Translations under genes and position numbers: made by a program
Notes under the pieces: generated by a model
The model's input: only the letters and a program-made list of their open reading frames with translations
What the model was told of the DNA's origin: nothing
The model's database searches: none
Part shown: positions 1-59,673 of the stretch, in pieces
How the letters are laid out: every line of letters starts with the position of its first letter
How positions within the stretch are numbered: the first letter of the stretch is position 1
Assembly (NCBI GenBank): GCA_027858345.1
Contig: JAQICX010000217.1
Coordinates: forward strand, 1 to 59,673
From: Kiritimatiellia bacterium
GTDB lineage: Bacteria > Verrucomicrobiota > Kiritimatiellia > JAQICX01
Length of the DNA: 59,673 nt
Direction of reading: 5' to 3'

Positions 1-236
1 AATTTTTCGGTTGAATGCCCTTTTCGGCGGGGTCACGGACCCCGACCCTACAGGTGCTAATACTGAAACCAAAGTTAAACTGTTGATTTGCAAGTAGTTT
101 GTAGGGTCGGGGTCCGTGCCCCCGCCTTTTAAATAAATTTTTCATAATTATCACCTGAAAAAGCAAAAAGTAGCACCTAATTCCTTGATTTAATTGACTG
201 AAACGCACATATTTATCTACAACCTAAAAATTAAGG
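1..236 (+). repeat. Nested-palindrome element, copy A (class alpha core)
   Basis: Left end carries TTTTTCGGTTGA (first bases probably lost at the window edge) and the right end is an imperfect match to the inverted form, AACCTAAAAATTAAGG. The core is a palindrome: GGCGGGGTCACGGACCCCG and CCCTACAG near 28-53 answered by GTAGGGTCGGGG and CCCCGCC near 101-127. No gene lies in it. See the finding on the modular element family. Confidence 0.85.
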
Positions 237-242
237 TAAAAA

Positions 243-574
243 CCCTTAATGTTTCGGTTGGTGATGTGAATGTTCATTTGGATCAATAAAATCAGGCTTT
301 GAATCTTTAATTTCTACCATTCAGGGTGATAATCGTTGACAAAAGTTACAAGTTGTTTGTTAATAGTGCCTTAAGTGAATTTGTAAAATTAATTTAAAAA
401 TACGCTTTGCGCATTGCATCCCGCTTTGCGGAACCAGCAAAGCTGGCATAAATTATAATAGAGCGAAGCGACTTCCTAACCTCGTAGAGAACCATTTACT
501 ATCAACTATAAACTATTTGAAAGAATGGCTTTCCAAAATTCAAAGAAAAAAATAACGCAACCGAAAAATTAAGG
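243..574 (-). repeat. Nested-palindrome element, copy B, tail to tail with copy A
   Basis: It begins CCTTAATGTTTCGGTTGG (reverse form of the family's right end) and ends CAACCGAAAAATTAAGG at 558-574, so it is inverted relative to copy A and only 6 bp from it. Its interior differs from other copies: the words CCCGCTTTGCGG and CCAGCAAAGCTGG, and four period-7 units of CCATTTA type near 493-520. There is no gene in 1-661. Confidence 0.75.
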
Positions 575-661
575 TTATTAATTGAACAGTGGAAATAAAG
601 CTTGAAAAGATTCAGAATTTATGGATAATGTTAGGCATTAACAATTTTTAAAGAGAATATA

Positions 662-1474
662 ATGATTGAGATAACCAGTTTTTCAAACTCACGACTAAAA
701 GAAGTAAATAAACTCAGGAAACGCAGGCACCGTGATCAAGCCGGACTCATGATTATTGAAGGCTATCGGGAACTTTCTCGGGCAATGGATGCAAAAATAA
801 TGATTCATGAGTTATATTATTGTCCAGAGTTATTTCAACAGCAGGAGATGGATGAAATAATTGACAAATGTGAGCAGAACAGAGTTCAGCTCTTCAAATG
901 TGACAAGGCAATATTTGAAAAGATATCATATAGGGATACACCTGATGGATTGCTTGCTTTGGCTCCTCAGATTTCAACTGCTATTGACATACTTGACCAA
1001 CTCAAAGAAAATGCTTTGATTGTTGTTGCGGAAGCAATCGAGAAGCCAGGGAACTTGGGAACAATTCTTCGTTCAGCAGATGGTGCAGGTGTCGATGCGG
1101 TTATTATATGCGACAAATGCACTGATATTAATAACCCTAATGTCATACGTGCAAGCACCGGAACTATCTTTTCGGTACCTGTAATTGAAACTTCTACTGA
1201 AAAGACTGTCAAATGGCTACATGAAAACAAGTTTACAGTTGTTGCCACCACGCCGCATACAGACAAGATATACACAGATATTGACATGACTGGTCCAACT
1301 GCAATAGTTGTCGGAACTGAAAAAGATGGTTTGTCGGATAAGTGGCTGAATCAGAATAATGCTGAGGTTAAAATTCCAATGCATGGCATTGCAGACTCTC
1401 TCAATGTCTCAACTGCCACAACAATCTTGCTTTATGAAGCTTTGAGGCAGAGGTCGATGCGCATTGAACAGTGA
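662..1474 (+). CDS. TrmH/SpoU-family RNA 2'-O-methyltransferase
   Basis: This 270-residue protein has the SpoU layout. Residues 1-100 form a substrate-binding N-terminal domain, starting ITSFSNSRLKEVNKLR. A SPOUT knot methyltransferase domain follows, with motif 1 at 127-137 (EKPGNLGTILR), an NPNVIRASTG stretch near 158-167 and the C-terminal SAM-binding NVSTATTILLYEALRQR. Members transfer a methyl group from SAM to a ribose 2'-OH in rRNA or tRNA in the cytoplasm. The exact target nucleotide cannot be read from sequence, so no gene symbol is given. The ATG at 662 follows AAAGAG at a suitable distance. The gene is monocistronic, with repeat elements on both sides. Confidence 0.9.
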   Translation: MIEITSFSNSRLKEVNKLRKRRHRDQAGLMIIEGYRELSRAMDAKIMIHELYYCPELFQQQEMDEIIDKCEQNRVQLFKCDKAIFEKISYRDTPDGLLALAPQISTAIDILDQLKENALIVVAEAIEKPGNLGTILRSADGAGVDAVIICDKCTDINNPNVIRASTGTIFSVPVIETSTEKTVKWLHENKFTVVATTPHTDKIYTDIDMTGPTAIVVGTEKDGLSDKWLNQNNAEVKIPMHGIADSLNVSTATTILLYEALRQRSMRIEQ

Positions 1475-1481
1475 GGACTTG

Positions 1482-1706
1482 CCTTAGTTTTTCGGTTGGA
1501 CAAGAAAAAATCTTTTTGAGTCAATAAAATAATGGAATGAATCTTAAAATTCCTCGGTTTTTGGTGATAAAAGGGAAAAACAAATTATTATGTCGATGAG
1601 GACATCGTCGCTCCCATTCCTGCAAGACAACGGTTGTTTGCATGCTGGGAGTCCAGGAATGCGGGATCCTCGTTCTCATAAAGTGTCTCAACCGAAAAAT
1701 TAAGAG
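1482..1706. repeat. Nested-palindrome element, copy C (class gamma core)
   Basis: Starts CCTTAGTTTTTCGGTTGG eight bases after the TrmH stop and ends CAACCGAAAAATTAAG. The core pairs GATGAGGACATCGTCGCTCCCA with TGGGAGTCC...GGGATCCTCGTTCTCAT; the second arm has diverged. Its position at the 3' end of the gene means it could also fold in the mRNA. The rest, 1707-1860, is AT-rich and may hold the promoter of the next gene (TATAAT near 1814), but no convincing -35 was found. Confidence 0.75.
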
Positions 1707-1872
1707 GATTTGGGCGGTTTACAAAAAATGATTGAGAAATCTTAAAAACTTTAAAAAAACAAATAAATAATCATTTTTAAGCTTTCATCGTTTAATTATT
1801 ATTGTATAATAATGTGTTTTGCTTTGGGATATTCCAAAGTTAGTTTTTTAATGTATATAATTGGAGGGAAAT

Positions 1873-2853
1873 ATGAACTTTTTTAAATGTGTTTCAAGTC
1901 TTGTTTTTATTTCAGGAACGATGCTGTTTGCTGCTGATGAACCAGGAACTACTAGTGTTGCAAAGTGGAAAGATGATAAAGCTTGTGCCTTTATTCTAAT
2001 GTTTGATGACAGTTTGAATTCTCATGTTAAAAACGTTTTACCGGAATTACAAAAACGAGGTTTTACAGGGAGTTTTTACACTACCCCTGGTGGATCTCAA
2101 TATAATTCTAACAGACAAAGCTGGGAAACAAAAATTCCAGAAGCTGGCTTTGAACTGGCGAATCATACGTTCACTCATAAAGGCGGAACAAGTAAAGCTG
2201 AAGTTGTGGAAGAAATTACATCAAGCAATGAGGTAATTCACAAAAACACGCCCAACTTACCTTGGCCCAGACTTGTTTCTTTTTGTAAACCGGGTGGACT
2301 AAAGAAAGAAAAATGGCCAATTGCAAAAGACGAATTAAACACATTGCTTGAGCAAAATAATTTAATTATTCGTCCAAGCTTTAGTGGTCGCGGAGCCCAA
2401 ATTGCTTTTAAAACAGGTGATCAGATGCTGGCTCATGTCGACAAGGCAGTGAACAACGGAAGCATGGAGTGTATCATATTTCACGGAGTTGGAGGCGAAT
2501 GGATATCCTGTCCTGTAAACGAATTCATCACATTACTGGATGGCCTTAAAGAACGCCAAGACAAAGTTTGGGTAACACAACACATGGCTGCTTATAAGTA
2601 CGCAACGGAAAGAGATGCTGCTTCAACAAAAGTTGTTAAAAACTCTTCAAATCAAATAGCTTTGCAGTTGACATCAAATGTTGACCCTAAATTGTACGAC
2701 CAGAGTCTAACATTAAAGACGGCCGTTCCTTCAACATGGAAAAAAGGCATCGTCAAGCAAGGAGATAATGTTACTGAAGTCGATGTGCAAAATGGTCATG
2801 TGCTCTACGATGCTCTTCCTGGAGATGAAATTATTACAATCACAATGAAATAA
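1873..2853 (+). CDS. Secreted polysaccharide deacetylase family protein (NodB fold)
   Basis: The start is placed at the ATG at 1873, because GGAGGG at 1863-1868 is an ideal ribosome site for it; an upstream in-frame TTG at 1861 would overlap that site. The 326-residue product starts with a signal peptide (MNFFKCVSSLVFISG, then cleavage near AAD). The NodB domain shows motif 1 in LMFDDSLNSH (the Asp pair) and motif 2 in ANHTFTH (the metal-binding His-x3-His). Family members remove acetyl groups from peptidoglycan or other N- or O-acetylated glycans, here outside the cytoplasm. The C-terminal ~80 residues look like a small beta domain. The substrate is unknown. Confidence 0.85.
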   Translation: MNFFKCVSSLVFISGTMLFAADEPGTTSVAKWKDDKACAFILMFDDSLNSHVKNVLPELQKRGFTGSFYTTPGGSQYNSNRQSWETKIPEAGFELANHTFTHKGGTSKAEVVEEITSSNEVIHKNTPNLPWPRLVSFCKPGGLKKEKWPIAKDELNTLLEQNNLIIRPSFSGRGAQIAFKTGDQMLAHVDKAVNNGSMECIIFHGVGGEWISCPVNEFITLLDGLKERQDKVWVTQHMAAYKYATERDAASTKVVKNSSNQIALQLTSNVDPKLYDQSLTLKTAVPSTWKKGIVKQGDNVTEVDVQNGHVLYDALPGDEIITITMK

Positions 2854-2875
2854 TAAAAGAGGAGCTGTTCGCGGA

Positions 2876-3310
2876 ATGAAGCAAAGAAATAACAGAACGG
2901 AACATCGGGTTCGACTAGAAATAAAGGCTAAAATCGGTTTGGAGACAGTTTCCCCTAATAAGGGAAAAACTGTCGCAAATACTGTAATGCCATGCATTAT
3001 TTCTGATATATCAATCGGAGGCGTGAAGATAGCGGTATTGAATTATAGTGTTGTGGACCCAAAAATGCATGTTCGTGTATATATAAACATTGGAAAATTT
3101 GGAAAAACACTCGAACTTACAGGGATTGTTCGTTGGCGACACATGGAGCCAGGCTCCCCTTCTCAGGTACTAGGAGTGGAATTTCTGGTTCCCAAGCGGA
3201 AAACGCTCAATCGCTGGCTTACATATGCAAATAATATAATAGACAACGCACCTCCTGAAGACTTGGCAGAAGACACATCCGAGTCTTGCCCTTGGGCCGG
3301 TATTGTGTGA
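2876..3310 (+). CDS. PilZ-domain protein
   Basis: A small 144-residue cytoplasmic protein with the PilZ c-di-GMP signature: an N-terminal RxxxR-like stretch (NRTEHRVRLEIKAKI) and the [DN]xSxxG motif as DISIGG near residue 43. The beta-barrel core runs to about residue 105 and ends in VRWRHMEPG. PilZ proteins bind cyclic di-GMP and act on motility, pili or exopolysaccharide. The gene lies 22 bp after the deacetylase with an AAGAGGAG site, so the two are probably co-transcribed; a c-di-GMP link to the cell-surface deacetylase is inference. The C-terminal 30 residues are acidic and unmatched. Confidence 0.85.
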   Translation: MKQRNNRTEHRVRLEIKAKIGLETVSPNKGKTVANTVMPCIISDISIGGVKIAVLNYSVVDPKMHVRVYINIGKFGKTLELTGIVRWRHMEPGSPSQVLGVEFLVPKRKTLNRWLTYANNIIDNAPPEDLAEDTSESCPWAGIV

Positions 3311-3328
3311 CATCCTGATCAGCAATTA

Positions 3329-3564
3329 GGGCTTAGGACTAACGACTCTCGACTTAGGACTAAAACCCACAAACCTGACTTTTTCATCGCAAACCACTTC
3401 ACTCCGTGCTACAGCCCTCCTCCTGGGAACGCCGAGCATGAAGGTCAAACTCGGCTTAATCAAAACATGAGGGGAAGCGAATTCCAGTATTTTGCCATTT
3501 ACTATTTACTATCCACCATCTACTGTTTACCATTAACCATTTACCATTTACTATCTACCATTTA
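3329..3564. repeat. Repeat block ending in a ten-unit heptamer array, at the 3' end of murA
   Basis: The left half shares long stretches with 5220-5433: TTAGGACTAAAACCCACAAA, ACCACTTCACTCCGTG, CAGCCCTCCTCCTGGGAACG and GGAAGCGAATTCCA. The right part, 3495-3564, is exactly ten 7-bp units of CCATTTA type (variants CTATTTA, CTATCCA, CCATCTA, CTGTTTA, CCATTAA). It stops two bases from the murA stop codon. Confidence 0.85.
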
Positions 3565-3565
3565 T

Positions 3566-4849
3566 CTATTGAATGCGGGTAATTCTGGCACCGAGTTGCT
3601 TGAGTTGTTCCTCGACATTCTCATATCCCCTATCGATGCACTCTGCATTACCAATATAGCTGGTTCCTTCTGCGGTAAGAGCTGCAATAACCAAGGCTAT
3701 ACCGGCACGAATATCCGGGCTGGACATGCACGTGGCACGTAGCTTTGCGGGACCACTCACAACAATTCTATGAGGATCGCACTGAACAATCTGCGCCCCC
3801 ATTGTGATAAGCCTATCAACAAAATACATTCTGCTCTCAAACATCTTTTCAAAAAACAAAACTGTTCCCTGAACCTGTGTTGCAAGCACAATTGCCACAC
3901 TCATGACATCAGATGGAAATGCCGGCCATATTCCATCATCAATCTTTGGAATTGAGTCACCAAAATCTTTCCGAACGCATAGCTGCTGATTGCCGGGAAT
4001 ATAGATGCTGTTGTCTGAAATTTTCCATTTCACACCTAGTTTAAAGAGTTGTTTTCCAAGAATTTTAAAATGCATAGGCTCAATATTATTAACCGTCAGT
4101 TCTCCCCCTGTTGCAAGGGATGCAGCCATAAAACTTGCTGCATAGATGTAGTCGGAAGAGACGTCAAATTCAGCACCATGAAGCTCTTTCACACCATTGA
4201 TAATGAGATAGTTTGTGCCGACACCAGAGATATCCGCCCCCATAGCCTTCAAAAGGTTGCAAAGATCCATCACATGTGGTTCACATGCTGCATTGAAAAT
4301 TGTTGTTCTACCTGGAGCAAAAACAGCTGCCATAACAATATTTTCAGTTGCTGTCACACTTGCTTCATCTAAAACCAGATCAGTTCCCGCAAATGCTTTT
4401 TGAGTAAATGTAAAAACATTGTTATCTGAAGAAAAGTCAATTCCGAGGGATTTGAATCCATCAAGATGTGTGTCTAAACGACGTTTACCAATAACATCGC
4501 CACCTGGAGGATATAGTTTGACCTCTCCAAATCTTGCTGACATAGGTCCGGCAAACAAAATTGATGATCTTGCATCTTTACATAATTCTTCAGAAAGGAT
4601 GCATTTATTAATGTTTGCAGCTTTTATGGAGACAATATGAGCTTTTTCATCAACCGAAACCTCTGCACCAACGTCTTCCAAGATTTTGAGCATTGTCAAA
4701 ACATCTTTGATGATTGGAACATTTCTTAGTATCACCTGTTCACTAGTAAGTATTGCGGCAGCAATCATTGGTAATGCTGCATTCTTGTTTCCAGGAACAT
4801 CTAATGTTCCTGTTATGGGTGCACCACCCTCTATTTTTAATTCTGACAT
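3566..4849 (-). CDS. murA: UDP-N-acetylglucosamine 1-carboxyvinyltransferase (MurA), Asp-type active site
   Basis: MurA transfers enolpyruvate from PEP to UDP-GlcNAc, the first committed step of peptidoglycan synthesis. At 427 residues it has the usual length. The UDP-GlcNAc contact PGNKNAALP places Lys22 and Asn23 as in E. coli, and the C-terminal barrel half is intact. In the flexible loop the sequence is YPPGGDVIGKRRLDTHL: residue 118 is Asp (GAT, 4496-4498) where most bacteria have the catalytic Cys attacked by fosfomycin. This variant is known from chlamydiae, mycobacteria and Borrelia and predicts intrinsic fosfomycin resistance. The start has AAAGGAAAT upstream. Confidence 0.95.
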   Translation of the reverse strand: MSELKIEGGAPITGTLDVPGNKNAALPMIAAAILTSEQVILRNVPIIKDVLTMLKILEDVGAEVSVDEKAHIVSIKAANINKCILSEELCKDARSSILFAGPMSARFGEVKLYPPGGDVIGKRRLDTHLDGFKSLGIDFSSDNNVFTFTQKAFAGTDLVLDEASVTATENIVMAAVFAPGRTTIFNAACEPHVMDLCNLLKAMGADISGVGTNYLIINGVKELHGAEFDVSSDYIYAASFMAASLATGGELTVNNIEPMHFKILGKQLFKLGVKWKISDNSIYIPGNQQLCVRKDFGDSIPKIDDGIWPAFPSDVMSVAIVLATQVQGTVLFFEKMFESRMYFVDRLITMGAQIVQCDPHRIVVSGPAKLRATCMSSPDIRAGIALVIAALTAEGTSYIGNAECIDRGYENVEEQLKQLGARITRIQ

Positions 4850-4872
4850 TTTATTTCCTTTAAATCATCTTA

Positions 4873-4955
4873 GAAGCAGGGCTTCTGTTTAATGGGCTTC
4901 GCCCGTTTAATGGTCATTTCATGACCGTTTAATCGAGGCAAAGCCTCTGTTTAAT
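4873..4955. repeat. Four tandem mini-hairpins, each closed by GTTTAAT
   Basis: Four different small palindromes (AGAAGCAGGGCTTCT, GGGCTTCGCCC, GGTCATTTCATGACC, GAGGCAAAGCCTC) are each followed by the same GTTTAAT (4887, 4905, 4927, 4949; spacing 18, 22 and 22 bp). The stems differ while the linker is constant. They lie just upstream of the murA start on the minus strand. Confidence 0.7.
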
Positions 4956-5433
4956 CGCACCTTCGTTGCTGTGTTTCCCCCGAGCCCACGGGACTCGGCT
5001 ACAGGGCTAATTCAACCATTAACCTGCAACTTTCACGCTGTAGCCGAGGTCAGCAGACCTCGGAACGTATTTCCCCGACCTCTGTCATGTGTGGCGTAGC
5101 TCAAAAAGTGAAGCCTTATTAGCTCGGCTACAGTCGGTCAGCGACCGACGCTACAGATGTTGTAGCTGCAAACTAAGCCTCGTTCTCAAAAGTTGAGCCC
5201 ATGAAGAAAAAGCGAGCTCTTAAAGACTTAGGACTCTGGACTCTGGACTAAAACCCACAAACCTGATTTTTCCATCGCAAACCACTTCACTCCGTGTTAC
5301 AGCCCTCCTCCTGGGAACGCTGAGCCCCAGCTCGGCAGCTCAACCTTTGTTCTTCTCGCCTTGCGTTTACGACCTAGGACTCTCGACTCAGGACTAAAAC
5401 AAAACATGAGCGGAAGCGAATTCCAATGTTTTA
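4956..5433. repeat. Repeat-word mosaic between murA and the YdjY-like gene
   Basis: No gene is visible. The DNA is made of dispersed words: the class beta arm CTGTAGCCGAGGTCAGCAG near 5038, GGTCAGCGACCGACGCTACAG near 5136, GGACTCTGGACTCTGGACTA near 5230, and the block shared with 3329-3494 (ACTAAAACCCACAAACCTGA, GCCCTCCTCCTGGGAACGC, GGAAGCGAATTCCA). Confidence 0.7.
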
Positions 5434-5489
5434 CTATTTACTATCCACCATTTACTATTGACCATTTCCTATTAACCATTTACTATTTA
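5434..5489. repeat. Eight-unit heptamer array carrying the stop codon of the next gene
   Basis: Exactly eight 7-bp units: CTATTTA, CTATCCA, CCATTTA, CTATTGA, CCATTTC, CTATTAA, CCATTTA, CTATTTA. The first three bases of the last unit (5483-5485) are, on the minus strand, the TAG stop of the YdjY-like protein. Confidence 0.9.
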
Positions 5490-6892
5490 ACGTTCATATT
5501 TGATTCCTCAAATATGTACAGAGTTGGATACTCTTTCATTATTGGTCTTATATAATTATAGACTTTGCTATACTGCATATTCTCTGGCACAAAGATTAGC
5601 AACACTTTAATTTCCGGATCTGAATTTGCATTAAGAACCTCTTTAAATTCTTTTAAATCCTTAACTGGAAACTCTTTAATTGTGATATTTGGGTCAATCT
5701 GGTTTTCAAGATATGTGGCAGTTGGTTTAATGACTTTAGCAGATACAACATTGTTGCTTTCACTAAGCCATAATTCACAGGGCTGGCTATATCTTTTTTT
5801 GCGAACTCTAAATTGCTCATTTGGAAGAAAAGTTCTATAAAATGGTTCATATTCAGCTGGCACATCAATTCTTATTCCATTTACACTTTCAATTTCCTGA
5901 AGCAAAGCTGCAACTTTTTTAATTGTACCGATAGAAAGGTTTTTGTCAAATTCCACCTTAACAAACGGATCGTGTCCATCTTCAACAACCTCAATCATCT
6001 GCTTTAAAAATGTATCAAGCGTCAAAGTGTTATAGTCAGCTGCGTTTGATTTCTTAACTTTATAGACAATATTGCCAAGACCATTTGTTGCAATGTTAAG
6101 GTCAAAATATTGCATTCTCTGTTTTCCATCAGTATATTCGGGACGCAAAACAATCTTGATTGGCGTTCCCTTTGGAGGTAACAACGGCCCAGAAGTCACA
6201 CTACCGTAAGCTGTCCCTTTTGAAACATTATCTGGTGTTGTCATTATACTTCCTGGTTCAGTATAGCTGGTTGCAATGCCATATGGATCCATGTAATCTG
6301 CCATCAAAACTTTCTTACTTTTATCATCAAAATCATCAACCATAACCGATCCAGTGAAAACTTGAGACAAACGATGCTCAGGCGTTTTCCCTGTTCTTGT
6401 ATATATAACAAAGTTTTTCATAGGCACTTCTTTTGGTTTTTTGGGATCCACCACAAAACTAAAAAGAACTCTTTCACCTTTGGGCCACAGTTGTCTATTC
6501 ATTGAGTCAACAGATTTGCCCGGGGTCATACCTAGAAATTTAAGTGCTTTTATTATGTCTGCTGGTCTGGCAAAGCTATATGCTAAAGCCTCATATCCAT
6601 GGGAACTCTTATCATATATTACAAACAACTCTGACGGTTCGCCAGATGTCAACTCTGTAATTTCTCCATCTATTACAATACTCTTATCTGCTTTGTCTGC
6701 AACTAAGCCCGGTAGAACAAGAAAATTTGAATTGTCTTTATACTTTTTCAGGTTCTTCTGATAATTACTTTTTGCACTAGCTCTATTAATTACAGACGCC
6801 GCACCAGCCGCGTCCTGACCATTAACAGACATTTGAACGAAACTAACTAATAAAATATAGATAAATGTTTTAACAAAACTAAACTGCTTCAC
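5483..6892 (-). CDS. Secreted YdjY-like domain protein, overlaps dnaE
   Basis: The GTG at 6892 is chosen as start: it gives a clean signal peptide (KTFIYILLVSFVQMSVNGQ), while an upstream in-frame extension to 6970 would put about 26 charged residues in front of it. The gene then overlaps the dnaE end by 14 bp, suggesting translational coupling. The ~469-residue product has a YdjY-like domain in its first third (LPGLVADKADKSIVIDG, and PADIIKALKFLGMTPGKSVD). A later section (DPFVKVEFDKNLSIGTIKKV) resembles ExbD/TolR periplasmic folds, but weakly. Function is unknown; it probably acts in the periplasm. Downstream it runs into the heptamer array. Confidence 0.75.
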   Translation of the reverse strand: MKQFSFVKTFIYILLVSFVQMSVNGQDAAGAASVINRASAKSNYQKNLKKYKDNSNFLVLPGLVADKADKSIVIDGEITELTSGEPSELFVIYDKSSHGYEALAYSFARPADIIKALKFLGMTPGKSVDSMNRQLWPKGERVLFSFVVDPKKPKEVPMKNFVIYTRTGKTPEHRLSQVFTGSVMVDDFDDKSKKVLMADYMDPYGIATSYTEPGSIMTTPDNVSKGTAYGSVTSGPLLPPKGTPIKIVLRPEYTDGKQRMQYFDLNIATNGLGNIVYKVKKSNAADYNTLTLDTFLKQMIEVVEDGHDPFVKVEFDKNLSIGTIKKVAALLQEIESVNGIRIDVPAEYEPFYRTFLPNEQFRVRKKRYSQPCELWLSESNNVVSAKVIKPTATYLENQIDPNITIKEFPVKDLKEFKEVLNANSDPEIKVLLIFVPENMQYSKVYNYIRPIMKEYPTLYIFEESNMNVK

Positions 6893-9800
6893 GTTTTTTA
6901 CCCCAACTTCTTCCTTGTTTTTTGGGTGGAGTTTTATCAACACTAACAAACACTCCTTGCTCACCCACAATATGTTTTAAATCACAAAATAACTCAGTCA
7001 TTGGTTCCACATAGCAAGATTGCTCGACAGACATAAAAATCTTTTCACCTGTTGGAATCATCAGGCATACACTTATAGGTACATTACCTGGATACAACTT
7101 TAGAATCGATTTAATTTTACGCAATGTTTCTTCAGAACCAAGAGCTGTCGGAACATGAAGAACCACTTCTTTTGTATATCTCTTTGGAACAATATCCATA
7201 GGAATAATTTCCTGAGCAACAATTTTAGGTTCCTCATCTCTTTCAGAAATATTACCAGTAATCATTATCGTAGCATCATTTTCCATAAAGTGACCAAAAT
7301 TCTCAAATGTTTCAGCAAAAACCAGAACTTCAATTGTCTTTTGAAGATCCTCAAGCTTCAGAATAACCCACGGGTTTCCATCTCTTGTAACCTTTTTGGT
7401 CATCAGCGTGATTAATCCACCTATTCTCACAAAATTCGTTGGTTTCTTTTCATAAATCTGCGAAATGGTAGACACCTGATATTTTTCAAGAACATTTTCA
7501 TACTGCACAAGAGGATGCCCAGTCATATATGCACCAAGCAACTCTCTTTCAGCAGCTAACATATCTGATTCTGCCCACTCGTCCATCTCTGGAAGCATCT
7601 CGTTCTCATCATCAGAACTATCTTCTGTCTTTCCATCAAGAAGATCAAAAAAGTTCGCCTGTCCCATGGTTTTATCTCTGAGTTTTTCAGCTGCACGGGC
7701 AACAGCAAACTCAATACCTTCAAACAGCTGTGCTCTATGAGCATCAAAGCAATCCATGGCACCTGAACGAATCAGACTTTCCATTGATTTCTTGTTGGCA
7801 ACCGAACTATCCAGCCTTGCACAAAAATCTATCAACCCCTTATATTGACCATTAGCTTCACGCTCGGCAACAATGGCATTGGCAACACCAATACCAACAT
7901 TCTTAATCCCTGCAAGTCCAAATCGAATGCCATCAGACTCCGGCCAGAAACGACATTTGCTTTGGTTAACACTTGGTGGCAAAACCGGAGTGCACATCTC
8001 TGATGCCTCAGCAATAAACCCAGGCAGCTTATCAGCATTGCCCATTTCACTTGATAGAATTGCAGCCATAAATGCTGCAGGATAGTTTGCCTTTAGATAT
8101 GCAGTTCTAAAACTTACAATACCATAACCAACCGAATGAGCTTTATTAAATCCATAACCAGCAAATTGTTCGATATTATCAAATATACTACCAGCAAGTT
8201 GATCACTGATATTGTTAGTTGCCTTACAGCCATCAACAAATTTTATACGCTCGGCAACCATTACCTCACGTTTTTTCTTCCCCATGGCACGACGCAGAAT
8301 ATCAGCTTCGCCCAGCGAGTAACCCGCCAGCACATTTGCAGCCTTCTGCACCTGTTCCTGATACACCATAACTCCATATGTATCAATCAAAATTGGTTCA
8401 AGCAATGGATGGTCATACTTCAATTCGGCTTTGCCGGTTTTTCTAGCAATATAATCAGGAAGCATTTCCATTGGTCCAGGACGATATAGAGCGATAACAG
8501 CAACAAGGTCTTCAATGTTGTTGATACCAATCTGCTTGATCAAGTCACGCATACCACCAGATTCAAGCTGGAACACACCAACAGTATCAGCTCTATTAAG
8601 CAAGTCATATGTAAGACCATCATTCATATCAAGTTTTTCAACATCAATATCAACGCCAGTCTGCTCCCTAATAATATCAATAGCTTCTTTAATAACCGTC
8701 AAAGTTTTCAGACCCAGAAAGTCCATCTTAAGAAACCCAATATCCTCAACTGGCTCTTTCGCATATTGAGTAACAGGCTCATTGTTTTTGTCTCGACTCA
8801 AAGGTACAATATTATGCAACGGCTGCTCGCCAATAACAACACCCGCAGCATGTACCCCCGGGTTTCGATATAACCCTTCCAAAACAGGGGCAAACTCCAT
8901 AATCTTCTGAAAATCAACATCGGCTTCAATGGCTTTCTTAAAATCAGGGGATGTCTCATAAGCCTTAGGCAGAGTCATTTTGGGATCTTCTGGAATCAGC
9001 TTGGAAAGCTCATTACACTTGGAATATGGAATATCAAGAATTTTGCCGACATCTCGAACAACCGTCTTTGCTCCAAGTGAACCAAAGGTAATGATCTGAG
9101 CAACATGGTCAGAACCATATTTGTTCTTAACATAGTCAATTACCTCACCACGTCGAGCCTGACAAAAGTCAATATCAAAGTCGGGAGGACTCACACGATC
9201 TGGATTCAAAAACCGTTCAAAAATCAATTTATACTTTAGAGGGTCAATAGATATAATTCCAAGAGCATAAGCAACTATACTGCCGCCACCTGAACCACGA
9301 CCCGGACCAACAGGAATATCCTGTGACAAAGCATATTGAATAAAATCGGCAACAACAAGAAAATAATTAACAAAACCAGTCTTCTTAATAATGCCAAACT
9401 CGTGATTAAAACGATTAAGAATTTCCTGTTCCCGTTCATCTTTTGGATTCTCTGGATCTTCAACATTATACAATTTTTTTATGCCATCAAAGGCAAGCTT
9501 TTTAAAATGTCCATCTTCTGTAAAACCTTCTGGTATGTCAGGAGGAGGAAAGTGCAGATCTTTTGCAGCCAGATACATAGGAATTTCAACATTACATCGC
9601 TCAGCAATCTCCATTGTGATATCCACAACCCCGGGAAACTCTTTAAAGGTTTCAGACATCTCCTCATATGATTTAACATAAAACTCGTCCGAGCTATATC
9701 GCATTCGTTTCTCATCAGAAAGCAGTTTACCCGTCTGAATACACAACAACGCATCATGAGCTTTTGCATGCTCCTTTTTGAGATAATGAGCATCATTTGT

Positions 9801-10415
9801 TGCAACCATCCTGAGTCCGGACTTTGCCGCAATTTCAGGCATCAAAGAATTAACAAGTCGTTGTTCCTTGATATTATGATCCATAATCTCTAAGAAGAAA
9901 TTATCTTGACCAAAGATATCTCGATACTCAATTGCGGCCGCCAGAGCTTTCTCCTTATCTTCCCTAGCCAGATAATAAGAAACTTCACCTTTAAGACATC
10001 CAGACAAAGCAATAATTCCCGTATGATGCTTGCGAAGCAGCTCCTTGTCAATTCTTGGCTTATAATAGAAACCCTCAAGGTTTGCCAGCGAAATCATCTG
10101 AACAAGATTCTGATATCCTTCAAAAGTTTCAGCAAGCAGTACAATATGATGATTAACTCCCTCCGGCCCCTTATTAATTCGATCTTTCCTGCTGCCGATT
10201 GTTATATATGCCTCGCAACCAATAATTGGTTTGACGCCCGCTGCTTTCGCAGTCTTATAAAAATCAATCGCACCATACATAACACCATGATCAGTTATAG
10301 CCATTGCAGGCATTTCAAGTTCTTTTGCCCGCCCTACGACATCCTTTATCTTATTAGCCCCATCTAATAAGCTATATGCTGTATGCAAATGTAAATGTAC
10401 AAAGTTTTTACTCAT
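6879..10415 (-). CDS. dnaE: DNA polymerase III alpha subunit
   Basis: The replicative polymerase of 1178 residues, normal for DnaE1. Start at ATG 10415 (MSKNFVHLHLHTAYSLLDG) with AAGGAATTT upstream; an upstream in-frame extension lies in repeat DNA. The PHP domain (about 1-290) keeps HLHLH, TDHG, CEAY and NDAHYL. The palm has GPGRGSGGGSIVAY and the catalytic Asp motif PDFDIDF near residue 410. Next come the fingers (ALYRPGPMEMLPDYI, VMVYQEQVQ), the helix-hairpin-helix region (FRFGLAGIKNVG) and a C-terminal OB fold (VRIGGLITLMTKKVTRDGN). It acts with the sliding clamp at the fork. The YdjY-like gene follows with overlap. Confidence 0.97.
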   Translation of the reverse strand: MSKNFVHLHLHTAYSLLDGANKIKDVVGRAKELEMPAMAITDHGVMYGAIDFYKTAKAAGVKPIIGCEAYITIGSRKDRINKGPEGVNHHIVLLAETFEGYQNLVQMISLANLEGFYYKPRIDKELLRKHHTGIIALSGCLKGEVSYYLAREDKEKALAAAIEYRDIFGQDNFFLEIMDHNIKEQRLVNSLMPEIAAKSGLRMVATNDAHYLKKEHAKAHDALLCIQTGKLLSDEKRMRYSSDEFYVKSYEEMSETFKEFPGVVDITMEIAERCNVEIPMYLAAKDLHFPPPDIPEGFTEDGHFKKLAFDGIKKLYNVEDPENPKDEREQEILNRFNHEFGIIKKTGFVNYFLVVADFIQYALSQDIPVGPGRGSGGGSIVAYALGIISIDPLKYKLIFERFLNPDRVSPPDFDIDFCQARRGEVIDYVKNKYGSDHVAQIITFGSLGAKTVVRDVGKILDIPYSKCNELSKLIPEDPKMTLPKAYETSPDFKKAIEADVDFQKIMEFAPVLEGLYRNPGVHAAGVVIGEQPLHNIVPLSRDKNNEPVTQYAKEPVEDIGFLKMDFLGLKTLTVIKEAIDIIREQTGVDIDVEKLDMNDGLTYDLLNRADTVGVFQLESGGMRDLIKQIGINNIEDLVAVIALYRPGPMEMLPDYIARKTGKAELKYDHPLLEPILIDTYGVMVYQEQVQKAANVLAGYSLGEADILRRAMGKKKREVMVAERIKFVDGCKATNNISDQLAGSIFDNIEQFAGYGFNKAHSVGYGIVSFRTAYLKANYPAAFMAAILSSEMGNADKLPGFIAEASEMCTPVLPPSVNQSKCRFWPESDGIRFGLAGIKNVGIGVANAIVAEREANGQYKGLIDFCARLDSSVANKKSMESLIRSGAMDCFDAHRAQLFEGIEFAVARAAEKLRDKTMGQANFFDLLDGKTEDSSDDENEMLPEMDEWAESDMLAAERELLGAYMTGHPLVQYENVLEKYQVSTISQIYEKKPTNFVRIGGLITLMTKKVTRDGNPWVILKLEDLQKTIEVLVFAETFENFGHFMENDATIMITGNISERDEEPKIVAQEIIPMDIVPKRYTKEVVLHVPTALGSEETLRKIKSILKLYPGNVPISVCLMIPTGEKIFMSVEQSCYVEPMTELFCDLKHIVGEQGVFVSVDKTPPKKQGRSWGKKREAV

Positions 10416-10749
10416 AAATTCCTTAACCCTTATTCCTTGCGGGACTAGCAAAGCTAGCCTCTATCTCAATTTTTTCCCATTGCTTCTCAATTACGTCTCA
10501 ACGCTTTCCTCTTAATCTTAACCTTAACATGCTGGCCCCGAGCCGGAGCGACTCGGCTATCCTCGCTTTGCGGGACTAGCAGAGCTAGCATGAAACTGCA
10601 AGTCTACCGCTGTTCGCAAAAACTCCTTCCACTTTATTTGCATTTTTTTTACATTTTTGCATTTACAAATGTACGAGAGCACGAAATTATTATACAATAC
10701 CATCAAATTTTCAAAAAAACATTTATAAATTTACTTAAAGGACGACATT
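10416..10749. repeat. Divergent region dnaE/gmhA: repeat words and AT-rich promoter zone
   Basis: The first half holds dispersed words (TGCGGGACTAGCAAAGCTAGC at ~10438 and again at ~10558 as GCGGGACTAGCAGAGCTAGC; CTTAATCTTAACCTTAAC period-6 units near 10511). The second half (10620-10749) is AT-rich and must hold the gmhA promoter, but no -35/-10 pair with normal spacing stood out. AAAGGACGAC precedes the gmhA ATG. Confidence 0.6.
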
Positions 10750-11322
10750 ATGCAAAAATTTTCAGATAACCAGATTGAATCCTGTATTCAAAATTCAATG
10801 AAGGCTATTGAGCTACTTCTTGAAAAAAAAGACCTAATTAAGAACGCTGGAGATATGATAGCAAATGCACTCACATCGGGCAATAAAATAATCACTGCCG
10901 GCAACGGAGGAAGTGCGGCAGAAGCCCTACATCTCTCCGAAGAATTAATTGGTCGCTACAAATACGAGCGACCATCACTAGCCGCACTCTGTTTGAGTGC
11001 CGACTGTACAGCAATCACATGCATTGCAAATGATTATGGATTTGAAAGCGTTTACTCCAGACAAATAGAAGGTTTAGGTCGAAAAGGTGATGTTTTTGTG
11101 GCATTTTCCACAAGTGGAAATTCCAAAAATCTTATCAAAGCAGTAACAGCTGCCAAAAATGCAGATATGAAAGTAATCAACCTGCTTGGAAAAGATGGCG
11201 GTCAGATGAACGGCACAGGCGACTGCGATATTATTGTACCTGCACCAAACACAGAAAACGTCCAGGAAGCTCACCAAGTCATCCTGCACATACTTCTCGA
11301 AATCGTCGAAGCATCAATATAA
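10750..11322 (+). CDS. gmhA: Phosphoheptose isomerase
   Basis: This 190-residue SIS-domain protein converts sedoheptulose 7-phosphate to D-glycero-D-manno-heptose 7-phosphate, the first step of LPS-core heptose synthesis. Characteristic features: the substrate loop GNGGSAAEALHLSEELIGR (with the metal-binding His and Glu), the second SIS motif STSGNSKNLIKA, and the C-terminal metal His in QEAHQVILHI. The DnaA-interacting DiaA is a close relative, but the retained zinc-site residues favour GmhA. It lies near two glycan-assembly genes on the other strand, which fits an LPS role. Confidence 0.88.
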   Translation: MQKFSDNQIESCIQNSMKAIELLLEKKDLIKNAGDMIANALTSGNKIITAGNGGSAAEALHLSEELIGRYKYERPSLAALCLSADCTAITCIANDYGFESVYSRQIEGLGRKGDVFVAFSTSGNSKNLIKAVTAAKNADMKVINLLGKDGGQMNGTGDCDIIVPAPNTENVQEAHQVILHILLEIVEASI

Positions 11323-12000
11323 AACCAGGTTTAAGTAAAGAGTGTACAGTACACAGTATAAAGCATCCTTTCATACAATGTCTTCCAGTTCAGGATACAA
11401 TATCAACAATTATGCTCTTCCTACAACCCTTCAACTTTTGTTAAATGAACGTCCAACATCGACCATCAGCCTTCACTGTTTCAGACTACGGCTCGACAGG
11501 TCGAATAAAATACACTGCTCACAGCAGGTACAAGCTTCCGTGCGTCGTTCTTTGAGCTATGCAGGACGCAGTTGCTTGTTTATTAAACCCAGGCCGCTGC
11601 CCTGGGCTATTTTATTCTGGGCTTTCAGCCCTGTGTTTCCGTCGGTCAACGCCCGACGCTACAGGTGTGTGTCTGCCAACCAGCTTTAGTCCGCCAAAGC
11701 TCCTCCCCTTGCTAAGGGGAGGTGGCGATCCCGCTACTACTTTGCTTTCAGTCAAAAGCAAAGTAGTAGTTGGAGAGGCGGAGGGGTGTTCATTCATAAT
11801 TCGATGTTGAACGTTCGATGTTCGACGTTCTCACCTATAATAAATGCCTGCGGAGCTATTCCAACCTTTACCTTAATCTTAACCTTAATCTGTTGATTCG
11901 TCAGCCTTGGCTGCGGCTCGTCTGCCCTGCGTTCTCTGTGCCTCTGCGCGAGAAACTCTTTTGGCTGCCTGCCTGTTCGTGTACTCACGCAGACAGGCGC
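11323..12000. repeat. 678-bp repeat mosaic, no gene
   Basis: Short open frames here are made of repeat words and are not genes. Seen: GACTACGGCTCGACAGG (11485-11501), the class beta arm CGGTCAACGCCCGACGCTACAG (11643-11664), a hairpin of GCAAAGTAGTAG type near 11740-11770, and the phrase TAATAAATGCCTGCGGAGC (11839-11857) followed by four period-6 CCTTAA units (11865-11888). That phrase recurs at ~31017. Words of CTGCGCGAGAAA type occur near 11943 and the CTGCC...GGCAGG type near 11965-12000. Confidence 0.7.
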
Positions 12001-13260
12001 CTACGCCGCCCTATTAATTTTGTGGTTAATTACCTTGTGAATAAAGAGGCTAACGATTGCGATCAGCAAGAAGTCGAATGGGATGCGGAAGCGAAGTCTG
12101 GTGAAGAAGATTGCACTTGTGAAGGCTGTACCAAAGTAAATTATGTAAAGATACTTCTCCGTTCTCGTCAAAGGCATTTTAGCGATGAAGAATAGTCGCA
12201 ATATTGCAAGAAACAACAGAGGTATATATGAGCAGAACAGAATGATATCTTTGAATTTTGATTCCTGATTCTCAACAAACATCTTGTTTGTATAATTAAA
12301 ATAATTCAGGACTTTTGCAAAATATAGTTTTATACACTTTTGGGGATTCTCTTTTATCCAGCTTATGGCCTCGTCTTTGAAGTATTGATCTTTTTCCAGT
12401 TCGCCATAGTTGTTCTCTTCTATAACAAGTCGTTGTTCTGTCCAATCAATTGCCGTGCCTGCATTATATTTGGCATTCTCACTGTTCCCAACAAAAAGGT
12501 TGAAACCAGAGTTTGTTGAGACAGGTATAAAGGTTTTAAAGACGTGAGCATTTCTTGCAGTCCAACATAGAACCACAAATGCCGCAACTAAAACAAAGAT
12601 TAATGGTTTTGTTGCCCGTGATACAAATTTTGGTGACCTAAATACTTTTTCTTGAGTGATGTTAGTTGAATTTGGAGAGAAGAAAACAAATAGTGCTACA
12701 ATTGGAATTGTCAGAATAAAGGATGGAATTGCCAATATTAAAAGTCCATATAGCAACCCAGCTAGAACAAAACCTTTTGTTGACAAATCCTTTTTCAGAA
12801 TCATCCATGAAATTAACCCAAAAAGCATTGCACCAAAAATTTGTGGATATAGCAGACTTGATGTAAAATAGAATATTGGATATATTGCGATTATCAGCGT
12901 GCATATAACTTGAGAAACACGACTTTTTGAATCGCGAAAGACAATGAGTCCGTATATAAAAGCTGTCAAAGCAAGAAAAATTGAGTTGAGAATTTTCATT
13001 GCAATCACTTTGTTGGAACCAATCCATGACAGCGTGGATAAAACTAAAGGATATAGCGGAGCTCTGTACGCAGTTATCTCTTGATTGTAACCAAGATACT
13101 GATGACACTTATAGATGTTTTCGGATATTGCAACGTAATCCCGCTCATCCATATAAACGATTTTATTTGCACTGAAGATATTGAAGATGAGGGAAATGAT
13201 GAATATCATAAACAAAAGAACATATAAGAGTTTGCATAAACTGTCGTTCTTCAAGTTCAT
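12001..13260 (-). CDS. GT39/ArnT-like membrane glycosyltransferase (GT-C fold)
   Basis: A 419-residue polytopic membrane protein with about 9-11 hydrophobic segments. After the first segment comes an acidic loop, VYMDERDYVAISENIY, with the D/E pair typical of GT-C catalytic loops, followed by YRAPLYPLVLS as in the PMT/ArnT family. Such enzymes use polyprenyl-phosphate sugars to glycosylate lipid A, proteins or glycans on the periplasmic side. Start supported by AGGAGGAGAGG. The last codons (AGG GCG GCG TAG) lie in a dispersed repeat word, so the C-terminus may have been altered. The neighbour is the O-antigen ligase family gene. The acceptor is unknown. Confidence 0.75.
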   Translation of the reverse strand: MNLKNDSLCKLLYVLLFMIFIISLIFNIFSANKIVYMDERDYVAISENIYKCHQYLGYNQEITAYRAPLYPLVLSTLSWIGSNKVIAMKILNSIFLALTAFIYGLIVFRDSKSRVSQVICTLIIAIYPIFYFTSSLLYPQIFGAMLFGLISWMILKKDLSTKGFVLAGLLYGLLILAIPSFILTIPIVALFVFFSPNSTNITQEKVFRSPKFVSRATKPLIFVLVAAFVVLCWTARNAHVFKTFIPVSTNSGFNLFVGNSENAKYNAGTAIDWTEQRLVIEENNYGELEKDQYFKDEAISWIKENPQKCIKLYFAKVLNYFNYTNKMFVENQESKFKDIILFCSYIPLLFLAILRLFFIAKMPLTRTEKYLYIIYFGTAFTSAIFFTRLRFRIPFDFLLIAIVSLFIHKVINHKINRAA

Positions 13261-13569
13261 ATTCTTTCCTCTCCTCCTAAGTATTTGTTAATATTTCTTT
13301 GGAAAGCCATTCTTTCAAAAACAACACCCTTCAATATCAGCGCATCTTTCACTTTTCAAACAGAATAAGATGTACACCTGTACTATCTTACTGTTTTCAA
13401 ATCAAAATATGCACTAATCTTGAAGGTCAGTTTTTGATTTTTATTGCATAAAAACCAGAATGGCTTCCCAAGTTACAATGCGCAAAGCGTATATTTTCAG
13501 CCACATATAAAAAGACGGTAAATATTTTTTAATGTTCAACTTTACATATGTTTAGAGGTTCCCAAAAAG
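13261..13569. other. 309-bp spacer with remnants of the copy-B repeat
   Basis: No gene. GGAAAGCCATTCTTTCAAA (13301-13319) and ACAATGCGCAAAGCGTA near 13476 match, in opposite order, words inside repeat copy B (near 520-535 and 400-415). The rest is AT-rich and unremarkable. Confidence 0.5.
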
Positions 13570-15045
13570 CTAACTAAGTCTTGATGTATCAGCTTCTGTA
13601 CTTCTTGGCTTTCGTACTCTTTTATATTGAATATCAACGCTCGTTATCGCTACACCAAGTATACCTGTAAAAGTCCATAAAACACCTGGAATCTGAAGAT
13701 TAAAATCTCCCAGTGAATGAAAAGACATACTGATGAAACACAAAAGGGCTCCAAGTTGTATTGAATCTCTTGGAAAGTTATCTGTCCAAGAAAAATGTAT
13801 ATGATTGACTTTAACCTTTGAGCATGTAAGAAACTTTTTCCTTAAGAACACAAAAACAACAGAGCATGGAAAAAGGAATAGAATAAAACCAACTAATCCA
13901 TACTCCTCCAAAAGCTGCAGCCAATCATTATGAACTTCATATGAATGAAAGTCAAGGTTAGTTACCGTAGGCCACTGGACATTCTCTCTGTTTCCATCAT
14001 TTGTTGCTGCAAATCTAGGCCATACAACTTGATGCATTCCAGGTCCAACCCCTATTACAGGTGAACTTTGCCAAGCTCTCCATGCCCCACCAAACATTCG
14101 CCCGCGAGATGTCAAAGACATTCTATAAAGATAGTGCTGTACAACACTTTCATTCTTTGGAATATTCTTAACGATAAAATATTTTTTAAATCTTTGTGCA
14201 TAGCCAAAATCACTTTTCATAAATACAAACGCAAGCATTATAACCACACATATAATCGAAACTCTATTGAAGATATTCTTTGTGATTTTCAATTGGCTGA
14301 ATCCCCAAATTACAATTGCAGCAAAGAGAACAACCATGGTCAATCCACCACCACGAGATTTGCTAAGAATCACACCTGTAACACCAATTACAGATGCCAA
14401 ACTTCCCAAAGCAATACTTGCTTTGCTTGTCTGTTTAGTGAAAAAAAGTCCAATACCCATACAGAATAAAAATTCCATTACCGCAGAAAAATGATCTGGA
14501 CAGAAAAGAGAACCCGAAGCTCGGTTATTGTCTGGCTCTTGATAAATATCCCAGAATCGCCATAAAACATAATTGTTTGATGTTATGAAATAGTTAGCAA
14601 TTCCATAAATTCCCATAAGCATTAAATTAAAGAAAATTATTGAAAAGAGCTTTCTTCTCCAGAATGATGTAAAACAGTATGAAATCAGTGCTGCCAAAAC
14701 AATCGGCGTTGCAAACAGCAGAAAACTACGCTCTGCAACCATTCTAACTTCTGTATTAAGGAAAAGAACAAAAGCATAGAGTAAAAAAGGAGTATATGAC
14801 AAAAGGCAGATTAAAAACACATCACCTTTAAATAGATTATCAATACCAGGATTTGTTTGTTTAGACTTTGAGAGAGCAAAGACAATACCTTTCAAACCAA
14901 GAACAACTAAGCCAACAGACAATAGAGCTATAAAAGGCCAGAAGTACCACATTTCCCAGGCACCAAATAACCAAAGTCCCAAGACAATCACGGCAATAAC
15001 AACAAACCTTCCAACCCAGTCTAAACAATTATTGATTTTATCCAT
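13570..15045 (-). CDS. O-antigen ligase/polymerase family membrane protein (Wzy_C domain)
   Basis: A 491-residue protein with around 12 membrane segments. The Wzy_C region has the usual features: ILSKSRGGGLTMVVL before a helix, then a long periplasmic loop with PVIGVGPGMHQVVWPRF and YEVHNDWLQLLEEYGL, whose conserved His lies in the H-N-x-x-L-x-x-L-x-E-x-G pattern. Members join O-antigen to lipid A core, polymerise O-units, or glycosylate pilins, which sequence alone does not separate. It sits between the GT39-like gene and the response regulator. The start (MDKINNCLDW) has no good ribosome site. Confidence 0.82.
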   Translation of the reverse strand: MDKINNCLDWVGRFVVIAVIVLGLWLFGAWEMWYFWPFIALLSVGLVVLGLKGIVFALSKSKQTNPGIDNLFKGDVFLICLLSYTPFLLYAFVLFLNTEVRMVAERSFLLFATPIVLAALISYCFTSFWRRKLFSIIFFNLMLMGIYGIANYFITSNNYVLWRFWDIYQEPDNNRASGSLFCPDHFSAVMEFLFCMGIGLFFTKQTSKASIALGSLASVIGVTGVILSKSRGGGLTMVVLFAAIVIWGFSQLKITKNIFNRVSIICVVIMLAFVFMKSDFGYAQRFKKYFIVKNIPKNESVVQHYLYRMSLTSRGRMFGGAWRAWQSSPVIGVGPGMHQVVWPRFAATNDGNRENVQWPTVTNLDFHSYEVHNDWLQLLEEYGLVGFILFLFPCSVVFVFLRKKFLTCSKVKVNHIHFSWTDNFPRDSIQLGALLCFISMSFHSLGDFNLQIPGVLWTFTGILGVAITSVDIQYKRVRKPRSTEADTSRLS

Positions 15046-15063
15046 AAATAGAAAATTTTAGTA

Positions 15064-15085
15064 TGGGCTTCCAAATAGAAGCCCA
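15064..15085 (-). terminator. Hairpin between response regulator and O-antigen ligase family gene
   Basis: TGGGCTTC/GAAGCCCA stem with a 6-base loop, 34 bases past the response-regulator stop. It is followed on the minus strand by a poor T-run, so it may only be a weak terminator. Confidence 0.4.
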
Positions 15086-15119
15086 GCATTTGTAGATATT
15101 ATGAGGATTATAGAAAGAT

Positions 15120-16499
15120 CTATTCTTCAATATCCGGCATTTTTCTGTAAAAAGTAGCCAAACTTATCTTAAGTTTTTTGGCTGCTGCTTCTTTATCCCC
15201 ACCGCATTGTTCAAGAACCTGTCTCAAGTATTTCTGCTCCTTATCTCTAAGGAAGTTTTTAAGAGACAATCCCTTTGCTGCTGAGAACGGATCAATATTT
15301 ACAGGATTCTGTTTGTAGCCAATAGAAGAAGACTCTATAATTCTTTCCGGCAGCACATCCACTTTGATTGTATCATTTGTAGTGAATGTCAATGCATGTT
15401 TGATTGCATTTTCCAACTCACGAACATTTCCTGGCCAACGATATTTCTGAAGAGCGTTAGTTGCTTCTTTATCAAGCAAAGCTGATTGCTTATCTGTTCC
15501 TTGAACCTCTTTCGCAATAAAGTGGTTTGCCAATGGAATAATATCTTCAACTCTCTCTCTCAAAGGTCTTATCGTAAGAGGAATAACACTAAGTCTATAG
15601 TACAAATCTTCTCTGAATAGGCCTTCTTTAATCATCTGTTCAAGAGGAACATTTGTTGCAGTTAAGATTCTAGCATCAATTGATACATTCTCATTACTAC
15701 CAACACGACGAATTTCATGTTCCTGCAACATTCTCAGAAGTTTACTCTGGATGCTCAAAGGCATCGAACTTATTTCATCCAAGAAAATGGTTCCACCTTT
15801 TGCCGACTCAAAAAGTCCAACCTTATCAGATGTCGCACCAGTAAAAGCTCCACGAACATGACCAAACATTTCAGATTCCAAAAGGGCTTCCGGCAATGCA
15901 GCACAGTTAACAGCCATAAATTTCTTATCTTTTCTGGTACTGTTTGCGTGAATAGCTCTTGCAACCAACTCTTTACCTGTTCCGCTATCACCACAAATAA
16001 GAATTGTTGTGTCAGTTGGAGCAACTCTCTTAATCATCTCGCATACATTCTGCATTGCAGGACTTTCTGCAATAATATTTTCCAACATATAACGAGTTTT
16101 GATTTGAGTTTTAAGCTCTTTGTTTTCAGTGATTGCTTTGCTGTACTCTAAAGCTCTCTGAACAGTCATTAAAAGTTCATCAAGTTTGAAAGGCTTTGTC
16201 ACATAATCAAATGCACCAAGCTTCAATGCTTGAATAGCTGTCTCAACTGATCCATATGCAGTAAGCATAATAATCACCATATCAGATATGTTCTTATTGC
16301 AATGCTTTAAAAGCTCAAGACCACTCATACCATTCATACGAATGTCTGAGAGCATCAAATTAAATTTTTCTTTTTTAAGAATCTCTAAAGCTTTTTCTCC
16401 ACCAAGCGCTGGTGTCACATCATATTTTTCAGCCTTTAAAAGCGTACTTAGAACACTAAGTATACTCGGCTCATCATCTACTAAAAGTATTTTTGACAT
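15120..16499 (-). CDS. NtrC-family sigma-54-dependent response regulator
   Basis: 459 residues in the classical three-domain order. The receiver domain (1-120) has acidic residues in LLVDDEPS, the phospho-acceptor Asp52 in LSDIRMNG and the conserved Lys in VTKPFKL. The AAA+ domain (about 145-385) has Walker A GDSGTGKE, the sigma-54 contact loop GAFTGA and an arginine-finger region. A Fis-type helix-turn-helix lies at about 425-455 (DKEAAAKKLKISLATFYRK). It activates sigma-54 promoters after phosphorylation by an unlinked histidine kinase. It lies next to GspF/GspE genes, as PilR often does, but target genes cannot be read here. Ribosome site ACAGGAG. Confidence 0.93.
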   Translation of the reverse strand: MSKILLVDDEPSILSVLSTLLKAEKYDVTPALGGEKALEILKKEKFNLMLSDIRMNGMSGLELLKHCNKNISDMVIIMLTAYGSVETAIQALKLGAFDYVTKPFKLDELLMTVQRALEYSKAITENKELKTQIKTRYMLENIIAESPAMQNVCEMIKRVAPTDTTILICGDSGTGKELVARAIHANSTRKDKKFMAVNCAALPEALLESEMFGHVRGAFTGATSDKVGLFESAKGGTIFLDEISSMPLSIQSKLLRMLQEHEIRRVGSNENVSIDARILTATNVPLEQMIKEGLFREDLYYRLSVIPLTIRPLRERVEDIIPLANHFIAKEVQGTDKQSALLDKEATNALQKYRWPGNVRELENAIKHALTFTTNDTIKVDVLPERIIESSSIGYKQNPVNIDPFSAAKGLSLKNFLRDKEQKYLRQVLEQCGGDKEAAAKKLKISLATFYRKMPDIEE

Positions 16500-17249
16500 C
16501 TTATTTCTCCTGTTTTTCTGTTCTCAAAATATTGAAACATATTCCCATTCCTGCCAACCCCAAGTACCCCGGATATCCCGCAGAACGCAAATTTCAGACT
16601 GCCACAAAAGGCATTGAAAACCAAACGTTTAGACCACTGTTTTTATATTCAAGCTAAACCTATGTTTCAAATTGTCGCAATTATAACAAAAAATGCTTCG
16701 AAAAACAATAATTATATTGTTATTTTTGAGAATTTTTTCATTTTTTAGAATTTAAAAAGGGTTTTAGGGCAAAAAAACCATAGTTATTAACAAAAAACAT
16801 ATTCAATCGGCTATAAAATAGGGATCATAAGATAAATGACACAAAGCTATATTGCTGACCTTGCCAGCAGAGATAAACTTATAATAATTGTTAATGGTTA
16901 ATGTAAGACGCTGCAGCAGAGATAAGTTATAAGTAGGAAGAGGGAAGTGGGAAGATTTTAGTTCGCAAGTGCTTCCCTACTTAGCTCTTCGAGCTATGGT
17001 TGACAGGCAACGGCATGGTATGATCTTTGCTGATTATATGTTTTTCGCGTTGCCACATCCGTCCCGTTGGTCTTATACGTCTCATCGTGAAAAATGGAAG
17101 ATATGGGACGGATAGGACCAATGTGGTGACTAAATAACCTAACAACAAACCAACTATCCAACAAAATAAATTGCGAAGCAACACCATCTTTTGCCATTTC
17201 AAGTTTATAATTTCTGTTGGTGCTGTCATAACAACCGCACTAAAAATTT
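16500..17249. other. 750-bp spacer: AT-rich leader and rhyming repeat, doubtful 82-codon frame
   Basis: The leader of the response-regulator gene (16500-16800) is very AT-rich; no -24/-12 sigma-54 promoter (GG, 10 bp, GC) was found. On the minus strand 17229-16981 an open frame of 82 codons follows GspF by 20 bp and encodes one hydrophobic stretch (CWIVGLLLGYLVTTLVL). It lacks a ribosome site, and its second half is repeat DNA around CATTGGTCCTATCCGTCCCA, so it is not called as a gene. Confidence 0.5.
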
Positions 17250-18347
17250 TTAACCACTAACAACTTCGCCAAGTTTAAAGATAGGCAAAAACATGGCAAC
17301 AACAATGCTACCAATAATCAAACCAAGGAAAACCATAAGCAAAGGTTCAAGCAAAGATGTCAAACCATCTAAAGTTGTTTCAACTTCATCTTCATAGAAA
17401 TCGGCAATACTATTAAGCATGTCTTCAATTCGACCAGTCTTTTCACCAGCCTGAAGCATTCGAACCAACATCATCGGGAACACAGTCTGTTTTATCATTG
17501 CAACAGAGAGAGGTTCACCTTTCTCGACAACTTCTTTGGCATCGAGAATCACACGTCCGGCAACTCTATTGCCTGTTGCACCAGACACAATGTCAAGAGC
17601 ATTAAGGATTGGAACACCACTTGCCATAAGTTCAGCAAAGGTTCTGGCAAATCGTGCAGCTGCAACTTTTTGAGTAATCATTCCAAAAACAGGAGCTTTC
17701 AAAATGAAAGCATCAACTTTGTACGCTCCAGCCTCAGTTGCCTTCCACTTATTAAACATTACAATTGCAACAATAGCTCCAGCCAGTATGAAAATTCCAT
17801 AAGACTGAAGAACACTACTGAGATCCAAAAGAAATTGAGTTGGTCCAGGAAGCTTTGCACCAAAATCCTGAAACATTTCTCCAAACTTAGGAACAACAAA
17901 AACAATAAGAAGTATAGCAATGGCAAAAGCGAGACACAAAACAATAACAGGATACATCATCGCTGACTTAACTTTACGCTTCAGTCTTGCAGAAGACTCT
18001 AGAAAAGTAGCCAGACGTGCTGTTGTTTCCGCTAACTGACCTGCCTGTTCACCACTTCGAACCATATTTATATATAGAGAATCAAAAATACCAGGATAAC
18101 GCATAATTGATTCAGAAAAAGAAGAGCCATTCTCAATACTTCCCTGAATTCCGCCCAATACAGCCTTAAAAGAGGCATGGTCAGTCTGCTCTCTCAATGT
18201 CTCAAGAGAGGTGACAATAGGCAACCCGGCACTAAGCATGGCAGATAGCTGTCTCGAAAAACTAGGTAATAAATCATTAACAATCTTACGTGTACCAGGA
18301 ATTTTCTTCTTTCCTGATATATTAACTTTTTTTGGTTGTTTTGCCAT
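17250..18347 (-). CDS. Type II secretion / type IV pilus inner-membrane platform protein (GspF/PilC)
   Basis: 365 residues with two GspF domains. The first contains LPSFSRQLSAMLSAGLPIVTSLE and is followed by membrane segments at about 130-155 and 185-205. The second contains FARTFAELMASGVPILNALDI and ends in a C-terminal membrane helix (MVFLGLIIGSIVVAMFLPIF). The protein anchors the assembly ATPase for pilus or pseudopilus assembly. Only 8 bp separate it from the ATPase gene, and its ribosome site GGTGGAGG is made from the last codons of that gene, so expression is tightly coupled. No pilin gene is in the window. Confidence 0.93.
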   Translation of the reverse strand: MAKQPKKVNISGKKKIPGTRKIVNDLLPSFSRQLSAMLSAGLPIVTSLETLREQTDHASFKAVLGGIQGSIENGSSFSESIMRYPGIFDSLYINMVRSGEQAGQLAETTARLATFLESSARLKRKVKSAMMYPVIVLCLAFAIAILLIVFVVPKFGEMFQDFGAKLPGPTQFLLDLSSVLQSYGIFILAGAIVAIVMFNKWKATEAGAYKVDAFILKAPVFGMITQKVAAARFARTFAELMASGVPILNALDIVSGATGNRVAGRVILDAKEVVEKGEPLSVAMIKQTVFPMMLVRMLQAGEKTGRIEDMLNSIADFYEDEVETTLDGLTSLLEPLLMVFLGLIIGSIVVAMFLPIFKLGEVVSG

Positions 18348-18355
18348 ACTATTTT

Positions 18356-20065
18356 TTAACCTCCACCAGTCACTTCCAAAGAAGCTGCAAGGCTTGTTAC
18401 TCCATCACGAACACGGTCAAGTCCAGCCTGTTTTAAACTAACCATTCCATTTGAAATACCTTCTTCACGCAACTCACTGGCATTTACACCCCTCAAGATT
18501 GCTTCTCTAATTTTATCATTAACCTTTAAAACTTCCATGATAGCTCCACGTCCCTTGAAGCCATTTGTGCATCTTGGGCAACCAACGGGCTCATAAACTT
18601 TTCCTCCTTCAAAAAAATCTTTTGGAATGTTGTTAACTTCCAGTACAAGAGAATCAATTTCTGAAGCTTTTTTACAAGCAGGACAAAGTCTTCGATACAA
18701 TCGCTGAGCTTGCGCAATCACCAATGAAGATCCAAGCATAAATCGTTCCACGCCCATATCAATCAGACGAGTCACAGCACCTGCAGCATCATTAGTATGT
18801 AATGTACTCAAAACCAAATGGCCTGTAAGCGCGGCTTTAATAGCAATCTGAGCAGTTTCTCCGTCTCGAATTTCACCAACAAGTACTATATCAGGGTCTT
18901 GTCTCAAAATAGAACGCAAAGCAGAAGAAAAGCTCAAACCAACATCTGCATTAATTTGAATCTGGTTAACCCCCTTTAACTGGTATTCCACAGGATCTTC
19001 ACAAGTAATAATATTAACATCTGATTTATTCAAATCTTGAAGACACGAATACAACGTTGTTGTTTTACCACTACCTGTCGGTCCTGTAACTAAAATAATT
19101 CCATGTGGCTGTTCAATTCCATACTGCATAGCGGCTTCTGCTCGAGGTTCTAAGCCAAGATATGACAAGCCTGGAACGAGCGAACTCTTGTCCAGAATAC
19201 GCATAACGATTTTCTCACCATGAATTGTAGGCAAAATACTTACACGCAAGTCGACTTCCTTACCCAGAGCCTTAATATTGAAACGACCATCTTGGGGAAT
19301 ACGACGTTCGGCAATATTCAGATCCGACATAATTTTCACACGGGATGACACTGCTGCCTGTAACGATTTTGGCGGACCTGGTTTTTCAATAAGAGAACCA
19401 TCAATACGATATCTTAAACGGACATTTTTTTCCATAGGGTCAATATGGATATCACTTGCACCTGTACGCAAAGCTTCAACAAGAATCAAATTCACCATAC
19501 GAATAACCGGGGCGCCTTCAGCACTCTGAAGCATTTCATCCAGACTCTGGTCTTCTTCATCCTCTTCAAGAATTTCCACGTTACTTTCAGAACGCATCAA
19601 CTCTTCCATATCAAGACCTTCAGTGGATTCACTGATAATCTTTGCTAGACAAGAGGAAATTTCTTCTTCAATACCAATAACAGGCATAACTTTGTAGCCA
19701 GTTGAGACTTCAACATCATCAATGGTAATCAAATCAAAAGGATCCGCTAGTGCTAAAGTTAGATTTTTACCACATAAAGCCAAAGGCAGAACCAGCTTTC
19801 TACTCATTATTTCCTTAGGAAGAATATCCTTAACCTGCGCAGGGATTGAAAAGTTTTTAAGAGAAATTGGCGGGTATTTCAGGTATCCAGACAAAGCAAC
19901 AATAAGGTCACTATTTGTTATCAGCTCCTTCTCAACAAGGTAGGTTTCAATATTGATTCCATCAACCTTTGCTTTCGCCTCAGCTTCAATCAATATTTCA
20001 TCAGAAATCAAACCTTCATTTAAAAGTATGGATGCAATTCTATTGCTGTAAGGTAACTTTGCCAT
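18356..20065 (-). CDS. Type II secretion / type IV pilus assembly ATPase (GspE/PilB)
   Basis: 569 residues, the usual size. An N-terminal MshEN domain (about 1-150) may bind c-di-GMP or GspL. The ATPase core has Walker A GPTGSGKTT near 330, the Asp box CEDPVEYQ, Walker B IVLVGEIRDGETAQIA and the His box STLHTNDAAGAV. The zinc-binding tetracysteine is intact (CPACKK and CPRC near 440-475). It powers pilus extension or type II secretion together with the adjacent GspF/PilC. Whether it belongs to pili or to secretion is unclear because no pilin or secretin lies here. The ATG is preceded by AAAGGG. Confidence 0.95.
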   Translation of the reverse strand: MAKLPYSNRIASILLNEGLISDEILIEAEAKAKVDGINIETYLVEKELITNSDLIVALSGYLKYPPISLKNFSIPAQVKDILPKEIMSRKLVLPLALCGKNLTLALADPFDLITIDDVEVSTGYKVMPVIGIEEEISSCLAKIISESTEGLDMEELMRSESNVEILEEDEEDQSLDEMLQSAEGAPVIRMVNLILVEALRTGASDIHIDPMEKNVRLRYRIDGSLIEKPGPPKSLQAAVSSRVKIMSDLNIAERRIPQDGRFNIKALGKEVDLRVSILPTIHGEKIVMRILDKSSLVPGLSYLGLEPRAEAAMQYGIEQPHGIILVTGPTGSGKTTTLYSCLQDLNKSDVNIITCEDPVEYQLKGVNQIQINADVGLSFSSALRSILRQDPDIVLVGEIRDGETAQIAIKAALTGHLVLSTLHTNDAAGAVTRLIDMGVERFMLGSSLVIAQAQRLYRRLCPACKKASEIDSLVLEVNNIPKDFFEGGKVYEPVGCPRCTNGFKGRGAIMEVLKVNDKIREAILRGVNASELREEGISNGMVSLKQAGLDRVRDGVTSLAASLEVTGGG

Positions 20066-20218
20066 AACAACCCTTTTTGTTAATTAATGTTCAAAATACT
20101 ATATCACACAATGATATCCCGAAAATTTAAAAAATACTAGCTATGTATTAAGTATTGGCTAGATGATATATAATAAAGCAAATTATGTAAAGTCTTTTAT
20201 TTATACAAGTCCCATAAA

Positions 20219-20456
20219 CCTTGATTTTTCGGTTGAATGCCCTTTTCGGCGGGGTGAAGCACCCCGACCCTACAGTTGCGGATGCTGCAACCAAAGCTAA
20301 GTCATTTATTGAAAGCTGTTTTGTAGGGTCGGGGTCCGTGCCCCCGCCATGAAAATATATTTTTCATATTTATCACCCGTTTGGTGATAAAATAATGTGT
20401 TTTCTGCTGATTTTATTGGCTCAAACGCACATGTTTATCTCCAACCAAAAAACTAA
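20219..20456 (+). repeat. Nested-palindrome element, copy D (class alpha core)
   Basis: Begins CCTTGATTTTTCGGTTGAA and ends TCCAACCAAAAAACTAA. The core arms are GGCGGGGTGAAGCACCCCG...CTACAG and TGTAGGGTCGGGG...CCCCGCC. The conserved right tail TTTATCACCCGTTTGGTGAT then TGATTTTATTGG and AAACGCACAT is complete. It fills most of the 20066-20479 spacer; the rest is AT-rich. Confidence 0.88.
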
Positions 20457-20479
20457 ATACCGTAAATGTCAAGTTGTTC

Positions 20480-21853
20480 TTAATTGGTAAGGCTTTGTAT
20501 CGGTGCTGGAATATGCCCACCCCTATTTACAAAAATCTCAGAACCATCCATACAGTTAGGAGCCATTATCGTTCCTGAACCAAAAAGTCCGCCAAAGTCA
20601 ACATACTCACCATGCTTTTTACCGGGCACAGGGATAACTCGTATACCAGTAGTTTTTCGTGATGACACACCAATTGCTGCTTCATCCAGAATAATTCCAC
20701 AAATTGTTTCTGCCTGAATATCGCCAGGCAAGAGAATCATGTCAAGCCCCACCGAACATACAGCAGTCATTGCTTCGAGCTTTTCAAGAGTAAGGTATCC
20801 ATTTTCAACAGCCTGAGCCAATGCATGATCTTCCATTACAGGAATAAACGCCCCCGACAAACCTCCAACAGAACTAGATGCAAACGCTCCACCTTTCTTA
20901 ACAGCATCATTCAGCAAAGCAACAGCAGCAGTCGTACCGGGAGCCCCAATATTCTTAATGCCCATTGCCTGATAGATTTCACCAATACTATCGCCAACCT
21001 TTGGTGTTGGTGCCAGTGAAAGGTCAACCACACCAAACTGCACGCCGAGCCTCTCTGCAACTTCTCTGCCAATAAGCTCACCAGTTCTTGTAACACGAAA
21101 AGCAGTGTGTTTAACCTCTTCAGCAATTTCATCAAGAGATGAATCCGGATATTTTTCCAATAATCTATCAATTGCTCGTTTAACAACCCCCGGACCACTA
21201 ACCCCAACATTGATTACACAGTCAGGTTCACCACTGCCGGTATAAGCACCAGCCATAAACGGACTATCTTCTGGAATATTTGCAAAAACCACAAGTTTTG
21301 CTGCCCCAAATCCAAGATCTGAACTTGTTGCATTTGCTGTCTTCTTTATTATATCACCAACAATTTTAACTGCATCAACATTAATACCAGCCTTAGTTGT
21401 GGCAACATTAATTGAAGAACAAAGCCTTTGAGTGTTGCTTAAAACCTCCGGCAATGACTCCATAAGCACACGTTCGCCTGGCGTTATACCTTTCTGTACA
21501 AGAGCAGAAAAGCCACCAATCAGATCAATACCCACAGCTGCTGCTGCATCATCAAGGGCATGAGCCAAAACCAAAGCATCACTTTTTGTTTTGCCCTCAA
21601 GCAGATTGCTTGCAGGAGAAACTGAAAGTCTTTTATTAACAACATTAATGCCATATTTTGTAGATAATTCTTCGCATGTACGCACAAGATTACCAGCCTT
21701 TAGCATTATCTTTGCTTTAACCTTTACAGCAGTATTCTTAATGTCCGAATCTGCGCAATCAAGAAGGTTAATCCCCATTGTTACCGTTCGAACATCAAGG
21801 TTTTCGTCCTGCAACATCCTAACTGTAGATAAAATTTCTGTTTGCCTAATCAT
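20480..21853 (-). CDS. UPF0210 / PFL-family protein (DUF711)
   Basis: 457 residues, matching the UPF0210 family from end to end: IRQTEILSTVRMLQDENLDVRTVTMGI at the N-terminus, SPASNLLEGKT near 80, and glycine-rich INVGVSGPGVV and MAPNCMDGSEIFVNRGG at the C-terminus. The fold is related to glycyl-radical enzymes, but the residues needed for radical chemistry are not reported for this family and its reaction is unknown. It starts 19 bp after an ACT-domain gene; the UPF0210 plus ACT (UPF0237) pair is widespread in bacteria and suggests amino-acid-responsive control. Confidence 0.9.
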   Translation of the reverse strand: MIRQTEILSTVRMLQDENLDVRTVTMGINLLDCADSDIKNTAVKVKAKIMLKAGNLVRTCEELSTKYGINVVNKRLSVSPASNLLEGKTKSDALVLAHALDDAAAAVGIDLIGGFSALVQKGITPGERVLMESLPEVLSNTQRLCSSINVATTKAGINVDAVKIVGDIIKKTANATSSDLGFGAAKLVVFANIPEDSPFMAGAYTGSGEPDCVINVGVSGPGVVKRAIDRLLEKYPDSSLDEIAEEVKHTAFRVTRTGELIGREVAERLGVQFGVVDLSLAPTPKVGDSIGEIYQAMGIKNIGAPGTTAAVALLNDAVKKGGAFASSSVGGLSGAFIPVMEDHALAQAVENGYLTLEKLEAMTAVCSVGLDMILLPGDIQAETICGIILDEAAIGVSSRKTTGIRVIPVPGKKHGEYVDFGGLFGSGTIMAPNCMDGSEIFVNRGGHIPAPIQSLTN

Positions 21854-21872
21854 AATATATTGACCTATTTTA

Positions 21873-22451
21873 TTAAGTTATAAAATTTCTAATAGAACCA
21901 ACCTCATTGGTAACTCTGAAAATAATCTCATTCTGAATAGTCCCCTTCAGTTCAAACTGACTGATAGCAGCAGCAAACTCAGCCTGAATCTGCTTCAGAT
22001 CAAGCTGGGAAGGAATAGTCACTTCACCAATATGAATAACCTGGGCTTTTTCATATTTAATACTCCAGTCCTCAATATTCACATTCTTTGCAGCAAAATA
22101 TGTTGTAATGGCTTTTATAATACCAGGACTATCTCTCCCAATCAAAGTTACAATATAACGCTCAACCCTTGTGTTCGCTTTCTTAATGCTTGATGCATTA
22201 TGCTCTAAAACAATAACACTTGCTACATCCTTTGTAAAAGAATCACAAATAGTCTGTTTCAACAACTCTTTATCCTGCTTTTTTTCAAAAGATGAAGTTA
22301 AAGTCACGGTAAAATAATCGGCCAAAATTGTCTGAGAAATCGCATCAATGTTTCCAGCTGCATCAGCAACCGCTGTCGTTATATCTTTCAAAATACCAAT
22401 TCTATCTGGAAGAATTAAAGTAATTATATATCTATATGTTTTTTCTGCCAT
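21873..22451 (-). CDS. Double ACT-domain protein
   Basis: 192 residues with two ACT domains: residues 5-80 (YRYIITLILPDRIGILKDIT) and 95-170 (VERYIVTLIGRDSPGIIKAIT). The glycine turn before the first helix, where ligands bind in the family, is present in both. Usual partners of UPF0210 genes are single-ACT proteins of about 90 residues, so this one is twice that length, closer to GcvR in layout. The ATG follows CAGGAAAGAG. It is the first gene of the pair with UPF0210 and probably senses an amino acid; the ligand is unknown. Confidence 0.85.
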   Translation of the reverse strand: MAEKTYRYIITLILPDRIGILKDITTAVADAAGNIDAISQTILADYFTVTLTSSFEKKQDKELLKQTICDSFTKDVASVIVLEHNASSIKKANTRVERYIVTLIGRDSPGIIKAITTYFAAKNVNIEDWSIKYEKAQVIHIGEVTIPSQLDLKQIQAEFAAAISQFELKGTIQNEIIFRVTNEVGSIRNFIT

Positions 22452-22542
22452 ATCTATCTCTTTCCTGAAATTTTAAAATCCAAAGTAAGATACCCTATTT
22501 AGTACTTATAAATCAATCACAATCTCATTTTTTCAATTGTCA

Positions 22543-22820
22543 CCTTGATTTTTCGGTTGAGTCATTGCATGACGGCATATCCATCGGTCAACGACCGACG
22601 CTACAGGTGGTAAATTTTGCAATCAACCTTTAAAATACACGTTTCATACTGTAGCGGCGGTCGCTGACCGCCGAAATTTTTTTCAATTGTCACCTTGATT
22701 TTAAGATTGAACCTAGTTATGACAACGAGGACGTTGTCGCTCCCAAACTTGCAGATTAATACTATCTTGTAGGCATGGGAGCGACGATGTCCTCATCGTC
22801 ATAATAATTTATCTTTTCCT
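22543..22820 (+). repeat. Chimeric nested-palindrome element, copy E (beta core then gamma core)
   Basis: Two left ends occur in tandem: CCTTGATTTTTCGGTTGA at 22543 with a beta core (GGTCAACGACCGACGCTACA / TGTAGCGGCGGTCGCTGACC), and CCTTGATTTTAAGATTGAA at 22693 with a gamma core (GACAACGAGGACGTTGTCGC / GCGACGATGTCCTCATCGTC). Both are preceded by TTTTTTCAATTGTCA. The right tail stops at TTTATCACCCACAG. Confidence 0.8.
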
Positions 22821-22911
22821 TTTATCACCCACAGTGTCCTGCAAATCTCAAAGGGCGAAGACTAACTGTGTCAAGCGTAGCTCAAAGAGCGAGTATAATG
22901 AACAAATATTC

Positions 22912-22943
22912 AAAAAAAAAGGGCGAACAAAATGTTCGCCCTT
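22912..22943 (-). terminator. Rho-independent terminator of rrf2-hcp
   Basis: On the minus strand AAGGGCGAAC, loop ATTT, GTTCGCCCTT is followed by about nine T. The perfect 10-bp stem lies 24 bases after the hcp stop codon. Confidence 0.92.
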
Positions 22944-22966
22944 ATTATAAATCCCAATCTTAAGTT

Positions 22967-24619
22967 CTACGCCATAAACATTGCGATATCATCTTCCACT
23001 TCACCAACACCGGCAATACCGAATGTTTCCACAAGAACCTTTGCAACATTTGGTGATAAGAATCCAGGTAGTGTTGGACCAAGGTGGATGTTTTTAATAC
23101 CAAGATACAACAAAGCTAGCAACACAATAACAGCCTTCTGCTCATACCATGCAATATTGTATGCAATAGGTAGGTCATTAATGTCTTCAAGTTCAAAAAC
23201 TTCCTGAAGTTTCATCGCAATAACAGCTAGAGAATAACTGTCATTACACTGACCGGCATCAAGAACTCTTGGAATTCCGCCAATATCGCCAAGGTCTAAC
23301 TTGTTATAACGATACTTTGCACATCCAGCAGTTAAAATAACTGTATCTTTGGGAAGTTTTGCAGCAAAATCAGTATAGTAATCTCTATCCTTATGACGAC
23401 CATCACAACCTGCCATAACAAAGAACTTCTTTATTGCACCCGATTTAACAGCATCAACAACCTTGTCTGCAAGAGCCAAAACCTGATTGTGAGCAAAACC
23501 ACCAACAATCTGACCCTTTTCAATTTCAACAGGTGCAGCACAAGTTTTTGCTAACTCAATAATTTCAGAGAAATCCTTGCGTCCGCCTTCAACTCTATCA
23601 GCAATGTGCTTTGACCCCGGATATCCTGCAGCGCCAGTTGTAAATACTTTATCAGCATATACAGCATCTTTTGACGGAGGAACAATACAATTTGTTGTAA
23701 ATAGAATTGGTCCATTAAAACTTGTGAATTCTTCTTTCTGTTTCCACCAGGAATTACCATAGTTGCCTACAAAGTGTGAATACTTCTTGAATTCAGGGTA
23801 GTAGTTTGCTGGTAACATTTCACTATGAGTATAAACATCAACTCCAGTTCCATCTGTCTGAATCAATAAATCTTCCATATCTCTCATATCATGACCACTA
23901 ATCAAAATAGCTGGTTTATCAGAAACACCAATATTCACAGCTGTAATTTCAGGATGACCATACTTTGTTGTATTAGCCTCGTCAAGCAAAGCCATGGCTG
24001 CAACACCATTTTTGCCAGTTTCCATAACCAAAGCAACCAAATCATCTGCAGTTAGTGAATCATCAGTCGTGGCGGCCAAAGCTTTCTGAATAAATGTAGA
24101 AAGTTCAGGATTTGTAAATCCCAGATTCAGAGCATGCTCAGTGTAAGCAGCTAAACCTTTAACACCATATGTAACAAGTTCTCTCAAACTTCTAACATCT
24201 TCGTTCTCAGTTGCAAGCACACCAATTGATGTGTTCTTAGCTTCAAAATCAGCAACAGTGAATCCGGTCCAACTTGCAGCATCCTGAGTGATTCCAGAAA
24301 CGTCGCCACCAGCTTTAACAAATTCAGCCTTCAGCTTAGCACGCAGAGCCAAACCCTGCTGAACACTTTCAACAATTCTAGCTTCATCAAAGTTCGCATT
24401 TGTGATAGTCATAAAAAGACTATTAAGAACAAACGAATTAACTTCTTCCAATTCAACTCCTAGCTCCCGTGCTTTCACACCATAGATAGAAATTCCTTTT
24501 AATACAAAGATTAATAGATCCTGCATATTAGCAACATTTTCTTTTTTACCACAAGCTCCACCCCTTGTACAACCTGTACCATTTATCGTTTCCTGACATT
24601 GATAACAAAACATACTCAT
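22967..24619 (-). CDS. hcp: Hydroxylamine reductase / hybrid-cluster protein, class I
   Basis: The 550-residue protein carries the N-terminal cubane-cluster cysteines as C5-x2-C8-x8-C17-x5-C23 ([20 protein letters not shown]). This is the [4Fe-4S] spacing of class I enzymes of strict anaerobes, not the [2Fe-2S] class II form. Hybrid-cluster ligands are recognisable in [38 protein letters not shown] and [10 protein letters not shown]. The protein reduces hydroxylamine or, in current views, NO to N2O in nitrosative stress. It is 43 bp behind an Rrf2 regulator with an iron-sulfur-type Cys set, so it is probably under NO control. No hcr reductase gene is adjacent. A perfect terminator follows. 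Confidence 0.96.
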
Positions 24620-24662
24620 CTTGTTGTCCCTTCATTTTATTTTTTATATTATTTGTTGATAA

Positions 24663-25082
24663 TTAATAACTAATCATTAACTTCTCTGCATCGGCCAACG
24701 TAGTTGTTGAAAGATGCTTCTTTAACTTACTATCAAATTCCTCAATTAAACCTCCAAAAAGGAAACAGTTGCCACCACAAATTGGATTATCCAACATACA
24801 GGTTGCCATCTTAAATTTTCCTTCAATAACTTCAATAATCTCCAGCAACGTGATTTCCGATGGATCCTTTGCCAACTTAGATCCACCCTTGGGCCCCCTA
24901 GTCGACATAACCAAACCACTCTTACGAAGTCGCTGCAAAACTTTTGACAAATGATCGATCGAACAACTCAAACCATTTGCAATCTCTTTTGTCTGCAAAT
25001 ATTCACCATGTTCAAGCGACATCAGAATCATTCCATGCAGTGCCAATGTCGTGGCTTCTGAAAGTTTTAACATGCTATGCAT
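24663..25082 (-). CDS. Rrf2-family regulator, NsrR-like
   Basis: 139 residues. The winged helix-turn-helix lies at about 8-65 (KEIANGLSCSIDHLSKVLQRL as recognition region, then STRGPKGGSKLAKDP as wing). Cys residues in ATCMLDNPICGGNCFLFG give C-x6-C-x3-C, in the place where NsrR and IscR carry their cluster. It heads an operon with hcp, fitting an NO-sensing repressor. A good promoter with an inverted repeat over the -10 lies upstream, suggesting autoregulation. The ATG at 25082 has AAAGGATG upstream; a second in-frame ATG lies three codons in. Confidence 0.9.
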   Translation of the reverse strand: MHSMLKLSEATTLALHGMILMSLEHGEYLQTKEIANGLSCSIDHLSKVLQRLRKSGLVMSTRGPKGGSKLAKDPSEITLLEIIEVIEGKFKMATCMLDNPICGGNCFLFGGLIEEFDSKLKKHLSTTTLADAEKLMISY

Positions 25083-25112
25083 TTTCTTTTAATCATCCTT
25101 TTCTTTTCTGTA

Positions 25113-25150
25113 TTTTGGTACCACTATACCACAATAGCATTTTCTGTCAA
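25113..25150 (-). promoter_or_regulatory. rrf2-hcp promoter with overlapping operator-like palindrome
   Basis: Minus strand: TTGACA (25150-25145), 16 bp, TATAGT (25128-25123). The -10 is embedded in TGGTATAGTGGTACCA, whose outer TGGTA/TACCA arms are inverted. A dimeric Rrf2 protein bound here would block RNA polymerase. Confidence 0.7.
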
Positions 25151-25316
25151 CCCTTTTATTATATTTTTTAAAAAAATATTGCTTTATTCTCATTCATTGA
25201 TATATACTTGAATAAATTGAACGGTGAAAATAAGTTTTAAGTTCGCAAATGCGCGAGTGCGCAAGTTGGAGAGCTGAAAATTTTGATAGAACACACCACA
25301 AACAAGGAGAACTGAG

Positions 25317-25595
25317 ATGAATGACAAGAAATATGAAGATGCAAAGAAGAGAGTAAAAAGGCTAAAAGCTTTCTATAACAGTCTAATCACCTATATTGGA
25401 GTGAACATTCTGTTAATAGCAGTTAATCTAATTACAAGTCCAGATAACTTGTGGTTCTACTGGGTAACAATTTTCTGGGGACTTGCACTTGTCATAAATG
25501 GAGCAAAACTCTTCATGACAAAAAATGAATTTCTTGGAACAGAGTGGGAAGAGAAGAAAATCAACGAGATTCTAGAAAAAGACAAAGACAAGTAA
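25317..25595 (+). CDS. Small 2TM-domain membrane protein
   Basis: 92 residues: a basic N-terminal helix (KKYEDAKKRVKRLKAFYNSL), two hydrophobic helices (YIGVNILLIAVNLI and FYWVTIFWGLALVING) joined by a short turn, then an acidic amphipathic tail (EWEEKKINEILEKDKDK). This is the layout of the 2TM domain seen in bacterial membrane proteins, sometimes on histidine kinases. Function is unknown. AAGGAGAACTGAG is an excellent ribosome site for the ATG. It stands alone on the plus strand. Confidence 0.8.
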   Translation: MNDKKYEDAKKRVKRLKAFYNSLITYIGVNILLIAVNLITSPDNLWFYWVTIFWGLALVINGAKLFMTKNEFLGTEWEEKKINEILEKDKDK

Positions 25596-25894
25596 TTGCC
25601 AAAATGGTCTAAAAGACATAAGGGACAAAAATGCCATTTGTGATGTTTGAAGGCGAGGCAGGCCTCGCCCCCTGCCGCTCGGCAACTGTTCAACTACCGT
25701 TCCGCAATCGTTCAACTATCGTTCTTTTATGGTAACGCAACGATCTTCGTTGCAAGTGTATGGGAGGTCAATAAGGAACGCTGATTATGCGGATCTCACA
25801 CTGATATGTAAAAATATATCTGTGGAAATCTGTCAAATCCGTGTCATCCGTGTTCTCCATATGAAGAACCTATTATTAAAATAAGCTTAAAGTT
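25596..25894. other. Spacer with repeat words
   Basis: Contains the palindromic word GGCGAGGCAGGCCTCGCC (25652-25669, cf. 28939-28958), a pair of GTTCAACTA(C/T)CGTTC words near 25688-25722, and the phrase ATCCGTGTCATCCGTGTTC near 25838-25856. No gene. Confidence 0.5.
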
Positions 25895-26086
25895 ATGAGA
25901 GATGAAATACGAGAAGAACTTTGGGAAGCAAAGGACAACATTGCAAAAGAGTGCAATTATGATATAAAAAAACTCTTCGAAAATCTTAAAGACATCCAGT
26001 CTTCTTCTAATCGTAAAGTAGTAAACCTTTCTAGAACACGAAAACACTGTGTTGCAGAACAATCAAAACCATATGAGCAAGATTAG
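25895..26086 (+). CDS. Small conserved-looking protein, possible toxin-antitoxin partner
   Basis: 63 residues starting MRDEIREELWEAKDNIAKEC, then YDIKKLFENLKDIQ, then a basic RKVVNLSRTRK tail. Short helical proteins of this pattern (charged helix, a YDI turn, short second helix, then KVVNL) are common beside toxin-antitoxin genes. No partner is visible here and the ribosome site is weak. It reads as real coding sequence, but function is not established. Confidence 0.5.
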   Translation: MRDEIREELWEAKDNIAKECNYDIKKLFENLKDIQSSSNRKVVNLSRTRKHCVAEQSKPYEQD

Positions 26087-26146
26087 AACAGAGAAAACAA
26101 CAACATTATCAATTCACACAATCGTTTATAAATAATGTCTCCCTAT

Positions 26147-26386
26147 CTATAAATTAAAATATTCAACATCCTTAAGCAATTGTTCGAGCATTCCTCCTTT
26201 GGCTATATGCGGAACCCAAGGTTTATTTGAATTGGCGATGACAAATTCATTGTGCTGTTTTGCCGCAAGTAGATTGCCATCCTTATTCTGCATTTCAAGG
26301 ATGAGCATCCTGTTTTCTTCAAGAGCTTTCAGCACGGGTTGAGAAATTTTAGCATCATTTATTCCCCATACCCACCTCAAAATCAA
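26147..26386 (-). pseudogene. Unidentified 3' gene fragment (79 codons)
   Basis: An open frame from a TTG, without ribosome site, that reads like protein (ALEENRMLILEMQNKDGNLL, SNKPWVPHIAKGGMLEQLL) and ends in a normal stop. It is most likely the tail of a longer gene whose front is lost. The family was not recognised. Confidence 0.4.
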
Positions 26387-26439
26387 TATACTGTGTTCAC
26401 TTTGTCACTAAGTTTACTAAGTTCACTTTCTCTTGTCAA

Positions 26440-26562
26440 CTAACCGTTGACAATCAGTTCTTTGGTAGCGAGGAATCCCTTTGGATCAACAATGACTTCG
26501 ACACCTTCTGGTGCGTTATAGCTGAGAAGAAGTTTATTCCCATCGGTTTTCCAATGCTCCAT
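26440..26562 (-). pseudogene. 40-codon gene remnant with beta-sandwich tail character
   Basis: Encodes MEHWKTDGNKLLLSYNAPEG, then VEVIVDPKGFLATKELIVNG and stop. The frame upstream is closed after nine codons. It resembles the C-terminal beta strands of a glycoside hydrolase or similar secreted enzyme. This suggests that a carbohydrate gene next to the LacI regulator has been deleted. Confidence 0.4.
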
Positions 26563-26629
26563 AAGGATTGTATAATTTCATACGCTCTTAAATGACCTCA
26601 AAACTTTTCTGCAACATTCATATTTCACT

Positions 26630-27646
26630 TTATTGTGAAGATTCTCTTTCGTGCAAAATATATTCCATACTTACTGTTGAACGTTCGGCATTCTCATCTG
26701 ACACATACTCGTAAAGCTTATCAATCACAGTTTCACCCAACGTAAAATTATCAATACAAATAGATGTTAAAGATGGATTCATATATGCACACATGCTGGA
26801 GTTATTCACCCCTACAACCGCAATATCTTCTGGAATTCTTTTACCGAGGTTTTTTGCAGCCTTATATACCAAACTAACAATACTATCAACATACATAACT
26901 ATACCATCAATCTCTTGATGATTTTTTATAAAATCAAATATTTCATCGTAACAGTCAACCCCATCGACAAGAACAACATCCGCTTGTACACCCAACGCAG
27001 CTGTAGCTTTCTCAAAGCCTATCCTACGCGCCTTAACAGAATAATGCTCATCTGATGTAGGCTTGTATCCAATAAACAAAAGGTTCTTACGACCTCTATC
27101 AACTAAATGGCTAATCAGCAGTCGCATGCCCTGTTTTTCATCAAAAGTAATCGCTCTTGGGCTATTTACGTCACTATTATTAACAGGAACATATGGAATA
27201 TTATGTCTTTCAATTTCAAGTTGAAACTCTTCCGGGATGTCTTCAAAAACAACAATACCATCAACAGTATCTTCTTTGATAATGATTGGCAATTCATCAA
27301 AATCGTCACCTAAATGATCCATAATAAGAACTTTATCATATTTCTTAGCCCGTGAAAGCATTCTATGAAGGACTGGTGAAGGAATATTTCCTAATGTCTG
27401 CACAAGCACACCAAAACTGCCATGGTTGTTTTTCAGTAAACTTCTGGCTGTTCGATTTGGTCTGAAATTATATTTTTCAGCTGCCGCAACAACTGTATTA
27501 AAGGTTTGTTGACTAAAACGAACATTACTTTTCTCATCCGGCAAAAGTATAGCCGAGATTACTTGACGTGAAACACCGCAATATCTTGCAATATCAGACA
27601 TTGTAACTTTTTGACCAACTTTAATGCTTTTTTTACTTTTTTTCAT
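26630..27646 (-). CDS. LacI/GalR-family transcription regulator
   Basis: 338 residues. The helix-turn-helix at about 15-40 (VTMSDIARYCGVSRQVISAIL) is followed by a hinge-type segment with FRPNRTARSLLKNNHGSFGVLV. The remaining 270 residues form a periplasmic-binding-protein-like sensor domain (GIVVFEDIPEEF, RAITFDEKQGMRLLISHLV, DIAVVGVNNSSM). Such proteins repress or activate sugar-catabolism genes in response to a sugar ligand. It lies at the end of the carbohydrate region and close to gene debris. RBS AAGAGGAATT. Confidence 0.93.
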   Translation of the reverse strand: MKKSKKSIKVGQKVTMSDIARYCGVSRQVISAILLPDEKSNVRFSQQTFNTVVAAAEKYNFRPNRTARSLLKNNHGSFGVLVQTLGNIPSPVLHRMLSRAKKYDKVLIMDHLGDDFDELPIIIKEDTVDGIVVFEDIPEEFQLEIERHNIPYVPVNNSDVNSPRAITFDEKQGMRLLISHLVDRGRKNLLFIGYKPTSDEHYSVKARRIGFEKATAALGVQADVVLVDGVDCYDEIFDFIKNHQEIDGIVMYVDSIVSLVYKAAKNLGKRIPEDIAVVGVNNSSMCAYMNPSLTSICIDNFTLGETVIDKLYEYVSDENAERSTVSMEYILHERESSQ

Positions 27647-28269
27647 AATTCCTCTTTTTTCAGTTAGACTGTTAGTCCGTTAGAAAGTTAGACAGAGACA
27701 ATCGCCGGCGTCAGCCGGCACATAGTTCCCACCTGTCGCGCCGTAGTCCCGAAGGGCAAAGGCGGATCTTTCCCATAGTTCCCATGAGCCAGAAGCCAAC
27801 CAATTTTTATGATAACGAGGACGTTATCGCGCCCAAACTTGCAAATCAACATTGTCTTGCAAGACAGGGAGCGACGATGTCCCCATCGTCATTTTCTTCC
27901 GTCGGTCAACTACAGGAGGCATCCCTGCAAAGCAACACTAAACTGCACATTTAACACTGTAGCCGAGGTCAGCAGACCTCGAACATAATAAATACTGCCA
28001 GAGGCATTCCACAATTCGTAATTCTTAATTATTAATTCGTAATTGATTTGCCCTTACTAACTCTCTAACTATCTAACGGTCTAACTGTCTAACCGTCTAA
28101 CTGTCCAACTATCACCCCATACACCCCTAGTTCGCAAAAACTCCTCCTCTTTAAGGGGAGGTGGCTAGCGAAGCTAGACGGAGGGGTTGTTCTCAATCTT
28201 TACCTTAAACTCAATCTGCGAGCAAAGCGAGCTCTCAGCCTTTATCTTAACCTTAACCTCAATGAAAGC
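27647..28269. repeat. 623-bp repeat mosaic upstream of the LacI gene
   Basis: No gene. In order: four octamers TTAGACTG, TTAGTCCG, TTAGAAAG, TTAGACAG (27664-27695) and a following ~50 bp shared with 30898-30980; the word TCGCGCCGTAGTCCCGAAG near 27737; a stand-alone gamma palindrome (27809-27892); a stand-alone beta palindrome (27899-27985); seven octamers of ACTGTCTA type (28060-28115); and words with CTCCTCCTCTTTAAGGGGAG near 28140. Confidence 0.8.
28060..28115 (+). repeat. Octamer array, 7 units of ACNGTCTA
   Basis: Exact 8-bp units: ACTCTCTA, ACTATCTA, ACGGTCTA, ACTGTCTA, ACCGTCTA, ACTGTCCA, ACTATCAC. The same family occurs at 51946-52033 and, inverted, at 27664 and 30898. Confidence 0.9.
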
Positions 28270-28920
28270 TTAGCTTTCAATTGTCCCATACAGTCCCTGC
28301 GCAATCAACAGGTGTCCCGTCTCATTTGGATGAACAGGCTCTCCGCAATACACATCCGGGTGTTTATATTTCAACTGCTCCTGAAACAACTCATGAGTAT
28401 TGAGAAACATTGTATCATATTTTTCAGATAAATCCTCAACAATTTTTATATAAGTTGGCAACAAATTCCAAACTTTTGTTCTATAGGCGTCTTTAACAGC
28501 ATTGCCTCTACTCATATAAAATGGCGAAATCAATATAATTTTGCAGTCTGGAAAAGCCTCTTTTGTATCAGAAATAATTTGATCATAAATTCTTTCAAAA
28601 CCTTCAGGACTCTGCAATTCAGTTTTGTTACAAAGATATCTATTTAGGTCATTAATGCCGATTTTTATAGAAACCCAATCTGGTTTATGACTAAGAACAT
28701 CATCATCCCAACGGCTTCTCAAGTCTTCAACTGTGTCCCCGCCAATCCCCTTATTGATGATACCAATATTTTTTTTTGGTTCATTGGTAATAACCAAGTC
28801 TCTAAATTTCGAGACATATCCTGCACCATAAGGTCTATGCTGATTATCTCTTCGTCCACAATCTGTTATACTATCCCCAATAAGTAAAAACTTACTTCCG
28901 TCCTCAACTAATGTTGTCAT
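28270..28920 (-). CDS. SGNH/GDSL-family esterase
   Basis: 216 residues with the four SGNH blocks: LIGDSITDCGRR (nucleophile Ser), a Gly-bearing KGIGGDTVEDLRSRW, GINDLNRY (Asn of the oxyanion hole) and VHPNETGHLLIAQGL (catalytic His; the residue three before it is Glu). No signal peptide, so it is cytoplasmic. Relatives act as lipases, carbohydrate acetyl-esterases or rhamnogalacturonan acetylesterases; in this glycan-related neighbourhood deacetylation of a sugar is plausible. RBS AGGA. A 20-bp palindrome separates it from the upstream isomerase gene. Confidence 0.88.
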   Translation of the reverse strand: MTTLVEDGSKFLLIGDSITDCGRRDNQHRPYGAGYVSKFRDLVITNEPKKNIGIINKGIGGDTVEDLRSRWDDDVLSHKPDWVSIKIGINDLNRYLCNKTELQSPEGFERIYDQIISDTKEAFPDCKIILISPFYMSRGNAVKDAYRTKVWNLLPTYIKIVEDLSEKYDTMFLNTHELFQEQLKYKHPDVYCGEPVHPNETGHLLIAQGLYGTIES

Positions 28921-28938
28921 CTTTTTCCTTTTTTGTAC

Positions 28939-28958
28939 GGGCGAGGCATGCCTCGCCC
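28939..28958. repeat. Perfect 20-bp palindrome between cistrons
   Basis: GGGCGAGGCATGCCTCGCCC starts one base after the stop codon of the isomerase gene upstream (minus strand). There is no T-run after it, so it is not a standard terminator; a mRNA-stabilising or attenuating role is possible. Confidence 0.8.
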
Positions 28959-29792
28959 CTATTTTTCAAATATTGATTTTATTTTATCAAGCCCGGTCTT
29001 TGCAACAACCAAAGCATCCTGCTGCCAATACGTCTCATTGAACAACTCAACCGACAACACCCCGGAAAAATTCTCGCCAAGATGTTCAAAGATTTCATCA
29101 TAAGGAGCGATTCCATCTCCTGGATAAACCCTATCAGAATCTTTAATAACATCCCATTCAGGTTTTTCCGGATAATCATTCACATGCAGAATTGCAATCT
29201 TACTTGAATCAATCAAACTTAAGCCATTAAAATGACCACTACCTTTATACATATGAAAAACATCTGCCAAGATACATGCATCTTTGCTTCCGCTTTCAGC
29301 TGCAACAAGTAAAGCCTCTCCAAGTTTTCCAAGTGTTTTTGCAACACCCCAGAATTCCAGAACAGGTATAACATTATACTTTGCACCTAAATCAATCAAA
29401 TCTGCATATCGCTCCGCTAAGTCAAAAAGGTTGACACCCTCAATCTGATAAGTTCCAAATGGCGGCGCGGCAACATATGGACAGTCAAGTTCCTGAGCCA
29501 TTTTAAAACAACGCTCTGCTTCTTCAAGTCCACTCCTGCGAATCTCATCATTAGGGGAATCCCATTCAAAAAAACCAATAAGATTAACTGTCTTCAAGCC
29601 GGAATCTTTAATCAATGCAGCAAGCTGCCTAAGATTTCCGCCGGCTTCAACATATTCATCTAGCTCTTTAATCCACGGCTCAATTCCGTCATAGCCAGCC
29701 TCAGCTGTGATCTGAACCTTTTTCTCAAGCGACAACTCACCGCACTCGCGAATCGTGCTCGTATTCAATGCATAAATATATTTTCTCATCAT
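28959..29792 (-). CDS. Sugar phosphate isomerase/epimerase (xylose-isomerase-like TIM barrel)
   Basis: 277 residues, starting MMRKYIYALNTSTIREC, with the AP-endonuclease-2 fold. The usual metal-site residues can be placed: Glu in PVLEFWG, Asp and His in LADVFHMYKG, His in AILHVNDYPE and Glu in GVLSVELFNETYW. Enzymes of this family epimerise or isomerise free sugars, inosose or keto-sugars in the cytoplasm. It lies between a Gfo/Idh oxidoreductase and an SGNH esterase on the same strand, suggesting a shared catabolic route. RBS AAGGAGAG. Confidence 0.88.
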   Translation of the reverse strand: MMRKYIYALNTSTIRECGELSLEKKVQITAEAGYDGIEPWIKELDEYVEAGGNLRQLAALIKDSGLKTVNLIGFFEWDSPNDEIRRSGLEEAERCFKMAQELDCPYVAAPPFGTYQIEGVNLFDLAERYADLIDLGAKYNVIPVLEFWGVAKTLGKLGEALLVAAESGSKDACILADVFHMYKGSGHFNGLSLIDSSKIAILHVNDYPEKPEWDVIKDSDRVYPGDGIAPYDEIFEHLGENFSGVLSVELFNETYWQQDALVVAKTGLDKIKSIFEK

Positions 29793-29861
29793 CTCTCCTT
29801 CTTGAATGGGCGAAAAAATCTTTCACTCCAGTACGGTCAGGCCTTGTGTCTGCCCTCTTTC

Positions 29862-30875
29862 TTAATTGAATTTCCCAGCTTCAAGCATTGTTACAAATGG
29901 ATTATCATCAATATCAATTGGCAGCTCAATACGACTGTTTTGTCTTACCGACTCATAAAACGCAAAGATAATCTCTGTGGCACGCAACCCTTTTTTATAA
30001 TCAATTTCAGGCTCTGTTCCATTTTCATATGAATCAACAAAATCCTTCATCATAGCAGCCATAGTCTCTTCACCAACATGTTCGTACTTCTCTGGCTTCC
30101 AACTTGGATCGGCATAAACCGCAGAATTAAGATATCCCCCATCCCACTCAACCTCAATAAAACCCTTTTCGCCAATAACTCGAACGCCAGTATACATATC
30201 AAGATCAGGACCACCGGTCTGAATATGAGCCCGTACTCCATTTTCAAAAACAACTATACCAGCCGCCATAGACTCTGCACTTACACCAAACCAGTTTATT
30301 GGCTCCTTGGCATCAATTGCTCCCAAAACCCATTTGGCTGGAGTTTCGTCCATAAAAGATATTGCCTGATCAAAAGTGTGAGTTCCACAATCAAGAAGAT
30401 TCATAGGAGAATAAAGATCCATGCGCAGAATTTTTCCAAAAACACCATCTTTAATCATCTTTCTTACTGCAATGTTTCCCTTGCAATAGCGACGCTGATG
30501 CGAAAAGGTCAATTGACATCCGCTGCTCTTTGCAAGCTCTCCCATCTTCACACAATCTCCCCAACTTGGAGCCATTGGCTTCTCTGAATGATAAACCTTA
30601 ACCCCGGCATTGACGCAATCCTGAAAAGTACTAAGGTGCAGAATTGTCCAAAGACATCCAATAACAATCTCCGGCTTCTCATTTTCAAGCATTTCTTTAT
30701 GATCTGTATAAACTACAGGCTTCGAACCAAATTCTGCACTCATTGCAGCAGCAGCCTCTTCGTTGATATCACAAACACCCACAACCTCGCAACGCTCATC
30801 TGCCAACAACGCAGGCACATGCAACATAGCTCGTTTACCACACCCAATCATCCCAACCTTATATTTCTTCATCAT
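29862..30875 (-). CDS. Gfo/Idh/MocA-family oxidoreductase
   Basis: 337 residues. The N-terminal Rossmann fold begins VGMIGCGKRAMLHVPAL. The family's catalytic Lys lies in the EKP motif (YHSEKPMAPSW), and the C-terminal domain keeps the D-x-x-x-H pattern in LLDCGTHTFDQAISFM. These enzymes oxidise or reduce a sugar carbon with NAD(P), often as the first step of 3-keto-glycoside breakdown or inositol catabolism. The adjacent isomerases on the same strand support that type of route. RBS AAAGGAAAG. The substrate is unknown. Confidence 0.92.
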   Translation of the reverse strand: MMKKYKVGMIGCGKRAMLHVPALLADERCEVVGVCDINEEAAAAMSAEFGSKPVVYTDHKEMLENEKPEIVIGCLWTILHLSTFQDCVNAGVKVYHSEKPMAPSWGDCVKMGELAKSSGCQLTFSHQRRYCKGNIAVRKMIKDGVFGKILRMDLYSPMNLLDCGTHTFDQAISFMDETPAKWVLGAIDAKEPINWFGVSAESMAAGIVVFENGVRAHIQTGGPDLDMYTGVRVIGEKGFIEVEWDGGYLNSAVYADPSWKPEKYEHVGEETMAAMMKDFVDSYENGTEPEIDYKKGLRATEIIFAFYESVRQNSRIELPIDIDDNPFVTMLEAGKFN

Positions 30876-31110
30876 CTTTCCTTTATTTATTTATCAGTTA
30901 GACTGTTAGTCCGTTAGAAAGTTAGACAGGAGCAATCACCGGTGTCAGCCGGCACATAGTTCCCATCTTTCCCATAATTCCCGTACGGACAGACCTATGC
31001 ATCTGCCCTTTTCTATAATAAATACCTGCGGAGCTATTCCAACCTTAACCTTAATCTTAGCCTTAACCTGCTGGCTCCGCCAGCCCTCAAACTTTACCTT
31101 AACCTTAATC
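30876..31110. repeat. Repeat mosaic between Gfo/Idh and the second isomerase
   Basis: Four inverted octamers (30898-30929) identical to those at 27664-27695 plus the shared downstream words GTCAGCCGGCACATAGTTCC. Then the phrase TACCTGCGGAGCTATTCCAA (31022-31041) with period-6 CCTTAA units, as at 11839. No gene. Confidence 0.75.
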
Positions 31111-31872
31111 TTAGCGTAGTCCCGCCTCGCGAATGTTCAGAATACTTGCCATCGCACTTTCGTAATGAGTCAAATTTCCAGGTTTATCCTGCTCAACAAC
31201 CATCCATTCCGTGCCTCGCGCAGCAGCAGCTTCCATTGTTCCGAAGCAATTTACCTTGCCCATTCCAACCGCACAGAAAAGTCCTCTTGTGTGCAATTCT
31301 GATAAATCCTTAACATGCAGAACAGAAATTCTTTCCCCGCAACGCCTAATAACCTGTACAGGATCCGCTCCCCCAAATGTACACCATGCAATGTCCAACT
31401 CAAATTTCAACTTCTCTGTATTCTTATAGTAAATATCAAAAATACATTCATTCTTTTTTTCGCCAAACTTTGAAATAAATTCATGCTCATGGTTATGATA
31501 AATAAAATCTAATCCACCTTCATTGCACTTCACAGCCATTCTTTCAAACTGCTCTGCAAGGGCAAGTGCTTCATCTGTTGTCTCTGGTCCCGACCAATAA
31601 GAAACAACATACTTTGATCCAAGAATCTGCGCAGCTTCAATAGTCTTGCCAAGATTTTCCTCATTGTAGTGACTGCAGACAAGGGCAACTGTATCCATTC
31701 CCAAATCATCCATCTTCTTGCGACTCTCTTTCATCTCATCTTTGCTGTCACTGACAAACATGGAACTCTCAAACCCCTGATACCCCAAATCTGACATATT
31801 CTTTAAAGTTCCCCAAAGGTCTTGTTCCAACTCATCATTAATCATTCCAATCAATCCAATTTTATGCTTCAT
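31111..31872 (-). CDS. Sugar phosphate isomerase/epimerase, IolE-like
   Basis: 253 residues when begun at ATG 31872 (MKHKIGLIGMINDELEQDLW), which has AGAGGAAAAG upstream; a longer frame would read into repeat DNA. Xylose-isomerase-like barrel with IYHNHEHEF, LDIAWCTFGG, ISVLHVKDLS and WMVVEQDKPG as metal and active-site strands. HNHxHEF is common in the inosose-dehydratase/isomerase branch. It is distinct from the barrel protein at 28959-29792. It probably works with the Gfo/Idh oxidoreductase. Confidence 0.88.
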   Translation of the reverse strand: MKHKIGLIGMINDELEQDLWGTLKNMSDLGYQGFESSMFVSDSKDEMKESRKKMDDLGMDTVALVCSHYNEENLGKTIEAAQILGSKYVVSYWSGPETTDEALALAEQFERMAVKCNEGGLDFIYHNHEHEFISKFGEKKNECIFDIYYKNTEKLKFELDIAWCTFGGADPVQVIRRCGERISVLHVKDLSELHTRGLFCAVGMGKVNCFGTMEAAAARGTEWMVVEQDKPGNLTHYESAMASILNIREAGLR

Positions 31873-32299
31873 CTGCTTTTCCTCTATTTTACGTTTTATC
31901 ACTGCTTTTATAACATATTCGTCGGTCAACGCCCGACGCTACAGCCGGTGATTTCACATTAAACCATTAAACTACACATTTCACACTGTAGCGGCGGGCG
32001 CTGACCGACGAAAAATTAGGGCCTTAAATCAATGCATTTTTAATCACTCGTGCAATCATTTAAATGGGAATATAATACAAAAACCATCATAATGCAAATG
32101 ATTTTCTTTAGAAATCACAAAAAAAACAGCTGATTATGAGATGTTTTTATAAATAATCATAAATTCCGCATTTTGCACGGGCAAGGCCTGTCGAGCCGTA
32201 GTCTGCAGAGCGAAGGATGAAGTTGCGATTCAACGAGGCGATAGCCTCCATTAACTTCCCACTTCCCACCTAACACTTATCACTGCTGGCTTCCGCCAG
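31873..32299. repeat. Spacer with stand-alone beta palindrome
   Basis: 31921-32012 is a class beta palindrome without the outer element ends: GTCGGTCAACGCCCGACGCT and CTGTAGCGGCGGGCGCTGAC. Word TCGAGCCGTAGTCTGCAGAG lies near 32190 and GCTGGCTTCCGCCAGC near 32284. The middle is AT-rich. No gene. Confidence 0.7.
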
Positions 32300-33688
32300 C
32301 TACCCCGACATCGTCGGCATATCAGCAAGATCATAATATGCAATCATATACGGATGATTCTCATCATATTGTGTCAAAGGTTTTGCATTTTCACAAAAAC
32401 CGCATGGTCGAACCTCTTCACCTTCCATATCATTAAATGAGTCACCAAACATCTTTCGATACTTATCTGCAACAGCATTTAGTTCTGCAACAATCTCAGG
32501 TTTTTCATCAAGCAGATTGCAAGTTTCACCAACATCATCACTCAGATTATAAAGTTCATTAACAACATTATTGCCTGATTGTTGCGTGCCAGGATTCCAG
32601 CCTGTCTTACAGAAATGGAGTTTCCAGTCGCCTTTACGGATAGCTTCCAAAACACCACCTTTATAGTATGCAAACTCATCTCTTTGGGAATCATCACCAT
32701 TTAAAATAGCATTTTTCATTGAAATACTGTCAATTTTTGTTTCAGGCAACGGGATATCTAAAATATCACTGATTGTAGCAAACAGATCCATAGAAGAAGC
32801 AATTCCTGAACATGTTGACCCTGCGTCTATTTTGCCTGGCCAGCGAATAATAAAGGGCACTCTCTGTCCGCCTTCCCAAGTCTGGGCCTTTGTTCCTCTA
32901 AGAGGTGCATTGCTGCCGCCCTCACCACTGGAACGCGAACCATTATCAGAAGTAAATATGACAATTGTATCATCCTTCATGCCAAGTCTTTCAAGTTCAG
33001 CCTCAATCATTGCCATTGCCCAATCGATGCAGGCTACCGCCCCACCATATGCACCATTTCGGGATAGCTCAAGAAACTGCTTTGGAATAAATAACGGAAC
33101 ATGAACATACATGTGTGCAAGATAAAGGAAAAATGGTTCATCAGAACTCTTTCTCATGAACTGCAGAGCCTCATCAACATAACGCTCGGTAATTCCTCTT
33201 TGGTCAGGCTGCTGCTGAATAACCTCTTCATTACGCATCAACGGTAGCGGTGGAGTATCCATTCTTTTGCTTTGGCGTCCCATGTCATTACTGAAAGGAA
33301 TTCCAAAATATTCATCAAACCCATGATTGGTCGGAAGAAAATCAAGCTGATCTCCGCAATGCCACTTGCCAATAATCTTTGTATTATATCCAACAGACTT
33401 CAATTGGTCTGCAATGGTTGTTTCGTCAGGATTCAATCCTTGAGCCTGCCCTGGAAACAAAACCTGAAAGTCTGCAAAGCCAATTCGCTGAGAATAGCAA
33501 CCGGTCATCATACCGGCGCGTGAAGCCGAACATACAGGAGAAACCATGTAGAAATCAGTAAAGCGCATTCCTTCGGTAGCAAGTTTATCAAGAGTAGGTG
33601 TGTCATTGCGTTCAGAACCGTAGCATCCAAGATCTCCGTATCCCAAGTCATCACAATTCACAAGAATAATATTCGGTCTATCAGTCAT
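32300..33688 (-). CDS. Sulfatase, type I formylglycine-dependent
   Basis: 462 residues when begun at ATG 33688 (MTDRPNIILVNCDDLGYGD), with GGGAG six bases upstream. Family traits: metal ligands Asp13-Asp14, the formylglycine Cys53 in SPVCSASRAGMMTG (C-x-A-x-R, a known variant of C-x-P-x-R), KWHCGD, and TSDNGSRSSGEGG for the second metal Asp-Asn pair. Hydrolyses sulfate esters of glycans or other compounds. No signal peptide is seen, so it would act inside the cell on imported oligosaccharides. No activating enzyme (anSME) lies in the window. Neighbouring isomerase and aldo/keto reductase genes share the strand. Confidence 0.93.
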   Translation of the reverse strand: MTDRPNIILVNCDDLGYGDLGCYGSERNDTPTLDKLATEGMRFTDFYMVSPVCSASRAGMMTGCYSQRIGFADFQVLFPGQAQGLNPDETTIADQLKSVGYNTKIIGKWHCGDQLDFLPTNHGFDEYFGIPFSNDMGRQSKRMDTPPLPLMRNEEVIQQQPDQRGITERYVDEALQFMRKSSDEPFFLYLAHMYVHVPLFIPKQFLELSRNGAYGGAVACIDWAMAMIEAELERLGMKDDTIVIFTSDNGSRSSGEGGSNAPLRGTKAQTWEGGQRVPFIIRWPGKIDAGSTCSGIASSMDLFATISDILDIPLPETKIDSISMKNAILNGDDSQRDEFAYYKGGVLEAIRKGDWKLHFCKTGWNPGTQQSGNNVVNELYNLSDDVGETCNLLDEKPEIVAELNAVADKYRKMFGDSFNDMEGEEVRPCGFCENAKPLTQYDENHPYMIAYYDLADMPTMSG

Positions 33689-33780
33689 AAAAGCTCCCTT
33701 TGCATTAATATTAAAAAAGAAAGACATTTTATAATATTGAGAACCAAATAGAAACTCTTTTCTGAAAAATTGTACAGGCA

Positions 33781-33970
33781 CCTCAATTTTTAGGTTGAAA
33801 ACCCTTTTCGGTGGGGTGAAGCACCCCGACCCTTCCTCCTTCGCTGTCCCAGACTACGGCGTGACAAGAAATGTGCAGATGCTACAACCAAAGCTAAGTC
33901 ATTTATTGAAAGGTGTTTTGTAGGGTCGGGGTCCGTGACCCCGCCTTTAAAATAAAATTTTCAACTGATA
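33781..33970 (+). repeat. Nested-palindrome element, copy F, with an inserted word
   Basis: Left end CCTCAATTTTTAGGTTGAA and alpha core (GGTGGGGTGAAGCACCCCG / GTAGGGTCGGGG...CCCCGCC). About 36 bp are inserted after the first arm, including CTTCGCTGTCCCAGACTACG, a dispersed word also found near 11483, 27740 and 32190. The right tail is lost. No gene in 33689-34046. Confidence 0.75.
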
Positions 33971-34046
33971 TCTTTACTTAAACAGGTAAACCTTATTAAC
34001 GTATATATATCGCCGTTCCAACGGTTAATCTAGTCATCTTAAGTCC

Positions 34047-34118
34047 TTACAAGCGTCCTCTTCCTCCACTGCCTGCTCCAATCACAACCAGATCCCAAGT
34101 TGTAAACAACTCTGCCAT
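34047..34118 (-). pseudogene. 23-codon N-terminal remnant of an FAD-dependent oxidoreductase
   Basis: Encodes MAELFTTWDLVVIGAGSGG then RGRL and stop. WDLVVIGAGSGG is the dinucleotide-binding start of an FAD oxidoreductase. It begins 14 bases after the aldo/keto reductase stop, in the place of the next cistron, so an operon gene appears to have been cut off by rearrangement. Confidence 0.6.
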
Positions 34119-34129
34119 CAGGCAAATTC

Positions 34130-35125
34130 TCAATCATAAAACTTGTCAATAACACTCTGCATATTTTTTAGATTTTCAACCGATAATATAACAGAACCTG
34201 CTTTGGCATTTTCAACTGCCTGTTCTGGATTTCTGGCACCAACTAAAGCATGAGAACAGCCTGGCTGAGCAATAATCCAAGCTATAACTAATTGACCTAA
34301 AGAAATACCATGAGCATCAGCAATAGGTCTGAAGGAATCAAGCATTGTCAAAATTTTTCTTCGATTTGACAAACTAAACCGATCGTTATCCCTACGCTGA
34401 TCTCCCTCTTCAAAAACTCTGTCCGGACCAATTTTACCGGTTAATAGACCTTGACCCAGCGGTGAATAAGCAAGAAAGGATATACCATGCTCCTTCACAT
34501 ATGGTAAATTATCCTGCTCGTGATTGCGATCCAGCATTGAATAAAGTTCCTGGTCAGCATCAAGGGTTCCTGATCTACGATAGCTTTCCATTTGTTCAAT
34601 TGTAGCATTAGAACAGCCAATTGCTTTGATCTTTCCTTCTTTTTTTAGCTCCATAAGAGTCTGCATGGTCTCATCTATCGGAGTAGTGAAGTCCTGCCAA
34701 TGAGTCTGATATATATCAATATAATCCGTTTTAAGCCTACGCAGACTTTGCTCAACTTCATAACGAATCACTTCGGGAGAAAGACATTTATAAACATTGA
34801 TACCACCATGTTCATCAAGATTTTCTTCGGTTGATGTAAAGAAAAAATCTCCTTTCTGCTCATGCCATATCAGACCGCACTTAGTTGCCAAAACAACCTT
34901 ATCTCGTCGATCTGCAATAGCTTTTCCAACAAGCTCTTCAGATTTACCGAAACCGTATGCCGGAGCCGTATCGATAAGATTAATTCCCTCATCAATACCT
35001 GCATGAATGGCTCTAATGGCATCTTTCTCATCAGAACCTCCCCACATCCATCCTCCAATGGCCCAAGTACCAAGACCGACTACTGAAGATTTTATATCTG
35101 ACATTCCTATATTTTTATATTTCAT
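34130..35125 (-). CDS. Aldo/keto reductase
   Basis: 331 residues, a full AKR barrel: GLGTWAIGGWMWGG at the start, the catalytic Asp and Tyr in NLIDTAPAYGFGKSEELVG, Lys in VVLATKCGLIW, His in IDIYQTHW. The NADP-binding end is SHALVGARNPEQAVEN. It reduces an aldehyde or ketone, here probably a sugar or derived carbonyl, in the cytoplasm. Strand and position suggest it belongs to the carbohydrate region. RBS AAAGGGAAT. A truncated FAD gene follows. Confidence 0.92.
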   Translation of the reverse strand: MKYKNIGMSDIKSSVVGLGTWAIGGWMWGGSDEKDAIRAIHAGIDEGINLIDTAPAYGFGKSEELVGKAIADRRDKVVLATKCGLIWHEQKGDFFFTSTEENLDEHGGINVYKCLSPEVIRYEVEQSLRRLKTDYIDIYQTHWQDFTTPIDETMQTLMELKKEGKIKAIGCSNATIEQMESYRRSGTLDADQELYSMLDRNHEQDNLPYVKEHGISFLAYSPLGQGLLTGKIGPDRVFEEGDQRRDNDRFSLSNRRKILTMLDSFRPIADAHGISLGQLVIAWIIAQPGCSHALVGARNPEQAVENAKAGSVILSVENLKNMQSVIDKFYD

Positions 35126-35823
35126 AAATATTCCCTTTCTTTAATTATTATATATATGTTCCACTAGGTGGTATAACCCGTATATTTCACAAAAACACTT
35201 ATAAATCGGTATAACTACTTGTAATAGAATTTCTTACAGCAGAATATAAGAAATACGTTTTCTAAAAAATACAAATTTAGTGATATCGCCCTGTCGGGTG
35301 AGGCGCTAGCGCCTCATAAAATATACGGGATAATTGTCATAGCCACATTATCAAAACTCATTTTTCCAATCCAATTCCAATATGTTGCATACTTTGCATT
35401 AAAGCAAATTTCCAGAAATAAGTAATCTCCCCAATCGTTTCCCTCTGTATAATGAAGGTTTGCCTAAATATCACTTTCAGAATCAATTAAGATGCGTGAT
35501 ATTGCATTACATATTTATAAAAAGCATAGAATTGTAATATAAAATCACCTTCACGCTTTTTGAAATAAAAGGGCTAAAAGCCTTACAGACAAGCATTGAT
35601 TATATTTTATTAAAGCATTCAACATATGCGTTTTATGAATTAAACGGGGAGCCCTAAATTAAACTAAAGACAGTCTAGTCTAATCACAAAAAATGTCAAC
35701 ATTTTTTAATAAAATCTATATTTTAAAAAGTATAAGATTAAGTGCGAATAATAATTAAGGTCGTCTTATAATGGTTCAGGTTTTCAAACAGCAAATTTTG
35801 AAAATTAAGTGAAACCTATTTTA
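35126..35823. other. ~700-bp spacer with decayed coding DNA
   Basis: Besides the remnant at 35314-35512, the segment 35281-35313 holds the word CCTGTCGGGTGAGGCGCTAGC, which recurs inverted near 46725-46748. 35640-35823 is AT-rich and includes TAATGGTTCAGG, possibly the outer end of the IS3 remnant next to it. No intact gene. Confidence 0.5.
35314..35512 (-). pseudogene. Decayed gene end with an internal stop
   Basis: One frame reads NAISRILIDSESDI, an in-frame TAG, ANLHYTEGNDWGDYLFLEI, then CFNAKYATYWNWIGKMSFDN to a final TGA. The aromatic-rich, non-repetitive text looks like genuine protein, but there is no start and the family was not recognised. Confidence 0.35.
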
Positions 35824-35974
35824 TTAAGCTGCAATATGCAACTTGATACTTCCTGTATATATTTCCATCGGATAGTTATCCTCAAGAGACTGGTGTTCTC
35901 TTCTGTTATTATAATATTCAAAAAAATTCTTCTTTTAATTTCCACCAAATACTCTCAACGCCTTTATTATCTAT
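35824..35974 (-). mobile_element. IS3-family transposase remnant (C-terminal DDE end, frameshifted)
   Basis: Minus strand reads DNKGVESIWWKLKEEFF, then after a one-base frameshift in a run of seven T, EYYNNRREHQSLEDNYPMEIY and KLHIAA, stop. DN-x3-ES and the YNN-x-R-x-H-x-SL pattern are the end of the IS3/IS150 integrase core (catalytic Glu in VES). Its first codons overlap the stop of the mtlD-like gene. Confidence 0.8.
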
Positions 35975-37187
35975 TTACGATTGCATCCGCCTCCACCTTT
36001 TCGCAATACGCAATTAATTCAGACAAACTCTTTTCTTTCAGCATGTTATAAAGAACAAACACCGACCTCATCTCCTGTGCAGAAAAATCGACCTCCGTGT
36101 ATTTTTTTAATGCGTATTCAAAACCGTTTTCTGAAATATCTTTTTGTACTTCTTTGGCAGAATCATCTCCCTCTGCGTCAAAACACATTGCTGCAGCAAT
36201 AGCAAGTTTTATATATATATTTTGGATGCCATGCTGTTTACAAAGGAGAAATGCACCACATAACCTATCCGTCCTTTTAAGTTTTCTTATGGGATCCTTT
36301 GCCACTCGATCTATAGTGTCTTTGAGAGCGCTGTTATTGAAACGATATATGAGCTTGTATAAAAAATTCTGTAGATCTATTAGCTGTTCGTCATTGTCAA
36401 GCGCAATCGCACATGCAGACTCCATGCCTGCCTTTAACACGCAGTACTTAATATCTACACAGGATATTGCATCATTTATGTATTGATATCCTTTTAAATA
36501 TCCCAAATATGCCGAAAGAGCATGACACATATTATGTATATAAAGCTTCCTCTGTATGAAAAATTTAAAAGGACTATACGGCAAAAGATTTTTTATGTTT
36601 GGAACATTGCCTACAAAACCATCTTTGTCAACATGTAAAATATCAAACTCCTCCACACAGACCGTCAAAGGATTGTCACCATCTTCAGATGCTATAACAG
36701 GAACCATTCTGCCTATGCTTGCCTCTACCAGTCCCACATAATCTCTAAAATTTGATTTTGCATATTCACTTAGATACTTGAATATCTCTGCCTTGAAATA
36801 CTCGTCGACTTTTATGAGGTTTTCACAAAGAATTATATTAAGTGGCGGTTTTCGCTCTGCGATCCTTTTTTCAAGACCTTCTGCAACAATGGGTGCTATA
36901 AATTTTATAACATTTACTCCAACAGCTGTTGCCATAATATCAGCAGAAAAGATCTCCTCAACAACAGCTTCCTCTGTTCCATTTATACCGCAAACATTTT
37001 CGACCACGACATCATTGACCTCATCATTTGACACAATGTGGATTGTGTATTTTTTGTCACTATTGAGTCTGTCTATAATTTTTTCGTTGATATCAATAAA
37101 AGTAACTTCGTAATCACTTTGTGACAGCAGTTGCCCTATGAAACCTCTTCCAATATTACCCGCCCCATACATTACTGCTTTTTTCAT
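35967..37187 (-). CDS. Mannitol-1-phosphate 5-dehydrogenase family protein
   Basis: 406 residues. The NAD site MKKAVMYGAGNIGRGFIGQLL is typical of MtlD, and the C-terminal catalytic Lys-Asn-His set is in QRKLYIHNMCHALSAYLGYL. MtlD interconverts mannitol 1-phosphate and fructose 6-phosphate. At 406 residues it is slightly longer than usual, and its final codons run into a transposase remnant, so the extreme C-terminus may be altered. It is the last gene of a kinase-isomerase-dehydrogenase operon, so the substrate may be another polyol phosphate. RBS GGTGGAGA. Confidence 0.85.
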   Translation of the reverse strand: MKKAVMYGAGNIGRGFIGQLLSQSDYEVTFIDINEKIIDRLNSDKKYTIHIVSNDEVNDVVVENVCGINGTEEAVVEEIFSADIMATAVGVNVIKFIAPIVAEGLEKRIAERKPPLNIILCENLIKVDEYFKAEIFKYLSEYAKSNFRDYVGLVEASIGRMVPVIASEDGDNPLTVCVEEFDILHVDKDGFVGNVPNIKNLLPYSPFKFFIQRKLYIHNMCHALSAYLGYLKGYQYINDAISCVDIKYCVLKAGMESACAIALDNDEQLIDLQNFLYKLIYRFNNSALKDTIDRVAKDPIRKLKRTDRLCGAFLLCKQHGIQNIYIKLAIAAAMCFDAEGDDSAKEVQKDISENGFEYALKKYTEVDFSAQEMRSVFVLYNMLKEKSLSELIAYCEKVEADAIVNR

Positions 37188-37218
37188 TCTCCACCTTTAT
37201 TTTTCTGCTTTTAAAGTC

Positions 37219-37764
37219 TTATTCAGCCACTTCAGGAAGCCTTTGTATCCTTTTGTCTGTAAATACATCTGTTTGGTCTGTGCTGGTGGTGGAAAATTCG
37301 GAAACCACTGCACCCTCTTCACCTGCTTGAAACCAATGTTTTGTGTTTGGGTACAATGTATATTGCTCTCCGGCCTTCAGCTCTATCTCATGAAACACCG
37401 ATACCTCATCTTCACTTTTCCAAAACCTTCTAGCTTTGATGTTCTCCGTAGGCTCACCATCCAAATATAAATACACTGTACCATATCTACACCTAAATGT
37501 CTCTTCCTTGCCTTCTATTTTGCCACTGTCTATATGCATATGTTCAGGACAAGTCTGGTAAGGAAACAGTACAAGTTCTTTTGCGCATACCTTTTCCGTA
37601 TTTATATATGTTAAAATCTGCAAACCCACATTATATAGATCAGAAAGTCCGAAATCTGCAATTTCAATTCTTTCCTTTTCCTGCTCTGTTACTGATATGT
37701 TGAGTTTGTCAAAATATTCCAGTGTTTTGGCTTTTGCCTCTTGATATTGCTTTTTATTTATCAT
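37219..37764 (-). CDS. D-lyxose ketol-isomerase family protein (cupin)
   Basis: 181 residues, a cupin with metal ligands His75 and His77 in PEHMHIDS, a Glu at 87-88 in GKEETF, and His143 in NTKHWFQAG. This matches the D-lyxose isomerase family, which interconverts lyxose with xylulose and mannose with fructose. Its ATG overlaps the stop of the kinase gene by 4 bp and 31 bp separate it from mtlD. The pathway suggested is isomerisation to a ketose, phosphorylation by the kinase, and exchange with a polyol phosphate. Confidence 0.85.
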   Translation of the reverse strand: MINKKQYQEAKAKTLEYFDKLNISVTEQEKERIEIADFGLSDLYNVGLQILTYINTEKVCAKELVLFPYQTCPEHMHIDSGKIEGKEETFRCRYGTVYLYLDGEPTENIKARRFWKSEDEVSVFHEIELKAGEQYTLYPNTKHWFQAGEEGAVVSEFSTTSTDQTDVFTDKRIQRLPEVAE

Positions 37765-38780
37765 ATTATCTTTATCCCATTATCAAATTGATATATTTTA
37801 CTCAACTCTACTGCTCTTTGGAAATCCATCATTCCGCTTATACTATCCGCCTGTGACAGACTGCAAGATGCCGAACATACGGCAAGTACTAAACTATCCT
37901 TCAAACTAAAGCCTCTATATGCCGCATACAACATGCCTGCACAGAAAGCATCACCTGCACCCACATTTCCCTTTATATAATCATCCGGCAGTTTTAGAGA
38001 AGGCATTTGCCTATACTCATTACCGTTCATAGCCACACAGCCCTCCGGAAAATGTATGCAAACTTGCTTTACTCCATTTTCTATAAAAAAATCACAAGCT
38101 TTTTTCAGATTACTCTCTATTATTTTTTTATCTTTATCTCTTAGAGAAATATTTGACACATTTTCAGCTTCTATTTCATTTACAGTTATGTAGTCACAAT
38201 ATTTCAAGCTCCTGGTCACAATTTCTTTGAACCTGTCACTTTGCTCACTTACAACATCTATTGATGTTTTGATTCCTTTCTGCTGTGCTATATATAGTGC
38301 CTTTGCAAGCTCTGTTCCATATTCCTTATTCTTTCTGTCAAACTTATCAAGCAGCAAAGCATATCCTATATGCAATATATCACAGTTTAAGTTGTCAAAA
38401 TCTATATCATCTATACAAAACTCATCATTTGCACCTCTGTAGTGAAAAAATGTTCTGTCTCCAACGTCAACAATAGTCATTACATCTGTATAACTTGTAT
38501 CCGTGTCACACCTTATAACACCTTTTGTATCAATATTATTGTCGTTTAGGAAATCTAGGATTTGCTGTCCGTTTTCGTCTTTCCCCAGTCTACCAAGTGC
38601 GTATAATTTGATTTCGTTGTCACTTAACATTGCTATATCAATTGCTGTATTACAAACGCAACCGCCTATACCTATACTTTGGCTTTTTATATTGCAAAGC
38701 CTGCCTTTCTCAGGAAAAACATCTATCATCTTTATCCTGTCCAATATCATATTACCGGCAACGGCTATACCTTTATTCAT
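37761..38780 (-). CDS. PfkB-family carbohydrate kinase
   Basis: 339 residues from ATG 38780, which has AAGGAGAAAAG directly upstream; a start five codons earlier would sit on that site. N-terminal PfkB signature with IGIGGCVCNTAIDIAML; catalytic Asp and anion hole in KGNVGAGDAFCAGML. Transfers phosphate from ATP to a sugar or nucleoside; with the linked lyxose/mannose isomerase and MtlD-type dehydrogenase a ketose such as fructose or xylulose is likely. First gene of the operon. AT-rich coding with many ATA codons compared with the genes around it. Confidence 0.88.
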   Translation of the reverse strand: MNKGIAVAGNMILDRIKMIDVFPEKGRLCNIKSQSIGIGGCVCNTAIDIAMLSDNEIKLYALGRLGKDENGQQILDFLNDNNIDTKGVIRCDTDTSYTDVMTIVDVGDRTFFHYRGANDEFCIDDIDFDNLNCDILHIGYALLLDKFDRKNKEYGTELAKALYIAQQKGIKTSIDVVSEQSDRFKEIVTRSLKYCDYITVNEIEAENVSNISLRDKDKKIIESNLKKACDFFIENGVKQVCIHFPEGCVAMNGNEYRQMPSLKLPDDYIKGNVGAGDAFCAGMLYAAYRGFSLKDSLVLAVCSASCSLSQADSISGMMDFQRAVELSKIYQFDNGIKII

Positions 38781-39075
38781 CTTTTCTCCTTGCAATAATT
38801 CGGTTCTGTCAAAAGTTTGCAGGCTGAGCCTGCACCCATTTCATTATAAATAAACCAGCCTCTGCTCTATGAGCAGAATTATATTTTTCATACCCACGAC
38901 CAGCGGAAGTGAGGCTGGAGCCTGCGACAGCAATGAAACGCAGTGTAATGTCCTATTTTTGACAGTATCTTTAACGCATTCACTTACAAGTCTATATAAA
39001 ATGCCTTTATAATCTTCTCGTCCAACATTATGCCCCAATTATACCGTTTCGTCAAAAACCTTTTTCCGTTTAAGC
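38781..39075. other. Spacer upstream of the kinase operon
   Basis: A word mosaic (CAGGCTGAGCCTG near 38819; CCAGCGGAAGTGAGGCTGG near 38900) and AT-rich DNA. The minus-strand frame with REDYKGILYRLVSECVKD near 38960-39020 may be a coding fragment; it was not recognised. Confidence 0.4.
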
Positions 39076-39115
39076 AAAAAAAAAGAAGTTTTGGAGAATT
39101 TCCTCAAAACTTCTT
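39076..39115 (-). terminator. Rho-independent terminator
   Basis: Minus strand AAGAAGTTTTGAGG, short loop, CCAAAACTTCTT then about eight T. It lies 20 bases past the stop of the AKR-like gene. Confidence 0.88.
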
Positions 39116-39134
39116 ATTTTAAAAATACAAATTG

Positions 39135-39971
39135 TTAATACGTCAGAGATTTTTTACTACGTGTTTTCTGCAGTTCATTATCCGGTATACGTTTATTAAT
39201 AAAATCAAGAGATAGGTCAATGACTTCACGTGCCTCATCAGGCGTTGTTGTACCAATTGTAACCATATCCTGAGGTCTAATTGTATTCCAGACAAATGCA
39301 AGCCCCACCGGCGGCAATATTCTTCCCGCTGCAAGTGGTTTGATTGTCATTACAGGTTTTTTTGCATTTTTTATAATTCTCATAACCCAGTCGGTTTCAA
39401 CCTGCAGCAGAAAACCAGCGGCATTATATAGCTGTATATAAGTTTCAACATCAACCCCTGTCTCATCCGCAATCACAACTGATTCCGGCATGTGAGTTGA
39501 AAGACCAGGAATCATACCGCGCTCCCGAATCATCTTTGTATATATACCAATATCTCTAATTTCAGATGCACGTCGATCAAGTAACGCATCTGTCACAGCC
39601 TGATGCGGCATGCAGATTGTTGCTCCAAACGCCTTACACTCATCAAACACTCGTTCCGGCTCCATAGCAGGATCTCCACCCGGTGTTATATTAAAATGAG
39701 GAGTAATGACCAGCTTGACCTCGCGACCTGTCCTATTTTGAGCAATATCAATTGCATCACTAAGAATTGGCACAGGCAATCCCATCATCGTATCCACTCC
39801 TGAATTCAAAAATACCGTCAGAATATCTGCAATATTATCGCGCGTCTGATAGTCTTTGATAAACTTATCTTTTGCCATACTGGTATGAGAATAACCGAGA
39901 AACCAATTGGTTCCAATAATTAATCTCGACAAAGAAGCATCACCCACCATTGTTCTTGGAAAATCACTCAT
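39135..39971 (-). CDS. TIM-barrel protein related to aldo/keto reductases, function unknown
   Basis: 278 residues. LSRLIIGTNWFLGYSHTS at the front and MTIKPLAAGRILPP plus VTIGTTTPDEAREVIDLSL at the end resemble AKR strands, but the AKR catalytic Tyr and Lys contexts (D-x4-Y, LxTK) are not evident. Instead there are VKLVITPHFNITPGG and GATICMPHQAVTD. A catalytically different barrel, perhaps acting on a phosphorylated or keto compound, is possible. Start MSDFPRTMVGD with AGAAAG upstream. It has its own terminator and is probably monocistronic. Confidence 0.6.
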   Translation of the reverse strand: MSDFPRTMVGDASLSRLIIGTNWFLGYSHTSMAKDKFIKDYQTRDNIADILTVFLNSGVDTMMGLPVPILSDAIDIAQNRTGREVKLVITPHFNITPGGDPAMEPERVFDECKAFGATICMPHQAVTDALLDRRASEIRDIGIYTKMIRERGMIPGLSTHMPESVVIADETGVDVETYIQLYNAAGFLLQVETDWVMRIIKNAKKPVMTIKPLAAGRILPPVGLAFVWNTIRPQDMVTIGTTTPDEAREVIDLSLDFINKRIPDNELQKTRSKKSLTY

Positions 39972-40184
39972 AATATATCTTTCTAATTATTGATATTGTA
40001 AAACACATAAACAAGTAAGTTATCAAAACATGGCTGACCTGTCTATTAAATATTTCAAAGACCACAAAGAAATCTTGTTTTTTTTGGGGGGGTTAATTGA
40101 ATTTATGAAAACAGGAAGTGTCTCTGTCGCTTAGCAACCGTTTCTCGGAAGCGTCCCTCCCATTGTTAAAATTTATTATAAAGA

Positions 40185-41192
40185 TTATTTCTTCTTTTCT
40201 TCTGTGACAAAACGAACTCTTGTACTTGGCGCAGGATTTTTTTCACCTTCAACAACCGTGCAATAGGAAAATTTTTCATTTACAGATGTAACAACCAATT
40301 TTCCAATCAGTTTGCCGTCTTCGCGACCAAGAATTGCTCCTGTATCTGGATCAAGAAGTTCTTCCCCCTCTGTCTCCATAACAAGCTTCTGCCCCACTTC
40401 AACACTATATAAGGAGCCTCGATTAATAATCACTCCTTTGCTTGTAGCCTTGACGACAGCACCTTCAACAGGAAACTCTTCCATATTTTTCGCAATAAAG
40501 TATGTTGCCTTGTTAATACAATCTTGAGCAGCTTGACCAAGTGGTGTCTTTTTAAAACCACCTAAGTCTGTACTCATTCCTGCTACAGAAAGACCTACTT
40601 TAGCAGAAGTATTACTAGCCTTGCCGACAACTCGTTCTTTTGCAACAATCTCTCCTGTTGTCGTATCAATAAGTTTTACAATAACTGTAACTTGAGCTTC
40701 GGAACGACCTCCACCAATACGAAAGCCCTTAATTCTTATCCCACCCTTTGCACCAGATTGAGATTCATCTACTTCTGTAACAGCTCCAGTTGCCAAATAA
40801 CGAGCCAATCGGATTTTCCCTGTTTGAGCAACTTTTTTTGCAGGAGCAGCACGCCCGCTAGCAGCAAGATCCTGTTCTAGAATCACATCACCCAACTTCT
40901 CCCGCTCAACCACAATAAATCGTCCAGAATCATACAAGGCTGATTCAAGCATAGCAGAAAGATTATCGCCAATCTTCCAATGACCAGCCCAGCCTGAACT
41001 ATTCTCAAAATCTTTAACACCAATGGCATGTTTGATTCCCTTGTATTCACCAAGTTTCATATCGGCATTACCAGATTCTGTTTTAGTGGTCGCTTTCCCA
41101 AACAAAGCAAAAGCATTACTAGATATTGCCATCAATGCGATAGTAGACAAAACTACCAAACTCTTTTGCCTCTTCATTATACTTTTATTCAT
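40185..41192 (-). CDS. CsgG-domain secreted protein
   Basis: 335 residues. Signal peptide MKRQKSLVVLSTIALMAISSNAFA with an AxA-type end and no lipobox Cys, unlike classical CsgG lipoproteins. The CsgG domain (about 50-240) has AIGVKDFENSSGW, SALYDSGRFIVVEREKLGDV and a YLATGAVTEVDES strand. The C-terminal 90 residues (ATSKGVIINRGSLYSVEVGQ and onward) look like a FlgT-type domain. CsgG relatives make outer-membrane export channels or, in many phyla, less defined envelope complexes. No curli subunit genes are nearby. The first ATG has AAAGGA nine bases upstream. Confidence 0.85.
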   Translation of the reverse strand: MNKSIMKRQKSLVVLSTIALMAISSNAFALFGKATTKTESGNADMKLGEYKGIKHAIGVKDFENSSGWAGHWKIGDNLSAMLESALYDSGRFIVVEREKLGDVILEQDLAASGRAAPAKKVAQTGKIRLARYLATGAVTEVDESQSGAKGGIRIKGFRIGGGRSEAQVTVIVKLIDTTTGEIVAKERVVGKASNTSAKVGLSVAGMSTDLGGFKKTPLGQAAQDCINKATYFIAKNMEEFPVEGAVVKATSKGVIINRGSLYSVEVGQKLVMETEGEELLDPDTGAILGREDGKLIGKLVVTSVNEKFSYCTVVEGEKNPAPSTRVRFVTEEKKK

Positions 41193-41897
41193 ATCATTAT
41201 TCCTTTCTACATTAGGTTTGATATATTTATTATCTTCAGATAATTTATAATTGGTCTATATTAGAACTTTTCGACTTATCTTTTAAATATTTAATCACCT
41301 CCATTATTCTGATAAGATATATGAGTACACTATAGACACTGTAATGAATTTTAGACTTCTATATCATATTTTGCAAGCTGATAATAAAAAAACTTGAACA
41401 TATCTCGATTTTTCGGTTGAATACAGCTATGACAACGAGGACGTTGTCGTTCCCATTTTTCCAAGACAACGGTTGTTTGTATGCTGGGAGCGGCCCTCGA
41501 GCTTGCGAGAGAGGCTTTAACCACTAAAAAGAAACAATAGGGTGAAGCAATGAACGTAGTGAATGGCCGATTCCTCATTGTCATAATAAATTATTTTTCT
41601 AATTTATCACCCAAAAAGCAAAAAAAAAAATCATTCCTTGATTTTATTGATCCAAACGCACGCTTTGGTCTCCAACCGAAAAACTAAAGGAACATACCAT
41701 TTTTTTCAGTTGTTTGCCATAATTCGTCGGTCAGCGACCGCCGCTACAGCAGAAATTAGCTGTTTTACATTTGATTTGCAACTTGGCGACTGTAGCGGCG
41801 GGCGTTGACCGACGAGATAACACATCCTACCGAAAACTCAAACATCATTCATCTATGCACATTATGTCCTTCAGGTTGTGGAGCACAAGCTGCCCCT
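41193..41897. other. 705-bp spacer: leader and two repeat elements
   Basis: The 5' leader of the CsgG gene (41193-41400) is AT-rich; minus-strand GGAGGTGATTAAAT near 41288-41301 looks like a ribosome site, but no start follows. Copy G lies at 41405-41690 and a stand-alone beta palindrome at 41725-41816 (CGTCGGTCAGCGACCGCCG / GGCGGGCGTTGACCGACG). Confidence 0.55.
41405..41690 (+). repeat. Nested-palindrome element, copy G (gamma core with an insertion)
   Basis: Left end TCGATTTTTCGGTTGAA; right end TCCAACCGAAAAACTAAAGG. Core arm GACAACGAGGACGTTGTCG; the second arm GGGAGCG...CCTCATTGTC is interrupted by about 83 bp of unrelated words (CTCGAGCTTGCGAGAG, GGCTTTAACCACTAAAAAG). Confidence 0.8.
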
Positions 41898-44800
41898 TTA
41901 ACGAATCATAAGCAACGTTCCTAATCGCATGATTAGTAATTGACCGTCACCTGTAAACAGTTCTGGATATGTGGTTGCATCAACTATGCCACTACCGATA
42001 AAGAGCCCGTTGATTACAAGAGAACCAACTTTTATCACACCATTATAATTCAAGGCAATCTGACCCGGTTCATCAACTTCTAAGTGCAGATGGTCGGCAG
42101 ATAAAGTGGTGGTATCAAAATCCTCTGAAACACCGATTATCTCAAGAGAATCTATCAAGGTACACGGATCGGTTGTGCCTACCGTTACTTCACCTTCGAA
42201 AAGAAGCGCATGCGAGCCAGCTGCAAGATATCCCAAGTCAACATTCTCTGTAGTAAACCAGTGATTGCTGACAATCGTTTCGTGTTTAAGCACATCATCC
42301 ACCTTTACCCTTAAAGTATGGTTGTTATACCAAGTTCCGGTATATCCACGTGGACATTGACTATAGGAAAGATTATATACTCCAGCTGTCTGCACATTGA
42401 TGACAGTACTCATTGTACCACTCTGGCGCACAAAGGCTGTCTGAACTCCATCGCTGGTCTGAGCAGCTGACTCCGAAGAAAAATAACTGTTATTTCGCTG
42501 ATAGCCGGATTCAACACTACCGCTATCCACAAAGTTCCAACCAGCACAACCGCTCTCTGCAGCATCACCACGCTTGTCCATAGCAGACCTGTCTGTAGAA
42601 TATGGCAGCAGCGGATCACTCTCAAAACTTGAATAAGGAACATCAACCGATAATGAACTCTGACTAACAGGAATGCTGATCTCAAAAACTCCACCGGAAA
42701 CATAAATCGTTCCATCCAGCTGATTATCCAACTCTGGATTTAAAACAACGCTCACATTTCCATCACCGGTGAACCCTACATAGCCATCCAATTCTTTAAA
42801 TGTTAGCGATCCTCCATCCAAATTAAATACTCTTTCTCCATTTGCCAGAACCAATCTTCCTAATTCCACATCACGACCATCCAATGAAATGCTTTGGGTA
42901 CTGCTCAGATGATTCGTAAACCACACAGTTGATTCCACACCGTATCCAATAGTGCTGTTCAACCAATTCGTGCCAGCTGCATAAATGGCTGAGCTGGCAT
43001 CAGATATCCACACACCATCGCTGTCAAGAAGAGGCCAGACAGCATTAAAAACCATCTGTACATGTTCTGCATATGTCAGACGGGGATCTGCAAGCCAATC
43101 TTTCAAAGTAGCCTCACCGGACTTGGAAGAGTCATCCCCTGCAACATATAGAGCTCTGGCTGCTGAAATCTCTTTCAGACATCTATTACGTTCGGCATCA
43201 GCTGCTGTGTTGGAATAACTTGGAATAGCTGGAGCAACCATACCATCGTCAAGAGTATTGTCTCGAAGCAGAGTAAGCAGCTGTGAAAGCGCTGTTTTAA
43301 GAGAACTGCTACGCAGCTGTTCCACAGCAAAACTGCATGCCCGAATGTGTGAAAAATAAGATGTGGAATTCAGCTGTTGAATTTTTGCCAGCACTGGTGA
43401 AACAGCAGCAGGAGAATGAGTCCTACCCAAGGCAATGATATAGCTATCCATCAAAGATACTGAACTTCCATACTGTCCCATCCCTGTATAATTCCAGCCG
43501 GTATCCCAAAAACCAGATTCCACAGCATCGGCTAATGTCTGCACACCGGTATCATCATAAAGCATTCCAAGCATATGTGCATATATCAATTTACCGTCAA
43601 AATCAGAACAATTCTCATAAGCCGTACGCAACATCGGAAGAGCTGTCGGAATATCAGCAAACACAACTTGAATATTTGCATAAGAATTTGTCAATCCATC
43701 CACTGCACCCTGAATTTGTGAGGCTGTTATAGGAAATGAGTCTTCTGCCGCTGCAGTAGCGGAGCTGATTATTCCTTTTGAAACCAGATGGCTTTGAAGG
43801 GTATCAATATCTATATTTCGTACAGAAACTTCACTCTGAACCGCAAGTGCTGATGCATAACCGGCGGCATAACCCTGATTCTGTACATCCCTCTGCATTC
43901 TAATCACTGGCATTGCATCTCGATGGGCACTCATGCCAAGGCCCACACATAGAAGATTTTCAAGCCTTTTAGGCAAAAGAACTCTATAAGGAAGATTGAC
44001 AGAAAGAACAGTCCTGGTGGGCTCAAGCATGAAGAATACATCATGAACCGTAAAGCCATGTGAATCAAAATTGCTGACAGTTCTACAGATTGTATCCGGC
44101 CAGGTGCGATTATTAAGTATATCTATAGGTGTCAAAGATACAACACCTACAAGCCTGCGACGCTCACGCGTAGCTGGATTCTGACCTGTATCCCATACAG
44201 CATCAGCATTCATTGAAGCATGTGCCCTACGTGCAAAGAAGAAGACATCAGAAACTTCACCTGGATCCACAAACCCCACATCTGTATTGTTATAACTGCT
44301 GCCAAAATAGTGCGGAGCAAGACCTGCCCCCTGCAATGCAAGCTCAGATGCGGTTATATACTCCGTCTCTTCCCCAGACAAATCAGCTATCAAAGCTCGT
44401 CCGGTGGCATCAACAACCGTCTGAGCAAGAATAACACCGCGCGTGCCATCTGGCAGAGCCACTATCACGCCCTTAAGATCATCTTCATCAACCAAAGCTC
44501 CGACAGCCATGGTCCCAAAAAGGATTCTTACACCAGCCTCACGAGCAGTTCGACGCGTCCACTCCGGTTTTGACATAACCCTTATGGAACCTGTAGCCGC
44601 TGCACCAGGATCAATATCATTAGCAGTAAATCCGCAATCATTGCCATAATAGTATCTTCCTATACGTCCATCAACAGCAACACCACCCATATTATAAAGA
44701 AATTCAACCACTACTGTATCCGCACCGGCACGCCCAGCAGAAATTGCAGCTGGTCCACCAGAAGTTCCAGCCCCGATAATAAGAACCTCACACTCATCTA

Positions 44801-46490
44801 TAACCGGAATATCGGCTATACTCTCATGGAGATTACCCTGTGCATTTGTATATGCAGGCATGAAACCATCCAGATCTTCAAATATCTCACCTGAATCTGT
44901 TCCTGAAGAAACTTCCGATGGAATCACAACTCCTGATAAGTCCTCTCGTGCAAGAGCCTCTCCAGCAGCCAAAGCTCCGATACGTTCACCAAGTGCCATC
45001 ATTCTGGCAGGATGAAGCATCTCAGCAACCATATCACGGGAAACATCAGTACGTGGTCCAAGAACAAATATATTGGTAACACCGGCTGGTCTGAAAGCTC
45101 CCTCGGCAACAGATGCAGCATCTATCCAGTTTGTGGATGAATCAGGATTTTTTCCAATAATTGAATCAGGTGGAATCCAGAAAACATTATCTGCCTGATC
45201 AAAACAGCTAGGTACCCAGGTAAGATCGCGTGCAATCTGTTCCACCTCCAGAAGTTCGGTTGCGGAACCATCAACAAGATTTGTGGTAAAAGTACAACGC
45301 CAGACTCGACCGTTGATTGAGGACAGCATCCCGGCGGGTGCGCTTACTCCGGTCACCGATACGGAAAAAAATATGTTTGAAATCATTTCGACACTCATGC
45401 CTGAAGCCGAAGGAGGATCGTTTAAATCCGACATCACTATTCTTGAAAAAGAATATTCACCTGGCGTAAAAGTTCTTTTCGCTGCTCCGGCGAGTCTTGC
45501 CGGCAGAGCCTGTTCTGTTGCATCAACTATTACCTTTGCGCGGACAGCCTGACGCCCCCTTTTGTTGATTAGAATAACACCGGCTGGATTACCATCCCCA
45601 TCCTCAAGGATATCACAGACATGCGATCCTCCAATAAAAGGAATCCCGGCATCTTCAACAAGTGAGTCCAGAACCTGCTTAACTCTCAATGGCTTTGTTT
45701 CATAACAAACATCAGCAATATCAGAGACAGTCGGCAAGAATTCCACTTCATCAAGAAGCTGGCGGGAAGCACCGTCTTCAAGATCACACTGAACTCGAAA
45801 ATAATGTCCCGTCACTTCTCCGATTAAACTGATTCTATCAACGTAAAGAACATTTTCTCCACTACCAAGAACCTCGATATTGTTTGATATTGAAGCTGTT
45901 GTCCAATTTATTCCATCGTTACTGAAGTCAACTGCTGAAACAACTGTTCCAAATGGATTGCTGGAACTAGGATCCCTTCGATAATAATATACATTAATTG
46001 TGCTGACGGATATGTTGTCGTTAAGGTCAGCATTCACAACAACACTTTCATTAAACTGCACACTGTGATTGACAGCATCATCATGAACACCATCGGTAAG
46101 ACATGAAGAATTGCTATCAGGATGAGCTGAGTCAGGAGAGAGCTCTAAACCGGCAAAATCAAGATAATTATAGCTATAGGCAATCGATGTATCCCGCTCA
46201 AAAATAAGATTGAAATTTTCCGCACTATCCGCCTCGGATACATAAGACTGCCAAAGTTCACGCGTTGCAGCAACATCATCGCCAAGATAGGTTCGCGGTG
46301 CAACAAGAAAAACCGATGCGCCTGCCTCACGAGCAGATAAAGCTGCGTTCACCGCTGCACAACTGCCACCAACTACAAGCACATCACACTCTCGAACAAT
46401 AGGAATTTCACGTTCTGACTGCACGATATCGGACGCTTCCAACAGACAAGCTGACACAATAAACAATAATATATATATAATTTTTTTCAT
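41898..46490 (-). CDS. Very large secreted protein with two FAD-dependent oxidoreductase domains
   Basis: 1530 residues. The N-terminus is exported: MKKIIYILLFIVSAC gives a possible lipobox at Cys15. FAD domain 1 starts with ECDVLVVGGSCAAVNAAL (35-52), and a beta domain (about 113-262; INVYYYRRDP, FSNDGINWTTASI, resembling F5/8-type discoidin) is inserted in it. FAD domain 2 begins near 565 (ECEVLIIGAGTSGGPAAIS). A helical repeat region spans about 1000-1115, and beta-sandwich domains include a golvesin-like one near 1303-1437 (YNLSYSQCPRGYTGTWYNN). It ends in a small domain with GSLVINGLFIGSG and FTGDGQLLIM seen in secreted PVC proteins. Substrate unknown; probably acts on extracellular or periplasmic glycans. 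Confidence 0.82.
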   Translation of the reverse strand: MKKIIYILLFIVSACLLEASDIVQSEREIPIVRECDVLVVGGSCAAVNAALSAREAGASVFLVAPRTYLGDDVAATRELWQSYVSEADSAENFNLIFERDTSIAYSYNYLDFAGLELSPDSAHPDSNSSCLTDGVHDDAVNHSVQFNESVVVNADLNDNISVSTINVYYYRRDPSSSNPFGTVVSAVDFSNDGINWTTASISNNIEVLGSGENVLYVDRISLIGEVTGHYFRVQCDLEDGASRQLLDEVEFLPTVSDIADVCYETKPLRVKQVLDSLVEDAGIPFIGGSHVCDILEDGDGNPAGVILINKRGRQAVRAKVIVDATEQALPARLAGAAKRTFTPGEYSFSRIVMSDLNDPPSASGMSVEMISNIFFSVSVTGVSAPAGMLSSINGRVWRCTFTTNLVDGSATELLEVEQIARDLTWVPSCFDQADNVFWIPPDSIIGKNPDSSTNWIDAASVAEGAFRPAGVTNIFVLGPRTDVSRDMVAEMLHPARMMALGERIGALAAGEALAREDLSGVVIPSEVSSGTDSGEIFEDLDGFMPAYTNAQGNLHESIADIPVIDECEVLIIGAGTSGGPAAISAGRAGADTVVVEFLYNMGGVAVDGRIGRYYYGNDCGFTANDIDPGAAATGSIRVMSKPEWTRRTAREAGVRILFGTMAVGALVDEDDLKGVIVALPDGTRGVILAQTVVDATGRALIADLSGEETEYITASELALQGAGLAPHYFGSSYNNTDVGFVDPGEVSDVFFFARRAHASMNADAVWDTGQNPATRERRRLVGVVSLTPIDILNNRTWPDTICRTVSNFDSHGFTVHDVFFMLEPTRTVLSVNLPYRVLLPKRLENLLCVGLGMSAHRDAMPVIRMQRDVQNQGYAAGYASALAVQSEVSVRNIDIDTLQSHLVSKGIISSATAAAEDSFPITASQIQGAVDGLTNSYANIQVVFADIPTALPMLRTAYENCSDFDGKLIYAHMLGMLYDDTGVQTLADAVESGFWDTGWNYTGMGQYGSSVSLMDSYIIALGRTHSPAAVSPVLAKIQQLNSTSYFSHIRACSFAVEQLRSSSLKTALSQLLTLLRDNTLDDGMVAPAIPSYSNTAADAERNRCLKEISAARALYVAGDDSSKSGEATLKDWLADPRLTYAEHVQMVFNAVWPLLDSDGVWISDASSAIYAAGTNWLNSTIGYGVESTVWFTNHLSSTQSISLDGRDVELGRLVLANGERVFNLDGGSLTFKELDGYVGFTGDGNVSVVLNPELDNQLDGTIYVSGGVFEISIPVSQSSLSVDVPYSSFESDPLLPYSTDRSAMDKRGDAAESGCAGWNFVDSGSVESGYQRNNSYFSSESAAQTSDGVQTAFVRQSGTMSTVINVQTAGVYNLSYSQCPRGYTGTWYNNHTLRVKVDDVLKHETIVSNHWFTTENVDLGYLAAGSHALLFEGEVTVGTTDPCTLIDSLEIIGVSEDFDTTTLSADHLHLEVDEPGQIALNYNGVIKVGSLVINGLFIGSGIVDATTYPELFTGDGQLLIMRLGTLLMIR

Positions 46491-46937
46491 TCTCTAAAAC
46501 TGCCTATACAGAACAGCAAATTCCTTCCTTAAAATAATATTTTAAACTCGACAATAATCTAACCCGCATATTTTATGAGTCGCTAGTGATTTAGTCCCGC
46601 TTTGCGGGAAAGCAATGTGTGTAGTGTAGTAACTACTCAAATATATTGCTGATGAAGTAGCCCAGCTATTAACTTAACCAATATTTTCTCAGCACACAAA
46701 ACCTTTCGTGCGTTAGTAGCTGGGTGCTAGCGCCTCACCCGATAGGGCGTTATATACTAAGTTTTTTTATTACATAACGTGTTTTTAATATTAAACCTTA
46801 ACATATTCTTCATAAGGTGATTGTATATGTTTTTAAGTCTCTTCGTGAAATATACGGGCTAATATAAATCTATAACTTTCTGCATAGTAACAAACTAAAA
46901 AGAAATTTTCAAGAAAGAATAACCTTCGAGCTATCTT
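46491..46937. other. Spacer with scattered words
   Basis: AT-rich with CCCGCTTTGCGGG (46604-46616) and GGTGCTAGCGCCTCACCCGA near 46726, the inverse of the word at 35291. No gene. Confidence 0.5.
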
Positions 46938-47179
46938 ACCCTCAATTTTTCGGTTGAACACCCTTTTTGGCGGGGTCACGGACCCCGACCCTACAGTTGC
47001 GGATGCTGCAACCAAAGCTACAAGGTTGATTGCAAATGGCTTCTGTAGGGCCGGGGTGCTTCACCCCGCCTTTAAATATAATTTTCAACTTTATCACCCA
47101 AAACTGAAAAAAACAAGCTCTCATTTGCTGATTTTATTGGTTAAAACAGATGTTTTCTTGTCCAACCGAAAAATTAAGG
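46938..47179 (+). repeat. Nested-palindrome element, copy H (complete, alpha core)
   Basis: Ends TACCCTCAATTTTTCGGTTG and CAACCGAAAAATTAAGG match as inverted repeats. Core GGCGGGGTCACGGACCCCG...CTACAG / CTGTAGGGCCGGGGTGC...CCCCGCC. Full right tail. The best copy for comparison. Confidence 0.9.
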
Positions 47180-47188
47180 TAAAAAAAC

Positions 47189-47424
47189 TTGGATTTTTCG
47201 GTTGAGGCACTACGTGCCGGAATATCCATCGGTCAACGACCGACGCTACAGGTGGTAAATTTTGCAATCAACCGTTAAACTGCACGTTTCATACTGTAGC
47301 GGCGGTCGCTGACCGCCGAAAAATATTTTTCCATTTTATCACCCGTTTAGTGATAAAATGATATTTGTTTTGCTAATTTTATTAATTGGAAAGCACGTTT
47401 TTATCTCCAACCGACAAACTAAGG
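47189..47424 (+). repeat. Nested-palindrome element, copy I (complete, beta core), direct tandem to H
   Basis: Starts CTTGGATTTTTCGGTTGA and ends TCCAACCGACAAACTAAGG, only 9 bp after copy H and in the same direction. Core CGGTCAACGACCGACGCTAC / GTAGCGGCGGTCGCTGACCG with the same right tail as H and D. Same frame, different core. Confidence 0.9.
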
Positions 47425-47499
47425 ATTTACACACGGTTTTGATTTGAAAACTAAATTTGTGAAAGCAATGATATAAAGTAACGTGCGGCACACTCTGCT

Positions 47500-47730
47500 G
47501 AGAGCAGGAACAAGCTTTGCTTGTATTTTATCTCCACGGGTTTACACCCGTGGCTACATGCTATCGCTCCTTCGGAGCTGTAATCTGAATGCTAACATGC
47601 AATATCACACCGTAAGAACTGAGAAGGCTATTCTTAAAGCGATTTAAACTTGTGTTGCCATAGGTCTTGCATATATTGCTCTTTGTTAAGAAGCAATATC
47701 AATGCAAGGCCTAATGGCAACACATTCTTC
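47500..47730 (+). repeat. Left copy of ~235-bp inverted repeat around the sigma/vWA/giant locus
   Basis: GAGCAGGAACAAGCTTTGCT, GATTTTATCTCCACGGG-type words, then CCACGGGTTTACACCCGTGG hairpin, CTCCTTCGGAG hairpin, and the AAGCGATTTAAAC to TGTGTTGCCAT...ATGGCAACACA hairpin. The same series, inverted, is at 58479-58716. Confidence 0.88.
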
Positions 47731-47740
47731 AAAAATTCGG

Positions 47741-48045
47741 GTTAATTAGCTAAATTCGCTGACGAAGACTCTTCTTCTTTGCGTCCCTTTGCGTTCTTTG
47801 CGGTTAATACTCTTTCTTTTTGCCTGCTCTTTAATCTGTGTAAATCATCTTAATCTGCGGATAAAACATTTTCCGTGTTTTCAGTGTATTCCGTGGTTAA
47901 AAATCTTCTTTCTCTGCGTTCTCTGTGCCTCTGCGCGAGAAAATTCTTCTCTTTTTTCCTTGCGACTTTGCACCTTTGCGTTAAAACTCTCTTCTTAATC
48001 TGCGTTCATCTGCGTCATCTGCGGATAAAAATTCTTTGGTTGCAA
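47741..48045. repeat. Phrase-repeat block upstream of the ECF sigma gene
   Basis: Internal quasi-tandem words: CTTTGCGTCC, CTTTGCGTT, CTTTGCGGTTAA; TTCCGTGTTTTCAGTGTATT; CTCTGCGTTCTCTGTGCCTC; CTGCGTTCATCTGCGTCATC then TGCGGATAAA. Open frames here are not genes. A short inverted counterpart lies at 58389-58470. Confidence 0.75.
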
Positions 48046-48072
48046 AAAAAATGAAAAAAAGTTATCATTTTG

Positions 48073-48100
48073 GGAACAAAAGGAAAACTCAAAACGTCTT
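48073..48100 (+). promoter_or_regulatory. ECF-type promoter of the sigma factor operon
   Basis: GGAAC at 48073-48077, 17 bp, CGTCTT at 48095-48100, matching the general ECF pattern (GGAAC, 16-17 bp, CGTC). It is the only such site seen between the left inverted repeat and the sigma gene, and implies autoregulation. Transcription would begin about 14 bases before the ATG at 48120. Confidence 0.75.
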
Positions 48101-48119
48101 AGGGGCAAATTGATCAATA

Positions 48120-48734
48120 ATGAACTGGGAACACAACATTGTGAATTCACAAACGACAACTGATATATCCATAGGAATGGGGGCTGCAGAGCTTCTCAAG
48201 GATATTTATGGCAAGCGTCATTTGGGCGATGATGATATGCGACAAATAATTCGCGCATATGAATCATGCCTACTTCGCTATGCTCAGAGGTTTGTAAATG
48301 ATCATAACAGTGCAGAGGATGTTGTACAGGACACATTTATTAAACTTTTTAGGTCGTGGAGTTCCATAAAGGATAGAGCAACAAACTTGAAAAGTTGGCT
48401 CTACAGAGTGGCGCACAACCAGGCAGTTGATCTTATTAGAAAAGAGCAGAACTATCGCAAGGCAATGGAAAACCATGGAGAAGACTTGCTAAACAAGGAA
48501 GACAATAGTTCTGACGAGGCAAGAAAACAAAAGAAGAAAGAGCTTGTCTTAAAGCAAGTGGACAAATTGAGTCCGGCAGAAAAAGAGGTGCTGCTGCTCC
48601 GACTTGAAGAAGAATTGAGTTATAAAGAAATTAGTGAAATCACAAACCGAGCAGTTGGAAACGTTGGAAAGCTCTTACATAGAGCAGTTGGGAAGATTAC
48701 AAGAGAATTAAAAACACAGGGGATAATACAATGA
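48120..48734 (+). CDS. ECF-family RNA polymerase sigma factor
   Basis: 204 residues. Region 2 is at about 45-110 (YAQRFVNDHNSAEDVVQDTF, and LKSWLYRVAHNQAVDLIRKE). A charged linker follows, then region 4 at about 140-200 (LSPAEKEVLLLRLEEELSYK and AVGNVGKLLHRAVGKITREL). The N-terminal 35 residues extend beyond the usual ECF start, and a second in-frame ATG lies at 48177, so the true start is uncertain. It directs RNA polymerase to GGAAC/CGTC-type promoters; one lies right upstream. The stop overlaps the anti-sigma start (ATGA), the classical arrangement of an ECF sigma and its anti-sigma factor. Confidence 0.92.
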   Translation: MNWEHNIVNSQTTTDISIGMGAAELLKDIYGKRHLGDDDMRQIIRAYESCLLRYAQRFVNDHNSAEDVVQDTFIKLFRSWSSIKDRATNLKSWLYRVAHNQAVDLIRKEQNYRKAMENHGEDLLNKEDNSSDEARKQKKKELVLKQVDKLSPAEKEVLLLRLEEELSYKEISEITNRAVGNVGKLLHRAVGKITRELKTQGIIQ

Positions 48735-51724
48735 AGAAATGTGAAGATATACAATTTTTGTTGACTCTTTATGCTCTTGATAATCTAGGGGGCGTATCAA
48801 AACAGGAAGTTTCAAAACACCTTGAAGAGTGCAAGAAGTGCCAAAAAGAATTTGAAGAAATAAAACAGGGGCTAACAGTAATTAATGATGTATTGAAAGA
48901 TACAAGCGTTGACGACCAGCACCTTAGCGAAGAGCGCTATGATGCAATTATTAGAGCATCAAAAATTAAGAAATCCACAGGGCTTGGTTGGATAACAAAA
49001 TATCGACCAGCACTGGGAATTGCAGCAAGCACACTTGTTGTCTTTGGTCTGACCTGGGCAATTGTTTCAAGCATGAAGGCTCCAAAATTAATGAAACTTG
49101 AAGAAAACGTTGGTGCTGTGAGTATGAGAGGCGGGTATGAAGACTCTTTAGAAAGCGCAGATGAAGTTGCTATGCTTGAAGACCCCCAAGCCATCGATGT
49201 TGTTTTTGACTCGTCCGTCGATATGCAAAGTCCAGATAAAGAGTTTGTACTAGATGAAAGCTTACTTTATGACGATGACGGCGTTGATTACAGTGATGCT
49301 ACTGCTCCTGCATACCAAGTTGAGAAAAAGGTTGCATTTAAGAAATCCGCACTAACTCAAAACAACAACAGAAAGGCTAAACCAGCAAAGGCAATGAGCA
49401 GCTTGCCAGAACCTACACAACCTAACTATGGTTATGTGGATGCGGATATTAAAGGCAATCTAAAAAGAGATAACAAACCTCAAAGTGCAGCAGTTAAAGA
49501 GATCGATGCAGTAGCCATAACTACATCACCTATCATTCAAAATAAAACATACTCCAGTCGATCTCGTGGTGACCGGGCACAATTAATTTCGCCAGAAAGC
49601 CCTGAACCTGTAGAGATAGAGAAAAAAACACTTGCGAAAGCTGAAGGTAACTCCCTAAAAAATAAAAAGAATCTACGTGAAGAGAATAAATCAGACAAAC
49701 AAGTTCAAACTTCGCAAACTGTAGCAAGAGAAAGTCTATCAAGACGTTCAAAAGAGGTTAGAAAAAAGGAAGTTTGGAAAGATAGTGATTCATTCAGTTC
49801 AACAGAGGGTCAAAACAAAAATGTATCCTTTGGTGTAAGTATTTCTGGAAAAACAACTGGAGGCCTCATATCAGAACAACATACGGAGTTGTCGAAGTCA
49901 TCTACAGCCGACCATGAGCAAAAGCCAATTTATGAAATGCAAGAAGCTGCAGCAGTTGAAGCGGGCAATGACAAAATTGTTCTTTATGATAATGCAGAAA
50001 AGACAGCTGAGCCAATCAGTTACTTTAGCAGGGATGAAGCAAAGGATGGACTTGATAAGAAGTCTTTAAAACTTGCAAGCAAACCGGAAATCAAAAATCA
50101 GGCGGAACAACTCCAGGATAAGAGTGAAGTTTTAGATGATTTTGAAGATGCTCCGACAGATGCAGAAACAGAAACTGTAATGACAGAGAACATCACTCCT
50201 GCAAATCAACCTTTAGAAGGTGCGCAATACGAAAAAATGCGAGAAAAAGAAGAAATTTGTGAAGAAATTGAAGTAGTATCTGAGGTTTTGGCGGACGAAA
50301 AAGATGTTGGTGACGAAATTGTTACCCGTCAATCAATGATCCAGGCAACTGGTGTGAATCCATATGTCCAGACGGTTGAAAATGCATTCTCAACATTCTC
50401 AATTGATGTGGATACAGCATCGTATAACCTATCTAGAAGATACATGCTGGCTGGACTTCTGCCACCACCAGAAATGGTAAGAACAGAAGAATTTGTGAAC
50501 TCATTCGATTATCACTACGTTCCTGCAGCAAGTCAGACTTTCAGAATTTACACAGACATTGCTCCATCGCCATTTGCTCATGGACAATATATGATGAGAA
50601 TTGGAGTCAAAGGCAAACGACTCGGACGTGAAGAGATGAAACAGGCAGTGCTGACATTTCTTGTTGACACATCAGGCAGCATGAAACGTGCAGACAGAAT
50701 TGGCTTAATCAAACAATCACTGAAATTCCTGCTGGAACAGCTAGGCGAAAACGACAAAGTTGCAATTGTTCAATATGGAACAAAGGCAAGACTTGTTCTA
50801 GAACACACAGAGGTCAAGAATATTGACACAATATTAAATGCAATTGATTCTCTACAATGTGGTGGAGCAACAGATCTTGAAGATGGAATGTTGCTTGCAT
50901 ACAAAGTTGCGGCCGATGGATACGTGAACAATGCAGAAAACAAAGTATTGCTGCTTTCTGACGGGGTTGCAAACATTGGGGAAGGCATCGCAGAGAGCAT
51001 ACTTGAAAAAATCAGACCATACATTAAACAGGGAATCACCTGTTCAATTTATGGATTTGGCATTGGCAACTATGATGATGCAATGCTCGAGAAACTTGCA
51101 AACAAAGGCAATGGCATATATGCATACGTCGGCAATCTGACTGATGCAAAACAGATTTTCTCGGAAGAGTCTGCATCGACATTGAACTTAATTGCATCAG
51201 ATGTCAAAATTCAGGTTGAGTTTTCACCAAGTATCGTCAAACAGTATCGTCAGCTTGGATATGAAAACAGATTGCTTACACAGCAGGACTTTAGAAATGA
51301 TACTGTTGATGCTGGAGAAATCGGAAGTGGACAAGCGGTAACAGCTCTTTACGAAATGGAACTTGAAGAAAACAAGCCAATGGATCCATGGCGCAACAGT
51401 GCTGCGGGCTTGCACTCTGGTGACGTTCTGGCAATTGTTAGAGTCAGATACAAAGATATCAACACTAAGGAAATTATCGAAATTGAACAGAAAGTTCGTA
51501 CAAGAGACATCAAAAATTCATTTGAAGGAATGCCAGTTGATTATCGTCTGGCAGTGGGTGTAGCTGAATTTGCGGAACAACTACGTGGAAGTCCATACGC
51601 AAATAATAGTTTCAGAGATATCTCTAAGGTTATTGATCCGGTAGCCCAGGAACTACCTCTCGACAAAAAAGTTCAGCAACTTAAGAATTTCATTCAGTAT
51701 GCACCGGGCTGGCAGAGCCAGTAG
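48731..51724 (+). CDS. Anti-sigma factor fused to YfbK-type von Willebrand A protein
   Basis: 997 residues. The N-terminal zinc-binding anti-sigma domain shows His30-x3-Cys34-x2-Cys37 (KHLEECKKCQ). One membrane helix lies at about 92-113 (LGIAASTLVVFGLTWAIVSS). A 400-residue charged, low-complexity stretch follows, then the YfbK module: N-terminal part near 535-620 (NAFSTFSIDVDTASYNLSRR), vWA domain with MIDAS DTSGS near 646 plus LSDGVANIGEG, and the YfbK C-terminal region (IQVEFSPSIVKQYRQLGYEN). The cytosolic end should hold the sigma factor and the external vWA end could sense a ligand or partner. The 4-bp overlap with the sigma gene implies stoichiometric translation. Confidence 0.9.
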   Translation: MKKCEDIQFLLTLYALDNLGGVSKQEVSKHLEECKKCQKEFEEIKQGLTVINDVLKDTSVDDQHLSEERYDAIIRASKIKKSTGLGWITKYRPALGIAASTLVVFGLTWAIVSSMKAPKLMKLEENVGAVSMRGGYEDSLESADEVAMLEDPQAIDVVFDSSVDMQSPDKEFVLDESLLYDDDGVDYSDATAPAYQVEKKVAFKKSALTQNNNRKAKPAKAMSSLPEPTQPNYGYVDADIKGNLKRDNKPQSAAVKEIDAVAITTSPIIQNKTYSSRSRGDRAQLISPESPEPVEIEKKTLAKAEGNSLKNKKNLREENKSDKQVQTSQTVARESLSRRSKEVRKKEVWKDSDSFSSTEGQNKNVSFGVSISGKTTGGLISEQHTELSKSSTADHEQKPIYEMQEAAAVEAGNDKIVLYDNAEKTAEPISYFSRDEAKDGLDKKSLKLASKPEIKNQAEQLQDKSEVLDDFEDAPTDAETETVMTENITPANQPLEGAQYEKMREKEEICEEIEVVSEVLADEKDVGDEIVTRQSMIQATGVNPYVQTVENAFSTFSIDVDTASYNLSRRYMLAGLLPPPEMVRTEEFVNSFDYHYVPAASQTFRIYTDIAPSPFAHGQYMMRIGVKGKRLGREEMKQAVLTFLVDTSGSMKRADRIGLIKQSLKFLLEQLGENDKVAIVQYGTKARLVLEHTEVKNIDTILNAIDSLQCGGATDLEDGMLLAYKVAADGYVNNAENKVLLLSDGVANIGEGIAESILEKIRPYIKQGITCSIYGFGIGNYDDAMLEKLANKGNGIYAYVGNLTDAKQIFSEESASTLNLIASDVKIQVEFSPSIVKQYRQLGYENRLLTQQDFRNDTVDAGEIGSGQAVTALYEMELEENKPMDPWRNSAAGLHSGDVLAIVRVRYKDINTKEIIEIEQKVRTRDIKNSFEGMPVDYRLAVGVAEFAEQLRGSPYANNSFRDISKVIDPVAQELPLDKKVQQLKNFIQYAPGWQSQ

Positions 51725-52054
51725 GCTGGCGTTGCCAGCAGGTAAAGATTAAGATTGAGGTTAAGGTTAAGAAAATACCCCTCCCACCTCGCAGGCGAGG
51801 TGACCTCCCCTAAAAGCGGGAGGAGTTTTGGCGGACTTGCGGTTGTCGTGTAGTCCAGTTGTCATGTAGTCCAGTTGCTTGATGAAATCAACGCTTAACA
51901 ATTTTTTAGTCTAGCGTCTTGAGTCATGAGTCGTGAGTCAAAGCAACGGTCTAACGGACTAACTGTCTAACAGTCTAACTGATAAACAGTCTAACCGTCC
52001 AACTGTCTAACAATCTAACGGACTAACTGTCTAACTAAATTAAAAGGAAAAACC
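51725..52054. other. Leader of the giant gene: repeat words and octamer array
   Basis: 51725-51945 contains TAGGCTGGCGTTGCCAGCAG, period-6 words (TTAAGATTGAGGTTAAGG), CCTCGCAGGCGAGGTGACC and GTAGTCCAGTTG words. No promoter or ECF site was seen. A ribosome site AAAAGGA precedes the ATG at 52055. The octamer array is listed separately. Confidence 0.6.
51946..52033 (+). repeat. Octamer array, 11 units of ACNGTCTA, in the leader of the giant gene
   Basis: 88 bp, exactly 11 x 8: ACGGTCTA, ACGGACTA, ACTGTCTA, ACAGTCTA, ACTGATAA, ACAGTCTA, ACCGTCCA, ACTGTCTA, ACAATCTA, ACGGACTA, ACTGTCTA. It ends 21 bp before the start codon. Confidence 0.92.
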
Positions 52055-55000
52055 ATGAAGAAAATAATAATGATGATGGTGCTGGCAATGATTGGCACAA
52101 GAATGAATGCACAGGTTGTTGAAGATTTTACACTAACAGGTGAAATTGCTGGTGAGAACATTTCATTTGATATGAGCTTTCAGGTTTCGGATATAGATCG
52201 AGATGGCAGCCTTCAGTTGATTAGTGGTGATGTTGCTTATCTTAGCGGCAATTTTCCTAAACACACAAAACTTGAGAGAAATCAAACTGGTTTCTCCCTG
52301 CTGTTTGAAAGAGGAGTGAGACTTGGACGACCTGTTGATATACAATTTTCCTTTGCAAGCCGTGCCAAGCATGATGGTGACCACCGTGTAACAGAATTTG
52401 AGATTCCTGGAGCGACCGTGAGAAACATTGATGTCATTTGCGATCGTTCTGATTTGGATATTGAGTTTCCAGGAGCACTGAACATTCAAAGAACGACAAA
52501 TGCACAACAGAAAACTGTTGTGAAAGCAAATATCGGTTCAGGTAACAAGTTTCAAGTTCGCTGGAAGCCTCAGTTAAAACAGCTGACAACAGAATTGGCA
52601 GCATCTTGCGATGTGAACACAATTGCAGTTGCAAGCGTTGGTGTTTTGCAGCTAAACAATATCTTCACATTTAATGTTATACAGGGAGAAATTCAGGAAT
52701 TCAAACTAGATCTGCCAGACGACATAAGTATTACTCGAGTCACGGGCAATGACATTCAGGACTGGCAACTTTTGAAAGAAGATAATAAATCCCTGCTGCA
52801 GGTTCGTCTTTCACATCCTTGTGAAGATCGCTATACACTGATTGTTGAATCAGAACAAATCTTATCAACCCTTCCATGTGACACATCACTTCCAATCATA
52901 AAACCACGTGGTATGATCAGAACAGGTGGTTTCTTATTGCTTGGAACAGATAATGCACTGAAACTCAATATAGAAAAGGCTGGCGGTTTAACCCAAATAG
53001 ACCAAAGTGGATTCATTGTGGACAAACTCATGCAGCAATATATGCCAAAACGCAAATTATATGCATATCAATATGCAAATCTTCCATTCAATCTTGACGT
53101 AAAAATTGATAACATTGTGACAACAATGGATGTTGAAAACTATAGCATTGTTCGCTACACAGAGAGTGAAACAACAATGGATATATCTCTTGAATTAGAT
53201 GTCAAAGATGCACCTGTTTCATCCATTACAGCAAAAATACCAGATAGCGAAGGTTGGATTGTAACATCAATCACTGGACAAAAAGTTGCAGAGATGGACT
53301 CGGATGTCAGAAAAGAAAAAAATGGTCATATTATACATATTCCATTTTCAACTCCACTACTTGGAACAAGCATTGTTAAGGTCAAGCTTGAAAGATCAAC
53401 AGAGTCTGGCGAAGAGTTCAGCATACCAACTTTAAAAATTGAAGATACAAGAAACGAGAGTGGTTATCTAATTGTTGCGGCAGAAAAAGGGGTTCAGCTA
53501 AAGACAGTCAAAGCAGATAATTTAAGAGAGATACATGCTGGATCAAGCCCTATTAATGTTGTTGATGCACAAAAAGCATATCGCTTCAAAGCAGCAGACT
53601 GGGCAATTAGCCTTCTGGCTGACAAAACAAAATCAGCAGTTCACTGCGAAGCATTTCATCTGATCTCTTTAGGTGAAGGGGTTTCATATAGCAGTATTGC
53701 ATTCACATATCACATTGGTGGTTCCCCTCTGCAAGAGCTATCACTAAAAATACCTAAGAATATTGAAGAATTTGAAGTCACAGGTTCAGGCGTTGATTCA
53801 TGGAAAAAAGAGGGAGATCTTTGTAAGGTTAAACTTCAATCAAGAATCATGGGCGACTACACACTGCTGGTGACATACGACGGACAATTTGACTACCGCG
53901 GTGGAAAGATAGAAATTGGCGGAATTGAGTCTGTAGACACAGAAAGTGAAGTTGGCTACCTTGTTGTCTCAAGTGCAGCAGCACTACAGATCTCTAATAC
54001 CGGAACACTCCCCTCTTCTGTAATTGATATCAGTCGTGAAGAACTACCTGCTGAATATGCTGCTCCAGTTACAGCACCAATTCTTAAAGCATACAAATAC
54101 ACTCAGAAACCTCACGATTTTCAGATTGATATAACGCCTCTTAAAACAGAAATGCTGCTCACACAGCTTGCTGATTACATTAGTTTAAACACAAAAATCG
54201 GAAGTCGTGGCGGAGTCGAAACAACTGTTACATACTTCTTGAAAAATACATCAAGACAATTTCTCATTATCAAACCTCCTGCTGGCGCAAAACCATGGCA
54301 CGCAAGAGAGAAAATGACTGATGGAACATTCAAAAACATCATCATGCAGGAAAAAGACGGCAACTGGCTGCTTCCTGTTGATCGACCAAGGGACCCGGAT
54401 CAAATCATCACTGTTCAGGTTACCTATGCACAGACGGTTAAAAAACCTGGTCTGTTAAGTTCAGGAATAAAGGGCATTAAACTTGAAGCACCACAACTAC
54501 CTGAAACAGATGCTGTTTTTGCCGGATGGCAAATTTCCGTTCCTGAAGAATATGCAGTTTCATTAAAATCAGGCAACATGTCAGACGGCTCCAACCTTCC
54601 GGGTGGGTTATATGGCACATTTATTAAATGCAGAAGAATCTTATATGCATTTAATTCTCGCTACTACACAATTAACAAGGCAATGAAGAGCGGCATTGGT
54701 GAACCAAAAACCATTAACCTGACCAGAACAGTCAATATTGCCGATGGAATACCACCGACAGTCAGTTTATATGTTGTGCCAAACTGGATGGGTGGATCCG
54801 GCTCATTTCTTGATTTGCTGATATGGTCAATCTTTGGCTTTATTGCACTAGTTTTTGGAATCTTTGCAAAAAGAAAAATCATAATAGCATTTGGAACAGC
54901 TGCAATTCTAATTGGTATATCTGAGTCATCCTTGGGTCGCTCAATTGCTGCCGCACTTATTATGATTGCCATATTAACCGTCATCATTAAAATTGCATTG

Positions 55001-58000
55001 ATGTTGCTGAAAAAAAGAAAAAAATCAAAGAAGAAACGCAGTAAGAAACGTAACAAAAAAGCATCTAACAAAATAGAAACAGAAGAAGAGTTCTTTGATG
55101 ATCTTGATATCATTGATAAACCATCTGATAAAGATGGTTATATTTCAACAAAATATCTACTCGTCATCACTAGTGCACTCGTTATACTTTCAACAGCAAT
55201 TGCATCTTCGGCAAAAGAGCAGCAGATGCCTCAACAACAAAAACCACTACCTCAGACTGTTATTGATGATGTTAAATTTGACTTGACCGTTTCAAAGAAA
55301 ACAACTGAAGAAGAACCAAGCATCACTGCAAACATCAGATATCAGTTTGAGCTTGAAGACGAAGAGAACATCAGACTCTTTTCAGACAAATACGTCATCA
55401 CTGGTTACAAATCAAACTCAAAACATGTAAGAATTGAACTAATCAACGGCATATATACAGCCATATTACCGGACGATGGCAAATATACAATAGATGTTGA
55501 ATGTCATATCCCAGTTAAATCTGAAAATGAACTCAACAAAACAGTGCTCGAACTGCCAGATAATATGCACAATCAAGTCACAATTACAATTCCGCAAAAG
55601 AATCTCAACATCAAAGCCGACCAGGCAGTGCTGTTTGAGTCAAAAGAAAGTGGTGACACTTCTGTTGCAAATGCTGTTTTTGGCAACGAAAAAGAGGTGA
55701 CATTGAGCTGGCAGCCAAGACAACGCATTAGAGAACTTGAAAAAACGGTTATATTTGCAGAAGTCAATTCAATGGCAACTGTAAAGTCGGGTGTCCTTGA
55801 AGTGCTTCACAATGTTGAATGTCTAATTGTACAAGGAGAATGCCAATCTCTTGAACTTCAGATTCCAGCGGGTATGAATGTCACATCTGTGACAGCGAAG
55901 GATCTTGCAATATGGCGTTTTGATCCCATAAGCAGAAAACTTGATACCGTTTTCAGTAAGCCACAAACCGGCACACAAACTGTTTTGATTAACACACAGA
56001 TTGCTGTTGATGGCTTACCATACGATGTCACATTTGGCGTACCTGTTCTAAACAATGTTGATCGACAAAGAGGTTTCGTTGCCATAATATCCGCTCCAAT
56101 TGTTCAGACAAGAGTCATAAAAAATATATCTCTAAGCCCAATGAACAAAGATGATTTCGCATTTAGTAAATTTCAGGCATGCCAATCACCAGATAATTTC
56201 ATGATGGCAAAGACATTTAGATATCATGAGGCTGATAAAGTAAGCATGACAATTAACGCAGAAAAAGTTTTGCCGGAAATTCGTGCAATTGAAACAAGCA
56301 GCATGTCTATTGCTGATGACAAGTTTGAAATATCCAGCAGAATTGAATTAAAAATAACCAAAGCAGGTATCTTTGAAATAGACCTGTTAATACCACAAAG
56401 CTTTGAGCTTGAAACCTTGACAGGAAAAGATGTCAGCCATTGGGATGATATGAAAAGTACAAACGGCATGCGTCAGGTTAAAGTAAATTTTTCTAAACGT
56501 CTTGAAGGAGATACCACTGTTAACTTGCTGGCAACTCGCATGATTAACGAGATTGAAAAAACTTTCTATATTCCTAAAATTGAAATTCAGGAAGCACGCA
56601 AACATACAGGCAGAGTAACTGTCATTGCAGAAAAAGGTGTTCGCCTGAACATTTTGGAACACGAAGGTGTTGACATCAGAAAAGCCAAAGAGGTTGAAGT
56701 TTATCAAAGTGGAGCACTGGTATTCGATATCCTTAGACAAAACTGGACAGTTGAGCTGCAAAGCGAAGTTCTCAATCCAATCATTAAACCAGAAGTTCTT
56801 CAATGGGTTGACCTGGAAGAAGGAATACTGCAATACAATGCATACATAAAATACCAAATTGAAAATGCAGGTGTAAAACAGTTCCAGATTAAATGTCCGG
56901 ACACAGAAGCATCACTGACTATCACAGGACGAGGAATTGCAAGTGTCAACAAACTCAAAGGTACAAATGGAATCTGGCAGGTAAACCTAAATGGAAAAGT
57001 AGAGAACGACTACAACCTCAGAGCAACTTGGCAAATTCCATATGATAACGAGGAAAAACGAGTGAACATTGAGTCTCTCCAAACGCTGAACACATACGAC
57101 CAACGTGGATACCTTGTTATTACATGCGATGGAAGAATCCAAGTTGAATCAGAGATAGAGCCAGTTGGACTGAAACTTGAAGATGCAAGAAATATTCCAT
57201 CAAACTTTGGCTCACAGGATCTGTCCGATGCAATTCTCTGCTATCGTACCCTACGCACAAAATTCAACCTGCCTCTAATAGTGACAAGAAATGATGCGGC
57301 AAAGGTATTGCCGGCACAGATTGATAGTGTGACACTATTTTCTGTTCTTTCAGAGGATCAAAAAGCAATAACTTCACTAGAAGCCAAAATACAGGTTGGA
57401 GATCTGAACTTTCTTAAAGTAAAACTACCGGGAGATGGCAAACTTTGGACCGTGCTGGTAGACGAACAGGAAGTCTCCGTCTCACGCGAAGGCGAATTTT
57501 ACTGCATTCCTCTGGAACAGATCAGCAGCGATGAACCAATGAATGTATCCTTCTCCTACTCAGGAAAATTTGAAATCAACAAACGTGGTTACAAAATTGA
57601 TGTTCCAACATTCCAGGAGTTGCCGATGCGCGATATCACATGGAACCTCTACATTGACAGCGATGCCAAATGCTATGACTTTGGGGGCACAATGGAGTAT
57701 GTGAAAACAGACAAAAACAACTACTACTTTGACTCTAGAAACTACATATCAAAAAATCAGGAAAAACAGAAAGCAAACATCTTGAAAGCTCAGGAAATCC
57801 TGAACAAGGGTGAAAAGATGATGCAGCAAGGCGACTCAACAGGTGCACGAAAAGCATTTGAACAGGCATACAACTATTCACTAGGTAAAAAAGCTCTGAA
57901 CGAAGACGCAAGAGTTCAACTGAGAAATATTTCCAAACAGCAGATCAAAGTTGGTCTATTCAACAGACGTCAAGCTGTGCGATATGACAACAACATTGCC

Positions 58001-58384
58001 GTCGAACCAGCTCAACAGGAGTGGCAGCAGAAAATCAGTCAGCAGGCTGCAAACAATGCCGACCTGAACTTCACCGAAGAACAGGTTCGCCAAATTGAAG
58101 CAGAACTCGCTGATGAGAACGATGCTTTTGATCTTGTTGCCGACAAGATGGTTGACCAGCAGGCAGCCGCGTCAGCTGTTATAAAAGGGCTACAGGTAAC
58201 ACTGCCTACACATGGCAAACATATGCAGTTCAGAAGAGACCTGCAGATCAATCCTAAAAGCCAGTTGACTGTGGAATTCAAAATTCAGAAAATCAACATT
58301 GGTGGTTATCTATTGAAAATCATTGCACTGCTGATATTGACAGCCTGCATATTTGCCATCTCACTCATCTTCAGAAAAAAATAA
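52055..58384 (+). CDS. Giant two-part beta-rich membrane protein of unknown function
   Basis: 2109 residues. A signal peptide (MKKIIMMMVLAMIGTRMNA) is followed by beta-rich modules to about 900, hydrophobic helices at about 913-982, then a lysine-rich stretch (985-1007). A second signal-peptide-like segment at 1028-1052 (YLLVITSALVILSTAIASSA) precedes another beta-rich half. The halves match: VIQGEIQEFKLDLPDDISIT with VQGECQSLELQIPAGMNVTS, and SGYLIVAAEKGVQLK with TGRVTVIAEKGVRLN. Near the C-terminus come a TPR-like helical patch (about 1900-1950) and a final membrane helix (2084-2105). Start supported by AAAAGGA. Probably an envelope effector or receptor of the sigma/anti-sigma pair upstream. 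No function recognised. Confidence 0.8.
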   Translation: MKKIIMMMVLAMIGTRMNAQVVEDFTLTGEIAGENISFDMSFQVSDIDRDGSLQLISGDVAYLSGNFPKHTKLERNQTGFSLLFERGVRLGRPVDIQFSFASRAKHDGDHRVTEFEIPGATVRNIDVICDRSDLDIEFPGALNIQRTTNAQQKTVVKANIGSGNKFQVRWKPQLKQLTTELAASCDVNTIAVASVGVLQLNNIFTFNVIQGEIQEFKLDLPDDISITRVTGNDIQDWQLLKEDNKSLLQVRLSHPCEDRYTLIVESEQILSTLPCDTSLPIIKPRGMIRTGGFLLLGTDNALKLNIEKAGGLTQIDQSGFIVDKLMQQYMPKRKLYAYQYANLPFNLDVKIDNIVTTMDVENYSIVRYTESETTMDISLELDVKDAPVSSITAKIPDSEGWIVTSITGQKVAEMDSDVRKEKNGHIIHIPFSTPLLGTSIVKVKLERSTESGEEFSIPTLKIEDTRNESGYLIVAAEKGVQLKTVKADNLREIHAGSSPINVVDAQKAYRFKAADWAISLLADKTKSAVHCEAFHLISLGEGVSYSSIAFTYHIGGSPLQELSLKIPKNIEEFEVTGSGVDSWKKEGDLCKVKLQSRIMGDYTLLVTYDGQFDYRGGKIEIGGIESVDTESEVGYLVVSSAAALQISNTGTLPSSVIDISREELPAEYAAPVTAPILKAYKYTQKPHDFQIDITPLKTEMLLTQLADYISLNTKIGSRGGVETTVTYFLKNTSRQFLIIKPPAGAKPWHAREKMTDGTFKNIIMQEKDGNWLLPVDRPRDPDQIITVQVTYAQTVKKPGLLSSGIKGIKLEAPQLPETDAVFAGWQISVPEEYAVSLKSGNMSDGSNLPGGLYGTFIKCRRILYAFNSRYYTINKAMKSGIGEPKTINLTRTVNIADGIPPTVSLYVVPNWMGGSGSFLDLLIWSIFGFIALVFGIFAKRKIIIAFGTAAILIGISESSLGRSIAAALIMIAILTVIIKIALMLLKKRKKSKKKRSKKRNKKASNKIETEEEFFDDLDIIDKPSDKDGYISTKYLLVITSALVILSTAIASSAKEQQMPQQQKPLPQTVIDDVKFDLTVSKKTTEEEPSITANIRYQFELEDEENIRLFSDKYVITGYKSNSKHVRIELINGIYTAILPDDGKYTIDVECHIPVKSENELNKTVLELPDNMHNQVTITIPQKNLNIKADQAVLFESKESGDTSVANAVFGNEKEVTLSWQPRQRIRELEKTVIFAEVNSMATVKSGVLEVLHNVECLIVQGECQSLELQIPAGMNVTSVTAKDLAIWRFDPISRKLDTVFSKPQTGTQTVLINTQIAVDGLPYDVTFGVPVLNNVDRQRGFVAIISAPIVQTRVIKNISLSPMNKDDFAFSKFQACQSPDNFMMAKTFRYHEADKVSMTINAEKVLPEIRAIETSSMSIADDKFEISSRIELKITKAGIFEIDLLIPQSFELETLTGKDVSHWDDMKSTNGMRQVKVNFSKRLEGDTTVNLLATRMINEIEKTFYIPKIEIQEARKHTGRVTVIAEKGVRLNILEHEGVDIRKAKEVEVYQSGALVFDILRQNWTVELQSEVLNPIIKPEVLQWVDLEEGILQYNAYIKYQIENAGVKQFQIKCPDTEASLTITGRGIASVNKLKGTNGIWQVNLNGKVENDYNLRATWQIPYDNEEKRVNIESLQTLNTYDQRGYLVITCDGRIQVESEIEPVGLKLEDARNIPSNFGSQDLSDAILCYRTLRTKFNLPLIVTRNDAAKVLPAQIDSVTLFSVLSEDQKAITSLEAKIQVGDLNFLKVKLPGDGKLWTVLVDEQEVSVSREGEFYCIPLEQISSDEPMNVSFSYSGKFEINKRGYKIDVPTFQELPMRDITWNLYIDSDAKCYDFGGTMEYVKTDKNNYYFDSRNYISKNQEKQKANILKAQEILNKGEKMMQQGDSTGARKAFEQAYNYSLGKKALNEDARVQLRNISKQQIKVGLFNRRQAVRYDNNIAVEPAQQEWQQKISQQAANNADLNFTEEQVRQIEAELADENDAFDLVADKMVDQQAAASAVIKGLQVTLPTHGKHMQFRRDLQINPKSQLTVEFKIQKINIGGYLLKIIALLILTACIFAISLIFRKK

Positions 58385-58478
58385 GAAGATTTAACGCAAG
58401 TGACGCAAATGATGCAATGTCGCAATGAAGATAATTTCTACCCACTGAAAACACGGAACACACAGAAAATGTTTTAAA
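58385..58478. repeat. Phrase block, inverse of part of 47741-48010
   Basis: TTAACGCAAGTGACGCAAAT and CACTGAAAACACGGAACACA are inverted counterparts of the CTTTGCG and TTCCGTGTTTTCAG words left of the sigma gene. No gene. Confidence 0.65.
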
Positions 58479-58716
58479 AGAATGTGTTGCCATTCACCTT
58501 TGGTCACATTGCTTTTGTTGTCACAAAGCAATATAACCAAAGGCAAATGGAACAACACATGTTAAATCGCTTTAAGAACAGCCTTCTCAGTGCTTACGGT
58601 GTGACATGGAACAATGCATGTTAGCATTCAGATTACAGCTCCGAAGGAGCGATAGCATGTAGCCACGGGTGTAAACCCGTGGAGATAAAATACAAGCAAA
58701 GCTTGTTCCTGCTCAC
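58479..58716 (-). repeat. Right copy of ~235-bp inverted repeat
   Basis: Inverse of 47500-47730: AGAATGTGTTGCCATTCACC with hairpin answer, AAATCGCTTTAAGAACAGCC, TTAGCATTCAGATTACAGCT, CCGAAGGAGCGATAGCATGT, CCACGGGTGTAAACCCGTGG, then AAGCTTGTTCCTGCTC. The inner hairpin loop differs between copies while the flanks are conserved. Confidence 0.88.
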
Positions 58717-59248
58717 AGCCGTGTATGCCGTAATTAGAAATGACAGTGTCCTGCATAGCTCACAGAGCGAAGCATGGAAGGCAAAATATAGCTGGCTTGC
58801 CAGTCCCGCAAAGCGGAGATTGGACACCGATACAGATTTGCCACTTTGTTGCTGTCGCAGGCTACAGTTTAAACTGAGAAACACTGCTCCCTGGCTGGTT
58901 TACTAGTCCCGCTCTGCGGGAGGGGCTGGACTGCGAAGCATAACTGCCTGCCGAGAGGCCTGTTCGCCATAGCTCGGAGAGCGACGGCTGGAAGACTGGA
59001 ACAGCGAAGGCTGGAGGGGTGCTCATCCGAAAAATTAAGGGTAAATGATAAAATAAAATATAATAATTGTCTTTATTAAGTCAAATTGCTAGAATACACA
59101 CAATAGAGTTTATAAAATTTTTACCGCACCGCAATAAAATGATTGCTTAAGCATAGTGCATAAATGTGCTCACTTCGAACTCATTGACAAATACTGCACT
59201 ACAAATGCGTGATGCAGATATTGAATTTAAAACCATATAGGATAAGCC
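58717..59248. repeat. Repeat mosaic before the RhuM gene
   Basis: Words CAGTCCCGCAAAGCGGAGAT near 58812, TAGTCCCGCTCTGCGGGAGG near 58904, GCTCGGAGAGCGACGGCTGG near 58973. At 59028-59042 CCGAAAAATTAAGGG is a leftover right end of the nested-palindrome element. 59043-59248 is AT-rich. No gene. Confidence 0.65.
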
Positions 59249-59673
59249 ATGGATAAAGGCGAAATAATAATTTATCAAACAGAGAGTGGACAAACAAAAC
59301 TCGAAGTTAATATTAAAGATGAAACAGTTTGGCTCACACAAAAAGCAATGGGGCAGCTTTTTGACGTTGAAAGCCATACTATTACTTATCATCTCAAAGA
59401 AATTTATAAAAGTGGTGAACTTGATGAAAACGCAACTGCTCGAAAAATTCGAGCAGTTCAAACAGAAGGTAAAAGGGAAGTAGCAAGAACCCTTGATTTT
59501 TACAATCTTGATTGCATAATATCTGTTGGATACAGGGTAAACTCTTACCAGGCAACTCAATTCCGAATTTGGGCAACACAACGATTAAAAGAGTATATTG
59601 TCAAAGGCTTTGCCTTAAATGACGACCGTTTTAAAACTGGAAATTCAATGAATTATTTCAACGAATTACAGGA
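59249..59673 (+). CDS. RhuM-family protein, cut by the window end
   Basis: 141 codons from ATG 59249 (AGGATAAG upstream), running off the edge. Seen: IYQTESGQTKLEVNIKDETV, WLTQKAMGQLFDVESHTITY, then HLKEIYKSGELDENATARKI, VARTLDFYNLDCIISVGYRV and RIWATQRLKEYIVKGFALND. This is the N-terminal DNA-binding-like region typical of RhuM/virulence-type proteins found on genomic islands and beside restriction or toxin genes. The full family length is about 330 residues, so more than half is missing. It suggests an accessory island begins here. Confidence 0.88.
   Translation, partial: MDKGEIIIYQTESGQTKLEVNIKDETVWLTQKAMGQLFDVESHTITYHLKEIYKSGELDENATARKIRAVQTEGKREVARTLDFYNLDCIISVGYRVNSYQATQFRIWATQRLKEYIVKGFALNDDRFKTGNSMNYFNELQ

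Follow-up and report, generated by a model that had tools for sequence, protein, structure and literature searches.

A conserved three-gene unit of ECF sigma factor, vWA anti-sigma protein and giant duplicated membrane protein in Kiritimatiellia and related bacteria

Organization of the locus

The unit is composed of three genes on the same strand of the window, the 59,673-nucleotide stretch of Kiritimatiellia DNA analysed here. They encode an ECF sigma factor, a transmembrane vWA protein with an anti-sigma domain and a giant membrane protein (Table 1). All three reading frames lie at exactly the positions given in an earlier note on this DNA, which had been made from the sequence alone, and the sigma and vWA genes share the ATGA overlap that it described. 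At the right end of the window, a RhuM-family gene (PF13310, 59249-59671) runs off the edge.

The earlier note also saw inverted repeats outside the unit and took them as its boundaries. The repeats exist (116 nt at 97%, 46 nt at 93% and weaker arms), but a role as borders is ruled out by two observations: matches to fragments of the left arm number 73 in the same genome, and both arms contain Acido-Lenti-1 (RF01687; 43.9 bits, gathering value 37). The repeats are dispersed elements that flank the unit in opposite orientation by coincidence. Acido-Lenti-1 is a candidate RNA family (PMC2864571) and may be part of the dispersed repeat in this genome.

Table 1. Features of the three-gene locus and its flanks (window positions)
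Feature	Positions	Strand	Basis
Left arm, dispersed genomic repeat; Acido-Lenti-1 RNA at 47534-47579 (+)	47486-47735		Repeat search, genome matches, Rfam; outside unit
Putative ECF promoter for autoregulation, GAAC-N17-CGTCTTA; 18 bp separate its end from the sigma ATG	48074-48101	+	Class-conserved motif; inferred
ECF sigma factor, 204 aa	48120-48734	+	Pfam PF04542 8.5e-19, PF08281 2.2e-13; TIGR02937 8e-29
Transmembrane anti-sigma / vWA / YfbK_C protein, 997 aa	48731-51724	+	ORF list, Pfam, alignment
zf-HC2 (ZAS-type) anti-sigma domain, residues 4-38; HX3CX2C at residues 30-37	48740-48844	+	PF13490 3.9e-6, sequence
Single transmembrane segment, residues 94-112	49010-49066	+	Hydropathy
Predicted periplasmic vWF_A, VWA, YfbK_C	50342-51667	+	Pfam, alignment, sequence
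Array of 11.5 imperfect copies of the octamer AACNGTCT, immediately upstream of the giant gene's start	51945-52036	+	Repeat search
Giant double beta-ladder membrane protein, 2109 aa	52055-58384	+	ORF, alignment, half-vs-half profile, domain comparison
N-half ectodomain, beta-sandwich domains N1-N5	52118-54610	+	AlphaFold2 mean pLDDT 89.3; domain comparison
Four predicted transmembrane segments (residues 918-936, 942-960, 967-985, 1035-1053) around Lys-rich loop	54806-55213	+	Hydropathy, positive-inside pattern
C-half ectodomain, beta-sandwich domains C1-C5, paired one to one with N1-N5	55322-57691	+	AlphaFold2 mean pLDDT 87.2; domain comparison
Helical domain, second half only, then C-terminal transmembrane segment (about residues 2077-2095)	57719-58291	+	AlphaFold2, domain comparison, hydropathy
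Right arm, same dispersed repeat; Acido-Lenti-1 at 58637-58682 (-)	58472-58730		Repeat search, genome matches, Rfam; outside unit

The sigma factor and the vWA protein

The sigma protein has the ECF architecture, with Sigma70_r2 and r4_2 as its only Pfam regions, separated by a short linker. The 997-residue product of the overlapping gene contains zf-HC2, vWF_A, VWA and YfbK_C domains (Pfam). Its HX3CX2C motif and membrane segment are those of a ZAS-type transmembrane anti-sigma factor, and the ATGA overlap and conserved gene order predict that it is co-transcribed with the sigma gene. The N-terminus would bind and inhibit the cognate sigma. These predicted domains and their topology fit the membrane anti-sigma protein with an external vWA domain that the earlier note had pictured.

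The membrane segment and vWF_A are separated by a poorly conserved linker of ~420 residues. A LysM-like sequence is present in the linker of one relative (G018, L062:10493-12202), which fits a peptidoglycan-facing position. The VWA domain has a complete MIDAS (D646, S648, S650, T714 and D744), whose residues are invariant across the giant-linked vWA set, and is followed by a clear YfbK_C match (E 9e-42, Pfam). This combination of vWF_A, VWA with full MIDAS and YfbK_C places the protein in the YfbK family. Escherichia coli YfbK, which served as a positive control, has the same core; the version in the unit differs in being fused behind an anti-sigma domain and a membrane segment and in being coupled to a sigma gene.

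Architecture of the giant protein

The giant protein has no significant match in Pfam or NCBIfam. It is an ancient internal duplication, in which two five-domain beta-sandwich ladders flank a membrane segment region. Profile comparison of the N- and C-terminal halves aligns 788 columns at 18% identity (E 4e-91, probability 100), bearing out the earlier description of the protein as a double one; the alignment of the giant comprised 13 full-length relatives. Domain-by-domain comparison matches each of the pairs N1-C1, N2-C2, N3-C3, N4-C4 and N5-C5 at 99% or more, and inside each half domains 2, 3 and 4 repeat a single type. The Lys-rich loop between the halves is preceded by three membrane segments and followed by the fourth. 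With these segments between the halves and a further one at the C-terminus, both ladders would face the periplasm, the compartment predicted for the vWA domain.

No sequence match assigns the giant to the alpha-2-macroglobulin (A2M) family, to adhesins or to any other named family, and Pfam and NCBIfam find no A2M, MG or bait-region domain in it. The fold neighbours retrieved by Foldseek, ribophorin I/Ost1 and integrin-alpha chains, have good E-values with TM-scores of only 0.1-0.3. We read them as generic beta-sandwich chains and not as homologues. Shorter relatives of the giant's domains occur in other gene contexts (L073, L074 and L075; 586-1167 aa, one of 2422 aa). One genome (G134) carries a second, longer giant frame of 2516 aa (L148:4448-11995), and the 2.6 kb ahead of it contain no vWA gene.

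Conservation of the unit

Searches of genome contigs for homologues of the giant yielded nothing with the single protein as query and matches with the alignment. These lie mostly in Kiritimatiellae and Lentisphaerae MAGs, and also in the cultured Pontiella sulfatireligans F21 (locus L124) and in Pontiellaceae B1224; beyond these groups, matches were found in Planctomycetota GH22, a Phycisphaerae and a Roseibacillus MAG. The family is present in 65 of the 240 sampled genomes of the class (48/108 genera; six of the 65 matches are weak or partial) and in 71 of the 338 sampled genomes of the phylum (50/173 genera).

The three genes are kept together across this range. Apart from the window, 54 non-duplicate loci have sufficient sequence ahead of the giant; they represent several classes in the phylum, with a single genome from the Planctomycetota. 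A same-strand vWA gene lies upstream of the giant in 50 of these loci and both the vWA and the sigma gene in 48. For the class itself, the 35 non-duplicate loci with at least 3.5 kb upstream include 33 with the vWA gene and 32 with both genes on the same strand; the 33rd locus (L094) is cut by a contig end before sigma. The corresponding counts for the 19 non-duplicate loci from other classes are 17 and 16, with one locus cut. One locus has the order vWA-sigma-giant (L093), and giants without a vWA neighbour are found at L072, L097, L258 and L262. The vWA and giant genes often lie within a few bases of each other, their frames being 4 nt apart in L114, L124 and L126, and the gene order persists where identity among giants is about 20-40%. 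Clustering of neighbouring genes recovers the giant in 57 loci, the vWA protein in 56 and sigma in 37, the last count reflecting sigma genes that ORF picking missed and profile search found. There is no other conserved neighbour among the clustered loci; the next family occurs in 6, which sets the bounds of the three-gene unit.

The vWA proteins that accompany a giant also group together. In the vWA tree, which was built by a quick method and has long branches flagged, the label 'giant adjacent' requires 3 changes against 17.1 expected from shuffling (0/500 shuffles as low), and a single group with full support unites 19 proteins, most of them giant-free. The earlier note had named two patterns that would speak against a unit, namely giant homologues never beside the sigma/vWA pair and a vWA gene always with a different partner. 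Neither is seen: the pair adjoins the giant in the great majority of loci, and giant-linked vWA proteins keep the giant. In giant-free lineages of the class, most of the examined loci have a sigma gene beside one for an anti-sigma-like vWA protein, indicating that the pair does not always need the giant. In Pontiellaceae B1224, both vWA types stand in tandem before the giant.

A shared promoter motif and candidate outputs

The sigma genes of the class share an upstream motif consisting of GAA[G/C] or AAAG, a 17-nt spacer and CGT[A/C]T, which resembles the AAC/CGT pattern of autoregulated ECF promoters (PMC8103513). As a regular expression, drawn up after inspection of the upstream sequences, the motif is found in 24 of 49 sigma upstream regions (2.05 in shuffles, 2 on the reverse strand); of 48 regions ahead of giants, 4 contain it (1.6 in shuffles). 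A simple AAC/CGT search gave no site before the sigma genes of other classes.

A weight matrix trained on the sigma promoters only, and then applied to the regions upstream of the giants, singles out four of them (L097, 26.0; L146, 19.6; L093, 15.5; L106, 13.1). None of 200 shuffles reaches these scores, and all other giants score below 7. The 4.2 kb before the giant at L097 hold no vWA gene, the giant at L146 is 2 kb away, that at L093 lies behind other genes and that at L106 is at a contig edge. The presence of a sigma-type promoter of their own before separated giants suggests that the giant is very probably an output of sigma. Of the roles that the earlier note had left side by side for this protein (ligand, scaffold or output), the promoter evidence favours the last. 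No promoter of its own was found before giants that directly follow the vWA gene, as expected for one transcript, nor before five that are displaced by >1 kb (L067, L094, L100, L111 and L116).

The genome from which the window comes has 3 sites of the strict pattern against 2 in the control, and no wider regulon is visible there. Across 18 genomes the pattern occurs at 29 sites against 17 in the reversed control, mostly chance, and only recurrent or gene-proximal sites were followed. One set of these marks another family of secreted proteins, about 2,130 aa long and without a Pfam or NCBIfam match (for example L181:2601-8999, L182:2661-9035 and L183:2177-8614). Of 13 upstream regions of this family, retrieved by a homologue search, 8 contain the motif at -75 to -102 with a score of at least 12 bits from the sigma-trained matrix, against none on the reverse strand and 0.15% of shuffles. 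Neither this family nor a VIT gene was found in the window's own genome.

Other sites lie before genes of different types. The motif precedes 2 of 21 VIT-vWA genes. At L184:7808-11234, a VIT-vWA gene lies 31 nt behind it and is followed by a laminin-G-like lectin gene; at L225, the motif stands before another VIT-vWA gene. In two related genomes (G053 and G062), an identical promoter-like site precedes a zinc-ribbon gene and then an A2M gene (L185:3049-9751 and L186:579-7273). Both this arrangement and the motif directly ahead of an A2M gene itself are single-genus cases. Since the strict total of 29 compares with 17 in the control, such cases are leads, not proof.

Proposed mechanism and alternative explanations

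We interpret the locus as a three-component envelope-signalling unit of sigma factor, vWA anti-sigma protein and a giant that is the output and probably also the sensed element, and assign this reading a probability of roughly 0.6. The zinc-binding N-terminus of the vWA protein would hold the ECF sigma at the inner membrane, while the rest of the protein, spanning the membrane once, would show its vWA domain, with the metal-binding MIDAS, and its YfbK_C domain to the periplasm. The giant, anchored by about five membrane segments, would place its two ladders in the same space. A change sensed by the periplasmic part would set sigma free to act at the GAAC/CGTCT promoter of its own operon (sigma, vWA and giant); in relatives, genes for further large secreted proteins would be transcribed as well. 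The vWA domain would then read the state or abundance of the giant, closing a feedback loop. That the giant is what the vWA domain reads seems most likely because the linkage is constant, both are predicted to lie in one compartment and giant-linked vWA proteins form a group of their own. Gene order and its conservation, the domains, the duplication and the common motif are observed, whereas binding of sigma by the anti-sigma domain, the topology, contact between vWA domain and giant, and the trigger are inferred. Against this reading count the four giants with no vWA neighbour, the displaced giants with no promoter of their own, a promoter pattern that was drawn up after inspection and has no counterpart before the sigma genes of other classes, the absence of a wider regulon in the window's own genome and the sigma/vWA pairs of giant-free lineages.

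The giant could instead be an effector only, a ladder that reinforces the envelope or resists proteases or toxins, carried along in the operon as sigma's chief target, while the vWA domain senses something else. We consider this rather unlikely, although several observations agree with it: the sigma-type promoter marks other large secreted proteins as well as the giant, the same motif stands in single or few relatives before a VIT-vWA gene and the zinc-ribbon/A2M pair, and the sigma/vWA pair occurs alone in giant-free lineages. Separation of the giant-linked vWA proteins into a well-supported group argues the other way, since adaptation of the vWA domain to the giant would produce it, but plain divergence would give the same tree.

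Two further explanations concern how the genes came to lie together. Linkage by chance or neutrally, of three envelope genes each useful on its own, is very improbable: no other neighbour is kept, and the gene order has outlasted the divergence of the giants. Descent from one insertion of a mobile or composite element is, if anything, less probable still. Near-identical inverted repeats on both sides of the unit would suit such an element, but they are copies of the dispersed, Acido-Lenti-1-bearing repeat and not specific to its ends, none of the ORFs seen inside the unit encodes a transposase, and the same gene order recurs across distant genera and classes with different flanks.

Extending the favoured three-component reading, we tentatively consider a phylum-wide envelope surveillance system, in which the anti-sigma-fused vWA domain might read stretch, cleavage or loading of the giant ladder through its MIDAS, and sigma might direct synthesis of more ladder and of other giant secreted, macroglobulin-like and VIT-vWA proteins. 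If true, this doubtful possibility would amount to a bacterial envelope-integrity or counter-attack regulon assembled from integrin- and macroglobulin-like parts.

Relation to known systems

The ECF sigma factor, the zinc anti-sigma domain and the YfbK-type vWA protein are already known parts. In the literature searched, which covered few subscription papers and may therefore have missed an earlier mention, neither the giant family nor the combination of the three genes turned up. The locus describes a signalling unit kept in several classes of the Verrucomicrobiota-Kiritimatiellota lineage and centred on a 2,100-residue family without a Pfam model. It would give a concrete role to vWA/YfbK_C proteins, whose function has been largely unknown, and tie ECF signalling to giant envelope proteins. 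Its function is testable in the cultured P. sulfatireligans F21.

In FecI/FecR or PupB-type signalling, the periplasmic part of a membrane anti-sigma protein reads an envelope partner that is itself a target of sigma. The working scheme proposed here is the same, with no sequence relation; where those systems use a TonB-dependent outer-membrane receptor as the partner, the unit has a double beta ladder that is predicted to be anchored in the membrane by helical segments and lacks any known domain. The unit also resembles pairs of ECF sigma and class I (ZAS) anti-sigma factors in its sigma2-sigma4 build, its zinc-finger anti-sigma protein with one membrane segment, predicted to be co-transcribed, and its putative AAC/CGT-like autoregulatory promoter (PMC8103513). 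It differs from these in its very large periplasmic vWA/YfbK_C sensor and its tightly linked third gene, and a vWA-type class is not mentioned in the ECF/anti-sigma papers searched.

MoxR-vWA ternary systems combine a vWA protein with a system-specific third component (PMC8195603), a composition that the unit shares. Unlike these cytoplasmic systems, the unit is predicted to act extracytoplasmically and has no MoxR AAA+ ATPase or EAD-type domain among its conserved neighbours, there being no further recurrent neighbour family. The likeness to A2M and inter-alpha-inhibitor (VIT-vWA) proteins lies in their long beta-sandwich chains; the fold similarity of the giant to these is weak, and Pfam finds neither an A2M nor a VIT domain in it. 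A second point of contact is the promoter motif of the unit, which stands before A2M and VIT-vWA genes in a few relatives.

Follow-up and report, generated by a model that had tools for sequence, protein, structure and literature searches.

The window, by which we mean the whole 59,673-nucleotide stretch of DNA analysed here, contains an operon of three genes on the forward strand, encoding an ECF sigma factor, a predicted anti-sigma factor that carries a VWA/YfbK module, and a giant protein. A promoter motif lies directly in front of the sigma gene. The features are as follows.

48073-48077, forward strand: GGAAC, the -35 element, read directly; positions -35 to -31 in SigW/RpoE numbering.
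48095-48102, forward strand: the -10 element, CGTC (48095-48098) extended to CGTCTTAG, read directly; CGT(A/C)TnAG in many relatives.
48101-48105, forward strand: AGGGG, a Shine-Dalgarno (SD)-like string in the -10 flank or discriminator, upstream of the predicted transcription start and 14 nt before the ATG at 48120.
48106-48107, forward strand: predicted transcription start, about 6-7 nt past the -10 hexamer, in agreement with CGTATnAGnnnTGAAA in many relatives.
48107-48119, forward strand: predicted 5' leader of 13 nt for ATG 48120, without an SD by duplex energy computation.
48120-48734, forward strand: ECF sigma factor gene, 204 aa (Pfam Sigma70_r2, 8.5e-19; r4_2, 2.2e-13).
48177, forward strand: alternative ATG start of the sigma gene, giving 185 aa.
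48660-48662, forward strand: codon of N181, a recognition-helix residue equivalent to SigW T168 (HMMER alignment) that covaries with base -34 in the class.
48681-48683, forward strand: codon of R188, equivalent by alignment to SigW R175 (G-35 contact).
48731-51724, forward strand: anti-sigma factor gene, 997 aa, with zf-HC2, a membrane-type segment, a long linker and VWA/YfbK (Pfam zf-HC2, 3.9e-06; VWA, 3.5e-20; YfbK_C, 9.1e-42).
52055-58384, forward strand: giant exported or membrane protein, 2109 aa, the third operon gene, without GGAAC-N15-18-CGTC in front.

The product of the first gene belongs to the ECF superfamily, scoring 100.4 bits against TIGR02937 (curated cutoff 42.9). Its Sigma70_r2 (residues 44-110) and r4_2 (141-192) domains are separated by 30 residues, and ECF group IV sigma factors are characterized by sigma2 and sigma4 domains only, with a linker of under 50 residues (PMC8103513, in excerpt). 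It falls below the cutoffs of two narrower families, TIGR02989 (Sig-70_gvs1; 68.3 bits, cutoff 124.55) and TIGR02952 (BldN family; 104.8 bits, cutoff 206.45). The closest solved sigma factor by sequence is SigW of Bacillus subtilis (5wuq, 1.1e-11).

The start codon of the second gene overlaps the sigma stop codon by 4 nt, and the zf-HC2 domain at the beginning of its product marks it as a co-encoded anti-sigma factor. The zinc finger has the form HxxxCxxC at the N-terminus, the membrane-type segment was judged by eye, and the VWA/YfbK module contains a DTSGS motif (of the DxSxS type). We found no paper on VWA-fused anti-sigma factors among the titles and abstract openings of the open literature, a search that lay outside the main ECF reclassification paper and from which we claim no absence from print; the excerpt of PMC7406223 makes no mention of VWA. 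The giant protein matched no Pfam or NCBIfam family at E 0.001, and a galectin assignment was rejected (best E of 0.059 in a PDB profile search, not credible). It has homologs at E <=1e-10 in 71 of 345 class genomes and is 32-40% identical over its length to 12 of those in the class; in some relatives its N- and C-terminal halves are weakly similar to each other, as if duplicated. Just before the giant gene, at 51945-52036, lie 8- and 24-base tandem repeats (AACTGTCT...), which the arrays CTAACTGT / CAGTTAGA at 28057-28110 and 30895-30929 resemble. The intergenic stretch before the promoter (47775-48023) likewise contains short repeated phrases, TTCTTTGCG, TTTTCCGTG and ATCTGCGTTC.

All the elements named in the preliminary description (GGAAC, a 17-bp spacer, CGTC, AGGGG and the two ATGs at 48120 and 48177) lie where it had placed them, and the 17-nt spacer can be read directly. 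The motif combines AAC in the -35 element with CGT in the -10 element, the combination that distinguishes autoregulated ECF promoters (PMC8103513, in excerpt). GGAAC-N15-18-CGTC has a single match in the whole window, in front of sigma; the earlier remark that the motif is missing before the giant gene is thus borne out. The bare motif, taken alone, is no better than chance: shuffled windows contained a mean of 0.44 matches each, and 40 of 100 shuffles had at least one. A weight matrix built from 24 relatives ranked the site only 19th when all positions of the window were scored on both strands, which weighs against any strong claim resting on the matrix by itself. The significance of the promoter comes from its place and its conservation, not from the bare pattern.

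The nearest relatives of the genome among those compared share only its class, in which 94 of 345 genomes have a sigma match at E <=1e-28. We took 40 same-class regions, 35 in which sigma and the giant gene share a contig, in most cases within 8 kb of each other, and five for sigma alone. Sigma was present in 40/40 and the start of a downstream giant homolog in 35/40. In 29 of the 40 regions a single ORF behind sigma combined zinc finger and VWA, and five more had a VWA ORF in which no finger was recognised. One locus (L143) has finger and VWA as two ORFs, another (L134) has no VWA gene behind sigma in the fetched region, and in 4/40 the stretch was too short or showed the finger alone. Two loci have additional genes: L149 (G124) has a single sigma gene with two tandem zf-HC2/VWA anti-sigma fusions behind it, and L143 (G002) has a second sigma/zf-HC2 pair about 3 kb upstream of its sigma-VWA-giant operon.

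A motif of the same register precedes nearly all of these orthologous sigma genes. [GCA]AA-N18-CGT occurs 60-170 nt upstream of the conserved sigma region in 37 of the 40 same-class loci, with other spacings from 11 to 24 found in 0-12 loci each, and 500 shuffles gave a mean of 1.86 loci and a maximum of 7; the first base was widened to G, C or A only after the relatives' sequences had been inspected. The stricter GAA-N18-CGT is present in the 300 nt before the conserved region in 26 of 41 loci (the window included) and 16 of 23 families, compared with 0-11 of the 41 loci at other spacings from 8 to 29 and with a mean of 2.6 and a maximum of 8 in shuffles. One of the 26, L155 (the sole f32 locus), has its match at -240, away from the usual place. 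GAA-N18-CGT was also found in 16 of 28 other sigma homologs, picked by sequence alone from 57 genomes.

The preliminary description had called the site a textbook ECF promoter. That it is an ECF promoter before sigma is supported, with a register kept in 37/40 relatives, but it is no textbook example, since GGAAC is unusual in its own family. The commonest family form is T-T-G-A-A-G-A ... C-G-T-(A/C)-T-n-A-G (TGAAG), and some families have C-A-A-A-G. Across five genomes of a single genus, TGAAG-N17-CGT(A/C)T(C/T)A had 10 matches, compared with 4 for the reversed control, and five of the 10 precede the sigma gene, one per genome.

Three of the 40 loci (L132, L134 and L156) have no [GCA]AA-N18-CGT before sigma. 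In L132 and L134, both of family f42, there is no clear promoter before sigma, and the giant gene is preceded by GAAG-N17-CGTCT at a distance of about 100 and 188 nt; the promoter of these two loci may have moved there. A loose match to the motif before the giant gene was found in 4/35 relatives, two of them these f42 loci.

The same operon is found beyond the class. Among 387 genomes drawn from the phylum, 65 had a match to the giant protein at E <=1e-20. Of these, 39 lie outside the class, and loci from 20 of the 39 (L216-L235) were taken. There was a sigma match in 17/20 regions, and sigma plus VWA lay upstream of the giant gene in 16/20. Leaving out L219, in which the sigma match was partial, gave 16 out-of-class sigma loci. 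None of them has [GCA]AA-N18-CGT, whose one match was in the dropped L219, and allowing any first base with N18 and (C/T)GTC gave two matches, L217 and L222. In contrast, a shifted form, xAA-N17-(C/T)GTC, occurs in 14/16, with other spacings in 0-6 loci and a mean of 1.0 and a maximum of 5 in shuffles, although the pattern was written from these very sequences and its count describes rather than tests; within the class it occurs in 1/40. The out-of-class boxes are TAA/CAA or TGTC variants, with an AA-to-(C/T)GTC spacing of 17 rather than the 18 of the class. This pattern suggests that the promoter is older than the class and that the spacer changed by one base.

Within the class, the promoter and the sigma factor change together. 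Of 163 alignment columns, all of which were scanned, residue 181 was the sole one to separate GAA from AAA/CAA promoters without exception in the 38 in-class operons that have the motif, those of 37 relatives and that of the window; the second-best column fits 37/38. N or S at this position goes with G (25 operons), Y or C with A (11) and T with C (2). The covarying base is -34 in SigW numbering, the nucleotide that T168 and T171 touch in the structure of SigW with DNA, where G-35 is contacted by R175 (PMC6713349, in excerpt). Among the 38, only the window sigma has R at the place of SigW R175 (R188), and its promoter carries G-35; the L129 promoter also has G-35, with H188 in its sigma. The covariation is what we observe that bears, indirectly, on activation by the operon's own sigma factor, and it rests on three base changes on the tree, which allows 1-2 independent pairs. 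A universal residue-base code is rejected: of the 14 out-of-class loci having a motif, 12 combine N with TAA or CAA, as judged by eye.

In the whole genome (4,033,302 bases in 256 contigs, 90.6% complete), GGAAC-N16-17-CGTC had 23 matches, compared with 39 for the reversed control pattern, which rules out reading a genome-wide regulon from the simple motif. The preliminary description had proposed this search and had named a lack of enrichment upstream of co-regulated genes as a refutation; the simple motif does lack enrichment genome-wide, but we take this to indicate a narrow regulon and not a false promoter. Nineteen of the 23 lie inside an ORF on either strand, the minimum ORF length being 80 aa for the 14 forward matches and 100 aa for the 9 reverse ones. 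Four lie outside ORFs (C8, C52, C127 and the window); the window match has an ORF start within 50 nt downstream, and the C8 match also precedes a gene. A family-style motif, KGAAS-N17-CGTMTHA, gave 11 matches compared with 17 for its control. A regulon of the size of those of RpoE or SigW was not detected with these strict motifs, which would miss weaker sites.

The C8 match (G000:C8:11849-11879) is a near-copy of the window site, GGGAACAAA-N12-AACGTCTAAG. It lies 36 nt (from the C of CGT to the ATG) before a gene for an NHL-repeat membrane protein; two DUF4139-like proteins come next, of which the first is below the Pfam cutoff (region L181:5861-9553). Of 34 flanking bases, 18 agree between the two sites, a level reached by 0.13% of 20,000 positions picked at random in the window; the comparison took in ten other sites altogether, and the next best agreement was 14. 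C8 is the only other exact match in the genome to an 18-base motif that was written from this very pair, and with up to 3 mismatches that motif had 3 matches, compared with 8 for the control. None of the 29 NHL protein homologs examined, out of 64 matches in other genomes, has the motif. Judging from these comparisons, the C8 site may be a local, lineage-specific second target. Elsewhere on contig C8, L181:2865-3666 is open in several frames and translates as short-peptide repeats.

Transcription is expected to start about 6-7 nt after the -10 hexamer, and CGT(A/C)TnAGnnnTGAAA is common to many relatives. The start is therefore predicted at 48106-48107, and the proposal that the transcript begins at about 48106 and excludes AGGGG is supported as a prediction. 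We computed SD pairing with a generic anti-SD tail, and took the relatives' leaders to begin at base 13, counted from the C of CGT. The anti-SD duplex energy is -5.6 kcal/mol with AGGGG and +0.6 without it. In 34 of 37 relatives the first in-frame start follows CGT at 28-46 nt (a leader of 16-34 nt), in the others at 15, 25 and 55 nt, and 32 of the 37 have SD pairing of -5 kcal/mol or better within the leader. In the window, the C of CGTC is 25 nt from ATG 48120 and 82 nt from ATG 48177. The transcript had been called nearly leaderless; the leader would indeed be short, but a transcript with 13 nt, itself a predicted length, would not be leaderless. The odd feature of this predicted leader is its missing ribosome site rather than its shortness.

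For the translation of sigma, the two starts considered at the outset are upheld as the candidates. An in-frame TGA at 48111-48113 means that there is no start upstream of 48120, and the in-frame ATG and GTG codons before the conserved region are ATG 48120, GTG 48141 and ATG 48177. Initiation at ATG 48120, the first possible start past that stop codon, on a 13-nt leader without an SD, is in our view somewhat the likelier reading. Its distance from CGTC is near the range of the relatives (L120, for example, has 28 nt), but its leader pairs at +0.6 kcal/mol where most relatives have an SD, and the codons of 48123-48176 score as intergenic (2% of coding pieces score as low and 48% of intergenic pieces as high), although 2 of 22 window genes are equally low-scoring at their own start. 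Initiation at ATG 48177, with a 70-nt leader (48107-48176) and a sigma of 185 aa, is a less probable reading that nevertheless deserves serious weight. The relatives' first starts lie mostly at query residues 21-25, adjoining M20, and the codon score is 0.59 after 48177 and -0.10 before it. However, the leader would be 70 nt, whereas in the 37 relatives a leader reaching to the first possible start does not exceed 43 nt (later starts being possible there), and AGGA directly adjoins this ATG, which leaves too little space for it to be a good SD (-3.3 kcal/mol). Distance speaks for ATG 48120, protein length and codon score for ATG 48177; we lean slightly to 48120 as the probable start.

Based on place, register and covariation, we consider it highly probable that 48073-48102 is the sigma factor's own, autoregulatory promoter. 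It is unlikely that sigma is instead driven mainly by a housekeeping promoter upstream, which would give a longer leader that includes AGGGG. A weak sigma70-like sequence with a 9/12 match (TTGCAA-17-TATCAT, 48040-48068) is present, and ECF operons with several promoters are known, for example rpoE (PMC8103513, in excerpt); but the scanned region has 18 such matches compared with a shuffle mean of 13.4 (sd 4.6), which is chance level, and AGGGG would remain 14 nt from the ATG. That the motif is a chance match and no ECF promoter at all, as the shuffled windows and its lack of enrichment in the genome might suggest, is very improbable against a register kept far beyond the shuffle maximum of 7 and in-class covariation with a contact residue.

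We postulate that the autoregulatory promoter would work as follows. The membrane-bound zinc-finger anti-sigma factor, with its VWA/YfbK module on the predicted outer side, would release sigma in response to a signal, and RNA polymerase with the released sigma would start at about 48106-48107. The transcript would cover the sigma and anti-sigma genes and probably the giant gene, so that sigma would activate its own synthesis while the same RNA encodes its inhibitor, a case of positive autoregulation. The very short leader without an SD would probably make translation of sigma weak, whether it begins at ATG 48120 without SD help or at ATG 48177. Beyond this, we offer as a speculation, and one that we think doubtful, that the operon might form a closed circuit throughout the phylum, in which sigma would transcribe essentially itself, the VWA anti-sigma factor and a giant envelope protein, the VWA module would sense the giant protein, and the boxes and their spacing would drift with the sigma4 helix from class to class.

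The analysis turns a guess from a single sequence into a testable, conserved promoter, and provides rules for the -35 and -10 boxes of a sigma family from a little-studied group. Targets can now be searched for with the right motif, which in most relatives is TGAAG or CAAAG and not GGAAC. It also marks out a widespread operon, the largest product of which matches no Pfam, NCBIfam or (credibly) PDB family. Finally, a family in which promoter and sigma change together is a natural data set for rules of promoter specificity.

RsiW, the partner of SigW, is a membrane anti-sigma factor with a zinc-finger-type cytoplasmic end. The operon described here resembles SigW-RsiW of Bacillus subtilis in having a membrane anti-sigma factor with a zinc-finger-type end, but differs in that this protein has a YfbK/VWA module of about 450 aa and that the next gene encodes a giant protein for which no family was found. 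The sigma factor has a significant match (7.1e-19) to TIGR02989 (Sig-70_gvs1), known from Rhodopirellula/Verrucomicrobium, while falling below its cutoff. With leaderless mRNAs, for which 171 start points are described in Sinorhizobium meliloti (PMC3616915, in excerpt), the predicted transcript shares the lack of a usable SD before the start codon; theirs begin at the first base of the AUG, whereas here about 13 nt are predicted before the ATG.

It is common for ECF operons to be autoregulated from AAC/CGT promoters (PMC8103513 and PMC3817407, both in excerpt). The window promoter resembles the autoregulated promoters of the RpoE/SigW type in that its two boxes, GGAAC and CGTC, directly precede an ECF sigma gene with an anti-sigma gene behind it, and in that the residue covarying with base -34, residue 181, is aligned with a contact residue of SigW. 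Unlike them, the family to which it belongs has mostly TGAAG or CAAAG, with AA and CGT spaced by 18 within the class and by 17 beyond it, strict motifs detected no sizeable regulon, and the leader in the window lacks an SD. We conclude that this conserved promoter is real and most likely adds to the known AAC/CGT autoregulated kind, with an ordinary mechanism and an unusual, predicted short leader without an SD.
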